Below are positions 1-64,000 of a stretch of DNA of 64,000 bases, piece after piece. Within the stretch, counting starts at the first letter, position 1. Every line of letters starts with the position of its first letter. The stretch comes from Actinomycetes bacterium (GTDB taxonomy: Bacteria > Actinomycetota > Acidimicrobiia > Acidimicrobiales > Acidimicrobiaceae): assembly GCA_021805205.1 (NCBI GenBank), contig JAJZFV010000032.1, positions 1 to 64,000 of the forward strand, in the 5' to 3' direction. The translations under genes were made by a program, and so were the position numbers. The notes under the pieces are model-generated. The model had not been told where the DNA came from and made no database searches. It saw nothing but the letters and a program-made list of their open reading frames with translations.

Positions 1-252
1 GCTTATTTAGAGTCATGGCTCCAGTCGAGCCAAAGAAGGCCGCATCTCCGTAGGAGAAGATTCCACCATCTGATGCAACTAACCAATAACCCTTACCATC
101 TGGAGTAGAAGCCATCCCAACGATTGGCTTATTTAGAGTCATGGCTCCAGTCGAGCCAAAGAAGGCCGCATCTCCGTAGGAGAAGATTCCACCATCTGAT
201 GCAACTAACCAATAACCCTTACCATCTGGAGTAGAAGCCATCCCAACGATTG
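1..252. repeat. Perfect 126-bp direct tandem repeat, two units
   Basis: Bases 1-126 and 127-252 are identical over all 126 positions. The unit is exactly 42 codons and lies in frame inside the minus-strand secreted protein gene, so gain or loss of a unit keeps the reading frame. The array may continue to the left of the window. Confidence 0.95.
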
Positions 253-478
253 GAAAGTTAATACTTGTGTTGGAGGTGTCGCCGAGGAATTGACCATCGC
301 CGTAAGCAAAGACATTTTGAAAAGGATTGGAAGTGGCGCCAGCAGCATGATTCTTCTTGTTGGTAGAGCCTACGAGGGTGCTAATCATTAATATTGATAG
401 AAAAATTTCCATGAAAACTCTAGGAAAATTGCTTAGTAAAGGCTTAAACCCAATCGACATTGAGCCTCTTATGTTCAT
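1..478 (-). CDS. Secreted repeat protein (N-terminal part; runs off left edge)
   Basis: This is the 5' part of a minus-strand gene; about 159 codons are visible and the frame is still open at base 1. The ATG at 478 is preceded by AGAAGG eight bases upstream, which decides the start. Residues about 20-38 form a hydrophobic stretch (VFMEIFLSILMISTLVGS), so a signal peptide or membrane anchor is likely. After a linker the protein enters two identical 42-residue units containing TPDGKGYWLVASDGGIFSYGD and FFGSTGAMTLNKPIVGM. Repeats of this type are common in secreted proteins of Acidimicrobiia and other actinobacteria and are thought to form beta-propeller-like folds; that is family knowledge, not seen here. 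The substrate or ligand is unknown. No catalytic domain is visible in the part inside the window. Confidence 0.85.
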   Translation of the reverse strand, partial: MNIRGSMSIGFKPLLSNFPRVFMEIFLSILMISTLVGSTNKKNHAAGATSNPFQNVFAYGDGQFLGDTSNTSINFPIVGMASTPDGKGYWLVASDGGIFSYGDAAFFGSTGAMTLNKPIVGMASTPDGKGYWLVASDGGIFSYGDAAFFGSTGAMTLNK

Positions 479-768
479 AATCTCAACCTTCTACCGTACG
501 CGTAAAACTACCGTATAGCTCTTAACCGGTGCCAAATGAAGTGTTAGTAGTGACTTAAAACTGCGCTAGTCTTTGGTTGATTCAAGTTCATACCATTACT
601 TACTGCGTACTACCTTACTTCTGACCTATATGTTGTCGGCGGATTTGGCCCTTAGGTAAAGATAATTAAAGTCTTATCAAAAGGTCTTGGATCACAAAAG
701 TTATTTGAAATTAATATTTTTTTCAATAGTAAATTAGGATGAACATGAGACTTCAAGTTAATGATTTA
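479..768. other. Intergenic region upstream of the repeat protein
   Basis: AT-rich spacer between two minus-strand genes. It must hold the promoter of the repeat protein (reading leftward) and the 3' end of the c-di-GMP gene transcript. I see no convincing promoter pair or terminator hairpin in it. Confidence 0.5.
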
Positions 769-3700
769 CTAAATCTCGAATGAGATTTCGTGTAATTTTG
801 CTGATTTAAGGACCCCGAGAATCCCCATATCACCTCTGGAGCGGTACTCATCAATCGCTAGTCGTCGAAGCCGTTGCAGGGTTATGTCGAAGATCGATTG
901 CAGACGCGCGATCAAAACTCCCTTTTCCTGGGGTGAATATGGCGACAAGATGGCATCGATAATCCGATGCTCTTCTTCGTGTAACCCCTTCGTCGTTGTA
1001 TCTTTGTTGAGCATCTCGGTTACAAAGCAGTTTTCGACCCCAAGAATCTCTTGGACCATCTGGATTGGAAATGGTTTTGAAATCAATCGAATGACTTCAT
1101 CGTCCCAAGTGAGTTTTTCGGCGTACCGGGCGAGGTATGAAGCTTCACCCGAAGTTGAAGCGATTTTATCGAAGTCGAAGTTAGATAGTAAGTCTCCAGC
1201 TTCAAGTGACGAAACCGGTTCCGAAAAGTAATAACCTTGAGCGTAGCGAATGCCAAGGAATGAGAGTGCGTGCAACATCGCTCCATCGGCGACGCCTTCC
1301 ACAACTAGGTCGATTCCAAGCCCTTCCGAAAGGGTTTTCACACTACGAATAAAGTGTAGGTCCGATGGTTCTTCGAGTAAATTTAGGACAAAGGTTCGAT
1401 CGAGCTTCACTTCATCTACAATGATCTCCCGCAGCCGAAGGAGGCCGGCATATGCGCTTCCTAGATCATCAAGCGAGATCTGGAGACCTAGGGCCCTAAG
1501 TTCACTGATGGTATTTCGCGCCTGTGAAAGGGAAAGGAACTCTCCTGTTTCGAGGACCTCGAGGTTGAGGTAGCTGGCTTCGATACCGTAATTTTCAAGG
1601 GTTTCTATAATCTCGATCTTAAAACGGGGATCAATGAAGTTCTGTGGAACGACATTTATAGATACGACCAATTCGTCGGCCCCTGCGATGCCTTCGCGCC
1701 TCCATCCAGCTAGATCGCCCAGTGCCGCTTCGCAAACCAGCATCGATAGGTGGGTGAGCTGATGGTGGGTGAGCTGAGGTATAAACGATTCAGGTGCGAG
1801 CAGACGACCGTCACGCCGTAGGCGTGCTAGAGCCTCTAGTCGAACGATCTTTTTATCGACAAGATCGACTACAGGTTGATAGTAGACCTCTAACTCGCTC
1901 TTGAGTAGTTCAGCAAAGTTGGATCCATCGGTCTCGGCTGCCTTGAAGTGGCTAAGCCAATGGTCCGAGTAGATGAGATAGAAGATTCCATAACTTTCTC
2001 TCTCCACCTTTGCTCGAAATAGTGCGGTATCTGCGTGGCGAAGAAGTACCCCGGGGTCACTTTGGTCGGCTGGATAGATCGTTACCCCCATGGTGGCAGT
2101 AATCGCGATCTCTTCATCTTCTCCTAAATCGATCGGATCGCTTATCAAAAGGCGCATTGCATCTAAGGATCGATCGCGCTGGTGATGACTCTTAGCCCCC
2201 TCTTCGACCACGACGAATTCGTCGCCCCCGATGTGGGCGACGAAGATGGTATCGCTCGAGAGGGTGGAAAGCCTCTCGCCAATCTTAGATAAGACCATGT
2301 CTCCGGTGCCCCGGCCAAAGGCATCATTTATAACCTTGAAGTTATCCAGATCGATTATCGTTATCGTCATTTCAAAGTCTTCAATCAGGATTGAAGCAGC
2401 GATTCGATCTGCGATATATCCCTCGAGCCTCGTTCTGTTAGGAAGTTGCGTCACCGGATTGAAGTGGTCTACGCGATCTAACTTGAGTTGAAGTTGGGAA
2501 ACCTTTGCTTCTAGCTGGTTTGACCAGTTGAGGGCTTCGAAGATTGAATTTACGGACTCTAATAAGGCAGCAATAGTGGCAGAGGTTGCAGTTGAGTCAC
2601 TCGAAGCAGCAAATAGCATGACTGAATTGGCATTGGTTGCAACAAAGGGGGTGGCGATGACACTTTGCCACCTGAATTGGGATGCGACTGAGCCAAATAT
2701 TTCGCTCAAGGCACCTTCGGGTATGTCGTCTACAACTCTTATCTGACCTGCCTTGATCATCGCGTAGAGGTCGTCACTATATTGGCGTTTGAATAGCTGT
2801 TTGATCGATTTCATCCCTAAGCCAGCAGAGGCGAGCACCTCTACTTCTCCTTCTGCATCGCCGATGGCCAGAATGAAGACCGATGATATGTTCGCAATCT
2901 TGAGAATTGACTTTGATAGACCCTTGAAGTGATCTTCGATCGGTCCAGTGATGGATGCAAGTTCGATCAACTCCTGAAGAATTTGTAAAGATCGGTCGGC
3001 TATCTTGGCCCTCTTTCGTTCCTGCTCGAGGGTGAGTATCGCAATTCGGCGGTCGTTTTTACGTTCGAAGGTACTTGCGAATGAGCGAATGTGAACCTCT
3101 TCGATAACCCTACCGAAAAATCCAACGAATGGACTAGTCAAAATCAGAGTTACCGGTCCGTGGTCGATGGTATTTAGAGGCACCACTGCAATTGAGCCGA
3201 GAAGATCGTTGCCAGATTGGTCATATAGATCGCTGAGGTGAATGTTATCGTGATCCCCTAAAGCCTCTAGGTGTTCGATTACCACCTTTCTGCGAGGTGA
3301 AGTTTCGTGTTCAACGGGGTAGACCTCCAAGAGAGAGACGAAGATACAGAGGTCGATACCTTCGATCTGAAGGAACTTAGCTCGAATTTCATCGATGTAT
3401 TCGTTAAAGTTTGGTTGCTCGTCCTCGACGTCTATGACCATCTGAAACTTGGCGAGGGTTTCACTCATCAAATCAGAGGTGATCTCGTTGTGACGCTTCA
3501 TGGATTTGATGACTTGTTCGGTGAGGTCGCGTATTAGGACTTCGCACTCTGGAGTTTCGCGAAAGTCGATCAACAGTTCGTGAGTCCGATATAGAAATGA
3601 GGTAAATATTTGATCAACCCAAGCATCTTCAATACCGCAGAAGAAGTGAACCTTGGCGAACTTCTCTAAGTTGTTCAAGGCCGGCGAGGGGTCTAGAACC

Positions 3701-3930
3701 AGGTCTTTGAAGTACCTAATGAGTTCGCTCGTCGCGGAGCGTCTCGTGCTATCGGGTAGACCATTTAGGATCTTGGCCACAGCTTCGTTTTCAGCAAGGG
3801 GATCCACGACTTCATTCGCGATCGACTCTTCAATTAATTGAGCTAAGCGATCGCGCAGTTGGATATATGCCTCTGAGGCACGAGAGCCAATATCGCTGCC
3901 CTTCGAACTCTGTGCTCCGTAGCCGTCCAC
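769..3930 (-). CDS. GAF-GGDEF-EAL c-di-GMP signalling protein
   Basis: A 1053-residue cytoplasmic protein that should make and/or break cyclic di-GMP. A helical N-terminal region (about 30-170) contains KVHFFCGIEDAW with His95 in a setting that resembles the proximal-His helix of globin-coupled sensors; this is tentative. A GAF-like domain spans about 315-470. The GGDEF domain has an intact GGDEF at 568-572 but no RxxD inhibitory site before it. The EAL domain (about 675-910) keeps LEAL at 698-701, N759 region NVVPQNF, ExLE, DDLG at 821-824, KLD and EGV, so phosphodiesterase activity is plausible. A C-terminal helical extension of about 140 residues follows. The GTG start at 3930 sits behind AGGGGA. 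It stands alone; no transmembrane segment is evident. Confidence 0.92.
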   Translation of the reverse strand: MDGYGAQSSKGSDIGSRASEAYIQLRDRLAQLIEESIANEVVDPLAENEAVAKILNGLPDSTRRSATSELIRYFKDLVLDPSPALNNLEKFAKVHFFCGIEDAWVDQIFTSFLYRTHELLIDFRETPECEVLIRDLTEQVIKSMKRHNEITSDLMSETLAKFQMVIDVEDEQPNFNEYIDEIRAKFLQIEGIDLCIFVSLLEVYPVEHETSPRRKVVIEHLEALGDHDNIHLSDLYDQSGNDLLGSIAVVPLNTIDHGPVTLILTSPFVGFFGRVIEEVHIRSFASTFERKNDRRIAILTLEQERKRAKIADRSLQILQELIELASITGPIEDHFKGLSKSILKIANISSVFILAIGDAEGEVEVLASAGLGMKSIKQLFKRQYSDDLYAMIKAGQIRVVDDIPEGALSEIFGSVASQFRWQSVIATPFVATNANSVMLFAASSDSTATSATIAALLESVNSIFEALNWSNQLEAKVSQLQLKLDRVDHFNPVTQLPNRTRLEGYIADRIAASILIEDFEMTITIIDLDNFKVINDAFGRGTGDMVLSKIGERLSTLSSDTIFVAHIGGDEFVVVEEGAKSHHQRDRSLDAMRLLISDPIDLGEDEEIAITATMGVTIYPADQSDPGVLLRHADTALFRAKVERESYGIFYLIYSDHWLSHFKAAETDGSNFAELLKSELEVYYQPVVDLVDKKIVRLEALARLRRDGRLLAPESFIPQLTHHQLTHLSMLVCEAALGDLAGWRREGIAGADELVVSINVVPQNFIDPRFKIEIIETLENYGIEASYLNLEVLETGEFLSLSQARNTISELRALGLQISLDDLGSAYAGLLRLREIIVDEVKLDRTFVLNLLEEPSDLHFIRSVKTLSEGLGIDLVVEGVADGAMLHALSFLGIRYAQGYYFSEPVSSLEAGDLLSNFDFDKIASTSGEASYLARYAEKLTWDDEVIRLISKPFPIQMVQEILGVENCFVTEMLNKDTTTKGLHEEEHRIIDAILSPYSPQEKGVLIARLQSIFDITLQRLRRLAIDEYRSRGDMGILGVLKSAKLHEISFEI

Positions 3931-5053
3931 GCCAGTCCCCTGATAATTCTAAAGTCCATCCATGCATTTCATATCTGCGACCTCACTGCCGAGGCGAGTG
4001 TACGAAGCCGACCCATTTGGTTTGATCCGATCGGGATCAGCAACTGGAACTCGGTATTCGATTTGGCGCTACTTCAGTTGGTTCGCAAGAAATATTCTAA
4101 AGACCATATTATTTGGAGAAAAGTTTACATGGAGTAATTTATGATGATTTGTATATTTAGCTTGATGCAGTGCTAGTTCAAAGCGGACGGATTTTTGATA
4201 TTTTCTATCCTCGGGTATCGAAGGTAGTAATATCGATAAATTGGTGAGTCGATTGCTGAGCCCTTAGATAATCGCTATTCATATTCAGGCAATATATAGA
4301 AATGTTCAAAGTTTTTTGCCCTTTCCTTCTATTCTAGGAATCTCTCTGTGCTGATCAAAGGTACAAGCGGTAGTTAGATCTGTAATTGGAATTTTGAGTC
4401 TATAAAGTTGAACTTGAGTCCAGTAGTTCTTCAAAACTAACTCCATGTAGGCGATTTAAGGTTTAATTTATATTATTAAAAATAGTCGTATAGCGTAAGT
4501 GATCTAATGCCTTCAATAGCTTTTGATTTATTGAAATGGAGAGATGGGGCAAATTTATTTGAAATAAATCGGGGTAAGTGGCAGGTGATATTCCAATCGA
4601 AACCCTCTTATCCTCATCTTTGCTCTAGTCCTCTGGGGCGGATATAAAATTCGAGCTACTTCGATTACGAATAGAAAAGTCCAGTTCAAATCGGGGTAAG
4701 ATGGTGGTCAAGGGCTCAGGCGCGTCAAAAGCTTTAATATTTTCGCTCTCGGTGTGGTCCGATCGAAGAAGCCGTTCAAAAAGTAGTGGCACAACTTTAC
4801 CGTTATGGTGCAAGTTTGAAACAGTGGATAAATTGAGGTTGATGACTTGGTCCTGGGTTGAGAGCTTGTTCAAGCAGCTGTGGTTGTGATTGGACCGATA
4901 TTTATATCTATTGCTGGCTTCAAGTGAGCGCACTGCAGGTGTTTCAATGACTGGTTAAGCATTTTTGGGCGTCGAACATTGCTTAATTTAGAGCAAATCG
5001 TAGTTTGCTAGATTGAATCGTACCTTGGATTATGAAAGATCAGAGGCGTTAGG
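3931..5053. other. Long AT-rich intergenic region without a supported gene
   Basis: About 1.1 kb between two minus-strand genes. Open frames here are short, lack ribosome sites and show no recognisable motif. It may hold decayed sequence; I could not identify a parent gene. It contains the promoter region of the c-di-GMP gene at its left end and the 3' flank of the YfhO-like gene at its right end. Confidence 0.5.
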
Positions 5054-7813
5054 CTATTTTGGGACTTTTATCCTCTTTCGTGAAATCGACCATAGGAGTG
5101 CGGTCAAAACGACCCCTCCACCTCCAATTGCTAATCCAGTGGAGGCCCCCTTCTGAGCGTACGTCAGGGTAAGGGTTGTGGTTTCGTCTGCGGTGGAAGG
5201 GAGCTGCAGGCAGGTAAGGGTTTGGTGGCATTCGGTTATCGGAAGAGGGATGGTTTTTGCTCCATTTGTTAGTTGTCCGTGCCACCCGCTGTTGTAGGCG
5301 AGGGAGATGGTGATGGCAGTGTCTTTTGTCGTTGCAATTTGATAACGGAGCCTGTTGGGTCCATCTGTCCTTGCGTTGAGGACACTGATCGATCCTCCGT
5401 TCATGGCAAAGATATAGGGGACTGACTGAACAGAGCTTCGAGTTGCTCTTATCTGAACCATCCCAGGGACGTTTATATCCCGCTTCAGATAAGCAGTGAG
5501 GGCATTGTAGCTTGGACCCGCCTCAAAGGTGCTTGGTGTCACCGTCTTTGCTAAATCACCTGAGACGCTGAAAAGGCTCTTCGTCGTTGTCTCGACTGCC
5601 ACACCAGTTGCTATGGCGTGATCTGGGTTATTGGTGGCCGAGACAAACTCATCGGCGAAGACCTCAGTGGCGCTAGTTGGATTGGGCAGTGTGTAGGTTA
5701 CGATTAAGGCACCGCTTCGAGGGTCGACCCTAGTGGCCGTCTCCTTGGCGATAACCTTCTTCCCATTTGTGGATATAACCCCTACAGTCTTGTCCAACTT
5801 GGTCCATCCTCCAAATTTGCCCTTTGAATTTGAGCTGGCGCGGTAGCTGTAGGTGAGCTGAATTGAGGTGACATTAAGTGGTGCGCCAAGGTAGGTGGAG
5901 TCTGTCGTCGCGAAACTGCCTTGAGGAGTTGCCATCAAGGTAGGTGATCCGTAGGTTACAAAGGTAGAGCCCACTGGAAGCGAGAAGTAGAGTACGCCGG
6001 TCAAAATTGTCGTACCCTCAAGAAGTGAAAACAGGGGTGTTGTTGGCAGGGATGGAGTAAACGTGGCCTGCTGATGGCTACCTGTAGCCGCCTCGTAGTT
6101 CGCCAGAGAGAGTGAACCGTAGCCTTGGATAGATGGAATTTGATTGTAGGTGTTGAGATTTGGCATTCCAACCTTAACGTCGTCGAAGTAATAGTAAAGG
6201 TTGGGATCGTATATCGCGAAGCGGCCCCCCTCTCTCTTCATGAGCGATCTGAACGAAGTAGCCAGGGCGCCCGTAGCCGTTGATACCGAGTTGGAAAAGC
6301 CACTTGTGGCATAGGAGAAGAAGTTAAAGCTGGCAAGGTCTACTAAAACTACGATTGCTAGGGTTAGGCGCAGTGCCTTAGCGCCAATGTTTGGGCGATA
6401 GATTAGTGCAAATGCGACGATAAGAATGGGAGGAATAAGAGTCACTGCGGTGATCAACCCAAATGGATTGAGGGCGCCGGCTCCATCAAAAGCGTATAGA
6501 GCACCATTTCCACCAAGGTAAATTCCAACTGTGGCAGCTACGGCGATTATAGCCACGCCTAGCGCTATCGCCCTGATCGAACCCTTGCGAATCTTGTGAA
6601 GCAGGATCGCATCTACACCTGCCATAGCTGCTACTAAAAGAGATATTTCCAACCCAAGGATATTACGACTTGGGAGACGTTGCTTATTGTAGATCGGAAC
6701 GTGCAGCATGACCGATTCGAGCGGAGTGTAGGTGCCAAGTGATAGCAAAGCTGAGATCACCCCGGCGATAAGGAGTGGGGTGAGGTCAAATCTCTTTGAC
6801 TCTTGCACTATCGGTGCAACTCCTCTTTTGTGGGAGAGCCAACTGCGAGATATCGATACTACGGCAATTACCGCCGCCACCAGAGGCAGAACTCCGATGT
6901 AGACCAATGTCTCCTCGAAGGTGTAGGGTCCTTGATAATTTGGGAGAAGCTGAGAGGGAGAGCCGAAGATAAACGGAGCTATCAGCGAGATGAACATCTG
7001 GGGGTAAAAGGGGCCAGCGGTGGCGTAGTTTGAGGGAAGGTTAGCCCGCTGAGAAGAGGAGATATAAAAGTACCCGGGTAAGAGCTGCGGCGCGGCGACC
7101 GTTATCGCAATCAGCGATCCAACTCCTATAAACAATGCCAAGCGCCTTAGGTCTACCCGATTTGCGATCGAAGAGCCGACAAGGTAGACGCCAATAAATG
7201 CCCCACCAAAGAGCATTGCTTCAGGGGCACCACCGAGAACTATAAGTGCGTAGGAGATTCCTAGAAGGATACCGTTCTTGATCGATTCTCTCTTCGTCGT
7301 CGCCTTGGATTGGCGATAGATTGCAACGAGTGCCCAGGGAATTAGTGCGATGCCCGATGCCATATCCAAGTGAATCGTCTGAGCGTAAAAGTATGAAACG
7401 GAAGGTGCCGAAAGTGCTATGAGGTCGACTGCAAAATTTGAAAAGCCTATTGATCTGCCGAGCTTGCGCAACCCGAGCCCAAAGATTAACTGAAGTAACG
7501 TTACGAATGCGAGGGTGGCAGCCTGAGTTGGAAGTAGTAGATAGAGGACTTCTAGGGGATAGTATGCCCCGGCGTTGAATCCAGCCAGGAGTGGAGTTCC
7601 GGCCCATCCAAAGAGGTTCATAAGGGGTAAGTGACCACTTAGGTAGGCTTGTGCAACCAGGTGGCGAAGGGGAGCATTCTGTGTGAGGTTGTCGCCAACT
7701 ATCGGAGCGAAGCCTAAAAAGAATGGCAGAAAGTTGATGAGGGTGTAGATCAGAAGACTTATCGCTAAGAAGCGCCAAGTCTCTCTAGAGCTACGGTTGA
7801 GTAGTCGTTGCAA
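5054..7813 (-). CDS. YfhO-like multi-spanning membrane glycosyltransferase (GT-C type)
   Basis: A 919-residue protein with an N-terminal membrane half of roughly a dozen hydrophobic segments, a long extracytoplasmic C-terminal half rich in Ser/Thr, and one last membrane helix (ASTGLAIGGGGVVLTALLW) with a basic tail. The first external loop has the family pattern GDNLTQNAPLRH followed by GHLPLMNLFGWAGTPLLAG and AGAYYPLEVLYLLLP, as in YfhO and related GT-C proteins that take a sugar from a polyprenyl phosphate donor. It starts at a TTG only 30 bases downstream of the GT2 gene, so the two form an operon. In Bacillus the GT2 CsbB and YfhO act together to glycosylate lipoteichoic acid; by analogy this pair probably glycosylates an envelope polymer, lipid or protein. 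The acceptor is unknown. Confidence 0.8.
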   Translation of the reverse strand: MQRLLNRSSRETWRFLAISLLIYTLINFLPFFLGFAPIVGDNLTQNAPLRHLVAQAYLSGHLPLMNLFGWAGTPLLAGFNAGAYYPLEVLYLLLPTQAATLAFVTLLQLIFGLGLRKLGRSIGFSNFAVDLIALSAPSVSYFYAQTIHLDMASGIALIPWALVAIYRQSKATTKRESIKNGILLGISYALIVLGGAPEAMLFGGAFIGVYLVGSSIANRVDLRRLALFIGVGSLIAITVAAPQLLPGYFYISSSQRANLPSNYATAGPFYPQMFISLIAPFIFGSPSQLLPNYQGPYTFEETLVYIGVLPLVAAVIAVVSISRSWLSHKRGVAPIVQESKRFDLTPLLIAGVISALLSLGTYTPLESVMLHVPIYNKQRLPSRNILGLEISLLVAAMAGVDAILLHKIRKGSIRAIALGVAIIAVAATVGIYLGGNGALYAFDGAGALNPFGLITAVTLIPPILIVAFALIYRPNIGAKALRLTLAIVVLVDLASFNFFSYATSGFSNSVSTATGALATSFRSLMKREGGRFAIYDPNLYYYFDDVKVGMPNLNTYNQIPSIQGYGSLSLANYEAATGSHQQATFTPSLPTTPLFSLLEGTTILTGVLYFSLPVGSTFVTYGSPTLMATPQGSFATTDSTYLGAPLNVTSIQLTYSYRASSNSKGKFGGWTKLDKTVGVISTNGKKVIAKETATRVDPRSGALIVTYTLPNPTSATEVFADEFVSATNNPDHAIATGVAVETTTKSLFSVSGDLAKTVTPSTFEAGPSYNALTAYLKRDINVPGMVQIRATRSSVQSVPYIFAMNGGSISVLNARTDGPNRLRYQIATTKDTAITISLAYNSGWHGQLTNGAKTIPLPITECHQTLTCLQLPSTADETTTLTLTYAQKGASTGLAIGGGGVVLTALLWSISRKRIKVPK

Positions 7814-7843
7814 TTCGTCCGTTCAATCTAGATGAAGTTTCAC

Positions 7844-8833
7844 CTAAAGATTATTCGATGCGAGCGATCTACGACCCTTTAGTAGTGTCGGGCGATTGTA
7901 GTAATGTTCACGAATTGCGGTACCTACTACGGCCTTCGAGTACGAAACCGCATAGGATACGTTTTTTCCCTTCTTCGACTCTCCGGCGTATCTTGCCTCC
8001 ATCGTAACTGGGACTTCGGCTAGCCGTCCACCATTTAGAAGCGCACCGATGAGAAGTTCCGATGATTGGTACTGAGGCTGAGTGAGACGTAGTCTAGATA
8101 GCAGTTCTACCGACATCGCCCTAATGCCACTTGAGGTATCAGTCAATCTGGTTGATGTAAGTATGCGAATCAGAGATGCGAAGAATACCACTCCAAGGTC
8201 GCGGAACTTGTCGCCTACTCGACTTTCGCCAAGCGCCCTTGACCCTTGTGAGATTGTTGCTTGACCTATGATTACCGGCTTCATAACCGATTCGAGATCC
8301 TGAGGATCCCATTGCCCATCTGCGTCGACGATGGCAACGATAGAAAAGTCACAGGATATTGCCTCTAAGTACCCCGTTTTGAGGGTTGCTCCCTGGCCTC
8401 TGTTTACTGGTGAAGTGATTACCGCAAGCCCGTTGGCCCTCGCGACTTCGGCAGTTCCGTCCGAAGAACCATCGTCTATAACTAGGTAGAGGGGAAGGTG
8501 GCCATTTATCTCACCGGGAAGGCGCGATGCTACATAGGGTAGGGATTCGGCTTCGTTGAAGGCAGGTATCACAACTAGGTAAGGCGTTTTAGGAGAGGTT
8601 GCTAAAATTTGAAGAAATTGTCGATGGAGTTCCATCTCGATTTCGTCGCGATTAGTTGAGATCTCTCTAAGCGTTGGCACCCTCATAGTTTTGCGTTGCG
8701 TATCCTTGCTCATGTTATGACGACTCTTATCCGCATGCTCTCGGAAATTGACGATCGCATGCCTTCCCACCTTGTTGCAGTTCCAAGGTGTTCGTAGTAG
8801 ACGTTTTGATCCTTCATCGATAGACATCGGCAC
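7844..8833 (-). CDS. Family 2 glycosyltransferase, polyprenyl-phosphate sugar synthase (DPM1-like)
   Basis: A 329-residue GT2 enzyme predicted to transfer a hexose from a nucleotide sugar to a polyprenyl phosphate on the cytoplasmic face of the membrane. The N-terminal ~80 residues are poorly conserved; the GT-A fold starts at PYLVVIPAFNEAESLPYV, with the nucleotide-binding DDGSSDGT and the metal-binding DADGQ motif following. RGQGATLKTGYLEA is typical of DPM1/DPMS relatives. No C-terminal membrane helices are seen, unlike CsbB, so it is closer to soluble DPM1. The GTG at 8833 is supported by GGAGG seven bases upstream; an ATG six bases further in is also possible. The YfhO-like gene follows 30 bases downstream and is the likely user of the lipid-linked sugar. 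Confidence 0.88.
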   Translation of the reverse strand: MPMSIDEGSKRLLRTPWNCNKVGRHAIVNFREHADKSRHNMSKDTQRKTMRVPTLREISTNRDEIEMELHRQFLQILATSPKTPYLVVIPAFNEAESLPYVASRLPGEINGHLPLYLVIDDGSSDGTAEVARANGLAVITSPVNRGQGATLKTGYLEAISCDFSIVAIVDADGQWDPQDLESVMKPVIIGQATISQGSRALGESRVGDKFRDLGVVFFASLIRILTSTRLTDTSSGIRAMSVELLSRLRLTQPQYQSSELLIGALLNGGRLAEVPVTMEARYAGESKKGKNVSYAVSYSKAVVGTAIREHYYNRPTLLKGRRSLASNNL

Positions 8834-9020
8834 TGTTTAGCCTCCATAGTAGTCGATTTAATCCTTTCATCGATAGTTGAAGATTGAGTGTGAGGCTTCG
8901 TAACATCTATGAAATAAATCGATCTCCTCTTTGCTCACCCTCCGACGTTCAAAGGTGGGTCTTTAAAGCGCAGTACAGAGGCAAAATTACAGCTATGTGA
9001 TTATTTTCTAGTTTAAAGTG

Positions 9021-9049
9021 TTGATGGCTTGAACTACTAGATGTAGTAT
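9021..9049 (+). promoter_or_regulatory. Candidate promoter of nrdJ
   Basis: TTGATG (9021-9026) and TAGTAT (9044-9049) are separated by 17 bases and resemble -35 and -10 hexamers (four of six matches each). The -10 lies inside the first NrdR-type box, which is a sensible place for repression. Transcription from here would leave a leader of about 330 bases before nrdJ. A second -35-like TTGACA at 9081-9086 lacks a good -10. Confidence 0.5.
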
Positions 9050-9080
9050 CTGATGGGGACGCAATCACAACATGTTGTGG
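9034..9080. promoter_or_regulatory. Tandem NrdR-type boxes upstream of nrdJ
   Basis: Box 1 (9034-9049) has core CTAGATGTAG and box 2 (9065-9080) has core CAACATGTTG inside the perfect palindrome CACAACATGTTGTG. Both fit the CwAnATnTwG core of the known NrdR consensus. Their centres are 31 bp apart with a 15-bp spacer, the three-turn spacing described for NrdR site pairs. NrdR is the ATP/dATP-sensing repressor of ribonucleotide reductase genes; its own gene is not in this window. The match to spacing and core makes assignment likely, though the sites lie about 310 bases before the start codon. Confidence 0.75.
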
Positions 9081-9240
9081 TTGACACTTTCAAAATGGGG
9101 TGTTGAAGCGAGCGATTTTTGCCATATGCTATCTAAGCCTTCACGATGACGTAGTCGCTTGAATTTGATTGCTCAGCGTGTGAAAGTGACCTTCAATTCT
9201 CGATTTGAGTCGCATCAATGGAGTTTGACGGGGCAAAGAT

Positions 9241-9259
9241 ATTTGCATCAGATGCAAAT
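9241..9259. promoter_or_regulatory. Perfect 9-bp inverted repeat in the nrdJ leader
   Basis: ATTTGCATC and GATGCAAAT flank a single A, giving a 19-bp dyad about 130 bases before the nrdJ start. It has the form of a dimeric repressor site. As RNA the one-base loop could not fold well, so a DNA-binding site is more likely than a hairpin. I do not recognise the regulator. Confidence 0.45.
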
Positions 9260-9387
9260 CGACGGGGCTCTGTAGATGTGCCGGCTTGTTTGGCGCAAAG
9301 AAATCGCTATGGATAGCCAAGGTGAGATCACCTGTTCCAAGCCTTTAGGGGTTAGGTGCAAGTAAAAGACGAAAGGGTAGTTGTTAA

Positions 9388-12213
9388 GTGGCGACGATAC
9401 CGCAAAGTTTGCAGTTAGGCATAAAGAGAAACTTTACCGAGGCAGGGCGAGACCCTTACTCTTACGTGGAGTGGGAAAAGAGAGACTCACGAATTACTAA
9501 CTATCGCGACGGATCAGTCGCCTTCGAGCAGCTTGGTGTTGAAGTTCCATCATTTTGGTCGGTCAACGCTACCAATATCTTGGCGCAGAAGTACTTCCGT
9601 GGAACCATGGGTACCTCGGAGCGAGAAACCTCGCTAAAGCAAGTCGTCGATCGAATTGTAGATACCATTACCAAATGGGGTCGTAAAGACGGATACTTCA
9701 CCGACGATGAGACCGCCTCTACCTTCGGCGATGAATTGAAGTTCGCCTTAGTACACCAAATGGTGGCATTCAATTCGCCGGTTTGGTTCAATATCGGCGT
9801 AAAGGGCGTCCCACAACAAGCTTCGGCTTGCTTTATCCTCGCTGTCGACGATGATATGAATTCGATCCTTAATTGGTACACCGAAGAGGGAATCATCTTC
9901 AAGGGCGGCTCTGGCTCAGGTATCAACCTCAGCAGGATCCGCTCTTCCAAGGAGTTATTGAAGGGTGGAGGAACAGCCTCTGGTCCAGTTTCGTTCATGC
10001 GTGGAGCAGATGCTTCAGCGGGAACGATCAAGTCCGGTGGCAAGACTCGACGAGCTGCAAAGATGGTCATGCTCGACGTTGATCACCCAGATATCGAAGA
10101 GTTCATCTGGTGCAAGGCTATCGAAGAGAATAAAGCGCGTGCCCTCAAAGCTGCCGGTTTTGACATGGACTTGGATGGCAAGGACTCTTTCTCAATTCAA
10201 TATCAGAATGCCAATAACTCAGTTCGAGTGACCGACGATTTCATGGAGGCAGTGGTTGCCGACGCCGATTGGGATCTAAAGGCAGTAACCACGGGCGAGA
10301 CTATTAAGACCTTGAGGGCACGAGATCTTTTCCGTCAGATCTCGAAGGCCGCATGGGAGTGCGCAGACCCAGGTGTCCAGTATGACTCCACCATCAATAG
10401 GTGGCATACCGCGCCTAACTTTGGCAAGATCAATGGATCAAATCCATGTTCGGAGTACATGCACGTTGATAACTCAGCCTGCAACCTTGCAAGTTTGAAC
10501 CTGATGAAGTTCTTGCAACTCGATAACTCTTTTGACGTCGATGCATTCCAGCACGTTGCAACATTGACCTTTATAGCCCAGGACATCTTGGTGGGAAATG
10601 CAGACTATCCTACCGAGAAGATCGGGGCGAATTCTAAGCGCTTCCGCCAGCTCGGTATTGGGTACGCTAACATCGGTGCGCTTGTAATGAACCTTGGCCT
10701 GCCATACGATAGCGACGGGGCTAGAGCATATGCAGGTGCTATTACTGCTCTACTTACTGGTAGCTCGTACTTGACCTCGGTTCGTATGGCTCGAGCTCTG
10801 GGACCCTTCGCCGGCTTTGCCGACGATAGAGAGGCGATGCTAAATGTCCTTTCGATGCATAGAGATGCGGTTGAGACGATCGACTCTGAGCACGTACCTT
10901 CGAATATCCTCGAAGCTGCAAGAGGGGTATGGGCCGAGACCACCGAGGGAGCTTCAATCTATGGAGTTCGAAACGCTCAAGCCTCGGTACTTGCCCCAAC
11001 TGGAACCATTGGTTTACTCATGGACTGCGACACAACTGGTGTAGAGCCAGATCTTGGCCTAGTCAAGATGAAGAAGTTGGTTGGCGGTGGAACGATGTCG
11101 ATCGTAAACCAAAGCGTTCCGCGTGCTCTCCACCAACTTGGATATAGCAATGAAGTCGCAGATCAAATCGTCAAGTACGTCAATGAGAATGGCACTATCG
11201 TAGGAGCTCCGGGCCTCGATCCACAGGATCTCCCAGTATTTGCTTGTTCAATGGGTGACAATACCATTCACTACCTCGGACACGTCAAGATGATGGCAGC
11301 AGTACAGCCCTTTATCTCCGGCGCTATCTCTAAGACAGTAAACATGCCCGAAGAGGCGACGGTTGAAGATATCGAGAGCCTCTATATCGACGCTTGGAAG
11401 ATGGGTGTAAAGGCTGTTGCGATCTATCGTGACAACTGCAAGGTGGGCCAGCCACTGTCAACTTCGAAGAAGTCAGACAACGAAACCACCATTGAGTCAA
11501 CACTTGATTCGATGAGCGTTGAAGAGGCAAATCGACGAATAGCCGAGCTCGAGAGGGATCTAAAGAGCCAAACTACTGTTGTAGTCAAGCGACCGGTTAG
11601 GGAGCGACTCCCTCGTCGACGTCGCTCTTCCACCTTCGCATTTAGGGTCGCCGATTGCGAAGGCTATGTCACAGTTGGGGAGTACGATGACGGCCGTCCA
11701 GGCGAAATCTTCATGAAGGTCTCAAAGCAAGGGTCCACCCTTGCGGGTATCATGGATGCCTTCTCGATCTCGGTTAGCCTCGGTCTTCAGCACGGTGTTC
11801 CTCTTGAGACCTTTGTTCGCAAGTACACCAACATGCGTTTTGAGCCAGCTGGTATGACCGATGATCCTGACCTACGAATCGCCTCCTCCTTGGTTGACTA
11901 TATCTTCCGTAGGTTAGCCATCGACTACTTGAGTGAGAGCGATCGCGCAGATCTTGGTGTCCTAACCACCGATGAGCGTATGCAGCCGACCCTTTTTACT
12001 CCTCAAAGTCAAGATACTTTGGATGACTCTGTCGATGAAGCAGGATATGCTCCAGAGGTTCGGGTCGAGGTTCAAAGCTCTCAGGCTGAGGTGGCATCAT
12101 CGACTTCACAGGCTTCGGATGCTCCTTACTGTTACTCGTGTGGTAATGCAATGCAGCGCGCTGGGTCGTGCTTCGTGTGCAGTGCCTGCGGCTCTACATC
12201 TGGTTGTAGTTGA
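9388..12213 (+). CDS. nrdJ: Adenosylcobalamin-dependent (class II) ribonucleotide reductase
   Basis: A 941-residue enzyme that reduces ribonucleotides to deoxyribonucleotides using adenosylcobalamin instead of a diiron subunit, so it works with or without oxygen. The active-site loop NPCSE (352-356) provides the thiyl cysteine C354 with N352 and E356; C148 (QASACFI) and C365 (NSACNLASLNL) are the expected redox pair. APTGTIGLLMDCDTTGVEPDLG is the conserved loop of the family. The C-terminus holds a CxxC-type metal-binding tail (CYSCG...CSACGSTSGCS) that carries the shuttle cysteines. Length is normal for actinobacterial NrdJ. It starts at GTG behind AAAGGG. It is monocistronic, followed by a strong terminator, and probably NrdR-repressed. 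A PduO-type adenosyltransferase that makes its cofactor lies at 24233. Confidence 0.97.
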   Translation: MATIPQSLQLGIKRNFTEAGRDPYSYVEWEKRDSRITNYRDGSVAFEQLGVEVPSFWSVNATNILAQKYFRGTMGTSERETSLKQVVDRIVDTITKWGRKDGYFTDDETASTFGDELKFALVHQMVAFNSPVWFNIGVKGVPQQASACFILAVDDDMNSILNWYTEEGIIFKGGSGSGINLSRIRSSKELLKGGGTASGPVSFMRGADASAGTIKSGGKTRRAAKMVMLDVDHPDIEEFIWCKAIEENKARALKAAGFDMDLDGKDSFSIQYQNANNSVRVTDDFMEAVVADADWDLKAVTTGETIKTLRARDLFRQISKAAWECADPGVQYDSTINRWHTAPNFGKINGSNPCSEYMHVDNSACNLASLNLMKFLQLDNSFDVDAFQHVATLTFIAQDILVGNADYPTEKIGANSKRFRQLGIGYANIGALVMNLGLPYDSDGARAYAGAITALLTGSSYLTSVRMARALGPFAGFADDREAMLNVLSMHRDAVETIDSEHVPSNILEAARGVWAETTEGASIYGVRNAQASVLAPTGTIGLLMDCDTTGVEPDLGLVKMKKLVGGGTMSIVNQSVPRALHQLGYSNEVADQIVKYVNENGTIVGAPGLDPQDLPVFACSMGDNTIHYLGHVKMMAAVQPFISGAISKTVNMPEEATVEDIESLYIDAWKMGVKAVAIYRDNCKVGQPLSTSKKSDNETTIESTLDSMSVEEANRRIAELERDLKSQTTVVVKRPVRERLPRRRRSSTFAFRVADCEGYVTVGEYDDGRPGEIFMKVSKQGSTLAGIMDAFSISVSLGLQHGVPLETFVRKYTNMRFEPAGMTDDPDLRIASSLVDYIFRRLAIDYLSESDRADLGVLTTDERMQPTLFTPQSQDTLDDSVDEAGYAPEVRVEVQSSQAEVASSTSQASDAPYCYSCGNAMQRAGSCFVCSACGSTSGCS

Positions 12214-12262
12214 TCGATCCTCAAAGTCGATGATATAAGCACTTTTGACGATTAATAGTTAC

Positions 12263-12305
12263 ACAAGAGCTGTTCGACTACGGTCGGGCGGCTCTTGTTT
12301 TTTTT
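12263..12305 (+). terminator. Intrinsic terminator of nrdJ
   Basis: CAAGAGC (12264-12270) pairs with GCTCTTG (12291-12297), with further inner pairing including wobbles, and is followed by eight T residues (12298-12305). It lies 50 bases after the nrdJ stop codon. Confidence 0.92.
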
Positions 12306-12608
12306 GAAAGTTGATCCGTAATCTAGTCTTGGGTTACTGACGATTATGAATTTTGATGGCTTCCAGAGGTTGAATGGCTCGTTCCTACTAAAAGTAAAGC
12401 TTTCCACTGATTAGATCCCACCGTCAAATAAGTCGTACAGGGTAAGTCGGCTATCAATTGTCGTTGGTGTCGCTCGAATCTTTGGCCTCGGATCGATGAA
12501 ATTAGATGCTTTTTAATTTGGGACTCCGAGTTGAGCTAGAAGGTAGCGTGCCACCGAGCGACGGAGCTAGTATCTGCGTTTAGCTGTGAGGTGGGGGTGA
12601 GATTTGGA
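12306..12608. other. Intergenic region between two terminators
   Basis: About 300 bases flanked by the nrdJ terminator on the left and a second strong hairpin on the right. The longest ATG frame here is about 22 codons with no ribosome site. A small RNA ending at the second hairpin would explain the layout, but I see no clear promoter. Confidence 0.35.
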
Positions 12609-12610
12609 TA

Positions 12611-12648
12611 AAACAACACCTCTTGAAAGCTAGGCGAGGTGTTGTTTT
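12611..12648. terminator. Twelve-base-pair hairpin, bidirectional terminator
   Basis: AAACAACACCTC (12611-12622) pairs perfectly with GAGGTGTTGTTT (12636-12647) around a 13-base loop. T residues follow on the plus strand and, by symmetry, on the minus strand. It does not belong to nrdJ, which already has its own terminator, so it ends an unidentified transcript or insulates the MerR gene. Confidence 0.75.
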
Positions 12649-12754
12649 GACTAAAGACCTTTATCTTCGTTTGCCGTCATCGATCGAATAGGGTAGTTAT
12701 TTGGTCCCTTAGAGCGATAGTGGTTGTGGCCTTCGAATAACTGACGAGGTGAAT

Positions 12755-13162
12755 ATGCGTATCGGTGAAGTGGCGCAGTTGTCCGGGTTTTCTACTAAAA
12801 CGATTCGGTTCTACGAAGAGATGGGTTTGATTCGATGCGTAGAACGAGAGCCAAATGGATATCGGAACTACGGTGATGAAGTGCTTACGAAGTTGGAGTT
12901 CATACGCAACGGCCGTGCGGCAGGCCTTCCCTTAAGTGCGATCGGTCAGATTTTGGATCTCAGAACTAATGGTATCGTTCCATGTACCCATGTGATAGCA
13001 GCACTTGAGCAGATACTAAATTCACTTGACCTCCAGATAATGGAGTTGCAACGAGCGCGATTAGAGGTTGCAATGCGCATCGCCAATGCTCGTGACTTTG
13101 ATCAAGAGAGCTGCAATGAAGAGGATATTTGTTCTATCCTCTCAAATTTAGCTAACAAGTAG
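12755..13162 (+). CDS. MerR-family metal-type transcriptional regulator
   Basis: A small DNA-distorting activator of the ZntR/CadR/CueR branch. The winged helix is at the N-terminus (MRIGEVAQLSGFSTKTIRFYEEMGLI), followed by the long dimerisation helix and a short effector region. Cys in PCTHV near residue 76 and the C-terminal SCNEEDICSIL pair (about 116-123) sit where metal-binding cysteines lie in MerR and ZntR proteins, so a thiophilic or divalent metal is the probable signal. The start is placed at ATG 12755 because GAGG lies 5 bases before it; a GTG at 12749 overlaps that ribosome site. No metal transporter is adjacent. The only downstream gene on the same strand is the glutaredoxin-thioredoxin reductase fusion 350 bases away. 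Confidence 0.88.
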   Translation: MRIGEVAQLSGFSTKTIRFYEEMGLIRCVEREPNGYRNYGDEVLTKLEFIRNGRAAGLPLSAIGQILDLRTNGIVPCTHVIAALEQILNSLDLQIMELQRARLEVAMRIANARDFDQESCNEEDICSILSNLANK

Positions 13163-13265
13163 TCAAATAATAAGAGAACGCTCCGCCAACGTTAATAAGG
13201 AGGATAAAGGAGCTTGACCTCTAGTTGACCGCATCACTCCTAGACCTTTGGCGGTTTCGTTGAAT

Positions 13266-13294
13266 TTGACACCTTGCCACCGAGCTTTTAAATT
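13266..13294 (+). promoter_or_regulatory. Candidate promoter of the glutaredoxin-thioredoxin reductase gene
   Basis: TTGACA at 13266-13271 and TAAATT at 13289-13294 are 17 bases apart. If used, the leader is about 210 bases long. The rest of the 348-base gap between the MerR gene and this gene shows no other feature I can support. Confidence 0.5.
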
Positions 13295-13510
13295 TCCGCT
13301 TTAGCGAAAAAAACTCAAATTGAAGCTACTTTTTCTATGGCATTTACTTTGAAGTGTTATCTTAGGGGTTGATTGGAACTACGAGATGCGTTCAAGTTTG
13401 GAGCCGACATTGTGATATTTCGCACAGTCCATGCTGAATTTGACCCTATTTTGAAGTTGAGTTGATCGTAACTTCGGCTGGACTTTTTATTGATTTTTAG
13501 AAGGGATATT

Positions 13511-14716
13511 ATGGCTGGGCAAGTTGTGAGGGTGTTGGGTGCAAATTGGTGTCCCGATTGCAAGAGGGCTAAGCAGTTTCTCGCCGAGTTGAGAGTTCCA
13601 TATGAATTTATCGACATCGAGCAAAACCTGGAGGCCCGCGAAGAGGTCTTAGCTAAAAATAATGGCAAGCTCATTATCCCAGTTGTTGAATTTACTGATG
13701 GTCAGATCTTGGTTGAGCCTGCAAACTCTGAGATTGCTGCGTTACTTGGATTAGAGATCTCGGCGACCAAGTCTTTTTACGATGTGATCATCGTAGGTGG
13801 CGGACCAGCTGGCCTTACATCATCTATCTACAGTGCCCGCGAGGGGCTTGAAGTATTGGTGGTTGATCGAGGGGCTCTAGGTGGCCAAGCAGGAAGCACA
13901 GAACGAGTCGATAATTACCCCGGGTTTCCCGATGGAATTACCGGAGCTGAGTTGGCGGAAAAGTACATTGCGCACGCGCGACGTTACGGGGTAGAACTCA
14001 TTAGTGGCCTCTCTATTGAAAAGATTCGTCGAAGCGGACACCACGTGGAGATTGAGAGTGACCAAGGGCGGACCTATCAGGCACATGCTGTCGTCTTGGC
14101 GACCGGATCGCGCTACCGCAGACTTGAAGTTAAAGGCGAAGACGACCTTATTGGTGCCGGAATCCACTTCTGTGCAACCTGTGATGGCCCATTTTATAAA
14201 GGCGCCAAGAATCTCATAGTTGTGGGAGGGGGAAACTCGGCAGTAGAAGAAGGACTATTCCTAAGCCAATTTGCCGATCATATTACAATTTTGCAGAATG
14301 GTCCGACCTTGACCGCCTCGAAATTGCTGCAAGATCGGGTAAGCGCCGACTCCAAATTCACAGTTTTGACCGATGTCGCTGTAAAGGGTTTTGTAGCCAA
14401 TGAAGGTGGTCGGTTCGCCGCCGTCGAGGTGGAGATCGGCGGAGAGGCACAGTCGATCGAGGGTGAAGGTACCTTCATCTTTATTGGACTTACTCCAAAT
14501 ACTGCGTTTTTGGAGGGACAGATCGCCCTTACCGATCGCGGATTTATAGATTCTTCACCAACTCTCGAAACCTCAATGGAGGGGGTATTCAGTGCGGGTG
14601 ATGTGCGCAATGGATCAACCAAGCAGATTGCATCTGCTGTTGGCGAAGGTGCCGCGGTGGCGATAATGGTGAGAGGTTACCTTGAGAGGTTAAAAGAAGT
14701 AGCGCCACACCATTAG
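13511..14716 (+). CDS. Glutaredoxin-thioredoxin reductase fusion protein
   Basis: A 401-residue flavoprotein that joins a glutaredoxin/NrdH-like domain (1-80) with active site CPDC (C14, C17) to a complete thioredoxin reductase domain (about 90-395). The reductase part shows the FAD-binding VGGGPAGL (95-102), redox-active CATC (C221, C224), NADPH-binding VGGGNSAVEE and the terminal FSAGDVRNG FAD motif. Fusion of electron donor and reductase implies NADPH electrons are passed within one chain to disulfides. The ATG at 13511 has GAAGG before it; the longer frame starting with TTG at 13490 has no ribosome site. It is probably monocistronic. A role in thiol homeostasis, perhaps in supplying electrons to NrdJ, is an inference from the family only. 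Confidence 0.93.
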   Translation: MAGQVVRVLGANWCPDCKRAKQFLAELRVPYEFIDIEQNLEAREEVLAKNNGKLIIPVVEFTDGQILVEPANSEIAALLGLEISATKSFYDVIIVGGGPAGLTSSIYSAREGLEVLVVDRGALGGQAGSTERVDNYPGFPDGITGAELAEKYIAHARRYGVELISGLSIEKIRRSGHHVEIESDQGRTYQAHAVVLATGSRYRRLEVKGEDDLIGAGIHFCATCDGPFYKGAKNLIVVGGGNSAVEEGLFLSQFADHITILQNGPTLTASKLLQDRVSADSKFTVLTDVAVKGFVANEGGRFAAVEVEIGGEAQSIEGEGTFIFIGLTPNTAFLEGQIALTDRGFIDSSPTLETSMEGVFSAGDVRNGSTKQIASAVGEGAAVAIMVRGYLERLKEVAPHH

Positions 14717-14750
14717 GCCGCACCATTAGTAGGTGTGCTCACGAATAATT

Positions 14751-14789
14751 CGGAGCCGACTCCAAACTTATGATACGGAATCGGCTCCG
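14751..14789. terminator. Hairpin between convergent genes
   Basis: CGGAGCCGACTCC (14751-14763) pairs with GGAATCGGCTCCG (14777-14789) at 12 of 13 positions. It lies between the 3' ends of two convergent genes and has no strong T tract on either side, so it is a probable but weak bidirectional terminator. Confidence 0.65.
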
Positions 14790-14813
14790 ACAATTACCTT
14801 TATGGATGTGAAA

Positions 14814-16280
14814 TTATGAACCGTGGTTCTGGGGGCGATGTTGTGCGTCTGCTCCTTCAAAGTTGCTATAGGTATATGGGTTGGGAATCCTCTCGGTAGT
14901 TGGAATCTCAGGGTTCATAGCATTTATCCATTCGTTCTCACCCATGGTCGATCTGGCATATTCAACGGTCTCCTCGACCATCTCCTTAGCCTTTTGGAGA
15001 TTGGCATTTACCAGCTTGTGGTTCGCCTTCTCAACTTTCCCATTCACAATTACAAGCTCGACGTCGCCCCTTTGAGCTTGGTAGACGATGGTGCCGTAGG
15101 TGTTTACGATCGGTGTGAGGGCGGGAGATTCGCTGTTGCGGATCAGCACTAAGTCAGCCTTTTTTCCGACTGCGATCGAACCAATTAAAGATCCCTTGCC
15201 TAAGGCATTGGCTCCACCGACTGTGGCATAGCCAACTACGTCTTGGGCTCGGAGCTTATTTCCCACAACGGTATCACCGTTCTTGTGGGCCTCGAGATGT
15301 TCCCGCGATCGGTCCGCAGAGAGAGTAGCCCTCATTGCAGAGAAGAGATCGCCACTCCACCATACAGAAGTGTCCATTGAAAGTGAGACTGGTATTGAAT
15401 GCTTTCGAAGGTACCAAGTTGGAGGATAACCCTGTCCCGCCGACTGTTCTGATTCAGTCGATACGGAAGCCATGCCACCGGTGGCGGCGATCTTTTGATA
15501 GGAGTCGTCCGATAGGGTAGTGGCATGAACGTAGGTGACTCCATCGTTCATAAAGCCTCCCTCCCACATCAGACGAATGCTATCGTCATTGGTCGCTCCC
15601 CAGACACCAGCGTGCGTCGTTACCCGTAGACCGAGGTCTCTCGCCGCTTCGAAGGCACCCTTTTCGGGAAAGGCCGGATCGCCAGTTACATCAAATGCTA
15701 GTTGAAAGCTGAACATATCGTCCGTCTTTAGCTCTGAGATAAAGCGGCGAAAGTCGGGAGAAGTTGACCACTCCCACGGCGCACCCAAAAGGTTGCCATA
15801 GGCCAAGACGTACCTTCCCGGTGCGCTCTTGAGAGTATCGGCGGCTGCCTCGCCGTGTTCAATGGTAGATAGTCCATGGGACCAATCGAGGGTAGTCGTC
15901 ACCCCGGCGTCGACCGCCTCGTATGCTGAGATGAGATTTCCAGCTGCGATATCGTGGGGACGAAAGATCTTTCCCCAAGTTAGATAGTAAAAGACGAAGT
16001 ATTGGGTGAGGGTCCAATCGGCTCCAAATCCTCGCAATGCGCTTTGCCACATATGGCGGTGGGTATCGATCATCCCTGGCATCAAAATCCCGCCGGTTGC
16101 GTCAAAAGCGACACATCCTTCTGGAGCCTCGAGATCTTTACCTACGGCGACGATCGAATCGCCGATTACAAGCACCTCTCCGTCCTCAATTACACCTTTA
16201 GAGTCCATGGTGACTACAGTTGCTCCTTTGATTAAAAGAGGGCGACCCTGTGCGATGTCTCTTATCTGTTCGCTATTCAC
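14814..16280 (-). CDS. Amidohydrolase of the ATZ/TRZ (cytosine deaminase-like) family
   Basis: A 488-residue metal-dependent hydrolase. The composite beta-sandwich N-terminus (GATVVTMDSKGVIEDGEV) leads into the metal site HRH (H74, H76 in MIDTHRHMWQ), then VTTTLDWSHG, a His in TYVHATTL, and MDTSVWWSGDLF carrying the late Asp. Relatives deaminate or dechlorinate s-triazines, guanine or adenosine compounds. It starts with GTG behind GGAG. It lies about 85 bases downstream of the LigA gene on the same strand, so it may belong to the aromatic dioxygenase operon and act on an amino- or amido-substituted precursor; the exact substrate cannot be read from the sequence. Confidence 0.85.
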   Translation of the reverse strand: MNSEQIRDIAQGRPLLIKGATVVTMDSKGVIEDGEVLVIGDSIVAVGKDLEAPEGCVAFDATGGILMPGMIDTHRHMWQSALRGFGADWTLTQYFVFYYLTWGKIFRPHDIAAGNLISAYEAVDAGVTTTLDWSHGLSTIEHGEAAADTLKSAPGRYVLAYGNLLGAPWEWSTSPDFRRFISELKTDDMFSFQLAFDVTGDPAFPEKGAFEAARDLGLRVTTHAGVWGATNDDSIRLMWEGGFMNDGVTYVHATTLSDDSYQKIAATGGMASVSTESEQSAGQGYPPTWYLRKHSIPVSLSMDTSVWWSGDLFSAMRATLSADRSREHLEAHKNGDTVVGNKLRAQDVVGYATVGGANALGKGSLIGSIAVGKKADLVLIRNSESPALTPIVNTYGTIVYQAQRGDVELVIVNGKVEKANHKLVNANLQKAKEMVEETVEYARSTMGENEWINAMNPEIPTTERIPNPYTYSNFEGADAQHRPQNHGS

Positions 16281-16363
16281 TTAGACTCCTTTTGCTTATC
16301 TGTGGTGATTTTGATCGATTTCATACTCGGGTTACCGATCGACTTCGTTGTTGTTGGGTACTT

Positions 16364-16726
16364 CTATGTGGTTATGTCGGGGTAGGGAAGTTTGAAGTGC
16401 TCTAGTGCTTTGGCATAGTCGAGTTGCATTCCAAGGGGCTCTTCGAAGTCCCGTTCGAAGAGCGCGATCCACAGCGTTAGGGTGAGGAAAGGGTGTGCTC
16501 CCATTGCGAAGAGAGCCACTTTGTCGTGGATCTCGAGAGCCTCTCTCTCATCTGGCTCTAGGGTGAGCCATGTCGTCCTCTCGAAGCTGGCTAGCCCTAA
16601 GTTGGTCGGCCCAATCTCTGTGAGCCACCACGCAACGGTCCCTTTGGGGTCGTTGCGGTACCTCTCGACTAGCTCTGGATCTCGATCGATTGTAAATAGA
16701 AATTTGTTTAAGTAGTACTTACTCAA
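16364..16726 (-). CDS. LigA-like small subunit of extradiol ring-cleavage dioxygenase
   Basis: A 120-residue helical protein with the LigA-superfamily pattern: YYLNKFLFTIDRDPELVERYRNDP at the start, LEPDEREALEIHDKVALFAMGAHPFLTLTL in the middle. In protocatechuate 4,5-dioxygenase this subunit caps the active site of LigB. The TTG start directly follows the LigB stop codon (three bases between), with GAGGGG from the end of ligB as ribosome site, so the two are translationally coupled. Length matches free-standing LigA subunits (about 115-140). Confidence 0.85.
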   Translation of the reverse strand: MSKYYLNKFLFTIDRDPELVERYRNDPKGTVAWWLTEIGPTNLGLASFERTTWLTLEPDEREALEIHDKVALFAMGAHPFLTLTLWIALFERDFEEPLGMQLDYAKALEHFKLPYPDITT

Positions 16727-16729
16727 CTG

Positions 16730-17584
16730 TCATTTCCCCTCTGGGTACCAGGTGAAATATGCCTCCATGGTGTGGAATAGGTCCAAGGTGTCGGAGTAGT
16801 CGGCGACCTGCCCTTTTGCAACACCCATCATCAACATGAAGTCCATAAAGCCATGGGTTGCGTTTCCCGGTTGGTGGAGCGACTCTAAAGTTACCTCCGC
16901 TAGGGCCTCGTCGATCTTTCCTTGAGAGATCCACTCAACTGCCTTGGCGTCAAATTCGGGGTCTGGTCCGTGAGGACCAAACTGCCGAGGACCACCAAGT
17001 TCAAGGGATAGATGGCCGGTTCCAATGATCGCGACCCTTTTATCCGAGGGCCATGCATCTACGATCTCTCTAATTGCAATACCGAGATCAACGAAGCGCT
17101 TAGGTTGCGGAAGGGGCGGTGCGAATATATTTGTGTAGATCGGGACTATCGGAAGGTCGGCTTCGGGGCGAATCGTAAAGATTGGGCAAGTGATTGAGTG
17201 GTCTACCCTAAGTTCGTTTGAAAAAGCAAGGTCAAAACCGACTTCAAGCCCCCTTGTGAGGATGAAGTTACTCAATTCAACCTCACCACGGAGTAGCAGC
17301 TGAGGTAGGCCAAATTCGCGCTCCTCGTTGTAGTAGTTGGCGTCATAGAAAGGGGCATTTCCGACCAAAAACTGAGGCATGGCACTTAGCCAGAGTTGGT
17401 GAAAGTGGTCAGATCCGATCATCACCAAAACATCTGGGTTGGCTCTTGTCAGTGTTTCGCGATACCTGGATACCTTTTCTATCCAAGTGCTGGCAAATGG
17501 AGGAGCCTCGGCCTCCGCCATCTTCGAAGTCTTGTAGTAAAACGGATGGTGAGTTGTCGCACATATTGCAACGATCTTGGCCAA
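16730..17584 (-). CDS. LigB-like catalytic subunit of extradiol ring-cleavage dioxygenase
   Basis: A 284-residue type II extradiol dioxygenase that should open a catecholic ring next to the two hydroxyls using non-haem Fe(II). Expected iron ligands are visible: H12 in ATTHHPF and the DHFH motif (59-62); the third ligand is probably the Glu in DPEFDAK. GTGHLS corresponds to the catalytic His region of LigB. Substrate could be protocatechuate, gallate or a related catechol acid; the sequence does not decide. It starts at TTG behind GGGG and is first gene of a likely ligB-ligA-amidohydrolase operon. The divergent IclR gene and a 26-bp palindrome upstream are the likely control. Confidence 0.87.
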   Translation of the reverse strand: MAKIVAICATTHHPFYYKTSKMAEAEAPPFASTWIEKVSRYRETLTRANPDVLVMIGSDHFHQLWLSAMPQFLVGNAPFYDANYYNEEREFGLPQLLLRGEVELSNFILTRGLEVGFDLAFSNELRVDHSITCPIFTIRPEADLPIVPIYTNIFAPPLPQPKRFVDLGIAIREIVDAWPSDKRVAIIGTGHLSLELGGPRQFGPHGPDPEFDAKAVEWISQGKIDEALAEVTLESLHQPGNATHGFMDFMLMMGVAKGQVADYSDTLDLFHTMEAYFTWYPEGK

Positions 17585-17648
17585 TTTCCCCCCACTCGTA
17601 AAGCTAACCGAAACTCATCGTTGATGAGAATAAAAATTCATACTAGCC

Positions 17649-17674
17649 AAAATTCGGACAATTGTCCGAATTTT
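17649..17674. promoter_or_regulatory. Perfect 26-bp palindrome, likely IclR-family operator
   Basis: The dyad centres between 17661 and 17662 on CGGACAATTGTCCG and extends on both sides through AATT and AA/TT so that 13 bases on each side are exactly complementary. It lies in the gap between the divergent ligB (start 17584) and iclR-type gene (start 17769), where an IclR regulator would control both. The base-perfect symmetry over 26 bp is well beyond chance. Confidence 0.85.
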
Positions 17675-17768
17675 TGAAATATTGTGGAAATTGATTGAGA
17701 GGGCGCCGTTAATTCTCTGGCATCGAATCGCTACTATATACGTCGATTTCAAGGTCAAAGGAGGACAA

Positions 17769-18569
17769 ATGGATGAGCAACGAAAGAGCCCCGACTTCAT
17801 CGAGACACTTGCACGAGGTCTTGATGTGATCCGCACCTTCGATGCAGCCCATCGCCAGTTGACCTTGAGTGAGGTAGCTGCACGCTGTGGCCTGCCGCGT
17901 CCAACGGTGAGGCGAAACCTGGTCACCTTAGAGGAGCTCGGATATGTCGATCAGTTGGATGGACGGTTTTTCCTAACGCCAAAAGTAGTCTCACTAGGCA
18001 TGGCTGCAATTGCCTCAAGTGGCCTATGGGAGATGGCATATCCTCACTTACGGAGACTCGTGGGTCGAACCAATGAGTCGTCATCGATGGCCCAGTTAGA
18101 TGGTGTCGATATCGTCTACGTCGCCCGAGTGGCGGTTCCGAAGATAATCTCGCTCAGGGTCGATATTGGCACTAAATTTCCAGCTCCAATTACCTCCCAA
18201 GGAAAGGTTCTATTGGCTGACCTCTCCCCAGATGAGCTCGAAGAGGTGCTTTCGATCGAGAGTAGATGTGAGGTTGTTGGGTGGGAACGAGAAAAGACTC
18301 CTTTCATAAAGGAGGAGTTATCTTTAGTCCGTTCACGGGGATGGGCCCTTGCTAATGAAGAGTTGGCTCCTGGAGTTCGTTCGATAGCGGTTCCCGTGAG
18401 AGATCTTCGAGGAAGGGTGAGGGCCGCCATGAACGTGACCGTCAATGCCGCAGAGACTTCGATCTCGACGCTTATCGACGAGTACCTTCCGCATCTTTTG
18501 AAGGCTGCAAGCGACGTCAGTGCAGATTGGGTTGCGTGGCAATCCAGACCGATCGCCCAGGTTGATTAG
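17769..18569 (+). CDS. IclR-family transcriptional regulator
   Basis: A 266-residue regulator with an N-terminal winged helix-turn-helix (ETLARGLDVIRTFDAAHRQ, then TLSEVAARCGLPRPTVRRNLVTLEELGYV) and a C-terminal GAF-like ligand-binding domain (about 85-260) with RVDIGTKFPAPITSQGKVLL. It most resembles the PcaR/PobR branch that senses aromatic acids. Start is ATG 17769 because GGAGG lies four bases before it; the frame extends upstream to 17682 but without a ribosome site. It is divergent from the LigB/LigA genes and presumably binds the palindrome at 17649-17674, controlling both directions. Ligand unknown. Confidence 0.92.
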   Translation: MDEQRKSPDFIETLARGLDVIRTFDAAHRQLTLSEVAARCGLPRPTVRRNLVTLEELGYVDQLDGRFFLTPKVVSLGMAAIASSGLWEMAYPHLRRLVGRTNESSSMAQLDGVDIVYVARVAVPKIISLRVDIGTKFPAPITSQGKVLLADLSPDELEEVLSIESRCEVVGWEREKTPFIKEELSLVRSRGWALANEELAPGVRSIAVPVRDLRGRVRAAMNVTVNAAETSISTLIDEYLPHLLKAASDVSADWVAWQSRPIAQVD

Positions 18570-18667
18570 TATCTGAAGTTCTCTGCTAACAATTGGTTCT
18601 CGATGGCTGTCTCGTTCGGGGTTTTGTTCTCAGTAAATGGTCTTAGATGTCACAATGACTGTCGGAT

Positions 18668-19242
18668 ATGTGTCCGTGTAGATCGATCAATCTTTGTGGC
18701 GATTTGGATTTGAACAAACTTGCTGGAAATGTAAGTGGATGTTTGGTAGCCAGATTTTCTCGAGAGCTTTCTGGCCGGTGCGCCTCAATACTTTTGGATA
18801 CCATCGGGGTAAATGTAGTCAAGGTCGAGCTGCACTTCGATGACGATACTCGCAATTGGGTTCAACGTGAGGTAGATGCGAGAGCAGTTAGCATTTTTCG
18901 ATCAGTCGAAGTAAGTATTCAATTGCCCTTGATCTATCCGATGCTCCAAATCTATAAGTTGCCTTTGAGTTCGCTACAGAGGCGGATGTTCCTGTTCGTA
19001 ACCTCAAAGTCGGTGGATGGCTAAGCTCAATCTCGACCACGAGTCAGTTCGCGTATCTGATCCGAAAGTACTTTACTGCTCCGATAGCCGATTTGGCGAG
19101 GGAGGGGGCGTTACTTTCAGGTTATGACATGTTGGTCAAAGAGGGATCGGAGTTGGTGACATTCAATCTCGATAACCGCAGAGAGCAAATTAGTGCCGAG
19201 ATTTTGTTCCTTGACAAAATATCTTGCGCCCTATCAAAGACT
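18668..19242 (+). pseudogene. Decayed CaiB/BaiF-type (family III) CoA-transferase
   Basis: Fragments of a CaiB-type CoA-transferase occur in order but in changing frames. Frame of 18668: DLDLNKLAGNVSG ... LLDTIGVNVVKVEL and FDDDTRNW, which match the start of the family (LADLGADVIKVE, GDDTRNW). Frame of 18964: FEFATEADVPVRNLKVG, as in the ADVFVTN segment. Frame of 19026: LNLDHESVRVSDPKVLYCS, as in LGLDYE...NPRLVYCS, with FGEGG. Frame of 19120: GYDMLV, as in GYDLLVQ. At least three frameshifts separate them and the C-terminal half is lost or unrecognisable. Such enzymes move CoA between carboxylic acids. It once stood between the IclR gene and the citryl-CoA lyase-like gene. Confidence 0.8.
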
Positions 19243-19923
19243 TAGATGGGGTGCCAAATGGCTAGAGCGAGGTTGCGGAGGTAGGGCACTAACTTTTGAT
19301 CGATCTCTTCTCGGGCGCAATTGCGTCCCTTTTCGATCAACCTCTTCCATAAAACGCTGCGGCGTTTCACTTCGAAGGCGGTAGGAAGTCTCCACATACG
19401 GCCGCCTCCATGAGTGTCGCTACCAATCAAGGCTTGGCTTTTGATTTTTTTAGGCAAATTTAATCGACGATTTGTCCGGTTGACTTTGGTGATGCAAATT
19501 TCGTATCTTGATCGAAGATGAGTGGTAGGGTAGCGCCATCTCTTCTCACACCTGCGACGAAGGCTTGGAACGATCTTGGTTGAGGAACTTTTTAACGAAG
19601 GGTCAGTGCATTGGTTTGAGGTCTCAAGCTAAAGCGGGAAAGAGTCTGGGTTTTTCAACGATGTAGAAGATGGGGAAGATAGCCACGGATCGAGGGTGAG
19701 CTTTATTTGTTGAAGTGGGCGCAGCTGCGGTTATCTGCAGACTCAACGATGTCTCCGCAGTCGACTATAGCTGCCACATTACACCTTAAAGTTTATTCAA
19801 ATCACCGAAGTTACTTTGTCGTGGTCTTGGGGTCGAAAATTGTCGTAACATATCACCCAATTACGATGGCTGTCGGTTCTTATTCCTCATACCTGAGGGA
19901 ATACTTCGACGAAAGGAAACTAA
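19243..19923. other. Intergenic region after the CoA-transferase remnant
   Basis: About 680 bases without a supported gene. It may contain further eroded sequence from the same former operon, but I could not match any stretch to a family. Its right end must hold the promoter of the citryl-CoA lyase-like gene. Confidence 0.4.
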
Positions 19924-20727
19924 GTGGAGAATGAAGTGGAAAGGGTAGTTCAATATCCAACGGCGATGGCGATCTCGACTACGGAGTCGATCTCCATCTT
20001 TGGCGGCGATCTATCACGAGACTTTATAGGAGAGGTTTCATTTGGTGCCTATGCATTTAGGTTGATCATGCTTCGTGAACCGTCTCCGGGAGAGCTTCGC
20101 CTCTTTGAGGCAGTCTTGGTTGCTTTAGCCGACCATGGCTTTACTCCGACTGCGATAGCGGCGCGTATGACTTATTTGAGTGCTCCTGATGCAATTCAAG
20201 GGGCGATCGCTGCCGGCCTTCTCGGTGGTGGTAGCCGATTCCTTGGAGTGAGTGAAGATACAGGTCGCATTCTTTCGGCAGCTCTGTCTGAACTTGATGA
20301 GATCCCTACTGATGACGTCGGTTGGGATGAGGTCGCCTCCAAGATGGTGATTCAGTTGAAGGAGGCGAAAGTTACGATTCCAGGGCTGGGTCACCACCTC
20401 CACAAGGGGGGAGACCCCCGTATCCCCAAACTCTTCGCGGTAGCTAAAGAGGCTGAAACCTTTGGGCCGCACCTATCTCTATTTGAAGCCATGGGACGCG
20501 TTGCTCCCGGCATTTTAGGGAAGAACTTACCACTAAATGGGGCAGGGTGCTGTGGAGCTGCCCTGGCCGACCTTGGAATTCCACAGCCCCTTTTGCGCGG
20601 AGTAGTACTTTTAGCTAGGTGTGCTGGACTTCTTGGACACATTGCGGATGAGATGCGTGCGCCAGTTGCCCAATCCATCTTCAACCACGTCGAATCTCAC
20701 GCAGTCAGTACTTACACTGACGTCTAG
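19924..20727 (+). CDS. Citryl-CoA lyase-like protein (citrate synthase superfamily)
   Basis: A 267-residue protein corresponding to the compact citrate-synthase-fold lyases. LGHHLHKGGDPRIPKLF contains the conserved His and GDPR signature, and NGAGCCGAALADLGIPQPLLRG is the second half of the active site. Length fits citryl-CoA lyase (about 260-280) and not full citrate synthase (about 370-430). Family members split citryl-CoA or a related 3-hydroxyacyl-CoA into acetyl-CoA and an oxo acid. The start is GTG 19924 with AAAGGA before it. Its position beside a dioxygenase operon and a dead CoA-transferase suggests it once handled a CoA ester formed from a ring-cleavage product; the real substrate is unknown. 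Confidence 0.8.
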   Translation: MENEVERVVQYPTAMAISTTESISIFGGDLSRDFIGEVSFGAYAFRLIMLREPSPGELRLFEAVLVALADHGFTPTAIAARMTYLSAPDAIQGAIAAGLLGGGSRFLGVSEDTGRILSAALSELDEIPTDDVGWDEVASKMVIQLKEAKVTIPGLGHHLHKGGDPRIPKLFAVAKEAETFGPHLSLFEAMGRVAPGILGKNLPLNGAGCCGAALADLGIPQPLLRGVVLLARCAGLLGHIADEMRAPVAQSIFNHVESHAVSTYTDV

Positions 20728-20920
20728 AACGTCGCCGAAGTCGATATTCGTCAGTAAATGACTTCCCCTTTTGCCTCTCGGCCAAGCCAAGTGGTTCTAT
20801 CCTTGTGCTTCAAAAGACCGGATCGATCTGTATTTGACTCTTTCGAACCACTTTCGATCTGGCTGTGGGCTAGCGTTTTATTTGTCTTCTTTAAAAGAAC
20901 GATTCTGTTTGGGGCGATCG

Positions 20921-21820
20921 GTGACCTATAAGACGCATGTGCGGGAACTTTCACTTCGGGGCCACTTTTTTGAGTCTCCCCGTTACCACCAGGGGTATTG
21001 GTACGTTTCGGACTTTTATAGTGGCCAGATCCTTCGAATCGATGACAAGGGTGTCGCCGAAGTGGTTATAGAGATCGAGGGGCAGCCATCTGGAATTGGA
21101 TGGTTCTCCGACGGTACCATGGTCTTTGCTTCAATGAAAGATCACTCTCTGTATTGTTTCGATGGGGAGAAGATCTACCTCTTCGCAGACCTATCTCTGT
21201 TCTGCGGGGGGTTGCTAAATGATATTTGGGTCACCAAAGACGACTTGGTGTACTGTGCTAACTTTGGTTTTGACTTTGACGGTCGCGATGACCCTCGTGA
21301 GGCCGACTTGATCTTGGTGGATAGAGGCGGTAACGCCAGAGTATGTGCCTCTGGTTTGAAATTTCCCAATGGTATCGTGACCATCGATGACGGAGCCACT
21401 CTGGTGGTTGCTGAGACTTTGGGAAACGATCTCGTAACCTTTGCCATTCGAAGTGACGGAACTTTAGAGAGTGGTAAAAGGAGCGTTGTATACGGTGATG
21501 AGGTGGTTTTTGGGGATTTCTTCTCAACCATGGAGCAGCTAAAAGTGACTCCGGACGGGATAGCTGGACTGGGAGATGACCTAATCTACGTCGCTGACCC
21601 CAGAGGTGGTCTAGTCCACGCCTCAACGATAGGTGGCGACTCTGAAGTTGTTTTGGACCTAGGGCGACACGAGAGTCCATTTGCGGTCGCTGTATCTGAC
21701 TCGGGCGATCAGCTTTCAATGCTGGTTTGCGTAGCGCCAGATTCAAATCCCAAAAGGCGCAGATTGACAACTGATGCGAAGTTGTTGCTGGTTGAAATCG
21801 TCGACCCAATCCTGAAATAA
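20921..21820 (+). CDS. SMP-30/gluconolactonase-like beta-propeller hydrolase
   Basis: A 299-residue protein with the features of the SMP-30 family: ESPRYHQGYWYVSDF near the start, QPSGIGWFSDGTMVFASM, LNDIWVTKDDLVYCANFGF and FPNGIVTIDDGATLVVAETL. Metal ligands (Glu near the start, Asn in LND and PNG, late Asp) appear present. These enzymes hydrolyse sugar lactones or enol lactones. The frame is open back to 20771, but GTG 20921 behind GGGG gives the usual family length, so it is preferred. The 193-base gap after the lyase gene leaves operon membership open. A lactone made during aromatic breakdown is a possible substrate, by context only. Confidence 0.75.
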   Translation: MTYKTHVRELSLRGHFFESPRYHQGYWYVSDFYSGQILRIDDKGVAEVVIEIEGQPSGIGWFSDGTMVFASMKDHSLYCFDGEKIYLFADLSLFCGGLLNDIWVTKDDLVYCANFGFDFDGRDDPREADLILVDRGGNARVCASGLKFPNGIVTIDDGATLVVAETLGNDLVTFAIRSDGTLESGKRSVVYGDEVVFGDFFSTMEQLKVTPDGIAGLGDDLIYVADPRGGLVHASTIGGDSEVVLDLGRHESPFAVAVSDSGDQLSMLVCVAPDSNPKRRRLTTDAKLLLVEIVDPILK

Positions 21821-22927
21821 CGTCTTCTAGCTCCTTGGTATGTGGAGTAAATAATCTTTTTTAGATACTCCAACCGAGCGTTATCTCGAATTTCAGTTGA
21901 AGGTGGCCCCACGGCTAAGCGATCGTCAATTGATCGGCACCTACTCCTACGACGCGACTTTCACGGTTGATGCAGCTTTTTCCAGCATTGCTCTCGATTG
22001 AAGTGGGGTCGGATCTGAGTAGGTGCAGTGGCACTAATTTGATAGATCTAGTTGACTCTGTGGTTGACAAAGGAATTAAATAGGGTTTCACAGATGTTTA
22101 GGGTGCCGTAGTAATCTTGGATTCACCAAGCAAGCAGATCTTGGCATCGGTCGGTTGCTTCCGAGAAATTTGGATCTGTGTTAACTTTGAGAAGAAGACC
22201 AACAATCGATGAGCTTCATTGGTAGGTGAGGCTTGGGACCCACGAGTTGTCGTGATGTTGCGGCGAATGCTACCGTCGCTTTCGTATCGCTCTTTTCCAG
22301 ATCGATTTTTAAGTATGGCCAACCCCCCCCGAGTATTGATGCAAGATTGATCTGTTTGACGCTGGTGCGATTTCCGAGGCGATAGTAGTTTTTAGCATCG
22401 GATTTGGCCAGAACTTAGTTTGCTCTAATGCAATTGACGGCAGTCGATCAAGTGCTATAGATTGCCTAAGTCGAACCTAAAGCGTTAGAAGCGGGGAATG
22501 GTTCTAGGAGAAGGATCGACCACTTCGTTGGATCTAGGCCTCGGAGCCCTCTTTGTCGGTAAAGTTGCTTTGCGAGCCGTTCCGTCGTTAACTTGTACTT
22601 CGTGACTCTTTTGTAATCGGGGGGTTACCGGGGCGAAGCGGATTACTGGTGAAAAAGCTCACCTACTAGATCTTGGGCAAGCTAGACTTTTCAACCCAAA
22701 GATATTGTAGGCGTAGCTTCTTGCTCTATCTTTTTCGCGCTCGATACGTCGATACTTGGCCCTTGGAGCCGATAGTGAATTTCGAAGCTTCCATGCAAGA
22801 AACTTGTAAGTAGATAGTTTCTTTCGATATATGGTGGTTCGGCCCCCAAGGCTTTCGATCTAATCGGTAAAGGTGGGCCGCGTCTTGCCCACGACTTGAT
22901 TGCTACGCCGATTTATGCGGAGCAATA
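21821..22927. other. Long intergenic region without a supported gene
   Basis: About 1.1 kb between two plus-strand genes. No frame has a ribosome site plus recognisable protein. A 10-bp inverted repeat, GCACCTACTC (21937-21946) and GAGTAGGTGC (22017-22026), is 70 bases apart and too distant to be a simple operator. Probably non-functional remnants plus the promoter of the MFS gene. Confidence 0.45.
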
Positions 22928-24166
22928 ATGTTCAAATTGTTAAAGAGTAGATTTTCGCTTTTGCTTATCACTTTGTCTACCTCGGCTGCTGCGCTGAGCG
23001 GACAACCTGTAGCTGTTGCATTCGCTCTAATTCACGAAGGAAAGAGCTCTGCCACAATTGGTTTGGTTCTTGGACTTCTGTCATTGGTCTTTGTTTTATC
23101 TCTGTTGGTGGGCGGAATTGCGGGGGATCGATTTGGCCGAAGTCGAGTAGTGAAGTTGGCATCCCTGATTCGAATCTTTGGAACTCTGCTCTCGATAACT
23201 TCGCTCCACTCCGGTAAGGGTATCTTTCTCTTCGCCGTTTCAGTTGCTGTGGTCTCCTTCGCTAACGGTGTATTCATGCCAAACATCACCGGGATGGTAC
23301 TCGATGTTTCTAGGGGGGCTGAACTTGCTAAAGCAAACGGAATGCGTGGAGTAGTTGAGGCGCTTGGGACCTCTTATGGGCCGGCAGCAGTAGGTATAGT
23401 TGTAGCCTTTCTCAAACCCGAGGCAGGCTTAGCTATGATCGAGCTCTTCTTAGTTATCTGCACTTTGTCACTATTTGCAATGAAGTACAAGTCTACGGTG
23501 TCGAAAGAGCTCCACGAGGGAATTGGCCATCAACTTCGTGTCGGCTTTGTCGCGCTCAAGGCCAAGAAGTGGTGTTGGACCATCATTGCTGGATATGCCC
23601 TGATGCACCTACTTGCCTTTCCGGCCTTCTACGTTCTTGGTCCAATCCTCTCGCAGCGTCACTTAGGTGGTGCTAGGTCATGGGGAATTATCCTCGGGCT
23701 TCAGGGATTAGGGTCGATAGTTGGGTCGCTCTCTGCTACGAGATATCGGTTTCGTCATCCACTTCGTTTCACCGTTGCTCTTTCTTTCCTTGGCTCATCC
23801 GTTTTCTTTGCCCTTGGCAGTACCTTCAACCTCGAAATCATCGCTGGTGCCGCACTTTTGACCGGCTTTGCCTTCGGTCAATTTCAAGTGGTTTGGGAGA
23901 CATTTTTGCAACTCTCTTTTCCGGTTGATGTCCTGTCTCGAGTTTCCTCCTATGACTGGATGGGGTCATCTTCCCTATTTCCGGTTGGCCAAGTTGCTAC
24001 AGGAATCGCTGCAACTTTGATCGCTCCGCAGTCGATCGTACTTTTTGCCGGAGTTGTAGTCGTTGCAATTTCTAGCGTACTTTTATCGGTGGGTGACGTA
24101 TGGGGTGCTAAGGCGCCTTTGTCGATGCGTGGCTATGTCGGAAGTGGTGTGGAATCCAACTTATAG
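22928..24166 (+). CDS. Major facilitator superfamily transporter
   Basis: A 412-residue integral membrane protein with about twelve hydrophobic segments in two halves. The loop between segments 2 and 3 has the MFS signature form GGIAGDRFGRSRVVKL. Low similarity to well-known carriers; closest in type to drug or multi-substrate exporters of the MFS_1 family. ATG 22928 lies behind GGAG with five bases between. It stands alone on its strand between non-coding DNA and the adenosyltransferase gene 66 bases downstream, which it may be cotranscribed with. Substrate unknown. Confidence 0.85.
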   Translation: MFKLLKSRFSLLLITLSTSAAALSGQPVAVAFALIHEGKSSATIGLVLGLLSLVFVLSLLVGGIAGDRFGRSRVVKLASLIRIFGTLLSITSLHSGKGIFLFAVSVAVVSFANGVFMPNITGMVLDVSRGAELAKANGMRGVVEALGTSYGPAAVGIVVAFLKPEAGLAMIELFLVICTLSLFAMKYKSTVSKELHEGIGHQLRVGFVALKAKKWCWTIIAGYALMHLLAFPAFYVLGPILSQRHLGGARSWGIILGLQGLGSIVGSLSATRYRFRHPLRFTVALSFLGSSVFFALGSTFNLEIIAGAALLTGFAFGQFQVVWETFLQLSFPVDVLSRVSSYDWMGSSSLFPVGQVATGIAATLIAPQSIVLFAGVVVVAISSVLLSVGDVWGAKAPLSMRGYVGSGVESNL

Positions 24167-24232
24167 ATCTAAAGCTCCTACAATAGAGACCATCGAGCGC
24201 GGTGCTCTTTTTGATCTTTAGTTGGGTTTTGT

Positions 24233-24817
24233 ATGGCACTTTATACACGCGGTGGCGATAAGGGAAAGACCTCTTTGATAGGTGGTGAGCGTCGCTTTAA
24301 AGATGATCTTCGAGTAGAGGCCTACGGAAACGTAGATGAACTTGGAGCGGTAATAGGCGTATCTATGGCAGAACTTAGTTGGGAGGGTTCTGAGGACGTA
24401 TATGATGTCCTGGAGGAGATCGCCCAAAGACTTTGGGACGTAGGTGCCGACATAGCAGCTACTCCCGGTGCCGAATATAGCTTTCGCACCCCAGATGACG
24501 CTGCCCTCCAACTCGAACCGATCATCGATCGCTACGAGGCAGAAGTTGAAAAAATTACCAAGTTCATCCTGCGTGGCGGCGACAGAGGGGCGGCGATGGT
24601 TCATCTAGCTTGTACGGTCGCACGCAGAACCGAACGCTCTGTAGTTCGACTTATGCAGGTTGAGGAGGTCCACCAGCCCGCCCTGAAGTACCTGAACCGC
24701 CTCTCCGATCTACTTTTCGTGCTTGGCCGAACTATCAACGGTCGTCGCGATATTGAAGAGACTACCTATGAAAACTCGCCGGAGGTCTTTCGGCAGCGAG
24801 GGAAAAAGAAGTTTTAA
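24233..24817 (+). CDS. Cob(I)alamin adenosyltransferase, PduO type
   Basis: A 194-residue enzyme that transfers the adenosyl group of ATP to Co(I) corrinoid, making adenosylcobalamin. The N-terminal YTRGGDKGKTSLIGGERRFKDD is the ATP-binding signature, VEAYGNVDELGAVIG follows, and the C-terminal RRTERSVVRLM and YLNRLSDLLFVLGR complete the family pattern. Length is normal for the stand-alone PduO/CobO-type enzyme. The ATG has no clear ribosome site (upstream is TTGGGTTTTGT). The product is the cofactor of NrdJ at 9388, and no cobalamin synthesis genes are nearby, so it may serve salvage. Confidence 0.93.
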   Translation: MALYTRGGDKGKTSLIGGERRFKDDLRVEAYGNVDELGAVIGVSMAELSWEGSEDVYDVLEEIAQRLWDVGADIAATPGAEYSFRTPDDAALQLEPIIDRYEAEVEKITKFILRGGDRGAAMVHLACTVARRTERSVVRLMQVEEVHQPALKYLNRLSDLLFVLGRTINGRRDIEETTYENSPEVFRQRGKKKF

Positions 24818-24900
24818 CATCCTTTCAATCCTTATTTGCCTGAAGCACCACTTTCCTTATTATGTAGGTGCGGTTTTATAGATATAGCTTGACATTTTGA

Positions 24901-26295
24901 ATGTGGGTTGATGTAGGTATGAAGATGACAGGCTTAGCCAAAGAGATCTATGAAAGCGTAAGTGAAATGCCAATTATTTCACCGCATGGCCACGTAGATC
25001 CAGTATTGTTGCTCGATGATCGCCCCCTTGGGGAACCGACGAGTGCCCTGATAAGACCCGATCACTACATAACTAGATTGATGCATACTCATGGATTTGA
25101 CTACGACGGACTAAATTTTGGTAAAGAGCTCGACTTAAACCAGGGCGAAGCAATCTTTCTAGACTTCGCACGGTTTCTTCCTATGATGGCGGGCACCACT
25201 GTTGCCTATTGGCTTGACGAGCAGTTGAGCGACAACTTCAACCTTAGTTACGAACAGGTAGTTACGTCACCTAAAGATTCTTACTCCCAGATCGCAAAAT
25301 CTCTCAGCTCGTCTAAGTTCAGACCTTCGGAGATTTTGAATAGAGCCAACGTCGCGGTGTTAGCAACCACCGATAGCTACGGAAGCGACCTCTCGGTACA
25401 TAGCGAGATTGCGTGGAAGGGTGCGACCAAGGCAAAAGTGAAGCCCGCATTTCGACCCGAGGGTCTCTTTGACATCTCGCAATCTGGATGGGTGGGCGAG
25501 ATTGGAAAGTTAGCCAATGCGACTGATTTAGAGATCGACTCGTTTTCGAAGTTGAAGGAGGCAATTAGGCGCTCACTCGACTACTTCATTGCAAATGGGG
25601 CAATCTCAATTGACATTTCGCCAAGGAGTTTCGCAGCCCATCGGTTAACCGACGGAACAGCTGACGGTATCTTTTCGCGGCGCGTCAAGGGTGGGGCTGA
25701 GGATTTGGACCAGAGTGAAGTCGTCTCCTTCATGGAAAATATGACCTATCTCATGATCGAGTTAGCTTGTGAGTTTTCACTGCCGATCACCATCCATCCA
25801 GGTATCATTCGCAACCATCACCTCGATACCTTTCAGCGATACGGTGGCGATAGAGGTGCTGATATCCCAAGGCAGGTCTTAGTTACTGACGCTATTTCAG
25901 AGGTACTAAACCGATTCGGAACCTCGAGTAAATTAAAGTTGACGCTATTTACGGTAGATGAGACGATCTATTCAAGAGAGCTAGCGCCACTAGCTGGCTT
26001 CTATCCTTCGGTCTTTATCGGATATCCGTGGTGGTTTATCGACTCTCCCCAAGGTTTGAGTAGGTTCTTTGACGCCGTCGTTCCCCAAGTTGGCTTCTAT
26101 AAGCTCTCCGGTTTCATAGATGACACAAGGGCCCTACTTTCGATTGCGGTAAGGCATAAGATGGCTCGTTCTAGCGAGGCTAAATACCTTGCCAACTTAG
26201 TTGAAGATGGATTCATGACACGGGAGCGAGCAATGGTAGTTGCTGGCGATCTGGTATCTGAGATCCCATCCAACTGCTTCTCGTTGAATCGCTAG
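24901..26295 (+). CDS. Glucuronate isomerase (UxaC) family protein
   Basis: A 464-residue TIM-barrel protein of the uronate isomerase family, which interconverts D-glucuronate/D-galacturonate and the matching ketohexuronates. ISPHGHVDPVLLLDD gives the HxH metal site, RPDHYITRLMHTHGFDYDGL follows, and ITIHPGIIRNHH and FIGYPWWFIDSPQGLSRFFD are late conserved blocks. Length agrees with UxaC (about 465-470). The first ATG is at 24901; an ATG at 24919 (MKMTGLAKEIYES) is equally possible and neither has a strong ribosome site. No other uronate genes (UxaA/UxaB/KdgK) are adjacent, so the precise substrate is uncertain. Confidence 0.78.
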   Translation: MWVDVGMKMTGLAKEIYESVSEMPIISPHGHVDPVLLLDDRPLGEPTSALIRPDHYITRLMHTHGFDYDGLNFGKELDLNQGEAIFLDFARFLPMMAGTTVAYWLDEQLSDNFNLSYEQVVTSPKDSYSQIAKSLSSSKFRPSEILNRANVAVLATTDSYGSDLSVHSEIAWKGATKAKVKPAFRPEGLFDISQSGWVGEIGKLANATDLEIDSFSKLKEAIRRSLDYFIANGAISIDISPRSFAAHRLTDGTADGIFSRRVKGGAEDLDQSEVVSFMENMTYLMIELACEFSLPITIHPGIIRNHHLDTFQRYGGDRGADIPRQVLVTDAISEVLNRFGTSSKLKLTLFTVDETIYSRELAPLAGFYPSVFIGYPWWFIDSPQGLSRFFDAVVPQVGFYKLSGFIDDTRALLSIAVRHKMARSSEAKYLANLVEDGFMTRERAMVVAGDLVSEIPSNCFSLNR

Positions 26296-26481
26296 TTCTA
26301 GAGATAACTTACCTTGATAAAGACTTTTCTGATGATGGGCGATCACCTCGGTGGATTAGCGAACGGGTTGGCTTTATTTCTACTCAACTTTGCTCATCAG
26401 CCTCTAATGGTGGGGCAGCAAGATATATGCGCCTTTGATCTGTGTTGATAGTCACATTGGTGGTACCGCCAAGGCCCCCCC

Positions 26482-27216
26482 TTAACGATGGCGCATCTCC
26501 GAGGAGATAGTCTTGATTCGCGCCTCAAGCTCGTGATCTATGTGCGTTTGATCGTCGAAGGAGGTGAAGTCGATTCCAATCTCAGCAACTTGATGGGATT
26601 GGTAAGGGTGTGATTCGTCGACTTTCCTCGCTGCAGCCTCGTCAAAGGTGACTTCTATCGATGATATCGATCCATGTTTGGGGTGATGGTATCGAAAGCG
26701 ACCTAAAGATTCACCTTTGTATTCACAGTGCAAAAGAGCCAGAAGTCCACCGTGAGTTACAACCAAAACGTTACCGCCTGGGTCTTTAATTGCTATCTCG
26801 GTCAAACCGGCTTTGAATCGTTCCAGGGCCTCCCGCCTTCCTTCTCCTCCTGGAACCTTAAAGTCGGGAAGGTCTTCGTCGAGTGCATCCTTTACCACCG
26901 GATCGATCTCTTTATTTGCGAATACGTCTGAGGAGAGACGACCCTCCCATATACCAAGATTGATCTCTGCAATGCGAGGTTCAATAGCGAGTTCTAGACC
27001 TTTTTGGAATCTAATGATCTGGTCTGCAGATTGAATCGCCCGCTTTAGTGGAGATGCGTAAGCACGATCGAATTTTTGGTGCTGAAGGCATTCCCCGACC
27101 TTTTGTAGGACTTCGAAGCCGAGCTCGTGAAGGGGTGGATCAGTAACTCCGATCATGGTGAAAGTCAAATTCTCGTTGGTTAGACCGTGGCGAACTAGCG
27201 TAATTCTTGTCTTCAT
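26482..27216 (-). CDS. Histidine phosphatase (phosphoglycerate mutase-like) family protein
   Basis: A 244-residue cytoplasmic phosphohydrolase. The nucleophile motif RHG appears in TLVRHGLTNENLT, with a second His in VVTHGGLLALLH and Glu in INLGIWEG. YASPLKRAIQSADQI is typical of the branch that includes GpmB, PhoE and CobC-like phosphatases. ATG 27216 lies behind GAAGG. It is monocistronic and convergent with the uronate isomerase gene. Substrate unknown. Confidence 0.85.
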   Translation of the reverse strand: MKTRITLVRHGLTNENLTFTMIGVTDPPLHELGFEVLQKVGECLQHQKFDRAYASPLKRAIQSADQIIRFQKGLELAIEPRIAEINLGIWEGRLSSDVFANKEIDPVVKDALDEDLPDFKVPGGEGRREALERFKAGLTEIAIKDPGGNVLVVTHGGLLALLHCEYKGESLGRFRYHHPKHGSISSIEVTFDEAAARKVDESHPYQSHQVAEIGIDFTSFDDQTHIDHELEARIKTISSEMRHR

Positions 27217-27368
27217 TTACCTTCACTTACGAACAAATAGTTACATAGAGACAGATGGTGGCCTACGTTTAGCCATCAATTCAATCTAAGTGTATTTCAA
27301 ATCGATCCATCGACTAAAGGGGCGTGCAGTCAAACTTTTGTGGTTCTTTCGGAGCCTAAAATGGATTG

Positions 27369-27382
27369 TGGAAGCGCTTCCA
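27369..27382. promoter_or_regulatory. LacI-type operator upstream of the amylosucrase gene
   Basis: TGGAAGCGCTTCCA is a perfect 14-bp palindrome with the AAGCGCTT core of LacI/GalR operators, about 70 bases before the amylosucrase start. It shares this core with the two sites in front of the LacI gene at 41215, so the same or a related repressor may bind here. Confidence 0.75.
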
Positions 27383-27449
27383 TCATCATATTTTACTATT
27401 GATGAGTGAAATGGTTTATGTAGAATCGATCTAATTCAACGTCAATGGC

Positions 27450-29390
27450 GTGGTATCTATTTGGGGGAAGATGTTCGACTTGACAACGGTGGGCAAGTAC
27501 TTGGTCCAAGAGGGTAGTTCGCTCCAGAGCCAATATCTCGATCTTCTCACCCTACGTTTCGAGCGATGGTGGGAAGATCTCTCTGAGGGGCTTGAGGTGT
27601 ACGGGAGTCGTTTCACCGAAGACCATATGAGCCGTCTGGTTCGGATGATAGTAAAACACGCCTGCGAAAGGCCAGAAGACCTCCGGCGTCTAGATGAAGT
27701 GAGGGTACTTCGACCGAACTGGTTTCAGAGTCAAAAGATGGTCGGCTACGCAACCTATGTCGATCGCTTCGCGGGAACCCTCAAAGGACTACAGCAACGA
27801 ATCGACTATCTGGAGGAACTTGGAGTCACCTACCTTCATCTGATGCCGCTTTTGCAACCTAGATCCGGGGATAGTGACGGTGGTTATGCGGTACAGGACT
27901 ATAGCAAGGTAAGAGCTGATCTCGGCACCATGGAAGATCTTGAGGATTTGGCCACCTCCCTCAGAAGGCGGGGAATCTCTCTAGTCATGGACCTTGTCCT
28001 AAATCACGTTGCTATGGAGCATCAATGGGCCCAAAAGGCGCGGGAAGGTGATGAATTTTACCGTGACTTTTTTCTTGTTTTTCCTGATCGAGAGATCCCG
28101 GATCAGTATGAGCGGACTTTGCCAGAGGTATTTCCTGACTTTGCGCCTGGGAACTTTACCTTCGATGAAGCGTTGGATGGATGGGTGTGGACAACCTTCA
28201 ACAGCTTCCAATGGGATCTCAATTGGGCGAATCCCGAGGTATTTCTGGCCTTCGTTGATATAGTTTTGTCCCTTGCAAATAGGGGTGTTGAGGTGCTGCG
28301 CTTGGACGCGATCGCCTTTCTTTGGAAGAGGATCGGCACTGACTGTCAGAATCAACCCGAAGTTCATGAGATAACAAAGGCTTTGCGAGCCGTCGCTCGG
28401 ATTGTTGCACCTGGACTCATCTTCAAAGCCGAGGCAATCGTCGGCCCCTCTGATTTGATCGCCTATTTGGGGGTTGGTCATAATCGTGGCAAGGTGTGCG
28501 ACCTGGCCTATCACAATTCTCTAATGGTGCAGATTTGGTCGATGTTTGCAGCGCGCGACGTAAGACTTGGAGCCTTCGCTTTAGGAAAGATTCCCTCTAA
28601 AGCACCGACTTCAGCATGGATAACTTATCTTCGGTGCCACGATGACATCGGTTGGGCGATCGACGACCTTGATGCTGCGAGCGTAGGGTTGGATGGTTAT
28701 GCACATCGGAAGTTTTTGAGTGACTTCTATAGCGGTGAGTTTATTGGTAGTTACGCCGAGGGGTTGGTGTTTCAAGCCAATCCGCTGACTGGCGATAGAA
28801 GGATAAGTGGCAGTGCAGCGAGCCTTGCGGGAATTAGTCGAGCCGGCGACGATCGACAATTACTAGACCTAGCCATTTGCAGGATCGCAGCCTCTTACTC
28901 TTTGGTGATGGCCTTTGGGGGTATTCCGGTGATTTGGATGGGTGATGAAGTCGGCCTCTTAAATGACGATCACTGGAGTGAAGAGGAGGGGCACCAAGGC
29001 GATAATCGCTGGGTTCATCGCCCCAAGATGGATTGGAATTTGGTCGATGACAAAGGTGTTCACGAGGTAAACCAAAGGATTCTAAATAAATTAATGCATC
29101 TAATTGGAGTGCGGAAAGGTTTAATGGCGCTCGACGCGGCAGTTGAGACCGAGGTCCTCGATATTATCGATCCATCGATACTTCCGTTGATACGGAGGCA
29201 CCACGAGGGTTCTTTGATGATCCTGACCAATGTCAGTGAAGGCGTTCGCTACTACCCGATCTCTGAAATCTTCAACAATGGTATTTCTAGGCCCTACGAC
29301 GCTTTATCTTCTCAGTATCTCAAAGCCGATCAAAATGGCTATGTAAAGTTTGAACCATATGATCACTATTGGATATTGCAAGGGGAGTGA
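27450..29390 (+). CDS. Amylosucrase-type glycoside hydrolase family 13 enzyme
   Basis: A 646-residue alpha-amylase-fold enzyme of the amylosucrase/sucrose-cleaving branch. The helical N-terminal domain (1-95) is followed by the barrel: VGYATYVDRFAGTLKGL, DLVLNHVAMEH (region I), GVEVLRLDAIAFLWK with nucleophile D286 (region II), FKAEAIVG with acid/base E328 (region III) and RCHDDIGW with D399 (region IV). Family members hydrolyse sucrose, build alpha-glucan from it, or phosphorolyse it; which one cannot be told. Start is GTG 27450; ATG 27471 (MFDLTTVGK) with GGGGG close before it is an alternative. A LacI-type operator lies upstream. The gene is alone on its strand. Confidence 0.88.
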   Translation: MVSIWGKMFDLTTVGKYLVQEGSSLQSQYLDLLTLRFERWWEDLSEGLEVYGSRFTEDHMSRLVRMIVKHACERPEDLRRLDEVRVLRPNWFQSQKMVGYATYVDRFAGTLKGLQQRIDYLEELGVTYLHLMPLLQPRSGDSDGGYAVQDYSKVRADLGTMEDLEDLATSLRRRGISLVMDLVLNHVAMEHQWAQKAREGDEFYRDFFLVFPDREIPDQYERTLPEVFPDFAPGNFTFDEALDGWVWTTFNSFQWDLNWANPEVFLAFVDIVLSLANRGVEVLRLDAIAFLWKRIGTDCQNQPEVHEITKALRAVARIVAPGLIFKAEAIVGPSDLIAYLGVGHNRGKVCDLAYHNSLMVQIWSMFAARDVRLGAFALGKIPSKAPTSAWITYLRCHDDIGWAIDDLDAASVGLDGYAHRKFLSDFYSGEFIGSYAEGLVFQANPLTGDRRISGSAASLAGISRAGDDRQLLDLAICRIAASYSLVMAFGGIPVIWMGDEVGLLNDDHWSEEEGHQGDNRWVHRPKMDWNLVDDKGVHEVNQRILNKLMHLIGVRKGLMALDAAVETEVLDIIDPSILPLIRRHHEGSLMILTNVSEGVRYYPISEIFNNGISRPYDALSSQYLKADQNGYVKFEPYDHYWILQGE

Positions 29391-29533
29391 CTTCCGGGAT
29401 CGCCCCCAACTACGGAAGACAGATGGGGACGCTAGATGCTCTTTTGAAGCTAAGCCAAGAGAAATTGTCCACCCTACTTCATAGATGGCCCTCGAGCTAA
29501 TAGCTTTGGCCAAAATAAAGTTCGAGGGGTGAT

Positions 29534-30034
29534 TTATCCTTGGAGACGATTATCAATGGCATCGATAATCGCATCGATGGGGATAGTTCCGTCGATGGTC
29601 ATATCGACTTCAGCGCTGTCGTCCAAGATCTCAAATTGGGAAGCTGCAAGTGCTGGTGGCATAAAGTGGTTTTGGCGGGTTGAAAGGCGTTGAATGGATT
29701 CATCGAGAGGGATCGAGAGCAAAACTGTGAGGGGCCGGGGATCAACACCATCCACTGCGACCTTTCGGTACTGAGACTTCAATAGAGATGCAGCTATAAC
29801 CAAAGCGCTCGATCTACGGCTTGCATCTAAAAGCTGAATGTTTATTCGACGAAGCCACTCAGCTCTGTCGTCATCGGTTAGCGCTATTCCCTCAGACATT
29901 TTCTTAATCGATGTGGGGGTGTGGAGATCGTCCCCGTCGATAAAGTCGTAGCCGAGTCGTTTGGCGATGGCGGTACCAACCGTTGACTTCCCCGAACCAC
30001 TTACCCCCATAACAATGATTGATCGTAACGTCAC
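29534..30034 (-). CDS. gntK: Gluconokinase
   Basis: A 166-residue P-loop kinase predicted to phosphorylate D-gluconate to 6-phosphogluconate. The Walker A motif GVSGSGKST is near the N-terminus, followed by FIDGDDLHTPTSIKKMSEGIALTDDDRAEWL, the hallmark of bacterial GntK, and MPPALAASQFEILDD near the end. The GTG at 30034 overlaps the stop codon of the LarA-like gene as GTGA, so the two are translationally coupled; a TTG at 30052 is less likely. Feeding gluconate into the pentose phosphate or Entner-Doudoroff route is the usual role. Confidence 0.92.
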   Translation of the reverse strand: MTLRSIIVMGVSGSGKSTVGTAIAKRLGYDFIDGDDLHTPTSIKKMSEGIALTDDDRAEWLRRINIQLLDASRRSSALVIAASLLKSQYRKVAVDGVDPRPLTVLLSIPLDESIQRLSTRQNHFMPPALAASQFEILDDSAEVDMTIDGTIPIDAIIDAIDNRLQG

Positions 30035-31326
30035 TTCGATTCTGCCTTCCAAAGCGCAACTCCAGGATGGTAGATGTGTAGTCGCCCGATATCGTCAACT
30101 TCGAAGAGAAGGTCGCTGTCGTATTCACTAAGTGACTCTTGTGATGATACTTGCTGATCCAACTCTGGGTCGTATAAAAATCCTGATGCTTCGACCTCTC
30201 TTCGACCTAACTTTGGTGCAGCATATTCCACAGTGAAGCGGTCGAAGGTTGAGCTATGGAGAATGTGAGCGGCTGCAGCTAGATTGCCATCCAAAGTTCC
30301 ATCGCGCTTCATCTCCTCGATCGATTCAAGGCCACGGTAGCCATAGCGACGAAGAATGGTGTCGATAGTGGGATCTTCTCCAAATCTGTCTATTCCCGGA
30401 GCCATTATGCGAAGCTTTCCGTTATCGGCGATGAGTAGTCGACTGCGATAGATTGCCTTGTTGCCGATCCAAGTCGAACGGTAGATCTTTGGCTCTAGGT
30501 ATGCAATTACCTCGTCGAATTTGGTCTTCAGATTGAAGATGTTGGTTTCGACTGCCACAGCTGCAGCTTCTGCAAAAGTTGTGTCGAAGGGTTGTTCCTT
30601 GGTCACTAGCGAAGCCCCGATGTGAACTATTCGTTTTTCTGCGGGGTGGTTAGGGTTCAGCACGGTGTTTAGAAATAGTATCGCAGGGCTCGACTGAAGC
30701 AGCATCTCGACACCTCGATTGAGGAGGCGACGAAGAGGAGTATCAGGATTTCCTAGAGTCTTTTCAATTCCCCATAGAGCAGAGATGTAGTGGCTGACCT
30801 CAATCGTTGGTCGACCTCCTAGCCCAACGAGGATATTTTTAGACCCGCCTGAGATTCCGATGACCTCATGAGGTAGGAGCTGTCCAACTGAAATTATTAG
30901 ATCAAATGAGCCGTCGACGAGGTGGGAGTTGACAAAGAATGGAAGCTCGTAAAGGTCTTTGATCTGCGTCGCCTCTTCAACCTCGCCTTTGGGTATGGTT
31001 CCGATGTGTCGGATCCCATTTTGAAAGTCATGGTCGATAAATTGGTTCGACGCGAAGCTCGAGAACATCTCACGCTTCTCTTCGTCACTCATTGCGACGT
31101 GAGTGCCAAGAGCCGGCAGAATGGCTGCGATACGATCACCGAAGTGGCTCATGAGAAGGTTTGCAATCATTCCGCTCTGCGATGCAAGGCGAGAGTAGTC
31201 TGGCGCGACGATAGCGATTCGCTTTGCTGAAGTGCTCGTTGCCAATTCGGATAAAAAGCCACTTAGATCATCCGATTCAATTCCAGCCAACTTCGAGATC
31301 TTTGATATTGAAAAGCCATCCTTCAA
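30031..31326 (-). CDS. LarA-family nickel-pincer racemase/epimerase
   Basis: A 431-residue protein of the lactate racemase (LarA) superfamily. Key residues line up by spacing: H76 in GTHVAMS (LarA H108), H153 in LLPHEVIGISGG (H174), K163 in GGSKNILVG (K184) and H179 in IEVSHY (H200); the 10- and 16-residue gaps between the last three are the same as in LarA. H and K here bind the nickel-pincer nucleotide and act as acid/base. The family inverts alpha-hydroxy acids; some members epimerise hexonates. Coupling to gluconokinase suggests a sugar acid, perhaps gluconate C2 epimerisation. The LarB/LarC/LarE cofactor genes are not in the window. The start is TTG 31326, the only in-frame start after an upstream stop. 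Confidence 0.85.
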   Translation of the reverse strand: MKDGFSISKISKLAGIESDDLSGFLSELATSTSAKRIAIVAPDYSRLASQSGMIANLLMSHFGDRIAAILPALGTHVAMSDEEKREMFSSFASNQFIDHDFQNGIRHIGTIPKGEVEEATQIKDLYELPFFVNSHLVDGSFDLIISVGQLLPHEVIGISGGSKNILVGLGGRPTIEVSHYISALWGIEKTLGNPDTPLRRLLNRGVEMLLQSSPAILFLNTVLNPNHPAEKRIVHIGASLVTKEQPFDTTFAEAAAVAVETNIFNLKTKFDEVIAYLEPKIYRSTWIGNKAIYRSRLLIADNGKLRIMAPGIDRFGEDPTIDTILRRYGYRGLESIEEMKRDGTLDGNLAAAAHILHSSTFDRFTVEYAAPKLGRREVEASGFLYDPELDQQVSSQESLSEYDSDLLFEVDDIGRLHIYHPGVALWKAESK

Positions 31327-31821
31327 TTTTGACCTAACGCTCCTTGTCTAGCCTTCCAACAAGGCTATCACTGAAGGATCTTCCATGGTTAGGGCAATAT
31401 TCGTCAGATCAGTTTGATACTTCGATGGATCTAACCATCAAATCTTTATTCGTTAACTCTCAAAAAAGGGAGATGCGCAGCGAGCATATATTTTCTGAAT
31501 CAGTTCTTGGAGGAGTAGTTTGCTGATTAGAGCCATGCAGTTGAAACCCACCGAGTTGCTCGCTATTCGAATTGCTGGATCGTTCTATTGGTTACTGCGA
31601 TAAGTCGAAGCTGTACTACGGCCGATGGAGCCTGCGAAACCAAGGTATCTAGATTTCAAAGTCGTTGAGGTTATTATTTGTGAGATAGCTTGGTCGGCCT
31701 TCGTTATAGTATTCCATTGCGATCAATGGGTAACCGGGTGACAATCTCTAACTAACTTTTGTTGTGATAGCGTAAGCGCTTTGCGCAAGAATGAGTGATC
31801 ATTCTTGCATGATGGCTACCG
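31327..31821. other. Intergenic region upstream of the LarA-like gene
   Basis: About 495 bases between two minus-strand genes. It holds the promoter of the larA-like/gntK operon, which I could not place. Near the right end are CGTAAGCGCTTTGC (31771-31784), a poor match to the LacI-type sites, and the hairpin listed separately. Confidence 0.45.
31785..31808. other. Ten-base-pair hairpin with GNRA loop after the methyltransferase gene
   Basis: GCAAGAATGA (31785-31794) pairs perfectly with TCATTCTTGC (31799-31808) around the loop GTGA. It lies 13 bases beyond the methyltransferase stop on the minus strand and likely marks its transcript end, but there is no T tract, so it may stabilise the 3' end rather than terminate. 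Confidence 0.6.
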
Positions 31822-32604
31822 TCAATCGGTTACTTCAACCCCGTCGATAACCTTGCGGAAGCCCAGCATTCTCAAGGGGATCTTCATTGAACCTTTATCT
31901 AGGATCTGCGCCAGGATTTTATCTTTGAGCCCCTGATCTCCCTCGAGCCCTGGAAGCTCTTTTAGGTAAAGCGAATCTACGAATAATTGCGCATCGTCAC
32001 GTGATTTGGCGATGAAGTAAAAGGTGCGCCGGTCGTCCATCGATTCAGCGAGCCCCACTTTGGCCGTCTCGTTACGAATTGTTCGCACACCCCGGCCGTT
32101 TGGGAATGTTAGCGTTCTTTCCCCGCCGTACTTTGCGATCTGGCGGTAGATCCGTAGATCGCTGACTCCGAGAAAAGGTCCACCTCCGGGAAGGATAACA
32201 TTGAGATATCCGTCGCGTGCCATTACACGTGAGACTTCCGAGATGACTTGGTGCATCGGCTGTATCAGCATCAGTGCCATCGAGATGGTGACACTGGTAA
32301 AAGCGCTACTTCGAAGAGGTAGGGTTAGGGCATCGCCATTTATCAACCCATCTGCCCCGCGTTCTTGTGCGCGAAACAGTTCTCCGCTTGACCGATCGAT
32401 CCGTACTACATTCATCTGGTCGTGATCGTTGAAAAGTGGCGCCGAGCCGCAGCAAAGGTCGAGGTGATCACCGCGACTTGGGGTTGCTTTCTCGACCCAT
32501 TGATAGGGGTTCAACCCTTCCTTATCGTGGGAACGAATGAATATCTCTTCGGTGATGCCAGAGCGTCGGTTGTGAAAGGTATCTAGGAAGCTCTGCCAAT
32601 TCAC
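31822..32604 (-). CDS. Class I SAM-dependent methyltransferase
   Basis: A 260-residue Rossmann-fold methyltransferase. SAM-binding motif I is LDLCCGSAPLF, the acidic motif II follows as VVRIDRSSGEL, INGDALTLPLRSSAFTSVT is motif III and SEVSRVMARDGYLNVILPGG the post motif. Similar to Methyltransf_11 enzymes acting on small molecules or lipids. GTG 32604 sits behind AGGAGGA. It is 129 bases downstream of the APC permease gene on the same strand and could be the last member of the operon that begins with the oxidoreductase at 37829. Substrate unknown. Confidence 0.85.
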   Translation of the reverse strand: MNWQSFLDTFHNRRSGITEEIFIRSHDKEGLNPYQWVEKATPSRGDHLDLCCGSAPLFNDHDQMNVVRIDRSSGELFRAQERGADGLINGDALTLPLRSSAFTSVTISMALMLIQPMHQVISEVSRVMARDGYLNVILPGGGPFLGVSDLRIYRQIAKYGGERTLTFPNGRGVRTIRNETAKVGLAESMDDRRTFYFIAKSRDDAQLFVDSLYLKELPGLEGDQGLKDKILAQILDKGSMKIPLRMLGFRKVIDGVEVTD

Positions 32605-32733
32605 TGGGGTCTCCTCCTTATCGTATGGCTCAAGTTTAAAGGCAAGCGGTTCCTAATTTTTCAGGGGGACCGGCGTTTGGGTGAACCAACTTTGAAGATT
32701 TTTCTACTCTTAGCTCAACCGCTTAGCTTCAAC

Positions 32734-34197
32734 TCACGCGGCCTGTCTCTCTCTTGTTATCCTTAGGATCTGCGAGTTTGCGAGCGATTCTTTAATTACC
32801 GGGATTGAATAGACCGCTACCCCTAGGGCGACAAAGGCTGCTGCTATATAGACGATGTAGCTGAACGGGGCAGTGGGAAATGGCACAAAGGTCTTATAGA
32901 TGATGTAAAGAGTTATGACGACCCCGACACCCAAAATCACAATTGGACTTTTTTGATCTCGATTTTTAGCGACGTAGACCAATGCTCCAATAAGGGTCAT
33001 CAGATAGGCGATAAGGATTAGGTATGCACCAAATTGGATTATCAACGCCGCGGCACGATTTGCAGTTGGTTCAAGTGCAAAGGCGGTGATTATCGCCAAA
33101 CTAATTACCGAGACCAAGATCAGGGCTCCCTTGGGTGCCTTGGCTTTAGTCGTGGTCGATAGGAAACTAAGCGCTCTGCTCTTGGCTTTTCCTTCACGGG
33201 CGATTCCAAAGATAATTCGAACCGCGGCGTTGATGCACGCGAGCTGGGCCCCAAAGGCCGAAATTGTTCCTGCTAGGTTTACGATCTTGCCGACGGAGGT
33301 GTTCACATAGATATTTGCGATGTGAACCAAGGGCGCCGGATCGTTGGCGAGAGCTTTGGTGGAAGCTAACGCTACGTAACTTACCCAAGTGAAGAAGATA
33401 TAGATAAGACCCGATGCGACAAGGGACCCAACGATCGCTCGAGGGATTGCTTTAGATGAGTCTTTGGCCTCTTCTCCAAGGGTCGCCGCACCTTCAAAGC
33501 CAGAGAATTGGCCAAAGGCGGCAACGATTCCAAGGGCTAGCAGGGAAAAAGATGCTCCGGAGGGTGAGAATGAGTGGAAAGATATGCCGTGGTGGTGGTA
33601 GCCACCTTTGGCAAGTGCAATGATTCCAACGACGGTGATTATGGCAACCGAAATTCCTTCACTAATGAAGATCACGATATTGGAAATTCCAATTGAAAGA
33701 AATGAGAAGGCGATCGCCAGAATAGCACCGACGATTGCGTAGATAAACCAGTATCCACCTACTCCGATCGATGCAAAGAAGGTCTGGGCGATCGATGCGG
33801 TAGAAGCAAAGACACCGGCAGCGAAGGTGATATAAACCCCAAGGAGTACCCACGCTGAGGTAAATCCATACCTCGGTCCAATAGCCGCGGCATTATATGC
33901 ATAAACCGACGATGATGTATTGAACGACTTTGAAAAGATCACAAAGGCGTATGCGACAAAGCTCATGGTAATTAGCGCCAATACTTGGGATAATGATCCA
34001 GGGTCACCCACAATGCTGGCGATAATGGCCGGACCAATTATGACACCTGCGGTGGGTCCTTGGATCCCAACAGAAATTGCGAGTGTGCGTAGGTACTTCA
34101 AGGTTCCGACGGCTAGGGAGTCTTTCCCCGATTGTGCTTGTAATTCGCCTAAAACTCTCGATTCGAGGTCTTCGGTGCTCAACTTCGACTTGGCCAC
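32734..34197 (-). CDS. APC-family amino acid/amine permease
   Basis: A 487-residue membrane protein with about twelve hydrophobic segments. The first helix region GIQGPTAGVIIGPAII, SFNTSSSVYAYNAAAIGPRYGF and FSGFEGAATLGEEAKDSSKAIPRAI are the standard APC blocks (the last is the helix 6 to loop signature). Members move amino acids or amines with protons or by exchange. GTG 34197 follows AAAGGA. The gene is 65 bases after the CDP-alcohol transferase and may be read with it. Substrate unknown. Confidence 0.88.
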   Translation of the reverse strand: MAKSKLSTEDLESRVLGELQAQSGKDSLAVGTLKYLRTLAISVGIQGPTAGVIIGPAIIASIVGDPGSLSQVLALITMSFVAYAFVIFSKSFNTSSSVYAYNAAAIGPRYGFTSAWVLLGVYITFAAGVFASTASIAQTFFASIGVGGYWFIYAIVGAILAIAFSFLSIGISNIVIFISEGISVAIITVVGIIALAKGGYHHHGISFHSFSPSGASFSLLALGIVAAFGQFSGFEGAATLGEEAKDSSKAIPRAIVGSLVASGLIYIFFTWVSYVALASTKALANDPAPLVHIANIYVNTSVGKIVNLAGTISAFGAQLACINAAVRIIFGIAREGKAKSRALSFLSTTTKAKAPKGALILVSVISLAIITAFALEPTANRAAALIIQFGAYLILIAYLMTLIGALVYVAKNRDQKSPIVILGVGVVITLYIIYKTFVPFPTAPFSYIVYIAAAFVALGVAVYSIPVIKESLANSQILRITRERQAA

Positions 34198-34262
34198 TTG
34201 ATTCCTTTCGTGGTTGTCAACTGGAAAGAGGGATAAGGATACGTCTGCTAGCTCATTGCTAT

Positions 34263-34964
34263 CTAGTTCATCTCGCTAGTCGTCTCTCTGCTTACTGCTG
34301 AGTCACGTTCGTTGCCACCGCAGCCTTCTCCAAAAGATTTTGGAGAAGCTTTAGCACTGAGTCGCTGAACGCCGATTGTTATTCGTTGAAGGGCTGTGAT
34401 TGCAACCATTGCAATAAATACGTCGGTGGTGATCGCAGCGTATTGAGGCAAAGCCATAACTACGACATAGAAGATGATTGTCTCGCCACCCTCAGCCAAT
34501 CCTCCAATGAATCGGATCGCCTTGGAGTTCCTCTCCGATGTGACTTGAATCAGTCGGGCTCGACGCTCGGTTATAGACGAGAGGGCTAGAAGGGCAGTGC
34601 CAGAGACGTAGTAGGTTCCAAGAAGGATGATTGTTTCGAGTCGTAGGTTGGCATAACCGATTGCGATTCCAATCAGGAGGCCGCCGTAGATAGCAAAGTC
34701 AAAGACTATGTCGAGAAAGCCGCCGAGATCCGTCGGTGTGCTCTTTCGAGCGAGAACTCCATCGATACCGTCAATGATTCGATTGGCGAGCCAGAGGCCG
34801 AGCGCCAAGATATTGTGGCGCATTGAAATTGAGACGATCGATGCAATCCCAAAGCCAAAGCCAACTGCTGTTATCGCATTTGCTGGCACCCCAATGCGAA
34901 ATAGAGGAGTCACTGCCCGCTCTAAGAGTGGGTTCAAAATTTTTCGGGCTCGATTGTCAATCAT
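34263..34964 (-). CDS. CDP-alcohol phosphatidyltransferase family protein
   Basis: A 233-residue membrane enzyme that swaps the CMP of a CDP-linked alcohol (CDP-diacylglycerol or a CDP-headgroup) for another alcohol. The catalytic motif is clear: IIDGIDGVLARKSTPTDLGGFLDIVFD, which supplies the DG, AR, G and paired Asp residues. About six hydrophobic segments surround it. The ATG at 34964 overlaps the stop region of the radical SAM gene by 8 bases with AGGTG before it, so the two are translationally coupled; the frame extends to 35006 but that start is less likely. Which phospholipid it makes cannot be told; coupling to a radical SAM enzyme is unusual for housekeeping lipid synthesis. Confidence 0.85.
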   Translation of the reverse strand: MIDNRARKILNPLLERAVTPLFRIGVPANAITAVGFGFGIASIVSISMRHNILALGLWLANRIIDGIDGVLARKSTPTDLGGFLDIVFDFAIYGGLLIGIAIGYANLRLETIILLGTYYVSGTALLALSSITERRARLIQVTSERNSKAIRFIGGLAEGGETIIFYVVVMALPQYAAITTDVFIAMVAITALQRITIGVQRLSAKASPKSFGEGCGGNERDSAVSRETTSEMN

Positions 34965-36423
34965 GAGTAGCACCTGACTTAGCCGCATTGGCATCTCTTC
35001 GCTCAAGGCGTCGTGGAAGAGGTAGTAGCTGGGAGAGGGCTATATTTTCATCTGGGTCTAAGACGCTATGCTGTACGCATGCCGGTACTACGCGGCCATC
35101 CTCAGGGTGGGCCATAGCGTAAAAACAGCCTCGGAGGCGCTCTTGGGTCTCTTTTATCGTTGGTTCTTCGGAGTCGATGCCCCGCTCCATTAGATCCCAG
35201 GCAACCTTTACATCTTCAGCGTTCATGAACCTATGCATGACGAAGGTCATGGGAATGAAATTTTTTGTCGCTACGGCACGAATTACAGTCCAAGTTCCCC
35301 CCGACCTATGGATCTGACGACCTAGCCATGCGACGGCCTCTTTGACGGTTACGGGATGGGTTATTGCAACTCGAAGTAGTCGCGGCAGAAGATCCCAGAT
35401 CTTGGAGTTGTAGTTGACCCCTCCGAGGTACTTGTAGAAGAGATCCCTGGCAAAGATATCTCTTGGGTCTTTTGAAGAGAGCACCGGCAGCCACTTGTCG
35501 TAGATGTAGAAGCCAAATGCAGTTCTGTTGCACCTTTCATCGCCAGTCTGGAGGATCTTGTAGTCGAGGTTAGCTCCTGCACCCTTCTCCATCAATGCCC
35601 AGATGTTGTCGGGATCGAGGCTGGAGTAATCTTCCTTCCATCTTTTGTCGTTTCCAACGAATGCGGCTGGCTGAAATGAGAACATGTTGTAGCCAGCCTT
35701 GATATTGTTCGCTAGCAGCTCCGGAATTCGATCTACATTCTTGGGAGTGACGGTCATGTTGTGGGCCAAGTAGTAGCGAATACCGTGTTCTTTTCGAAGT
35801 CGCTTGAACTTGTCGGCAAACTCGGCTCGGTAGGGATCCAGTGACCTTTCATCCTTTGGAACAACGATTCCCTTGCGCCCTCTCATGGTGGTGTCAAAGT
35901 GGCCAGCAAATGAAATCCGCTTCAGGCGTACCTTGCCTGAAGCATCGAGTACCAACTTCTCTAAGTAGTCGTAGTCGAAGTCGCCGTGGGTAAAGCTCAT
36001 TGGCTCGCGGCCGTAGGATCGCATTATCTGTAGGGCTTTAGCGTGGTCATCTGGCTCTAAAAGGGAGACTTCGCCTCCGATGAGTTGGATATGGGCCTTG
36101 GGTCCACGATTTTTACGAAGAAACGAGAGCTGCCTTTCAATCTCGGTCGTTGTGTGTTGCCCGTCTACCCGAACGAAGTTTGCGTCCTTGGAGTGGTAGC
36201 ACGGGGTGCAGGCAAAGTTGCATCTTGGAAAGACGCCGTGGGTACCTTCGCACCCTACGGCGTGGCGCCCCAGTACCTGGGAGTCTGTTTTGAGGTGCTC
36301 GGGAAGGCTCTCCCATCTCTGGTCCATGTATTGGCGGACTTCGGGGTCTACCGGTTGAGTTAGCTGGTCGAGCTTACCCACTAGTTTCTTTGCTAATCCA
36401 TTAGCTCTGGCTGATATCTTCAT
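34957..36423 (-). CDS. Radical SAM protein of unknown function, coupled to lipid enzyme
   Basis: A 488-residue radical SAM enzyme. The 4Fe-4S cluster motif is C68-x3-C72-x2-C75 in RCNFACTPCYHSKD, preceded by a Cys at 58; AHIQLIGGEVSLLEPDD is the GGE-type SAM-binding strand. The remaining ~250 residues, including RCNRTAFGFYIYDKWLPVL and a late RGCFYAMAHPEDGRVVPACVQH with more cysteines, match no family whose reaction I know; the late cysteines could bind an auxiliary cluster. ATG 36423 is chosen since it follows the oxidoreductase stop by 26 bases with GGGGAG before it; the frame is open back to 36477. It lies between a disulfide oxidoreductase and a CDP-alcohol transferase, so modification of a membrane lipid is a reasonable guess. 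Confidence 0.82.
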   Translation of the reverse strand: MKISARANGLAKKLVGKLDQLTQPVDPEVRQYMDQRWESLPEHLKTDSQVLGRHAVGCEGTHGVFPRCNFACTPCYHSKDANFVRVDGQHTTTEIERQLSFLRKNRGPKAHIQLIGGEVSLLEPDDHAKALQIMRSYGREPMSFTHGDFDYDYLEKLVLDASGKVRLKRISFAGHFDTTMRGRKGIVVPKDERSLDPYRAEFADKFKRLRKEHGIRYYLAHNMTVTPKNVDRIPELLANNIKAGYNMFSFQPAAFVGNDKRWKEDYSSLDPDNIWALMEKGAGANLDYKILQTGDERCNRTAFGFYIYDKWLPVLSSKDPRDIFARDLFYKYLGGVNYNSKIWDLLPRLLRVAITHPVTVKEAVAWLGRQIHRSGGTWTVIRAVATKNFIPMTFVMHRFMNAEDVKVAWDLMERGIDSEEPTIKETQERLRGCFYAMAHPEDGRVVPACVQHSVLDPDENIALSQLLPLPRRLERRDANAAKSGATHD

Positions 36424-36449
36424 CTTCTCCCCTTGCACTATCTTTCTGA

Positions 36450-37829
36450 CTAAAACTTCGTTTGAAAAGGTCTCCACCCCTCACCGTCGACCTTTATGAA
36501 AAAGCGAGAGATTGCGCTCCTAAGGGGGGTAGAGAAGGTGGGGTAGGCAAAGACGGTAAAGACCGCCCTCGCAAGTGGAGTCTTTAGCGCTATCAGCATT
36601 GAGATCTGATTAATTACTTCACCGGCTCGCGGCGATACAACAGTTGCACCTACGATTCTCCCTCCCAAGAGGAAGCCGGTAAATCGCCTTGGCGCTGCGA
36701 TCAATTTGATATATCCATCGGTGGACTTGGCAACGATATCACGATCCGACTTAGTTAGATCGAACTCCACGACTCGTAATTTTTCAGGGTTTGATACCGA
36801 TTCACCATTCTCGATAATCCCGATAGAGGCGACCTCGGGTTCGAGGTAGGTAACGTGAGGGATCTTTGCCGGATTGAAGTGTCGCTTTACGAGTGGAACG
36901 AAGAGGTTTTGAACCGCGATCCTTCCTTGCTCGTCTGCGGCGTGGGTAAATGGAGACAGGCCATTTACGTCTCCAATCGCGGCTATGCGTTTGTTGGAGG
37001 TAACCAACCGATCGTCGACTTGGATCGATCCCTTGGGGTTGATGGTAACGCCAGCAGCTTCTAAATTGAGGTTGGTGCTACGTGGCCGACGGCCAGTTGC
37101 AATGATCACCGTGTCAAAAATGACGCTCTCGCCATTTGAGAGGTGGGCGACGGAACCTAGTTCAGTTTCTGCTTCGAAGTTAGTGACTTTAGCGCCGGTT
37201 TTGACCGACACCCCCGCCGCTCTCAAGTGAGAGCTAGCAATCTCCGATGCCCGCTCCTCTTCCACGGGAAGAAGGCGCGATGCAAATTCAACTATTGTCA
37301 CGTTGGAGCCGAAACCGCGAAGTGCGGTCGCCAATTCGCATCCGATAGCTCCTCCTCCGATTATCAAGGTTCGCTTAGGTACGACTTCAAGATCAAAGAC
37401 TGTCTCATTTGTTAGATACGCTATCGAATCTAAGCCTTCGATGGGAAGTACCTTTGGGTAAGCCCCAGTTGCGATTACGAAACGTTTGGCGCCGTAGATC
37501 TTGGCGCCAACGGTAATTCTTGTGCCATCTATAAATTTTGCACGATCTCGGAGTACATCGATTCCTTCGCGGACTAGCACCTCTTCATCTTCGTTGGCGG
37601 ATATTCCAGCTATTGCAGCCCGCATGTGTTTGATGGCGTCGGAGAAACTGTCACCCCGTTTGGCACCCTCTAACAGAGCCTTTGATGGAACGCAGCCGAA
37701 AAAGGTACAGTCGCCCCCCAATGGACCCTCTGAGACTAAAAGTACCCTTCTTTTTCCTCTTATACCGGCCCGAGCAGCACTAAGGCCAGCCGCTCCACCC
37801 CCAACTACGATTAAGTCGTACTCTGTCAT
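36450..37829 (-). CDS. FAD-dependent pyridine nucleotide-disulfide oxidoreductase (mercuric reductase-like)
   Basis: A 459-residue class I flavoprotein disulfide reductase. The FAD motif VGGGAAGLSAARAG begins the protein, the redox pair is C41/C46 in GGDCTFFGCVPSK, NADPH binding is at IGGGAIGCELA, and IAAIGDVNG is the second FAD motif. The C-terminal dimerisation domain is present, but the usual HPTxxE that supplies the catalytic His-Glu pair reads YPTFST, so the normal acid/base couple is missing. This places it with mercuric-reductase-like proteins lacking standard lipoamide or glutathione activity. It heads a tight minus-strand series followed by radical SAM and CDP-alcohol transferase genes and may deliver electrons to the radical SAM enzyme. 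No MerR-type mercury genes are near. Confidence 0.87.
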   Translation of the reverse strand: MTEYDLIVVGGGAAGLSAARAGIRGKRRVLLVSEGPLGGDCTFFGCVPSKALLEGAKRGDSFSDAIKHMRAAIAGISANEDEEVLVREGIDVLRDRAKFIDGTRITVGAKIYGAKRFVIATGAYPKVLPIEGLDSIAYLTNETVFDLEVVPKRTLIIGGGAIGCELATALRGFGSNVTIVEFASRLLPVEEERASEIASSHLRAAGVSVKTGAKVTNFEAETELGSVAHLSNGESVIFDTVIIATGRRPRSTNLNLEAAGVTINPKGSIQVDDRLVTSNKRIAAIGDVNGLSPFTHAADEQGRIAVQNLFVPLVKRHFNPAKIPHVTYLEPEVASIGIIENGESVSNPEKLRVVEFDLTKSDRDIVAKSTDGYIKLIAAPRRFTGFLLGGRIVGATVVSPRAGEVINQISMLIALKTPLARAVFTVFAYPTFSTPLRSAISRFFIKVDGEGWRPFQTKF

Positions 37830-38265
37830 TGTCCCGCCTAGATCCCCTTGCAGATCAAAGTTTCTTCGATTCCGAAAATCGCTTCGGACGTATCTATCTC
37901 GACTTTTTTATAAATTCAATAGGTCTGATGGAATGAGTGAGGACTTTATTTGAGCTCACGTTTCGAGGCTTGATCTGCTTTTTGCTCGTTTAATTGTGCT
38001 CAAAGGCCATCTTCCAATCTGCCTACTACTAGACAGATAAGCTCTTCACCTGCCTTGGCTTGCGATCTTTATCTCGGACCTTTGGTCCGTGAGGCGATCG
38101 CAATATGGGTGAACTATACCAGATGTGCTCTTCGTCATTTAGTTTGATGGCAAAAGAGGAGAGGTGCGAAGTCCATATAGAGATCCAACTTTCACAATTC
38201 CAACGAACTGAGTCGAATTTGCGATAACGTAGCAATTAGAGCAAAGCAAGAAGGTAAGGGGATTA
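37830..38265. other. Divergent intergenic region
   Basis: About 435 bases between the divergent oxidoreductase and serine hydrolase genes; it must hold both promoters. A short dyad GGACC...GGTCC near 38080 is the only symmetry I see, and it is too short to call an operator. Confidence 0.4.
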
Positions 38266-39453
38266 ATGTCTTTTGACGATGCAAAGCTAAATCGAATAAA
38301 GAGCCATTTAGATAGTTATGTCACCGATGAGAAGATCTCCGGCTACGACATTGAGTTGACGTCGCCGACGGGATCGATCTATCGGGCAATGAATGGCTAC
38401 TCACGACGTGAATCACAGCAAGATACCGATGAGAATACGATCTATCGGATCTACTCAATGACCAAGCCGATCACATCGATTGCGGCGATGATCCTCTACG
38501 AGCGTGGTTACTTTGATTTGAACGATCCAATCGATGCTTTCATACCGAGCTTCGGATCACCAACGGTATATGTTTCGGGTGCGGCTACCGCTCCAGCTGT
38601 AAGGCCCGCAACTTCCAAGATAAAGGTGTGGCATCTTTTGACGCACACGTCTGGACTAACATATGGTTTTCTTCACGCCCATCCCACCGATGAGATCTAT
38701 AGAATCAACGGCTTTGATCTATCGTGGCCCGAGGACAAAGGCCCATCTGAGTTGATTGACTCCGTTGCTGCTTTGCCACTTGTTGCAGATCCCGGTACCA
38801 TCTGGAACTATTCGATGTCTACCGATGTTTTGGGTCGTTTGATCGAGGTCGCAACGGGTAAGAAGCTGGGTGAATTCTTCCAGGAGGAGATCTTTGAACC
38901 CCTTGGAATGACTAGTTCATCCTTCGAAGTTGATCCAGCTAAGCGCAGTGATCTCTCGCAACTGTACTTCTCAATTGGCGGGGGTAAGATCGTGCCAGTT
39001 GGAGATCTGGAAGGTGGATCCAGGAATGGCTTTCACTCTGGCGGTGGTGGCCTCTATTCGACTACCGATGACTACGTTAAGTTCTCCCGCTTTTTACTTA
39101 ACCGGGGAAAGGTTGGAAGCGAGAGAATCTTGTCTCCAAGAACTTTCGATACCATGGTAACCAGCCACCTTCCCAAAGGTCACGACCTTAGCACCTTTGG
39201 TCGACCGATCTTTGCCGAATCTGATTTCGAAGGGGTAGGCTTCGGCCTTGGTTTCTCGGTCGTTGAAGACCCAACCGCTGGAAAGACATTGGCGTCAACA
39301 GGTACCTTTGGGTGGGGTGGGATGGCATCAACTGCTCTCTCGGTCGATCCGGTAGAGGAGTTCGCAATGGTCTTTATGACCCAAGTGGTACCCTCCTCGA
39401 CCTATCCAGTGCGCAAGGAACTTACGAGGCTCATCTATACCTCGATGATTTAG
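38266..39453 (+). CDS. Serine hydrolase of the class C beta-lactamase/esterase family
   Basis: A 395-residue protein with the penicillin-binding fold. The SxxK motif is SMTK (64-67) in IYRIYSMTKPIT, the YxN position is NYSMSTDVLG (YSM in place of YSN, as in EstB-type esterases) and the third motif region is FGWGGMAST. No signal peptide is present, so it is probably a cytoplasmic esterase, amidase or transesterase rather than a beta-lactamase. ATG 38266 is supported by AAGGGG five bases before. It is convergent with the GH1 gene and separated from it by a strong terminator. Confidence 0.87.
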   Translation: MSFDDAKLNRIKSHLDSYVTDEKISGYDIELTSPTGSIYRAMNGYSRRESQQDTDENTIYRIYSMTKPITSIAAMILYERGYFDLNDPIDAFIPSFGSPTVYVSGAATAPAVRPATSKIKVWHLLTHTSGLTYGFLHAHPTDEIYRINGFDLSWPEDKGPSELIDSVAALPLVADPGTIWNYSMSTDVLGRLIEVATGKKLGEFFQEEIFEPLGMTSSSFEVDPAKRSDLSQLYFSIGGGKIVPVGDLEGGSRNGFHSGGGGLYSTTDDYVKFSRFLLNRGKVGSERILSPRTFDTMVTSHLPKGHDLSTFGRPIFAESDFEGVGFGLGFSVVEDPTAGKTLASTGTFGWGGMASTALSVDPVEEFAMVFMTQVVPSSTYPVRKELTRLIYTSMI

Positions 39454-39481
39454 GTCATTTCGAGCCCCAAGTTATAAAGAG

Positions 39482-39514
39482 ATAGAGGGGGCCCGGAATT
39501 GGAGCCCCCTCTAT
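39482..39514. terminator. Bidirectional terminator between convergent genes
   Basis: ATAGAGGGGGC (39482-39492) pairs perfectly with GCCCCCTCTAT (39504-39514) around an 11-base loop, 30 bases after the serine hydrolase stop and 60 bases after the GH1 stop. The very GC-rich 11-bp stem should end transcription from both sides although T tracts are short. Confidence 0.82.
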
Positions 39515-39574
39515 TGATCTTGTTCGACCGAGATCTGAAAGATCTACCTCATATTCGCACTCCAGGGGCTTTAC

Positions 39575-40981
39575 TCATCTTGCCTTGGAGGCTGCGATTA
39601 TCTCTTTGTAACGGTGAAAGCTCTTCTTTGGAATCCGTCGCTGAGTCTCGTAGTCAACCCAAACTATTCCAAATCGCCTCGAATAGCCATAGGCCCACTC
39701 GAAGTTGTCGAGGAGGCTCCAGACGAAGTATCCCGCTACATCTACTCCCTTGTCGATAGCGTTAGAAAGGGCAGTAATGTGGGACTCCAAGTACTCCACT
39801 CGGTCGTCGTCTAAGACTTCTCCACTTGGGTTGACGTAATCGTGAGAGGCGCAACCATTCTCGGTGATCATGATAGGTAGCTCAGAATATTCATCGTGAA
39901 TACGAACCAGCAACTCGGTTAGTGCACCAGCTTCTATCTCCCAATCCATTGCAGTTCGCTTGACTCCCATTCGGTGAACTCCGGCAGAGTCAAAGTCGGC
40001 ATCGATAAGGTTTGGTTGACGCGAGGTATCGACATAAAGGCCATTTGCCCTCGCCTTGTCGATATTTTGACGGGAGGTCACGATAGAAGGAAAATAGAAG
40101 TTGACTCCCAGAAAGTCGATCTCTTGTCCGATTATGTCAAGGTCGTCGGAGGTAGCTTCTTCGATTGTGCCTCCGTAGTGGGAGACTAGGTCCGAGGGGT
40201 AGCTCTTTTTGAAGATGGGATCGAGGAAGATTCGGTTCAAATTTCCATCGACCATTCGTGCAACGTCGACGTCAGCTTGGTCTTGACTCGCCGGTCTGAC
40301 AACCGAGAGGTTTAAGGTAATACCGATCTGAGCATCAGCTACGGTTCGCATCTTTTGTAGTGCCAAGCCATGGCCAAGTAGGAGATGGTGGGTGGCTGAG
40401 ACCGCTGCATTGAGATCTCTCTCACCTGGCGCATGGACCCCCACCGCATATCCTAGCCAAGCCGAACACCAGGGTTCGTTTAGAGTTATCCAATGCGAAA
40501 CCCTATCGCAAAGCGCCTCAGTAACGATTCCTGCGTAATCTGCGAAGCGGTACGAGGTATCACGTGCGGTCCACCCGCCTCTATCTTGGAGGCTCTGCGG
40601 TAGATCCCAGTGGTAGATGGTCGGAACCGGGGTAATGTTACGTTCAAGGAGTCCATCTACCAAGCGACTGTAAAAGTCGATCCCCTCTTGGTTTGGTTGC
40701 CCGGATCCATCTGGTTGGATTCTTGGCCAAGCTATTGAAAAGCGATAGGTCGATACCCCTAGTTCTGCTAAGAGGTCTAAGTCCTGAACGTAGCGATGGT
40801 AGTGATCGCATGCCATTTCACCGGTGTCACCGTTGGTTACTTTGCCTGGTGATTTAGAGAAGGTATCCCAAATCGATACGCCGCGACCTCCTTCTGTCAC
40901 CGCCCCCTCAATCTGGTACGACGCCGTAGCTGTACCCCATAAAAAGTCCCGCCCGAAGTTACCAAGCTCGAGATCTGCCAT
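39575..40981 (-). CDS. Beta-glucosidase, glycoside hydrolase family 1
   Basis: A 468-residue cytoplasmic retaining glycosidase that should split cellobiose and other beta-glucosides. The N-terminal FLWGTATASYQIEGAVTEGGRG is the GH1 signature; the acid/base Glu is in TLNEPWCSAW (about residue 169) and the nucleophile Glu in IMITENGCA (about 374). YHWDLPQSLQDRGGW and SLLDNFEWAYGYSRRFG are further family blocks. ATG 40981 is chosen for GGGG before it; ATG 40996 is an alternative. It is divergent from the LacI repressor and ABC transporter genes and its -35 overlaps a LacI-type operator, so uptake and hydrolysis are probably induced together. Confidence 0.95.
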   Translation of the reverse strand: MADLELGNFGRDFLWGTATASYQIEGAVTEGGRGVSIWDTFSKSPGKVTNGDTGEMACDHYHRYVQDLDLLAELGVSTYRFSIAWPRIQPDGSGQPNQEGIDFYSRLVDGLLERNITPVPTIYHWDLPQSLQDRGGWTARDTSYRFADYAGIVTEALCDRVSHWITLNEPWCSAWLGYAVGVHAPGERDLNAAVSATHHLLLGHGLALQKMRTVADAQIGITLNLSVVRPASQDQADVDVARMVDGNLNRIFLDPIFKKSYPSDLVSHYGGTIEEATSDDLDIIGQEIDFLGVNFYFPSIVTSRQNIDKARANGLYVDTSRQPNLIDADFDSAGVHRMGVKRTAMDWEIEAGALTELLVRIHDEYSELPIMITENGCASHDYVNPSGEVLDDDRVEYLESHITALSNAIDKGVDVAGYFVWSLLDNFEWAYGYSRRFGIVWVDYETQRRIPKKSFHRYKEIIAASKAR

Positions 40982-41017
40982 ATTGCCCCAATCCATCTCA
41001 GAGAAGTATTTACATAT

Positions 41018-41046
41018 AACATATAGGATCGTGTAAGCGCTTTCAA
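41018..41046 (-). promoter_or_regulatory. Candidate promoter of the beta-glucosidase gene
   Basis: Reading leftward, TTGAAA (41046-41041) and TATGTT (41023-41018) are 17 bases apart. The -35 and the spacer start overlap the operator at 41032-41045, so a bound repressor would block polymerase. Confidence 0.65.
41032..41045. promoter_or_regulatory. LacI-type operator 1 (glucosidase side)
   Basis: TGTAAGCGCTTTCA, with the AAGCGCTT palindromic core. It is the exact reverse complement of operator 2 at 41108-41121; the centres are 76 bp apart, so looping by a tetramer or bridging dimers is possible. Confidence 0.88.
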
Positions 41047-41075
41047 GAAAATATTACGTTTTTCTTGCTATTTGA

Positions 41076-41104
41076 TTGACATTATGTTAACTCTCTGCTA
41101 CATT
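41076..41104 (+). promoter_or_regulatory. Promoter of the LacI-ABC transporter operon
   Basis: TTGACA (41076-41081) and TACATT (41099-41104) separated by 17 bases. The predicted start of transcription, about 41111, falls inside operator 2, a classic arrangement for autoregulation. Confidence 0.8.
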
Positions 41105-41107
41105 TAC

Positions 41108-41121
41108 TGAAAGCGCTTACA
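41108..41121. promoter_or_regulatory. LacI-type operator 2 (repressor/transporter side)
   Basis: TGAAAGCGCTTACA, reverse complement of operator 1, located at the predicted transcription start of the lacI-type gene. Confidence 0.88.
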
Positions 41122-41214
41122 AGCAAATGTTTTGTTTTTAAATAAATTCAAGCAAAACCGGTCTTAGTCAGAGGCGTCGCATTGGGGAATGCAAAGTTGT
41201 GGGAGGGGGTGCAG

Positions 41215-42390
41215 ATGACTATCGAAGACAGTACTCAAGTTGCAGTAGAAAGATCAAACTCAATTAAAGCTTCGAAGAGTCACTCAAGTACTCAACTTAC
41301 TACGTCCTCCTCGAATGCGACCATCTACGACGTTGCAAGTCGGGCTGGAGTGTCAATTGCCACGGTCTCTAGGGTGTTAAATGGCTATTCCCAGATGAAG
41401 CCCACCACTAGAGATTTAGTAGTTGCGGCTATGCGGGATCTACGCTTTGTCCCGAATAATTCGGCTCGTGGCCTCTCGTCGGGAACGAAGATGGTTCTAG
41501 GTATGGTATTTCTCCACGCCGAGGCGATAGACCCTGGACTAGAGGTGGAAGATGATACGCTCCTCTTTACCGATGCCGTTATCCGTGGCGCCGAAGAAGA
41601 GGCGAGTAAGAACGGCTACGCCCTGCTACTCGGTGGAGTCGGCAATGCCCGGCTGACAGAGACCCTCGACCGTATGTACTCAAACTGTGACGGGGTAATT
41701 CTGCTTGACCGCACCGTACCTGATCGCTCGGTTCCAACGATCGCTAAGAGGTTGCCGACAGTTCTCCTCGCTGGAAATGGAAAGTCTCGTTCCGCGGCGA
41801 CGATTCGAGTCGATAATGAAGAGCCGATGAAGCAGTTGGCGAATCACCTTATCTCAGTTCATGGGTATCAAAACATTGCCTTCATGGCTGGTATAAGGAC
41901 CTCTCCGGACTCGATTGCACGTGAAAATAGTTTCCGTGAAGAGGTAGCCCACCTCGGTGGCGCGGTTGAAGTTGATCGCCTTTGGGAGTCAAGTTATACC
42001 ACCTCTGGTGCTATTGCGGCAGTTGAGGCGCGGTTGAAGATCGATCGAGCGATGCCCCAAGCTATTGTTTGTGCTAACGACCAGAGTGCAGTTGGAGTTA
42101 TCTACGCCCTTGAGCATCATGGCTTTAAGGTACCTCAAGATGTAGCTGTCACAGGATTTGACGATATATCCCTATCGCGCAGGATAACACCTTCATTGAC
42201 CACGGTTCGCCAACCCTTCCAAGAGCTTGGTAAAGCTGCTGTTGACGTCCTTATAAAGATTTGCCAAGGTGAGATTAGAGGTGGTGCCGGTTCGAGGGTG
42301 CTTCCGACAAAGGTTATCTATCGCAGTAGCTGTGGCTGTACCGACGTGACTGAGTCTCGCGTAGAAAAATTCATGAGAGGACGGGGTTGA
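41215..42390 (+). CDS. LacI-family transcriptional repressor
   Basis: A 391-residue repressor. After an extra Ser/Thr-rich N-terminal stretch of about 37 residues the helix-turn-helix ATIYDVASRAGVSIATVSRVLNG appears, followed by the hinge helix (NNSARGLSSG) and a periplasmic-binding-like sugar domain ending in TVRQPFQELGKAAVDVL. ATG 41215 is chosen because GGGAGGGGG lies six bases before it; the frame runs back to 41182. It is first gene of an operon with a complete ABC transporter (next start only four bases after its stop) and divergent from the GH1 glucosidase. It presumably binds the two AAGCGCTT operators in the shared promoter region and is released by a beta-glucoside. Confidence 0.93.
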   Translation: MTIEDSTQVAVERSNSIKASKSHSSTQLTTSSSNATIYDVASRAGVSIATVSRVLNGYSQMKPTTRDLVVAAMRDLRFVPNNSARGLSSGTKMVLGMVFLHAEAIDPGLEVEDDTLLFTDAVIRGAEEEASKNGYALLLGGVGNARLTETLDRMYSNCDGVILLDRTVPDRSVPTIAKRLPTVLLAGNGKSRSAATIRVDNEEPMKQLANHLISVHGYQNIAFMAGIRTSPDSIARENSFREEVAHLGGAVEVDRLWESSYTTSGAIAAVEARLKIDRAMPQAIVCANDQSAVGVIYALEHHGFKVPQDVAVTGFDDISLSRRITPSLTTVRQPFQELGKAAVDVLIKICQGEIRGGAGSRVLPTKVIYRSSCGCTDVTESRVEKFMRGRG

Positions 42391-42394
42391 CAAA

Positions 42395-43375
42395 GTGAAG
42401 TTTCTTCTACGTCGCATTGGTTTTTATCTGATCGCCCTCTTTGTAGCGATAACGGTCAACTTTTTCATCCCCCGCCTAATGCCGGGAAACGTAGTCGACT
42501 CTTTGATGGCGAAGTATCCAACGCTAAAGCCCCAGGCCCAGCATGCCCTCGAGATCCTTTTGGGGGTTGGACATAATGGATCGTTGATAGGGCAGTACTT
42601 TACCTACCTTCATCAGCTTGCAACTGGAAACTTGGGGATAGATCCTCTACAATTTCCAACCCCTGTGATAAGCATCATAAAAGCTGCACTTCCTTGGACC
42701 TTGGTCTTGGTAGGGACGGCCACGGTTATCGCCTGGGTCTTGGGAACCTTGCTTGGGATATTTGCGGCGTGGCGCCGAGGTGGGTTTCTAGATCAGATCC
42801 TTCCCGGTTTGAGCTTCATACAAGCGACACCTTACTTCTTCTTGGCGCTGGTATTGGTGTGGGTGCTCTCTATCCACTTCCACCTATTCCCCTCGCAGCA
42901 GGGATTTTCAAACGGCCTTGCGATCGGATGGAATGGCCCCTTCATTGCAAGTGCCCTAGACCACGCCATCTTGCCCGCACTTACCATCGTCGTAACTTCG
43001 ATGGCTGGTTGGATGCTTCAGATGCGCAACGTTATGATTACCACCATCGGCGAAGACTACGTACTAGCGGCCCAAGCCAAGGGACTTGCCAACCGCCGTG
43101 TCATCTTCTCCTATGCAGCTAGGAATGCAATCCTGCCATCGCTTTCAGGATTTGCCCTTGCCCTTGGTTTTGTGGTTTCGGGGACGCTTTTGATGGAGAT
43201 CGTCTTCAACTACCCCGGAATCGGAACCCAGCTATACACCGCGGTGACTTCGAACGACTATCCCCTAACACAGGCGATATTTTTGGTCATTTCGGTCACT
43301 GTCCTGGTTGCAAATATCGTAGCTGACGTTATCTATGTGGTTTCAGACCCCAGAGCTAGAAGCAAAGGAGAGTAG
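42395..43375 (+). CDS. ABC transporter permease, DppB/OppB type
   Basis: A 326-residue inner-membrane permease with about six hydrophobic segments. FLLRRIGFYLIALFVAITVNFFIPRLMPG is the usual OppB N-terminus, and the EAA loop reads TIGEDYVLAAQAKGLANRRVIFSYAARNAILP, the contact site for the ATPases. It starts at GTG four bases after the lacI-type stop. Although the family is named for peptide transport, the operon with LacI and beta-glucosidase suggests an oligosaccharide such as cellobiose as substrate. Confidence 0.92.
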   Translation: MKFLLRRIGFYLIALFVAITVNFFIPRLMPGNVVDSLMAKYPTLKPQAQHALEILLGVGHNGSLIGQYFTYLHQLATGNLGIDPLQFPTPVISIIKAALPWTLVLVGTATVIAWVLGTLLGIFAAWRRGGFLDQILPGLSFIQATPYFFLALVLVWVLSIHFHLFPSQQGFSNGLAIGWNGPFIASALDHAILPALTIVVTSMAGWMLQMRNVMITTIGEDYVLAAQAKGLANRRVIFSYAARNAILPSLSGFALALGFVVSGTLLMEIVFNYPGIGTQLYTAVTSNDYPLTQAIFLVISVTVLVANIVADVIYVVSDPRARSKGE

Positions 43376-43382
43376 AGGTCCA

Positions 43383-44531
43383 ATGCGAGTAGTTGCACGG
43401 GCGACCCAACTGAAAAGGTCGTTCTCGTCTCAAAATACAAAGGTCAAAGTTGGGATAGTACTCACGCTTATCTTTGTTGCAGTCGCCATATTTGGTCCAC
43501 TCCTAGCGCCCTATGATCCTTCGGCTCAAAGTGCTGCTCAGGGGGCATCGGTTGCTGCTCCATCGTTGAACCACCTCTTTGGTACCGACCAGTTAGGTCG
43601 TGACATATTCTCGCAAGTACTAGTAGGAACTAGGACAACTCTGCTCCTTGGAATCTTGACTGGGCTCATAGCTACCACTCTTTCGGTCCTAGTTGGAGTA
43701 ACATCTGCCTACATCGGGGGACTAGGCGATGAGCTTTTATCCCTTCTGTCAAATATCTTCTTGGTCTTCCCAGCGCTACCATTTTTGATCGTGGTCTTGG
43801 GTGCCTTTCCCAAGTCAGGTGAGATCACCACCATCTTGCTCCTTGCGTTTCTGGGATGGCCATGGGGTGCCAGAGTTATTAGAGCCCAGACCCTTTCGCT
43901 TCGGAACCGCGACTTTATCACTGCAGCCCGGGAGAGCGGTGAATCAAATTTTCGTATCATCATCTTCGAACTTTTGCCAAATGAACTTTCGCTGATTGCG
44001 GCGAGCTTTGTCGGCACTGTGCTCTATGCGATTGGCGCCTCCGTTGGCCTTGACTTCCTTGGGGTTGGAAATACTACCATTTGGTCCCTCGGAACTATTC
44101 TTTACTGGGCTCAAAACGGAAATGCGCTTCAATTAGGAGCTTGGTGGTGGTTTGCGATTCCGGGTGTTATTATCGCCCTTATCGGTACCGGGTTGGTTCT
44201 CCTCAACTTCGGCCTCGATGAAATTGGAAATCCGCGCCTCCGCGACAGCAATTCCTCGATCAAGGTTGGTGGACGCAGGGTTCGTCCAAGCGACCCGACA
44301 CCGGTAGAGATCGGTGTTAGCTCAGCGCAATTTGGTGTCCCTTCTTCTACCACGAAGAGGAGAGATCGTCGTCAGTTGGGTATCGCAGCGAGGGAAGTTT
44401 CAGTTGGTGCTGCGCTGCAATCTCCGAGCACTATCGATAGTAATGGCCGAGAGAACTCGATAGCAACCTTGGTCGACGCGAATGATACCTCCACTTCTCA
44501 AATTGAAGATAGTCAAAGGAGGGGTGCATAG
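43383..44531 (+). CDS. ABC transporter permease, DppC/OppC type, with long C-terminal tail
   Basis: A 382-residue permease. The domain of about 285 residues has the OppC N-terminus and the HLFGTDQLGRDIFSQVLVGTRTTLLLG block, and the EAA loop RNRDFITAARESGESNFRIIIFELLPN. After FGLDEIGNPRLRD comes an extra cytoplasmic tail of about 95 residues rich in Ser, Thr and Arg with no recognisable fold, which normal OppC proteins lack. The ATG at 43383, behind GAGG and seven bases after the DppB stop, is preferred over the upstream frame start at 43335 that overlaps DppB. Confidence 0.9.
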   Translation: MRVVARATQLKRSFSSQNTKVKVGIVLTLIFVAVAIFGPLLAPYDPSAQSAAQGASVAAPSLNHLFGTDQLGRDIFSQVLVGTRTTLLLGILTGLIATTLSVLVGVTSAYIGGLGDELLSLLSNIFLVFPALPFLIVVLGAFPKSGEITTILLLAFLGWPWGARVIRAQTLSLRNRDFITAARESGESNFRIIIFELLPNELSLIAASFVGTVLYAIGASVGLDFLGVGNTTIWSLGTILYWAQNGNALQLGAWWWFAIPGVIIALIGTGLVLLNFGLDEIGNPRLRDSNSSIKVGGRRVRPSDPTPVEIGVSSAQFGVPSSTTKRRDRRQLGIAAREVSVGAALQSPSTIDSNGRENSIATLVDANDTSTSQIEDSQRRGA

Positions 44532-45641
44532 ATGGCCACTTCGATCGACTTGGTATCGCTAGAAAGACCACAGGAGATGACGGTGAACACACAGGACGAA
44601 AATCGTCGCCCCCTCCTCTCGATTCGTGATATGACTGTGGAGTATCGTGGTAGAGGAGGTTCTGCCAAGGCGGTAGATCGGGCATCGCTTGATATCTTTC
44701 CCCAAGAGGTTGTGGGTCTAGCCGGTGAGTCCGGCTCTGGCAAGTCAACTTTGGCATATGCAGCTTGCCGCCTCCTTCGGCCGCCGGCTGTGATTACTGC
44801 CGGTTCAACTATCTACGGCGGAGGGCAATTTTCAAAGTCGCCACGCGACATATTTAAAATGAACGACGATGAGCTAACTTCGCTGCGATGGAAGGAGATT
44901 GCGATCGTCTTTCAAAGTGCCATGAATTCTCTAAATCCAGTCATGAAGATCGGTGCACAACTACGAGATGCAATGGATGTTCATCTAAATCTTTCGAAGA
45001 GCCAGGCCGAGGCCAAAGTCGAAGAGGTTCTCGATATGGTTGGGATTCCTCGGGACCGAGCTCGTAGCTACCCACATCAGCTCTCTGGGGGAATGCGCCA
45101 GCGCGTCATAATCGCTATGGCACTTGTTGCTAATCCAAAGTTGATAATAATGGATGAGCCAACGACGGCCCTTGACGTCGTACTGCAGCGAGAGATACTC
45201 TCTCAGATAGTGGAGCTGAAAGAGCGTCTAGGCTTTGCAATCCTCTTTATAACTCACGATCTCTCCCTGATGATGGAGCTGACCGATCGCCTAGCGATAA
45301 TGTATGCCGGACGGATCGTGGAGATTGGCGAGACACAGGCACTTCGAAGCAACCCACTTCACCCCTATACCCGCGGTCTACTAGCTTCGTTTCCGTCAAT
45401 TCGTGGGGCCCGTCGTGAGCTGAGCGGCATCAAAGGGGCACCTCCATCACCGCTAGATGAGATCATTGGCTGCCCCTTTGCGCCGAGGTGTTCCTTTATC
45501 CGACCCAGCTGTTCAGAGGTTTCGATGAAGTTAGAGCAGTTAGATAGAGTCGATCCAACTCACTTATCGACCTGTCCATTCGAGGCTGGTCAAGGCGATT
45601 TTGTCGAGTTGGAGAAGATAAAAGGCGGTCCGGATGAGTAG
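44532..45641 (+). CDS. ABC transporter ATP-binding protein, DppD/OppD type
   Basis: A 369-residue ATPase. Walker A GESGSGKST, Q loop VFQSAMNSLNPVM, signature LSGGMRQRV, Walker B LIIMDEPTTALD and switch His in FITHDLS are all intact. The C-terminal extension (GCPFAPRCSFIRPSCSE, with cysteines) is that of the oligopeptide-type ATPases and may bind a cluster or zinc. ATG directly follows the DppC stop with GGAGGGG seven bases before it. It pairs with the DppF-type ATPase encoded next. Confidence 0.94.
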   Translation: MATSIDLVSLERPQEMTVNTQDENRRPLLSIRDMTVEYRGRGGSAKAVDRASLDIFPQEVVGLAGESGSGKSTLAYAACRLLRPPAVITAGSTIYGGGQFSKSPRDIFKMNDDELTSLRWKEIAIVFQSAMNSLNPVMKIGAQLRDAMDVHLNLSKSQAEAKVEEVLDMVGIPRDRARSYPHQLSGGMRQRVIIAMALVANPKLIIMDEPTTALDVVLQREILSQIVELKERLGFAILFITHDLSLMMELTDRLAIMYAGRIVEIGETQALRSNPLHPYTRGLLASFPSIRGARRELSGIKGAPPSPLDEIIGCPFAPRCSFIRPSCSEVSMKLEQLDRVDPTHLSTCPFEAGQGDFVELEKIKGGPDE

Positions 45642-46743
45642 CAGTGGCGAATTTCGGTTCAATGCAGATGCGAAGATGAAGGCGGCCCAATCGATGGAGG
45701 GTGTCAAAGTTAACTCCTCTTCCACTGGCGATCTGCTGGTAGCTCGAGACATCTACAAGTCTTATCGAACCTCTCGGCGCGCCGGCGCAGTAGTCGAAGC
45801 CCTTCGTGGCGTCTCACTTGAGCTATCGGTCGGTAAAGTCGTTGCCTTGGTGGGAGAGTCGGGCTCTGGCAAGTCGACGATTGCACGGATATTGGCTGGA
45901 CAGGAGCTTCCAAGTAGCGGTGAGATCCTATTCGATGGCAAAGTCGCCAACTTTCGAGGCTCAAAGAACTATCGTGACTATAAGTCAAAGGTTCAGATGG
46001 TCTTTCAAGATCCTTTTGCATCGCTTAATCCAATCCACACCATTAGCTATCACCTATCTCGACCACTGGCGATTCATGATAGGGAAAAGGATAAGCAGCG
46101 AGCACTAGATGAGTTGTGCGAGATGGTGCGTTTGGTTCCCTCCGAACGCTTTCTTCAGAAGTATCCCCATGAACTATCGGGTGGCCAGCGCCAAAGAGCA
46201 GCGATTGCTCGTGCACTTGCGGCATCTCCTCGTGTACTACTCGCCGACGAGCCGGTTTCTATGCTCGACGTGTCGATCCGCCTTGAAGTGCTCAATCTTT
46301 TGGATCAGCTTCGTTCAAAGTTCTCACTTGCGATGCTCTACATCACTCACGACATAGCTTCGGCACGTTACTTTGCAGATGAGATCTTGGTTATGTACAA
46401 AGGGGTTATCGTTGAGCGGGGGAGAGCTGAGGAGGTAACGCAGACGCCGAAGCACCCCTATACCAAGTTATTGATCGACTCTTCGCCCGATCCAGATGAT
46501 CTCGGTAGTAATCTTCGTTCTTCGGCTGGCAGCGGCTCAAGAGATGTAGCGTCTCAGGGTTCAACAGATCAGGGCTGCCGCTTTGCACCTCGGTGTCCAT
46601 TGGCGATGGATCGTTGCCTATCGCAAGATCCTTCGCTGATCTCAATTTCCTCGTCCCGAAGGGTTGCCTGTTGGGCGATTACTGATGATGGCGGCGACGA
46701 GGCTTCAGTTTCAATGGAAGGAGGGGTTCGGGGGAAGTTTTAG
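45634..46743 (+). CDS. ABC transporter ATP-binding protein, DppF/OppF type
   Basis: A 369-residue ATPase overlapping the previous gene by 8 bases (ATGAGTAG), so translation is coupled. Walker A GESGSGKST, Q loop MVFQDPFASLNPIHT, signature LSGGQRQRAAIARAL, Walker B VLLADEPVSMLD and ITHD are intact. The C-terminal oligopeptide-type extension with CRFAPRCPLAMDRCLS is present. It forms the heterodimeric motor with the DppD-type subunit. Confidence 0.94.
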   Translation: MSSSGEFRFNADAKMKAAQSMEGVKVNSSSTGDLLVARDIYKSYRTSRRAGAVVEALRGVSLELSVGKVVALVGESGSGKSTIARILAGQELPSSGEILFDGKVANFRGSKNYRDYKSKVQMVFQDPFASLNPIHTISYHLSRPLAIHDREKDKQRALDELCEMVRLVPSERFLQKYPHELSGGQRQRAAIARALAASPRVLLADEPVSMLDVSIRLEVLNLLDQLRSKFSLAMLYITHDIASARYFADEILVMYKGVIVERGRAEEVTQTPKHPYTKLLIDSSPDPDDLGSNLRSSAGSGSRDVASQGSTDQGCRFAPRCPLAMDRCLSQDPSLISISSSRRVACWAITDDGGDEASVSMEGGVRGKF

Positions 46744-46752
46744 GGGTTAGAA

Positions 46753-46787
46753 CTCGCGCCAGTTGGTTTTGAAGATTCTGGCGCGAG
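46753..46787 (+). other. Intercistronic hairpin before the substrate-binding protein gene
   Basis: CTCGCGCCAG (46753-46762) pairs perfectly with CTGGCGCGAG (46778-46787), starting 10 bases after the DppF stop. There is no T tract, so it is more likely an mRNA stabiliser or partial attenuator that lets the binding-protein message reach a different level from the upstream genes. Confidence 0.7.
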
Positions 46788-46848
46788 CTCGTTGAGAGGC
46801 CCACCAAGTGGGTCATATGCAACTATCTGAAAGGTTAGTAGGAATCTA

Positions 46849-48537
46849 ATGAAATTTAGACCTTCACGTTTATTTGTCGGTAGTGCGCTATCGACGTTGC
46901 TGCTAGCGGCGTGTGGTTCGGGTGCGAGCAGCACTTCTTCGACATCTGCCTCTAGCGGAAGTTCATCTGCCACCTCTAATTCAGGTGCAAATCAAGTGCT
47001 TACGATGGAGTCATCTCCAACTGGTCCGATTACGCAGAGCTTCAATCCGTTCTTGAATTCATCGGCCGCTTCGCTCCTCGGTGCGACTTCGATGATCTAT
47101 GAACCGCTGATTCAATTCGACTTGGCCAATCCCACGATTCAATATCCTTGGCTAGCCACTTCTTATCAGTGGAATGCCAACGGTACTTCTATTACCTTTA
47201 CCATTCGTAAGGGAGTAAAGTGGAGTAATGGTACGCCGCTAACGCCTGCTGATGTGGCCTTTACCTACCAGTTGGTTCAAAATAACGCTGATATCAACAC
47301 GGGTGGCCTCAACATTACCGGGGTTTCTACCTCGGGTGATCAGGTAACAATTAGCTTTGCAACGCCTCAGTATACAAATCTGCAGTCGATCGCAAATGTC
47401 TATATAGTTCCGAAGGCGATCTGGTCGAGCGTTGGTGATCCAGGAAAGTATGTAGATGCCAATCCGGTAGGAACTGGTCCATACGTACTCAAGACCTTCA
47501 CCCCAGAAGGTTTGACTCTGACCAAGAATACGAGCTACTGGCAGCCGGTGGCAGTTAATACTTTGAGCTTCCCGGTGTACTCGTCCAACACGACGGCGCT
47601 AGAGGCACTGCAAAATAACCAAGCGCAGTGGGCTGGTAACTTTATAACTGGCCTCAATAAGATCTACATTGCTCCAAGTCCATCTACGCACCACGCCTGG
47701 TTTGCACCCCTAAATACCAACTCGCTAATGCCTAACCTCAACCAATGGCCAACGAATCAGCTGGCGGTGAGGCAAGCCATTAGTGCGGCTATCGACAGAA
47801 ACGCAATCAGTACACAAGGTGAGTCGGGGCTAGAACCACCCGTATTGAATGCGAGTGGATTGGTACTTCCGACCTTCAATGCCTACAACAATTCATCTTT
47901 GAGCCAATACAACATTGATCCAAATGGAAGTGCCCAAGCTGCAGATGCGATCCTTACCAAGGCTGGTTACACCATCGGGTCCGATGGCTACTACCAGTAT
48001 CAGGGTAAGCCTGTTACCATTTCGATCGTGGATCCCGCTGCATACACCGACTACGCAGCGGACGATGAAATTGTTGCGCAGGATCTACAAAAGGCCCATA
48101 TCAATGCGACCTTCAATGGTCTGTCGGTAAGTGCTTGGTCGAGTGACGTCGCTAGTGGCAACTTCCAGCTAACTATGCACTGGTCGGGTCAGGGTATTAC
48201 ACCATACCAGCTTTATGAAGGTTGGTTGGATTCGAAGCTTGCTACCTCTCAAGCCTCGGGAGACTATGAGCGATTGAATAACCCATCTATCCAGAGTGAT
48301 CTTTCGACCTTAGCCGCAGCCTCCACCCCAGCTGCGCAAAAGGCGGCGTTGCTTCCGATCGAACAGTATGTTGCGACTCAATTGCCGGTAATCCCCACCG
48401 TATATGGCGCCGCATTTGACGAGTACAACTCTCAACACTTCACGGGATGGCCCACCCCGTCTAACCCATATGAGTCAGGGCAGCCCTCTGCTCCTACCAA
48501 TGAAGTTGTGGTACTGCACTTGAAGCCGATCGGCTAA
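46849..48537 (+). CDS. ABC transporter substrate-binding lipoprotein (SBP_bac_5 family)
   Basis: A 562-residue secreted lipoprotein with signal peptide and lipobox LLLAAC (Cys at residue 22), then a Ser/Thr-rich linker of about 30 residues typical of actinobacterial binding proteins. The mature part has the family blocks YEPLIQFDLANPTIQYPWLATSYQWNANG, FTIRKGVKWSNGTPLTPADVAFTY and GTGPYVLK. TAGGA precedes the ATG. It is the last gene of the lacI-type operon and captures the substrate for the DppBCDF-type transporter. The neighbouring GH1 enzyme and LacI repressor suggest a beta-linked oligosaccharide rather than a peptide. Confidence 0.93.
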   Translation: MKFRPSRLFVGSALSTLLLAACGSGASSTSSTSASSGSSSATSNSGANQVLTMESSPTGPITQSFNPFLNSSAASLLGATSMIYEPLIQFDLANPTIQYPWLATSYQWNANGTSITFTIRKGVKWSNGTPLTPADVAFTYQLVQNNADINTGGLNITGVSTSGDQVTISFATPQYTNLQSIANVYIVPKAIWSSVGDPGKYVDANPVGTGPYVLKTFTPEGLTLTKNTSYWQPVAVNTLSFPVYSSNTTALEALQNNQAQWAGNFITGLNKIYIAPSPSTHHAWFAPLNTNSLMPNLNQWPTNQLAVRQAISAAIDRNAISTQGESGLEPPVLNASGLVLPTFNAYNNSSLSQYNIDPNGSAQAADAILTKAGYTIGSDGYYQYQGKPVTISIVDPAAYTDYAADDEIVAQDLQKAHINATFNGLSVSAWSSDVASGNFQLTMHWSGQGITPYQLYEGWLDSKLATSQASGDYERLNNPSIQSDLSTLAAASTPAAQKAALLPIEQYVATQLPVIPTVYGAAFDEYNSQHFTGWPTPSNPYESGQPSAPTNEVVVLHLKPIG

Positions 48538-48591
48538 GGGTAGCTGAAGAAGCGACTTTAAAACTACCTGTGCACCCCCTATAGGTAAATT

Positions 48592-48627
48592 GCGTGGTCT
48601 GATCGAAAGATTGGACCACGCTTTTTT
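48592..48627 (+). terminator. Intrinsic terminator of the ABC transporter operon
   Basis: A 13-bp stem, GCGTGGTCTGATC (48592-48604) with GATTGGACCACGC (48609-48621), closed by a GAAA tetraloop and followed by six T residues. It is 55 bases after the binding-protein stop. Confidence 0.96.
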
Positions 48628-49444
48628 AATTGGTCGCTATTTCGGCTTGGTAAGATCTGTTTTCAACCCCATTGCCTCCGGTGCGGTTGCACCTAGTTTT
48701 GACATCTGAGCGCCTCATAGTGCGTCTTTGGGTTGAAGAAGTTAGTCTTTGACTAGCGTGAGAGTTTAATTTTTTGCGATACCCGCGTTTTAGACGTCTC
48801 CTAAATTGAGATTTATGGCTTTGGGCTTTTGTTTACGCTTTGTGTGGCTCAATTGGTAATGGGTTGCCTCTGGTGATCGCTTATTGTTGGGAAAAAGTAG
48901 CCTGTAATTTCTTTGCATTCCTTTTATTTGATCGGGAGCGAGATTCATAGGCGCTGTCCCCCAACTTGGCTGCAGTTAGAGCAATGAGTTTATTGATCTA
49001 GGCCCTGGCGAATCTAAACCGTGAGAGCCATTTTTGTCAAAGCTACCTTGCAAGAGATCACCGTTGAATTGTGTCGAAGATTTAGGTTACGAATGAAACT
49101 ATAAATGTACTAATTGTTAAGGGGATTACTAGATTTTGCCGTTATCTTTATTGAAATGCTATTTGCATTTAATTGATTTGATTTTCATGATAAACGTTTC
49201 GAAATTTGATCGAAATAGCTTCTTCGGACGTAGTGGAAGGTGAGCGAAGTCGATAGCGCTCGTAGCGCGAATGTTTTGTGGTTACGACCGATCTACTTTA
49301 CAATTGAATAGAAGAGCGAATGGAAGTTGTTTTCAATATGAATGGTGCAAAAACTGATTTAACTCCAGAGTTAGTGGCTTTCATACCTACAGCTTTCACG
49401 GCGCAAACCCATTGTTGCATCGGTTCTATTGAATTCTGGATCTT
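48628..49444. other. Intergenic region before the second c-di-GMP gene
   Basis: About 820 bases with no supported gene, operator or RNA. It must hold the promoter of the downstream signalling gene, which I could not place with confidence. Confidence 0.5.
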
Positions 49445-52400
49445 TTGACTGTGGTGGTTCAACACGTCCATGTAGCGTCCTACAGCTATTTCACGATCGT
49501 AAGTTATATTTCTTCCTTTGAGGGCGAAAACTTCATCTCATCGGGGCGCGGTGCCATTACATTGATGGCGATCGTAGTCGCGGTAGCCCTCGCACTTCTC
49601 CTTCGTAGACAGCGATTTCACGCAAGCGCTGCAAGGCAGATCGCAAATGTCAGCACCTATCTTGCGCGGTTTAATCAGATCTCTAACGATGTTCCAAACA
49701 AATCCGAGCTTCTCACTAGGGCCTGCGATCTTGCCATCACCGAAGGGGGGTTTTCATTTGCAGCGGCGTTAGAGGTGGCTGGAGGTAACCATCCTATCGA
49801 TGATCTCTCTACCATTTACAGGAGTGCCGAAGGTAGTGATGAGTTTTTAAAGTCGATCGAATCCATTGTTCTGCAAGCCTTGGATTCGAATGAAACTTTA
49901 TTTCTAAGGGTTGATATCGATCCAGCTAAGAATTTTTTTGGACGCATCCGTAAGTTGTTTGATCGACGCACTACCGTGGTGCTCCCTCTGAACCTCTACT
50001 TTAGAAGTCCAAGCGCAATAGTTTTAGTGACAAGAAGCAGGGGCCAGCTCTTTCCGGGTAATCAATTGATAAGAGAGCTCACAGTAGAGCTTGGAAATGA
50101 TTTGATGCGCGCTTCGCATCGCATTGACCTAATAAAGCGTGACCTCGAGATAAGCGCACTAAACGAGTCCTTGCTTGGGAGCCTAGGGGTTGGAATCAAT
50201 GTGGTTAGGTATCCCGAGAGGGTTATCGAGATCGCCAATGAAAGAATATTAGAGATTGCTGGAGCAAAGGATCTCGGGGAGTTCAAGGCTACCCCAGCAC
50301 AAGAACTCTACTCCTCTGAAGAGGAGTATCAAAGGGTTGGTGAATTCGCCAAGGTTGTACTTGAAAATGGATACGGAAGTATGGACGCGGTCGGCTATCG
50401 AACATTCTCGGGCGAACCAGTCTTTCTAGATATGTCCGGCAGAGTCCTGGACCTTGGTGACGGAGTCGTGAGAATCGTTTGGACCCAGATCGACGTGACC
50501 GATCGGGTCGAGGCGGATCGTCAGCGCAATGAATTGAGCCACCTAAGAGATGTGCTTCTCAACAACACCGTCGCCGGTATTGATCTGGTTGAATATCCAG
50601 AACGCAAGATCATCGAATCCAACCTCGCCTTTGCAGCGATGTTTGGATACGACTCGGTTGAAGAGGTTATTGGCCTTCATACATCGACCCTCTATACCAT
50701 CAAAGCTGAAAACGATAGGATGCTGGCCCTCGTTAATGAGATCTTTGCCAACGGAGAGGGCGGAATAAGAGATCTCCAAGCAGTCAAGAAGGATGGATCA
50801 ACTATCTTTCTTGATATCCACGGTCGCCTTCTCGCCGATGGCGGTTCTGCTAACCAGGTCATTGTTTGGACATCGGTCGATGTGACTGAACGCCATCAAC
50901 TCAACGACGAGCTGCGTCGCCATGCAAACTTTGACTCATTAACCAACTTGCCAAATCGTCGCGCCTTGCATCAGTACTTAGTCGACGGGCTGGCGAGGGC
51001 CCGGGCTGAAGGAAATTACCTTGCAGTTTGCGTCATCGACCTCGACGACTTCAAGCCAGTAAACGATGCATATGGCCATCCAGCGGGCGATGAGTTGTTG
51101 AAGGAGTTCTCCAATCGCCTAAGGTTAGCCCTTCGTACGGGTGACTTCGCCTCAAGGTTAGGTGGTGATGAGTTCATCGTGATCTTAGAGGGGTTGGATG
51201 TAGTAACGATAGAGACGCAGCTCGAAAGTGTGCTCTCGCGCCTACATAATACCGTCGAGACTTCATTTCAAGTCGAGGGACATTTTCTTGTAACCGTTGG
51301 GATGTCGATGGGAATCTCCTTTTCTAATGGCGGCATCGATGAGCCGGATACCTTAGTTCGGATGGCCGATTCTGCGATGTATGCGATAAAGAAGCGCAAG
51401 GGAGATCGCAAGCAGTGGTGGATGATAGCCGATTCAAAGTTGGATAGCCAAGATCTTTCGTGGTCGATCGATCTCTTTGGCTCGGAGGTCAACACTCTGT
51501 TGGATGGATTTAAAAGCCATATCTTGATAGACATCGACGGGTTCGTCTCGCAAACCTACGTCCGCTTGATTCATCAAGGTGCTATCTCCAAGAATTTTAT
51601 TGACCTACCACCTTCGGACCTTGATAAGGTCAAAGATCTACAGGTGCGATCCCTTATCTGCCTGTTAGATGGCGCCATAGATTTAGAACATCTCAAAGAG
51701 ATTTCGGCTCAACTTGGCACCGACCACGCCTACATCGGTACTTCTAGTAGTGCATTGGTCGAGATTGCCAACCTTTATCGAGATTTCATCGATGCATCAC
51801 TCGATACGATGGCGATTCGACCGATCGACCGCTTGCTTGTGCAATCAGCTATCGAAGAGCGATTGAAGCTCTATCTCCAAATTCAATTGGAGGCGATGGA
51901 TCGATCCATCGACAGCTATTTGGCGCTATTAGCTGATCCCTTTCCGACGAATTGTGCGACTTGGCATGAGGCGATGGAGGAAGCGATTGATTCGATTGCC
52001 TCTCTGCCAGGAATCTTAGGTGGTCAACTTTGGAGGCAGAATTTAGAAGGGGTATTTTCCCCCGAGATCAATAAGGGCGAAATACGAGATTCGATCGATC
52101 AGATAGTCTTATCGTCTACGGCGCCACGCCTTGACACACGGGCAGATACCGGTAGTGGTATGGTCACGATTGCTACCTTGACTGGGGAGATCGCCTTTTC
52201 TAATTCATTTGCAACTGACCCCCGAACTGCTCCGTGGCAGAAGCTTTTGGTTCCAAGGGGCGTTAGCTCAATCGTTGCGATTCCACTGATTAGCCATGGT
52301 TCACGTAGCGGCGTTTTAGTGCTCCATGGTGCTTTCCCGAATCAATTTTCGAGTAAGTGGATTTCATCTTTCCTAACTGAACTTAGACAACGTCTGGTGC

Positions 52401-53467
52401 AGATAATTCGTAGTTACGACAGCGCTCTGGTCTCTACGGTCGAAGGAAATGGAATTGAATATAGGAAGTTACTGTACTCCGGATCTTTAAAAATGTATGG
52501 CCAGCCGATCGTTGAAGTGGCAAGTGGCAAAGTTGTCAAGGTCGAGTTGCTAGCACGAATGATTCTTTCTGATGGTTCGATAGCGCCCCCGAGTGCCTTT
52601 ATGCCAAGCCTAAATCAAGCAGATTTAGATACATTGTTCCTACAGGGGTTGGATCGAGCCTTACAGCAGATGCAGGAGTGGGATCGCCAAGGACTTTCAT
52701 TGAGTGTATCGCTAAATATCGCTGCTTCAACGGTTCTAAATTCTCAAAGTAATCAGTGGATTCGGCAACGCTTAGAGAGCTTTGGGATCGAACCATTTCG
52801 TCTCACCCTAGAGCTGGTTGAAGATCAAGATATCTCTGGCGAGACACACGCAGATGCAGTTAGGTCTCTTTCGAAGATAGGAGTTCGTTTAGCAATAGAT
52901 GACCTAGGGTCAGGCTACTCCAGCCTGAAGAGGTTGGCGAGTTTGCCGTTCGACGTTATAAAGATCGATCAATCTATCGTGCGCTCATTGAGATACGATC
53001 CGATCTCGAACCTTTCTCTGATAAGGACCATGATTCAAATAGGCGCAGACTTTGATCGTTACGTGATTGTGGAGGGCGTTGAAGACGCAGCAGAGATAGA
53101 AGCGGTACGAAGACTTGGGGCACTCTACGTGCAGGGTTATGGGGTAGCGCGACCGATGCCACTTGAGGATATCTACAGTTGGACGACCTCTGATCCATGG
53201 AGCCCTGGCGATGGGAGAAGAATCGGCTCATTTCTTGGGGCGTTGGCCTACCACATGTCATATCTCCAATTCGATAGCGCTGGTGGCGATTTGGAGGTTG
53301 GCGACTGCCCGGTTACTCAATTTCTCAAAGAGAGCGGCTTTGGCGATTCGGAGCCGATGATGTGGCATGGTTTGATTCACGGTGGTGGCGATGATTTAAA
53401 TGAAACTAAGAGGGCCAATCGAAGTTTTTTGGATTGGCTTGCAGCCGTTGCTCGCGATGTTGACTAA
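49445..53467 (+). CDS. Multidomain PAS-GGDEF-EAL c-di-GMP signalling protein
   Basis: A 1340-residue protein. A hydrophobic segment (about 36-53) suggests one membrane anchor. A GAF-like region (about 80-225) is followed by two PAS domains (about 240-355 and 365-480), a GGDEF domain with intact RLGGDEF (571-577) and a canonical inhibitory RxxD (RTGD, 564-567), then a helical domain (about 680-830) with LGTDHAYIG (His761) resembling the proximal-His helix of sensor globins, a second GAF-like domain (about 840-985) and an EAL domain. EAL itself reads ELL (1034-1036), but the other catalytic blocks (LNIA, LELVED, DDLGSGYSSL, KIDQ, EGVED, QGYG) are present. A C-terminal tail contains GDCPVTQFL and His residues. 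The TTG start is uncertain; ATG 49565 is an alternative. Confidence 0.9.
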   Translation: MTVVVQHVHVASYSYFTIVSYISSFEGENFISSGRGAITLMAIVVAVALALLLRRQRFHASAARQIANVSTYLARFNQISNDVPNKSELLTRACDLAITEGGFSFAAALEVAGGNHPIDDLSTIYRSAEGSDEFLKSIESIVLQALDSNETLFLRVDIDPAKNFFGRIRKLFDRRTTVVLPLNLYFRSPSAIVLVTRSRGQLFPGNQLIRELTVELGNDLMRASHRIDLIKRDLEISALNESLLGSLGVGINVVRYPERVIEIANERILEIAGAKDLGEFKATPAQELYSSEEEYQRVGEFAKVVLENGYGSMDAVGYRTFSGEPVFLDMSGRVLDLGDGVVRIVWTQIDVTDRVEADRQRNELSHLRDVLLNNTVAGIDLVEYPERKIIESNLAFAAMFGYDSVEEVIGLHTSTLYTIKAENDRMLALVNEIFANGEGGIRDLQAVKKDGSTIFLDIHGRLLADGGSANQVIVWTSVDVTERHQLNDELRRHANFDSLTNLPNRRALHQYLVDGLARARAEGNYLAVCVIDLDDFKPVNDAYGHPAGDELLKEFSNRLRLALRTGDFASRLGGDEFIVILEGLDVVTIETQLESVLSRLHNTVETSFQVEGHFLVTVGMSMGISFSNGGIDEPDTLVRMADSAMYAIKKRKGDRKQWWMIADSKLDSQDLSWSIDLFGSEVNTLLDGFKSHILIDIDGFVSQTYVRLIHQGAISKNFIDLPPSDLDKVKDLQVRSLICLLDGAIDLEHLKEISAQLGTDHAYIGTSSSALVEIANLYRDFIDASLDTMAIRPIDRLLVQSAIEERLKLYLQIQLEAMDRSIDSYLALLADPFPTNCATWHEAMEEAIDSIASLPGILGGQLWRQNLEGVFSPEINKGEIRDSIDQIVLSSTAPRLDTRADTGSGMVTIATLTGEIAFSNSFATDPRTAPWQKLLVPRGVSSIVAIPLISHGSRSGVLVLHGAFPNQFSSKWISSFLTELRQRLVQIIRSYDSALVSTVEGNGIEYRKLLYSGSLKMYGQPIVEVASGKVVKVELLARMILSDGSIAPPSAFMPSLNQADLDTLFLQGLDRALQQMQEWDRQGLSLSVSLNIAASTVLNSQSNQWIRQRLESFGIEPFRLTLELVEDQDISGETHADAVRSLSKIGVRLAIDDLGSGYSSLKRLASLPFDVIKIDQSIVRSLRYDPISNLSLIRTMIQIGADFDRYVIVEGVEDAAEIEAVRRLGALYVQGYGVARPMPLEDIYSWTTSDPWSPGDGRRIGSFLGALAYHMSYLQFDSAGGDLEVGDCPVTQFLKESGFGDSEPMMWHGLIHGGGDDLNETKRANRSFLDWLAAVARDVD

Positions 53468-53818
53468 AAAGCCCGAATAGCACTACCCTTAAACTTAGTC
53501 ATGAGGCGGTCGCGTTATGCGATTGTCGATGGCTAGAGAAAGTTGCTCAATACCTGTCGTCCCTTCAACTTGGGCTGGCAAAAAAACGAAGTCCAAGAGA
53601 TATAAAGCTTTAGAGCTAGAAAATGCATTTCACAGACTTGATAGGATCGCGGATCTTCGAGATTGCTTGGTAGTAGCGATAGCTCTGAGTAGATCTCCTT
53701 CGAGCTTTTAACCTTCGAAGTAAGACTTGCTATTTCTCCTCGATGGTCGGGTGTGGTTCAGAGTCAAAAATGCAGCTGGCGACGGTGGCTGTTGGCTGGA
53801 GAGGCCCTCGAGATTACT
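53468..53818. other. Intergenic region between convergent genes
   Basis: About 350 bases. A 64-codon plus-strand frame beginning at 53517 has GAGG ten bases upstream but no recognisable motif, so I do not call it a gene. No clear terminator hairpin was seen. Confidence 0.4.
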
Positions 53819-54733
53819 CTATTTTCCCCTTACCAAATCTTCCTCGACTCTCGGTCTATCTGTAGCTAGAACTGCTCCAACGACTCCTATGCATACGAGA
53901 ACCCCTCCGATCAGCGATCCTCTGCTAATTTTCTCACCTAGGATCAGCGAGCCTAGGATAACTCCGGCGAGAGGCTGAAATAGTAGCATTACCGCGCCCC
54001 TTGATGCATCGACGTGTTTGAAGCCGGAGACCCATAGAAAAAAGGCGATAACCATTCCGACGATCGAAATATATCCAACCTCTCCCCAACCGATAAGTGT
54101 CGTTGGTAGAGGCGATTTTGAATGAATCGCCGCCACAATGGCTAGTGGGGAACTAGTTACTGCACCAACCGCACAGGCCACCGCTACGACAGTGATTGCG
54201 CTGTAGCGATCGAGGAGTCGCCTACTCCAAATGGTATAGATCGACCATGCAACCATCGCCACTAATAGTAGAATAACCCCCTTGGACGATTGCTTACCTC
54301 CGGTTGGACTTCCTAGAACGATAGCCACGCCTAAAAAAGCTATAGCTATTGCCGCCCACCTCAGTGGAGGAACCTTTTCCTTGAAGATCAGCGCGCCGAG
54401 AATCGCTATCAGGATCGGTGACGAAGCGGTTATCAATGAACCGAGGCCAGCTCCGGCGTCATAGGTCCCTTGGAATTGAAAGCCAATTGAAACAGTAAAT
54501 CCGATGAGGCCCACGCCAAAGAACGAAAGATAATCGGCGCGTTCTACCTTGAGAAGGTTCTTTCTTTTGGCTATTGCGATGAGTACGATCGCAGATATCA
54601 CCTCGCGCATCTCTAGGGCCATGAAGGGTGGTATCTGTCGCATTAGAGCGTCGCTAGCTACGTACATCCCGCCCCAGATGATTGAAGCTATGGCAAGTGA
54701 CAAAAATCCACGTTGTGATGGCGAAGTAAACAC
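53819..54733 (-). CDS. EamA/DMT-family transporter
   Basis: A 304-residue membrane protein with about ten hydrophobic segments made of two EamA repeats. SIIWGGMYVASDALMRQIPPF starts the first repeat and VAMVAWSIYTIWSRRLLDRYSAITV the second; LFQPLAGVILGSLILGEKIS near the end is the usual last block. Members export amino acids, nucleosides or other metabolites. It is monocistronic; its start is 442 bases from the next minus-strand gene upstream. Substrate unknown. Confidence 0.88.
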   Translation of the reverse strand: MFTSPSQRGFLSLAIASIIWGGMYVASDALMRQIPPFMALEMREVISAIVLIAIAKRKNLLKVERADYLSFFGVGLIGFTVSIGFQFQGTYDAGAGLGSLITASSPILIAILGALIFKEKVPPLRWAAIAIAFLGVAIVLGSPTGGKQSSKGVILLLVAMVAWSIYTIWSRRLLDRYSAITVVAVACAVGAVTSSPLAIVAAIHSKSPLPTTLIGWGEVGYISIVGMVIAFFLWVSGFKHVDASRGAVMLLFQPLAGVILGSLILGEKISRGSLIGGVLVCIGVVGAVLATDRPRVEEDLVRGK

Positions 54734-55175
54734 GGAGACGATTCTAGATCGAGCAATTGATCGAGGTGTAAATTTAAAATTTCCAGACTAAGAAGCCTTG
54801 ACTTAGGTGGTCACTTTGGTACCCAGAGTAGAAGGAAGCTTCTCATCGATGAATGTAGATCTTTAAATCCTCCTTTGCATTACTCGCATTTACGCTTTTG
54901 GTGGGGGAGATTGAGTGGTGATTGTGTAAATTTTGAGCGTTATTAATCGCGTCCGCTTCATATTCTTTTGCGGGTTCTATCGACGCCGATTAATCTCTAA
55001 CGGTTATCAACTGCGACTTCTTTACTGTGGCATTTAATGAAGCCGAATTAGTCGAATCCCGATGATCACCAACGCGAGGCACTGCATCAACGTTGCTTCA
55101 TAGAGAATTCGATTTAAAAACTTGTTCTCCAGCTTTGTTGAAATGAGACTTCGGATCTATCTCGGTGGTCTTTTC
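54734..55175. other. Intergenic region upstream of the EamA transporter
   Basis: About 440 AT-rich bases that separate the ABC exporter genes from the EamA gene on the same strand. It should contain the EamA promoter; no feature stands out. Confidence 0.4.
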
Positions 55176-55961
55176 TTAGCGGGCATCCCACTTGAAGTAT
55201 CGCACTCCGATGAAGCCAAAGACCACGATGTAGCCGAAGCAGGCAAGGAGTGCAAGTGAGGTATGTTCATCCCATTGCGTCTGGGAAAGGGCAGCCTGAA
55301 AGATCGCCATGATTGTTCCAACCGGGGTCCATTTGGCAAAGGATTGGAAGGTCTCTCCCAGAACCCCGCTTACTCCTAGTAGTCCGGTCAGAAGAGGCGT
55401 TGCAAACAGAAAGCTGCCAACTGCGCTGACTGTTGTTGCCGACTTCAAGAGGCCTACCAAACTCTGTGCTATCGCTAGAAATACGAACGCTTCGAGAAGG
55501 GCGATCAACATCGTCTTTGGATAGTCGGCGAAGGTTATATTTATGTGTAGAAGTTGGCTGCTAACTATCAGGACTATCTCGGTCAGCACCTCACTTACTA
55601 CAACCTGCTTTAGGATGCAACTTGCCATAATGGTCCAGGTCGGGGCTGGTGTTACTCTTAGGCGTTGAAAGACCCCTCGCTCACGATCGCGTGCGACCAT
55701 CAACGTATATGAGATCAGTGAGAGCGATAGCAGTCCGAGAGTGACCGATAGGGTCAAAAGAAAGGGTGATCCCCCAAGCTTTGCCTGCGCCTTTGAGCTC
55801 CGAGAGATCACAAGTACGTAGACCGGTGACATTATTGCTGCGATTAGAGCTCTGCTGCTCTTTGTCAATACTAGAAAGTCAGCCACAAATAGGGACTTGA
55901 TTGCCTTAATTGGGCTCGGAGCACTTCTTGGCTGGATCCTTCCTTGGTATGTGTCAGCCAC
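55176..55961 (-). CDS. ABC-2 type transporter permease
   Basis: A 261-residue permease with about six hydrophobic segments and the ABC-2 pattern: an N-terminal cytoplasmic helix, LSVTLGLLSLSLISYTLMVARDRERGVFQRLRVTPAPTWTIMAS as the central block (the ERGVFQRLRVTP element contacts the ATPase) and a late WTPVGTIMAIFQAAL segment. GTG 55961 overlaps the end of the ATPase gene by 8 bases behind GGAGGAGA. Members export drugs, lipids or polysaccharides. Its cognate ATPase carries a stop codon, so the system may be inactive unless another ATPase substitutes. Confidence 0.86.
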   Translation of the reverse strand: MADTYQGRIQPRSAPSPIKAIKSLFVADFLVLTKSSRALIAAIMSPVYVLVISRSSKAQAKLGGSPFLLTLSVTLGLLSLSLISYTLMVARDRERGVFQRLRVTPAPTWTIMASCILKQVVVSEVLTEIVLIVSSQLLHINITFADYPKTMLIALLEAFVFLAIAQSLVGLLKSATTVSAVGSFLFATPLLTGLLGVSGVLGETFQSFAKWTPVGTIMAIFQAALSQTQWDEHTSLALLACFGYIVVFGFIGVRYFKWDAR

Positions 55962-56745
55962 GTATCTCTCCTCCAGTAAGGCCGATAAAGACGTCTTCGA
56001 GTGTTACCTTTCCCCGTGAAACCTTGAGAACCCGGGGATCCGATGCGTGCTTAGTGATCAGATTTTGGGGAGTATCTACAGTAATGATCTTTCCGTGATC
56101 TATGATTGCGACCCGATCGCAGACTGACTGAGCCTCTTCCATTGAGTGAGTGGTAAGCAGTATTGATCCTCCGCCACGGCGATTCGACTCGATCTCACTC
56201 CAAAGGCCACGGCGAGATTGCGGGTCTAGGCCGGAGGTGGGCTCATCAAGTAGTAGCAGGAGGGGTCGAGCGATATTGGCGATCAGTAGTGAAAGGCGCT
56301 GCTGTTGACCACCGGATAGCTGCTTAAAGCGCTTCCTTGACTCTTCGGATAGACCGGAGCGCTCTAGAGCAAGTGCAATATTTTTTGGGGAGAGGTCGAG
56401 GTTGTAAAGGCCCCCGTAGAGCTTAACTAACTGAGAGATGGACAGTTCCGCTTGAAAACTGGTTGACTGTAGAGCTACGCCTAGGATCGAATTTATCCTG
56501 GATCGATTTCCCTCGCCTTCGATCCCTGCCACGGAAATTCTTCCGCTTGTTGGTCTCTATAACCCCTCGATAGCACTAAGTACCGTCGTTTTTCCAGCTC
56601 CATTTGGCCCAAGCAGGCCGAATATCTCTCCTTCGGCAACGTCAAATGAGAGATCGTCAACCGCCCTGTTAGCGCCAAAGTCGACCACTAAACCTGAGAT
56701 CGATAGGATCATGGCTTGAGGATCTGAATCTTGGTGATCAGCCAT
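55954..56745 (-). pseudogene. ABC transporter ATPase interrupted by an in-frame amber codon
   Basis: The 264-codon frame is a complete CcmA/DrrA-type exporter ATPase except for TAG at 56559-56557 (codon 63). The first part has [29 protein letters not shown] and Walker [10 protein letters not shown]; after the stop the same frame continues with RPTSGRISVAGIEG, Q loop ALQSTSF, signature LSGGQQQRL, Walker B LLLLDEPTSGLD and TTHS. Homologues read EGLQRPTSG at this spot, so a single CAG to TAG change explains it. There is no other defect, which suggests a recent mutation, a readthrough site or a sequencing error. The 3' part could restart at GTG 56532 but would lack Walker A and be inactive. Confidence 0.88.
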
Positions 56746-56941
56746 CTAGTCTCCAGCGCTCATATGCAAATGCATCTAAGCACATTATCGGCATCTTTTG
56801 AGGGGCGTGATAAGGTACTTTGTAATCAATTGAGTCCAAGTCTACGCGGTTTTGAAGCGCAATTTCGAGTTAACCCAGCCAAGGTAATTCGGATCTTGCT
56901 AAATGCCGTAGGCCGCTAGTGGCTTTGGGGGATTAATCTCA

Positions 56942-58132
56942 TTATGGCTTGCGCAGAAGGAGGGAGATTCCTTGACCCACCCCGATGCACATTGTTGCTA
57001 CCCCCAGGGTGGAGTTGGTGATCGCCATCTCGTGGCTGAGGGATAGCGCTAGGCGCGCGCCACTCATCCCCAGGGGATGGCCAAGAGCGATGGCTCCACC
57101 ATTTCGATTGACGATCTCAGAGTGAGGGTCTACCCCCAATCCCTTGAGCGAGGCGATCACCTGGGAGGCAAAGGCCTCGTTTATCTCGATTAGATCGATC
57201 TGCGAGATAGAAAGTCCTTGACGCTCAAGGAGTCGCTGGGTAGCAAAGAGGGGGCCGATTCCCATGGTACGGGGTGGAACGCCAACGGTAACACAGCTCA
57301 CTACCTCGGCCAGCGGGGTAAGGCCATATCTTTCTACCGCCTCCTCCGAGGCTAGTAGTATTGCTACAGCGCCATCGTTTATCCCAGACGAGTTACCAGC
57401 AGTAACGCTTCCCCCTTGCTTGAAGGCTGGCTTCAATGAGGCGAGCTTCTCGAGCGTCGTCGACCTGGGGTGTTCGTCGACCTCAACCGGGTTACCTGAC
57501 CTATCCAAGACTTCGACTCCAATTTCAAGGTTGAAGCGACCATTAGATATCGCCTTTGCCGCCTTTTCTTGGGATGACAAGGCAAATAGGTCCTGTTCTT
57601 GGCGGCTCACCGAATAGTCATTTGCTACGTTTTCGGCGGTCTCCCCCATTGTTTCACAGCCATATGTCGCCTCCAGAGCTTTATTGATAAATCGCCAGCC
57701 GAGAGTTGTATCATAGAGGCGTTGATCGCGAGCCAAAGGGGAGTCGGCTTTACCCATGACATAAGGAGCCCTGCTCATCGATTCAACACCACCCACGATA
57801 ACTAGGTCATTATCCCTAGCTTTTATTGAGCGCATTCCATAGGCGATGGCATCTGCCCCAGAACCGCAGAGGCGGTTGACTGTTACCGCTGGTATCTTTT
57901 GGTCAAGGCCAGATAGAAGTAGTGCCATGCGCGCCACATTTCGGTTATCCTCGCCAGATTGATTAGCCGCTCCAAGGACCACCTCTTCGTAGGCGTCACT
58001 TGGAATTTCGCTGTGGCGATGTGCAAGTGCAGATATTGCAGAGGCGGCTAGATCGTCTGGTCGAATGTGGGCCAGCGCTCCATTGAAACGGCCGATTGGG
58101 GTCCGCACCCCATCAACTATGTAGGCCTTCAT
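56942..58132 (-). CDS. Acetyl-CoA acyltransferase (3-oxoadipyl-CoA thiolase type)
   Basis: A 396-residue thiolase that should split a 3-oxoacyl-CoA into acetyl-CoA and a shortened acyl-CoA. Catalytic C89 is in VNRLCGSGADA, the His in ALGHPLGMSG (about 352) and the second Cys in MCIGVGQG (about 382). GGVESMSRAPYVMGKADS, YDTTLGWRFINKALEATYG and MGETAENVA are shared with PcaF/PaaJ rather than with PhaA-type thiolases, so 3-oxoadipyl-CoA is the likely substrate. GGAG precedes the ATG. It lies 104 bases after the 3-hydroxyacyl-CoA dehydrogenase gene, which would supply its substrate. Confidence 0.9.
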   Translation of the reverse strand: MKAYIVDGVRTPIGRFNGALAHIRPDDLAASAISALAHRHSEIPSDAYEEVVLGAANQSGEDNRNVARMALLLSGLDQKIPAVTVNRLCGSGADAIAYGMRSIKARDNDLVIVGGVESMSRAPYVMGKADSPLARDQRLYDTTLGWRFINKALEATYGCETMGETAENVANDYSVSRQEQDLFALSSQEKAAKAISNGRFNLEIGVEVLDRSGNPVEVDEHPRSTTLEKLASLKPAFKQGGSVTAGNSSGINDGAVAILLASEEAVERYGLTPLAEVVSCVTVGVPPRTMGIGPLFATQRLLERQGLSISQIDLIEINEAFASQVIASLKGLGVDPHSEIVNRNGGAIALGHPLGMSGARLALSLSHEMAITNSTLGVATMCIGVGQGISLLLRKP

Positions 58133-58236
58133 CGAATGCTCCTTTGCATCTTTGTCTAAAAACTCTTTTCAACAATCGAGTTAACGTCTAGTTCGGAAAG
58201 TTTCCCACCAAGAAGAAACCTAGGTGATTGCTCACA

Positions 58237-59748
58237 TTAGCTAGCAGCTAATCGTCTAAGGTGAATCGATGGGCTGAAGTAGCTATCGCCGTAGAAGTGC
58301 GATAGGCGCAACATCAGATCGAGTATCTTGGAAGCGCCGATCTTGGAGGCGAATTCAAAGGGTCCCAGCGGGTAGTTGACACCTAAGCGCATCGCAATAT
58401 CGATATCGGCGGCGCTCGCAATCTTTGCCCCTTCGATCTCACATGCGATATTGACTATCGGCGATATCGCTCTTGCAACTACCAACCCTGGCACGTCGTC
58501 TACTTCGATAAGTTCGATTCCGCAGCTCTTTAGGAGAGATCGAACCTGTTCAACCTGCTGATCTGTGACTTGCTTGGATCTGGCAAATGCTATTGCGGAA
58601 GTCTTATCGACATCGACGTAGAAGTCGAGGACGATGGCTCCTTTGCCCCCGTGAACGATCTCTAATTCATTAGCGCATCGTCCATCGGTGATTGTTATGG
58701 TCGTTCCATCGAGCAGGTGGCTATCTGGCCCGTGGTTGAATGCCAAGGTGAGATTTGAGTTTTTGAGGAGAGGAGCAAGCTCCTCTCCGATAACGCCATT
58801 GAAGGTAAAGCCATGGCCTCGATCTTCGTCGCTTGGTTCTATGTTGGAGGAGTCCGCCGGGATAGATGAGGCGGTTGCAACCTCCCTCTTTGCCCCGCCA
58901 CCGTCGTCGTAGCTATAGATGCCTCTGCCGCTTTTTCTTCCTAAGTGGCCCGCAGCTACCAGCTCACGCTGGCGAATCGAAGGCCGATATCTGGCGTCGA
59001 AGTAGAGTTGCTCGAAGACGCTGTTGGTGACGGCTAGGTTTACGTCGTGGCCGATTAGGTCCATTAATTCGAAGGGCCCCATTCGAAATCCTCCGCATTG
59101 AACCATCAATCGATCGATCTCGCTGGGCGTCAATGAAGATTCATCGAGGAGTCGCCAGCCGCCAGAGTAAAAGGGTCGGGCGACTCGATTGACGATGAAT
59201 CCTGGAGAGACTTGGGCTTGAACCGCGGTCTTGCCGATCTTTTTGGCAAATTCAAAGGTAGCCTCAATCGTCTCCTTCGAGGTAGTTTGAGTTGGAACTA
59301 TCTCTACGAGCTTCATGTGGGTCGCTGGGTTGAAAAAGTGGAGGCCGATAGTTCTCGTTGGATCGGATAGGGCGTTGAATATCGCATTTGGCGATAGCGA
59401 CGAGGTATTTGTGGCCAAGATTGCGCCAGATGCGAGGTGCTTCTCTAATTTGGCAAACAGGGACTGCTTTAGCGCTAGATCTTCAGCTACTGCCTCGATG
59501 ATTAGGTTGCAGTCAGCCATATCTTCGATAGCGTCCACCACTAAAAGGTGAACCTGTTCGATCGATAACCCCGGAGCCTTACCTGCCTCGATTCGCTTTG
59601 CTACCTGCCCTAGAGTTAGCTCTTGTTGAGCCTTGGCAAATGGGAGATTTACATCGTAGAGGACAACTTCAAAGCCGCCATAGATCACCGCCTCGGCGAT
59701 CGACCTTCCCATGACCCCAGCCCCTACGATACCTACTCTTTGAATCAA
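58237..59748 (-). CDS. 3-Hydroxyacyl-CoA dehydrogenase (PaaH type)
   Basis: A 503-residue NAD-dependent dehydrogenase with a duplicated C-terminal domain, as in PaaH, the 3-hydroxyadipyl-CoA dehydrogenase. The NAD motif is VGIVGAGVMGRSIAEA at the start; ATNTSSLSPNAIF and GLHFFNPATHMKLVEIVPT carry the catalytic His; QVSPGFIVNRVARPFY and GFRMGPFELMDLIGHDVNL follow, and a second copy of the last element (LGVNYPLGPFEFASKIG) is near the C-terminus. The start is placed at TTG 59748, which has GGAGAG seven bases before it and gives the family length; ATG 59835 opens a longer frame with no ribosome site. Its product is the substrate of the thiolase next door. Confidence 0.9.
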   Translation of the reverse strand: MIQRVGIVGAGVMGRSIAEAVIYGGFEVVLYDVNLPFAKAQQELTLGQVAKRIEAGKAPGLSIEQVHLLVVDAIEDMADCNLIIEAVAEDLALKQSLFAKLEKHLASGAILATNTSSLSPNAIFNALSDPTRTIGLHFFNPATHMKLVEIVPTQTTSKETIEATFEFAKKIGKTAVQAQVSPGFIVNRVARPFYSGGWRLLDESSLTPSEIDRLMVQCGGFRMGPFELMDLIGHDVNLAVTNSVFEQLYFDARYRPSIRQRELVAAGHLGRKSGRGIYSYDDGGGAKREVATASSIPADSSNIEPSDEDRGHGFTFNGVIGEELAPLLKNSNLTLAFNHGPDSHLLDGTTITITDGRCANELEIVHGGKGAIVLDFYVDVDKTSAIAFARSKQVTDQQVEQVRSLLKSCGIELIEVDDVPGLVVARAISPIVNIACEIEGAKIASAADIDIAMRLGVNYPLGPFEFASKIGASKILDLMLRLSHFYGDSYFSPSIHLRRLAAS

Positions 59749-60096
59749 TGTGGCTCTCTCTCCTTTGGTGTCGTGACTTTCTCTAGTTGCATTGACCAGG
59801 TCAGCTGTAGTCTCAGTCAATGCCCTCTTCCTCATGGTGTTTCTACAAGTCGGCGCACTATTTTGGCGTCATTGATGGTTGCGAAGATACTCTCTATAGA
59901 AGCTTGATGGCGCAAAGTCGATGGCTATTACCCACGTTTGAAACTCTATCGCAGATTTAGGATGCGATTTTAAAGATTTCTTGGGTGTCGCATAGACGAA
60001 GCCCTGGAGGCCTATCTCTTTACGCAATGGCTCGAGCTTTACGGTTGATAATCTCGATACCTACTCTTTTAATCGAATCTGCTATGTTGACCCACT

Positions 60097-60963
60097 TCAA
60101 GGAGTGACAATTGGGCCGAGACGATATGTTGCTTCAGCGTTTTCAGAGAGTACCAACCGCCGCACCGCCTCGTCTTGGATGAGACCATATACCGCTCGTG
60201 CGTTCTTTGCGATACCTGGTACTCCTGGCCAATCGGTTCCAAAGATCATCTTTCGTGCCAACCTATTGAAGTTATGGTTCTTGTAGTACTCCTTCAATCG
60301 ACTTGGCGGAAGGCCTGATAATTCAATGAAGACGTTTTCTTTGATAAGTGCCATAAAGGCTGCGGCATCGTACCACCAGCCGCGGCCTCCGTGGGCCAGG
60401 ACGATCTTTAGCCTAGGAAAGTCTCTTGTGACGTCGTCTAATAGGATCGGGTCGGCAAAGGAGTGGGTGCTGCCAGGAAAGGTAGATGTGCCACAGTGGA
60501 CCACTAGCGGTATCTCCTCTTCGACACACCTTTGGTAGGCGGGATAGAGGCTACGGTCATTTGGTGCGACCCCAGCGTGAACTGGATGAAGTTTCAATGC
60601 GGTTATTCCAAAGGATAGCTGCCTGTCAAACTCCTCATCGATGGGGTAGTGCAGGTGAGGATTTACGTTACCTATGATCCCAATCCGCCCTTGGTTCGCC
60701 TCACGGATCGGCAGGAGGTCTTCGATGGGTTGAATGCCTGTTGCCTTAGGTGAGTACTCGCATAGAAGAAGTGCGCCGTCGACGCCCTCTTGCGCCAAGT
60801 ACTCGTCGAAGGCGAGAGGTTTTATGGTGCCTTGACTGTCATAGACGCGATTCGCGACCTCTTTATCTCCAAATTCATCGGCCCAACTCCTCCAAGCTTG
60901 CTTTAGGGTTGGGATCTTTGCGGCGTGAAGATGTGTGTCAATGAGGCGGTAACCGTCTAACAC
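60097..60963 (-). CDS. Amidohydrolase-2 (ACMSD-like) family protein
   Basis: A 288-residue TIM-barrel metal hydrolase or decarboxylase. LIDTHLHAAKIPTL gives the HxH metal site, LKLHPVHAG and IPLVVHCGTST carry further His residues, VLAHGGRGWWYDAAAF follows, and FGTDWPGVPG has the catalytic Asp. The family includes ACMSD-type decarboxylases and lactonases. The GTG start at 60963 is immediately next to the ferredoxin stop codon, so the two are cotranscribed. In the aromatic-acid context it may hydrolyse a lactone or decarboxylate an intermediate; the substrate is not known. Confidence 0.83.
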   Translation of the reverse strand: MLDGYRLIDTHLHAAKIPTLKQAWRSWADEFGDKEVANRVYDSQGTIKPLAFDEYLAQEGVDGALLLCEYSPKATGIQPIEDLLPIREANQGRIGIIGNVNPHLHYPIDEEFDRQLSFGITALKLHPVHAGVAPNDRSLYPAYQRCVEEEIPLVVHCGTSTFPGSTHSFADPILLDDVTRDFPRLKIVLAHGGRGWWYDAAAFMALIKENVFIELSGLPPSRLKEYYKNHNFNRLARKMIFGTDWPGVPGIAKNARAVYGLIQDEAVRRLVLSENAEATYRLGPIVTP

Positions 60964-61293
60964 TTATAGACCTTTCACTAACTGGGTGTCGACACCGATG
61001 GCTCCAACCATTTGTGATCCTCCAGGGTTGCCAATTGGTCCATCTCTCCCAGGGAGAACTAATTCGAAGAAGTCTTTGTTGTCTTGAACGTGAGCCTCTT
61101 CACCCTCTGGAACTTTTCGGTCTTGCCAGATAGCGTTCGTAGGGCAGGCCGGTTCGCATGCGCCACAATCTATACACTCGAATGGATTGATGTAAAGCTT
61201 CTTCTCCCCTTCGTAGATACAGTCGACCGGACATTCGTCAACGCACGACTTATCCATCGTTCCAATGCATTGGCTGGTAATTACATATGGCAT
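60964..61293 (-). CDS. fdxA: Seven-iron ferredoxin (3Fe-4S/4Fe-4S)
   Basis: A 109-residue electron carrier. MPYVITSQCIGTMDKSCVDECPVDCIYEGE supplies the first cluster ligands and CIDCGACEPACPTNAI the second, in the order and spacing of actinobacterial FdxA proteins; the C-terminal acidic extension (about residues 62-109) is also typical. It is directly upstream of the amidohydrolase gene and about 300 bases downstream of a ferredoxin reductase gene on the same strand, so the pair can pass NADPH electrons to an oxygenase. Confidence 0.94.
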   Translation of the reverse strand: MPYVITSQCIGTMDKSCVDECPVDCIYEGEKKLYINPFECIDCGACEPACPTNAIWQDRKVPEGEEAHVQDNKDFFELVLPGRDGPIGNPGGSQMVGAIGVDTQLVKGL

Positions 61294-61592
61294 ATACGTT
61301 CCAATCTATATTTTTCTTTTGACCTTCGCTCCCTGCTCCAAAGTGACGCCAAATCTTTGGTGAAGCGTCCGTTGGTTGTGCTAGGTGGTACTTTCTAATA
61401 CTTGATCTACCGGGTGGGACCCCACCAAATCGAAATCCTCGAAGGGTCAAGGCAAAGTTGAAGAATATCTAAGCGGCATCTTCTTCCGAGGGATTTTTAT
61501 CGATCGTTAAGCGCTCCCCCAGTGGTGTCTTGGTTCTTTTGGACTACTTTATGATTTGATCTTTTGGCAATGGGGCGACGCTAGATCGCTGG
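61294..61592. other. Gap between ferredoxin reductase and ferredoxin genes
   Basis: About 300 bases, probably with the promoter of the ferredoxin-amidohydrolase transcript. No hairpin or operator was recognised. Confidence 0.4.
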
Positions 61593-62633
61593 TTATTTGT
61601 TGTCCGATGAGTGACCAGGGGCAAGATGCTCCTTGGGATCGATCTTGACTACCGCATTATTTACCGCAGTTGCAACCTCGCCAAAACCTACCGCGATCAA
61701 TTTGACCTTACCTTCGTAGGTCGCGATGTCTCCGGCTGCGTATAGCCCATCCACATTCGTCTCCATCTTGGTATTTACCTCGATGTGGCGGTTATCTGCG
61801 ACATTTACGCCAAGGGCCTTAATCGATGCAACGTTGGCGTTGAAGCCAAGGGCGGCAACGATGCGGTCGCAGCTTCGATAGAAGACCTCATCGCTCTTTG
61901 TGATTTCGATCTTTTCGATTCGATCTGTACCAATAAGCGCAGTGACCTCGGCCTCTGTTATCACCTCTACGTCTGAGGCTAGTAGCTCCTTGACGCTTGC
62001 CTCATGACCCCTAAATTCGCTTCGTCGATGCACTAGCGTGACACTTTTTGCGACCTCGGTTAGCATTAGGGCATAATCTATGGCGCTATCTCCTCCACCT
62101 ACGACAACGACTTCAAGGTCATTTAGTTCGGTTGGATCTGGTATGAAGTAAAGGAGGCCTTCACCGCTATAGTTGCGTGCCGCGGGGAGTGGTTTTGGCG
62201 AAAATGTTCCAACGCCTCCGCATATCAGTACCGCGCGTGCTTGGATCCTTCTTCCAGATCCAGTGGTGAGGGTGTGAATCTTGGAATCCTGGTCAAGATC
62301 GCGATCGACCACCGACTCCCCTAGAAAGAAGGTGGGTTTGTAGCGCAGGGCCTGTTGGTAGAGGCCGTCGACTAACTCCCTACCAAGTATCTGGGGAAAG
62401 CCAGCTACATCATAGATCTTCTTCTCGGGATAGAGGGCAGAAATTTGACCACCTACCACGCTGAGCGAGTCGATAATAGCCACCCTTCGACCTCTAAAGC
62501 CGGCGTAGTAGGCGCCGTAGAGGCCAACTGGACCTGCTCCAATGATAACTATGTCGAAGGCTTGGTCATTTGACTCATCGTATACCTCTGCGACTTGGTC
62601 GTTCGCAGTCGCGTCACTTATTACAGCTGTCAC
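61593..62633 (-). CDS. Ferredoxin-NADP reductase, thioredoxin reductase-like type
   Basis: A 346-residue flavoprotein. FAD motif IIGAGPVGLYGAYYAGFRG, SVVGGQISALYPEKKIYDVAGFP, NADPH motif VVGGGDSAIDYALML and YAAGDIATYEGKVKLIAVGFGE are those of the YumC-type ferredoxin(flavodoxin)-NADP reductases; the CxxC of true thioredoxin reductases is absent. The GTG start has GGGAGA nine bases before it. It lies 73 bases downstream of the benzoate-CoA ligase gene and upstream of the 7Fe ferredoxin gene, so it likely reduces that ferredoxin for an aromatic-CoA oxygenase. Confidence 0.93.
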   Translation of the reverse strand: MTAVISDATANDQVAEVYDESNDQAFDIVIIGAGPVGLYGAYYAGFRGRRVAIIDSLSVVGGQISALYPEKKIYDVAGFPQILGRELVDGLYQQALRYKPTFFLGESVVDRDLDQDSKIHTLTTGSGRRIQARAVLICGGVGTFSPKPLPAARNYSGEGLLYFIPDPTELNDLEVVVVGGGDSAIDYALMLTEVAKSVTLVHRRSEFRGHEASVKELLASDVEVITEAEVTALIGTDRIEKIEITKSDEVFYRSCDRIVAALGFNANVASIKALGVNVADNRHIEVNTKMETNVDGLYAAGDIATYEGKVKLIAVGFGEVATAVNNAVVKIDPKEHLAPGHSSDNK

Positions 62634-62706
62634 TTTGATGGACTCTCCCGTGTGATATCGATCTCTACAAATTCGAGGTTTTTAGGCAAGTTCTTGATGT
62701 AGGCGG

Positions 62707-64000
62707 TCAGATAAGTAGGTCTTTCGCCTGCTCTCGGAGCTCTACGCGACGTACTTTACCGGTAGCAGTAGTTGGAAAAGAGGCGACGAAGACGATCTTT
62801 CTTGGTCGCTCAAAGGATGGAAGTCCCTCGCGACAGTGGGCAATCAGTTCCTCTTCAGTAACTGATTCACCTTCATTTAGGATGACGAAGGCCACCGGCT
62901 TTTCTAGTTGATCTTCGTCGATGGCACTTACCACCACCGCTTGGGCTACTGCTCTGTGTTTTACTAACTCTTCTTCTACCTCTGTGGGTGAGACCCATAT
63001 ACCAGAGGCTTTGAGCATGTCAGAGGTGCGACCTAAACAGCGGTAGTACCCTTCACTGTCTTTGATGTAGGTATCACCAGTTCGAAGCCACTCCCCTTGA
63101 AATACTTCGCGCGACGCCTCGTATCGGCTGTAGTATCCAATCGCTGTTGAGTCGCCTTTGACAAATAGTGTTCCGGCCTCATCGATAGCGGCTTCACTTC
63201 CGTCGTCTTTGAGAATCTTTAGCTGATATCCAGGGACTGCGACGCCGGTTGTTCCAGGTCTTACCTCATTTTCCCGGTTGGAGAGAAAGATGTGGAGCAT
63301 CTCGGTCATACCTATCCCGTCGAGGATGTCAAAGCCGAAGCGTGTTGTAAATTTTTTGTATAGCGATGGCGGAAGAGGTTCGCCAGCCGATGCACTCAAA
63401 CGTACACTCGCCATCTTTTTGGCGTCTACATCGCTGTGGATCATATTGGCAAAGAAGGTTGGTCCTCCAAAAAAGAGGGTGGCACCATGACGTTCGACTT
63501 GATCGGCGATCAGATCTGGTTTGGATGGATTTGCGACCAGGATGGTTGTAGCGCCTACAAAGAGCGGAAATAGGATTGAATTTCCTAGACCGTAGGCGAA
63601 GAATGCCTTGGCTGCCGAGAGGGTTCGGTCGTCCTCTCGAATCCCAAGGACGTTGACGCCGTAGTTTTTAGCTGCTACCTCTATTGAACCATGACGGTGC
63701 ATTGCACCTTTGGGCCTTCCAGTTGTACCCGAGGTGTAAAGCCAAAAGCAAGGTGAATCTACTCCGGTATATCGGAGCTTTCGATCAAAGAAGGCGCAAT
63801 CCTCGACCTTGCTTAGATCGCCGAATCGATACCTGCTGTCGACCTCTTCACCGCCGCTGCAGTAGATTATTTCGAGTTCGGGAAGTAAGGTGGTGGCTAG
63901 CGCGGCTTGGATCATTGAACGATACTGAGGCGATATAGCTAGTGCCCTAGCTCGTGAATCGAGTACTAACTCGATTATCTGATCTCCGTGGAGCATGGTT
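62707..64000 (-). CDS. Benzoate-CoA ligase family protein (cut by right edge)
   Basis: About 431 codons of an AMP-forming acyl-CoA ligase; the frame is open past base 64000, so the N-terminal ~90 residues lie outside. The ATP loop YTSGTTGRPKGAMHRH, KAFFAYGLGNSILFPL, SASAGEPLPPSLY, ILDGIGMTEMLHIF and the hinge-region GEWLRTGDTY are those of benzoate/hydroxybenzoate-CoA ligases; the catalytic Lys is in PTTATGKVRRVELR at the end. It makes an aroyl-CoA from benzoate or a substituted benzoate. It is the first visible gene of the minus-strand aromatic-CoA cluster containing ferredoxin reductase, ferredoxin, dehydrogenase and thiolase. Confidence 0.9.
   Translation of the reverse strand, partial: TMLHGDQIIELVLDSRARALAISPQYRSMIQAALATTLLPELEIIYCSGGEEVDSRYRFGDLSKVEDCAFFDRKLRYTGVDSPCFWLYTSGTTGRPKGAMHRHGSIEVAAKNYGVNVLGIREDDRTLSAAKAFFAYGLGNSILFPLFVGATTILVANPSKPDLIADQVERHGATLFFGGPTFFANMIHSDVDAKKMASVRLSASAGEPLPPSLYKKFTTRFGFDILDGIGMTEMLHIFLSNRENEVRPGTTGVAVPGYQLKILKDDGSEAAIDEAGTLFVKGDSTAIGYYSRYEASREVFQGEWLRTGDTYIKDSEGYYRCLGRTSDMLKASGIWVSPTEVEEELVKHRAVAQAVVVSAIDEDQLEKPVAFVILNEGESVTEEELIAHCREGLPSFERPRKIVFVASFPTTATGKVRRVELREQAKDLLI

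Follow-up and report, generated by a model that had tools for sequence, protein, structure and literature searches.

The archaeal tetraether lipid synthase Tes, or GDGT-MAS, carries extra metal-binding cysteine sets besides its radical SAM cluster, and in the HpnH/HpnG ribosylhopane pathway a radical SAM enzyme works on a lipid and a nucleoside phosphorylase takes the next step. In oxo-arsenosugar biosynthesis, excerpts of a review describe a radical SAM enzyme that adenosylates arsenic (PMC12159101), and TrsS is entered in a table, with no function given, in excerpts of another paper (PMC13188914). In the literature excerpts that name the E. coli ydjX-ynjE genes and ynjF, YdjX and YdjZ are treated as DedA proteins and ynjABCD as a putative BaeR-induced transporter, or the genes are simply listed; no substrate or product is given for any of them. 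Here, we compare these systems with a unit of three genes in the window, the whole 64,000-nucleotide stretch of DNA that was analysed.

Gene layout and protein families

The three genes, as read from the ORF list and the sequence, all lie on the minus strand of the window: an FAD-dependent pyridine nucleotide-disulfide oxidoreductase resembling MerA and lipoamide dehydrogenase (36450..37829, 459 residues), a radical SAM protein (RSAM; 34957..36423, 488 residues) and a YnjF-type CDP-alcohol phosphotransferase (CDPT; 34263..34964, 233 residues). The close packing described in the initial annotation was confirmed, with a gap of 26 bases between the FAD and RSAM genes and an overlap of 8 bases between the ATG start of CDPT and the end of RSAM. 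The RSAM start was read as an ATG with GGGAGAAG upstream; the mechanical ORFs begin instead at a GTG further upstream for RSAM (506 residues, overlapping the FAD gene) and at a TTG for CDPT (247 residues). Because a promoter and terminator scan of the unit gave counts at the level of shuffled sequence, the packing by itself is what suggests transcription as one putative operon.

RSAM exceeds the curated cut-off of Pfam Radical_SAM only (33.7 bits, cut-off 29.5). Its family reached no NCBIfam cut-off, and neither Pfam nor NCBIfam placed it in a family with a known non-lipid reaction, a possibility raised in the initial annotation. Scores stayed far below the cut-offs of the Tes model (NF045702; 17.2 bits, cut-off 450) and of TrsS (NF045646; 22 bits, cut-off 490), the NCBIfam family to which 47 of 50 RSAM members have a match; an RSAM relative from a Roseomonas cluster matches NF045646 along most of its length with 100 bits. 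Matches to Tes and TrsS that are confined to the core lack specificity: MoaA from the same genome scores 66-68 bits, and RSAM compared with this MoaA gave 85.9% over 192 core columns (E 5.3e-6); because this control also matches the core, core-only similarity was left out as evidence. Searches of RSAM against the PDB, with the single sequence and with a profile, returned chance-level matches only (E 0.38 to 0.73). Assignment to ArsS (TIGR04167) was rejected, as none of 50 members matched this family at E 0.01 and hhalign against a B. glumae ArsS gave 1.7%. A match to the second radical SAM protein of the Roseomonas cluster was likewise rejected (13%, 49 columns), and HpnH was absent from the NCBIfam matches of RSAM members.

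The expected CxxxCxxC motif and late cysteines of RSAM are kept across homologues. In the alignment of 81 sequences, C58 and the three cysteines of the motif CNFACTPC, which corresponds to the radical SAM [4Fe-4S] cluster (C68, C72 and C75; 36199..36222, minus strand), occur in 81 of 81, C298 in 79 of 80, and the late pair C433 and C449 (35077..35127, minus strand) in 77 of 78 and 76 of 77, respectively. From sequence conservation, C58, C298, C433 and C449, which lie outside the motif, may form a putative auxiliary iron-sulfur site.

After realignment, the predicted model of RSAM was nearest to Tes (7TOL, 7TOM) among solved structures by a wide margin, and the Tes fold spans the whole model. 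This placement comes from the realignment only and not from the Foldseek ranking by E-value, in whose top 50 Tes was absent and SkfB, anSME, DesII and viperin led. For the Roseomonas relative, Tes was the best PDB match by sequence, and two of its cysteines in the late stretch align with Tes cysteines (5.4 bits). RSAM is likened to Tes by fold, whereas it differs as a bacterial accessory gene with other neighbours and with its four conserved cysteines outside the motif; a Tes-like fold does not by itself show a lipid substrate.

The FAD enzyme exceeds the curated cut-off of PF07992 (Pyr_redox_2; 217 bits). Its description as mercuric-reductase-like holds as a statement of similarity (TIGR02053, 296 bits) but not of family membership (cut-off 454). 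Mercuric reductase has a C-terminal vicinal cysteine pair; the FAD enzyme contains a CTFFGC motif and ends in ...GEGWRPFQTKF, with no such pair, and a role in mercury resistance was rejected on both counts. The C4C motif occurs in 26 of 39 FAD homologues, a count limited by partial matches and set aside as evidence. The enzyme is 31-34% identical to TVP38/FAD fusions and to plasmid and Roseomonas FAD proteins.

The gene annotated as a phospholipid headgroup transferase indeed encodes a YnjF-type protein with an intact catalytic motif (34698..34772, minus strand) and a phosphatidylinositol-phosphate-synthase-like fold. CDPT scored 29.1 bits against Pfam CDP-OH_P_transf (cut-off 22) and 60.4 bits against archaetidylinositol phosphate synthase NF040950, below its cut-off of 180, and it is a full-length homologue of E. 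coli YnjF (30% over 206 residues, E 9e-24). It carries the motif of the CDP-alcohol phosphotransferase superfamily (DG..AR and G...D...D), in which D65, G66, D68, G69, R73, G81, D85 and D89 do not vary among the 25 aligned YnjF-type sequences and A72 is kept in 90% or more. Neither CDPT nor a YnjB-type binding protein gave a PDB match by sequence at the limits set.

Neighbourhood and distribution of the RSAM genes

RSAM loci were taken from one genome-contig scan as the best 80 of 82 confirmed, using search patterns that reach close relatives. Actinobacterial titles account for 77 of them and one Acidobacteriota MAG for the other 3; Microbacterium and Streptomyces are over-represented, and contig ends cut many flanks. 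Distant relatives occur in Proteobacteria. The RSAM tree was a quick one, with 23 of 88 inner branches weakly supported, and genes at the loci were grouped from gene calls with approximate starts.

Around RSAM homologues the same partner genes turn up repeatedly, whereas 20 control stretches yielded none of them; of the 80 loci, 65 have one or more of the seven partner groups. The earlier expectation that the genes stay together holds as linkage above these controls, but not as a fixed trio: FAD and CDPT were both within reach at just 28 of the 80 loci, CDPT directly followed RSAM on the same strand at just 10, and a YnjF-type CDPT was not within reach at 39. FAD homologues lie in the flank of 49 loci. 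No partner group was seen at 15; among these, a second family of FAD enzymes is present at three loci (L034, L043 and L044), and a second CDPT family at one (L061).

The unit genes also co-occur across genomes, in a comparison that ignores the kinship of genomes and uses a 139-bit cut-off set after a score gap had been noticed. A strong YnjF-type CDPT is present in 10 of 14 RSAM genomes. As 13 of the 18 genomes with a strong YnjF-type CDPT lack RSAM, YnjF has an RSAM-independent role.

The gene set is larger than three and modular. YnjF is often accompanied by a YnjBCD importer and a TVP38/VTT membrane protein, both found in some RSAM loci; in other lineages the RSAM/FAD core is found instead with an alternative module, made up of a phosphorylase, a pair of glycosyltransferases and another radical SAM protein, and three Streptomyces loci carry both finishing modules. 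Homologues of E. coli YdjX/YdjZ, YnjB, YnjD and YnjF, and weakly of YnjC, occur in RSAM loci, whereas no RSAM or FAD homologue was found among the nine E. coli proteins compared. The YnjB-family importer (NF008633) is present in 4 of the 14 RSAM genomes, and the window genome (89% complete) gave no match to this family at E 1e-20. The order of steps in the HpnH/HpnG pathway resembles the phosphorylase variant of the RSAM cassette, and a phosphorylase representative from RSAM loci matches HpnG weakly (30.7 bits); however, no phosphorylase, ArsS, TIGR04282 or TIGR04283 was found beside the window unit.

Two downstream genes on the minus strand had been suggested as further members. The SAM-dependent methyltransferase (Pfam Methyltransf_11; 31822..32604) is a possible one, with homologues at 16 of the 80 loci, Streptomyces included, whereas the APC-family amino acid permease (PF13520; 32734..34197) is doubtful, with homologues at 7 of the 80, on the opposite strand in one (L012), and at 2 of 12 further loci (L128 and L129). 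One of the seven, L067, is not a close relative. Against the model of DVU_1556 proteins, which are partners of TrsS, the methyltransferase scores weakly (30.3 bits; the cut-off is 155).

Proposed pathway and alternative readings

The unit is patchily distributed among bacteria. We regard it, with roughly even confidence, as the core of a pathway that is accessory and repeatedly exchanged and whose likeliest product is a modified membrane phospholipid. Because RSAM is Tes-like and often near a lipid head-group enzyme, the unit probably makes an unusual membrane lipid. This proposal of the initial annotation gains from the Tes-nearest model, the YnjF-type CDPT, the linkage and the co-occurrence, and loses from a linkage weaker than had been thought, from the absence of a YnjB match in the window genome, from the Streptomyces loci that carry both modules and from the low Tes model score (17 bits against 450).

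In such a pathway, RSAM would cleave S-adenosylmethionine and direct the resulting 5'-deoxyadenosyl radical at a substrate that is hydrophobic or lipid-linked, or at a head-group precursor. CDPT would take a phosphatidyl group from a donor of the CDP-diacylglycerol type and attach it to an alcohol, so that the radical-modified product gains a phospholipid head group or anchor. The FAD enzyme would contribute an NAD(P)H-dependent activity, either as an electron source or as a dithiol reductase, the methyltransferase, where present, would methylate an intermediate, and the YnjBCD importer and TVP38/VTT protein could provide a precursor of the head group and carry the completed lipid from one leaflet to the other. 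More speculatively, RSAM and the flavoprotein might together make a single radical-derived lipid or head group that enters two interchangeable routes, through YnjF to a phospholipid and through the phosphorylase and glycosyltransferases to a glycolipid; in that case the ydjX-ynjE operon and ynjF of E. coli would represent the uptake and lipid-attachment half of this chemistry.

Against the proposed pathway stand the E. coli ynj genes, which have no RSAM homologue among them, and the RSAM relatives that adjoin genes named for arsenosugar biosynthesis. A conceivable, if unlikely, alternative is a role in handling arsenic or some other metalloid: a carbon-metalloid bond would be formed by RSAM or by a partner radical SAM protein, and CDPT or the glycosyltransferases would fix the product in a conjugate with a lipid or a sugar, of the kind found in arsenosugar phospholipids. 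The adenosylation of arsenic cited above counts in its favour, and related RSAM/FAD cores do occur with such genes: TIGR04282 and TIGR04283 representatives near RSAM relatives exceed their cut-offs, one or both are found by similarity at 15 of the 80 loci, in a B. glumae plasmid cluster a relative of RSAM lies close to a gene annotated as arsS, the two glycosyltransferases and a gene annotated as an MTA phosphorylase, and the Roseomonas cluster has a PhnD-like importer. However, RSAM does not match ArsS, TIGR04283 reaches at best 72 bits in the window genome, below its cut-off of 182, neither an arsenic methyltransferase nor ArsR appears by name in the stretches of Roseomonas and B. glumae DNA that were read, and "arsenosugar" in TIGR04282/04283 is NCBI naming, not a test. 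Among 296 genomes, ArsS occurs in 4 and RSAM in 8, none shared, numbers too small to mean anything. An arsM-arsS-TVP38 neighbourhood in Synechocystis was not confirmed in the literature excerpts.

We give little probability to RSAM joining or altering acyl or isoprenoid chains as Tes does, with CDPT supplying only the head group of a phospholipid that is ordinary in other respects. The realigned model and the best PDB match of the Roseomonas relative both point to Tes, but RSAM is far from Tes by sequence, its exchange partners (phosphorylase, glycosyltransferases and YnjF) come from families acting on polar groups, and we know of no membrane-spanning lipids from the RSAM hosts Streptomyces or Microbacterium. 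A soluble non-lipid metabolite, made by the FAD enzyme and RSAM with CDPT as a neighbour in a separate role, seems very improbable: the loci without a YnjF-type CDPT within reach and the strong-CDPT genomes without RSAM would fit it, whereas the co-occurrence across genomes, the strong CDPT in most RSAM genomes and the 8-base overlap in the window argue against it.

The link between RSAM and YnjF offers a way to approach the ydjX-ynjE genes and ynjF of E. coli, which are uncharacterised. If the product is organoarsenic, the unit would represent a further route to arsenolipids; if it is a lipid, as we favour, a radical-modified membrane lipid would be added for soil actinobacteria.

The three-gene unit and its recurrent partners

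The unit lies on the minus strand and comprises a MerA-like FAD disulfide oxidoreductase (FAD; 459 aa, 36450-37829), a radical SAM protein (RSAM; 488 aa, 34957-36423) and a CDP-alcohol phosphotransferase of the YnjF type (CDPT; 233 aa, 34263-34964), with a 26-base gap between the first two genes and an 8-base overlap between the last two. An APC permease (32734-34197) and then a methyltransferase (31822-32604) follow beyond CDPT on the same strand, after 65 and 129 intervening bases. All five family assignments are confirmed by Pfam, and the gene number and spacing of the initial annotation are borne out. Adjoining the unit are ORFs that, named by eye from their translations, resemble a beta-lactamase-fold serine hydrolase (38266-39453) and a GH1 glucosidase (39575-40996).

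Partner genes were sought by tblastn, with a fixed search space, in the flanks of 80 RSAM loci, the best 80 of 82 confirmed in one genome-contig scan in which Microbacterium and Streptomyces are over-represented. FAD homologues occur at 49 of these loci and YnjF-type CDPT at 41, followed by membrane proteins of the VTT family (31), YnjB-type binding proteins (29), a second radical SAM protein (16), TIGR04282- or TIGR04283-type glycosyltransferases (15) and MTA-phosphorylase-like proteins (9). RSAM and FAD form the most constant pair. The fetched flanks of 15 loci lack all seven groups; among these, a second FAD-enzyme family is found at loci L034, L043 and L044 and a second CDPT family at L061. 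Three genomes of the order, each a single contig, served as the control: twenty stretches of 13.4 kb taken from them at even steps matched none of 15 queries; these genomes were hand-picked and are without RSAM, so the control gives a background rate rather than a matched test.

The partner genes stay together with RSAM above this background. The complete trio does so less strongly than proposed: FAD and CDPT are both within reach at 28 of the 80 loci, but CDPT stands immediately downstream of RSAM on the same strand at only 10. The methyltransferase and permease had been put forward as possible further members; methyltransferase homologues recur at 16 of the 80 loci, whereas the permease does so at only 7, including a distant relative (L067) and an opposite-strand gene (L012).

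Neighbouring families, VTT among them, were named by scanning representatives against family models. Cut-offs were exceeded for TIGR04282 (185 bits against 134), TIGR04283 (236 against 182) and the YnjB subfamily (442 against 203), and the MTA-phosphorylase-like representative scored 152 bits, below its cut-off of 275. At locus L024 (9643-11334), a metallophosphoesterase is fused to an Rv1681-like radical SAM domain (274 bits against a cut-off of 380), and second radical SAM genes similar to this fusion recur near RSAM at 16 of the 80 loci. An approximate gene call also places ECF sigma factor genes close to RSAM at 21 loci and DUF427 genes at 17.

Two proposed alternative finishing modules

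Classified by context, 92 loci (L132 duplicates L053) comprise 43 with YnjF only, 16 with a phosphorylase or glycosyltransferase only, 30 with neither and 3, all from Streptomyces, with both, so that mutual exclusion of the two contexts is not absolute. A quick phylogeny built from 91 RSAM sequences, which leaves out three short-match loci and does not count changes for outgroups, “both” or “neither” rows, requires at least five changes between the two contexts. Genome G312, from the window's own family, holds two copies of the other arrangement, namely FAD, RSAM, a phosphorylase, two glycosyltransferases and a second radical SAM gene (L126 and L127). The L126 copy has an MFS transporter gene in between, and the RSAM genes of the two copies are close sisters on the tree.

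RSAM is a patchy, accessory trait: 8 of 296 Actinomycetota genomes carry it, as do 7 of 42 within the window's family. Eighteen of the 296 have a YnjF-type CDPT of at least 139 bits, a threshold placed post hoc at a gap in the scores, and five of the 18 are among the eight RSAM genomes (Fisher p 2.3e-5, or 2.4e-4 without the window's genome, kinship uncorrected). The limit of the search itself, E 1e-20, gives 23 genomes, again with an overlap of five (p 8.8e-5 and 7.1e-4, likewise uncorrected for kinship). Each of 14 RSAM genomes examined has, at E 1e-10, some match to the CDP-alcohol phosphotransferases; it is a strong YnjF-type match (at least 142 bits) in 10 and reaches only 43-58 bits in the remaining 4. 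TIGR04283 exceeds its cut-off in three of these four (G312, G100 and G143) and in none of the 10; in the fourth, G013, YnjB adjoins RSAM on a 6.9-kb contig.

Relatives in Escherichia coli and on plasmids

The E. coli MG1655 region ydjX-ynjE plus ynjF (L097, 5402-13404) shares the VTT, YnjB, YnjD and YnjF kinds with RSAM loci, and YnjC weakly. Published accounts describe ydjX to ynjE as a weakly expressed eight-gene operon (PMC8921622) and the putative transporter ynjABCD as induced by BaeR overexpression, perhaps indirectly (PMC2731931); within the literature searched, no substrate or product is named for these genes.

Plasmid records yielded seven annotated neighbourhoods of YnjB or YnjF. TVP38 and FAD genes occur in three of them, fused in two of these three, and the FAD gene is absent from the annotation in the other four, one of which is sparsely annotated. 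In one of the seven, on a Qingshengfaniella plasmid (L110, 10001-20557), YnjF and a YnjB-kind ABC importer directly precede pstSCAB-phoU-phoB, which hints at phosphate limitation. An E. coli IncC plasmid (L117, 1712-10457) carries a module of TVP38, FAD, YnjBCD and YnjF in which an IS3-family transposase gene separates TVP38 from FAD, and YnjB-type matches at 67% are found among the listed plasmids of Salmonella, Klebsiella, Citrobacter and Providencia.

On a Roseomonas plasmid, a relative of RSAM lies near TIGR04282, DUF547, second radical SAM, PhnD-like importer, metallophosphoesterase, FAD, VTT and second FAD-enzyme genes. In a large cluster on Burkholderia glumae BGR1 plasmid bglu_2p (L116, L123), another is found near annotated arsS, TIGR04282, TIGR04283 and an annotated MTA phosphorylase, together with two sigma factor genes and a TVP38/FAD fusion. 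The same cluster has DUF2282, DUF692 and DoxX genes, which we take to resemble a bufferin set.

Proposed function

No description of this gene set was found within the literature searched. According to PMC8941075 and PMC11868695, tetraether lipid synthase (Tes) couples archaeal lipid chains, and 456 bacterial homologues of unconfirmed activity were retrieved at E < 1e-50. The window RSAM, at 17 bits against the Tes model, would hardly have reached that threshold. Tes-like chain chemistry combined with an unrelated head-group step is a reading we regard as improbable, and a soluble metabolite, with CDPT incidental, seems more doubtful still. Arsenosugar synthesis involves adenosylation of arsenic by a radical SAM enzyme (PMC12159101). 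Since some RSAM relatives keep company with ArsS and TIGR04282 or TIGR04283, the product might be an organoarsenic or other metalloid sugar-lipid, which we consider unlikely.

Our preferred reading, at roughly even odds, is a pathway that modifies membrane lipids. Given the predicted Tes-like fold of RSAM and its YnjF partner, the simplest guess is a lipid or lipid-linked substrate, and the flavoprotein is a possible electron source. Because two polar-group finishing modules substitute for each other, the pattern suggests that RSAM would deliver one common intermediate to either, with the finishing step performed by YnjF or else by the phosphorylase and glycosyltransferase set.
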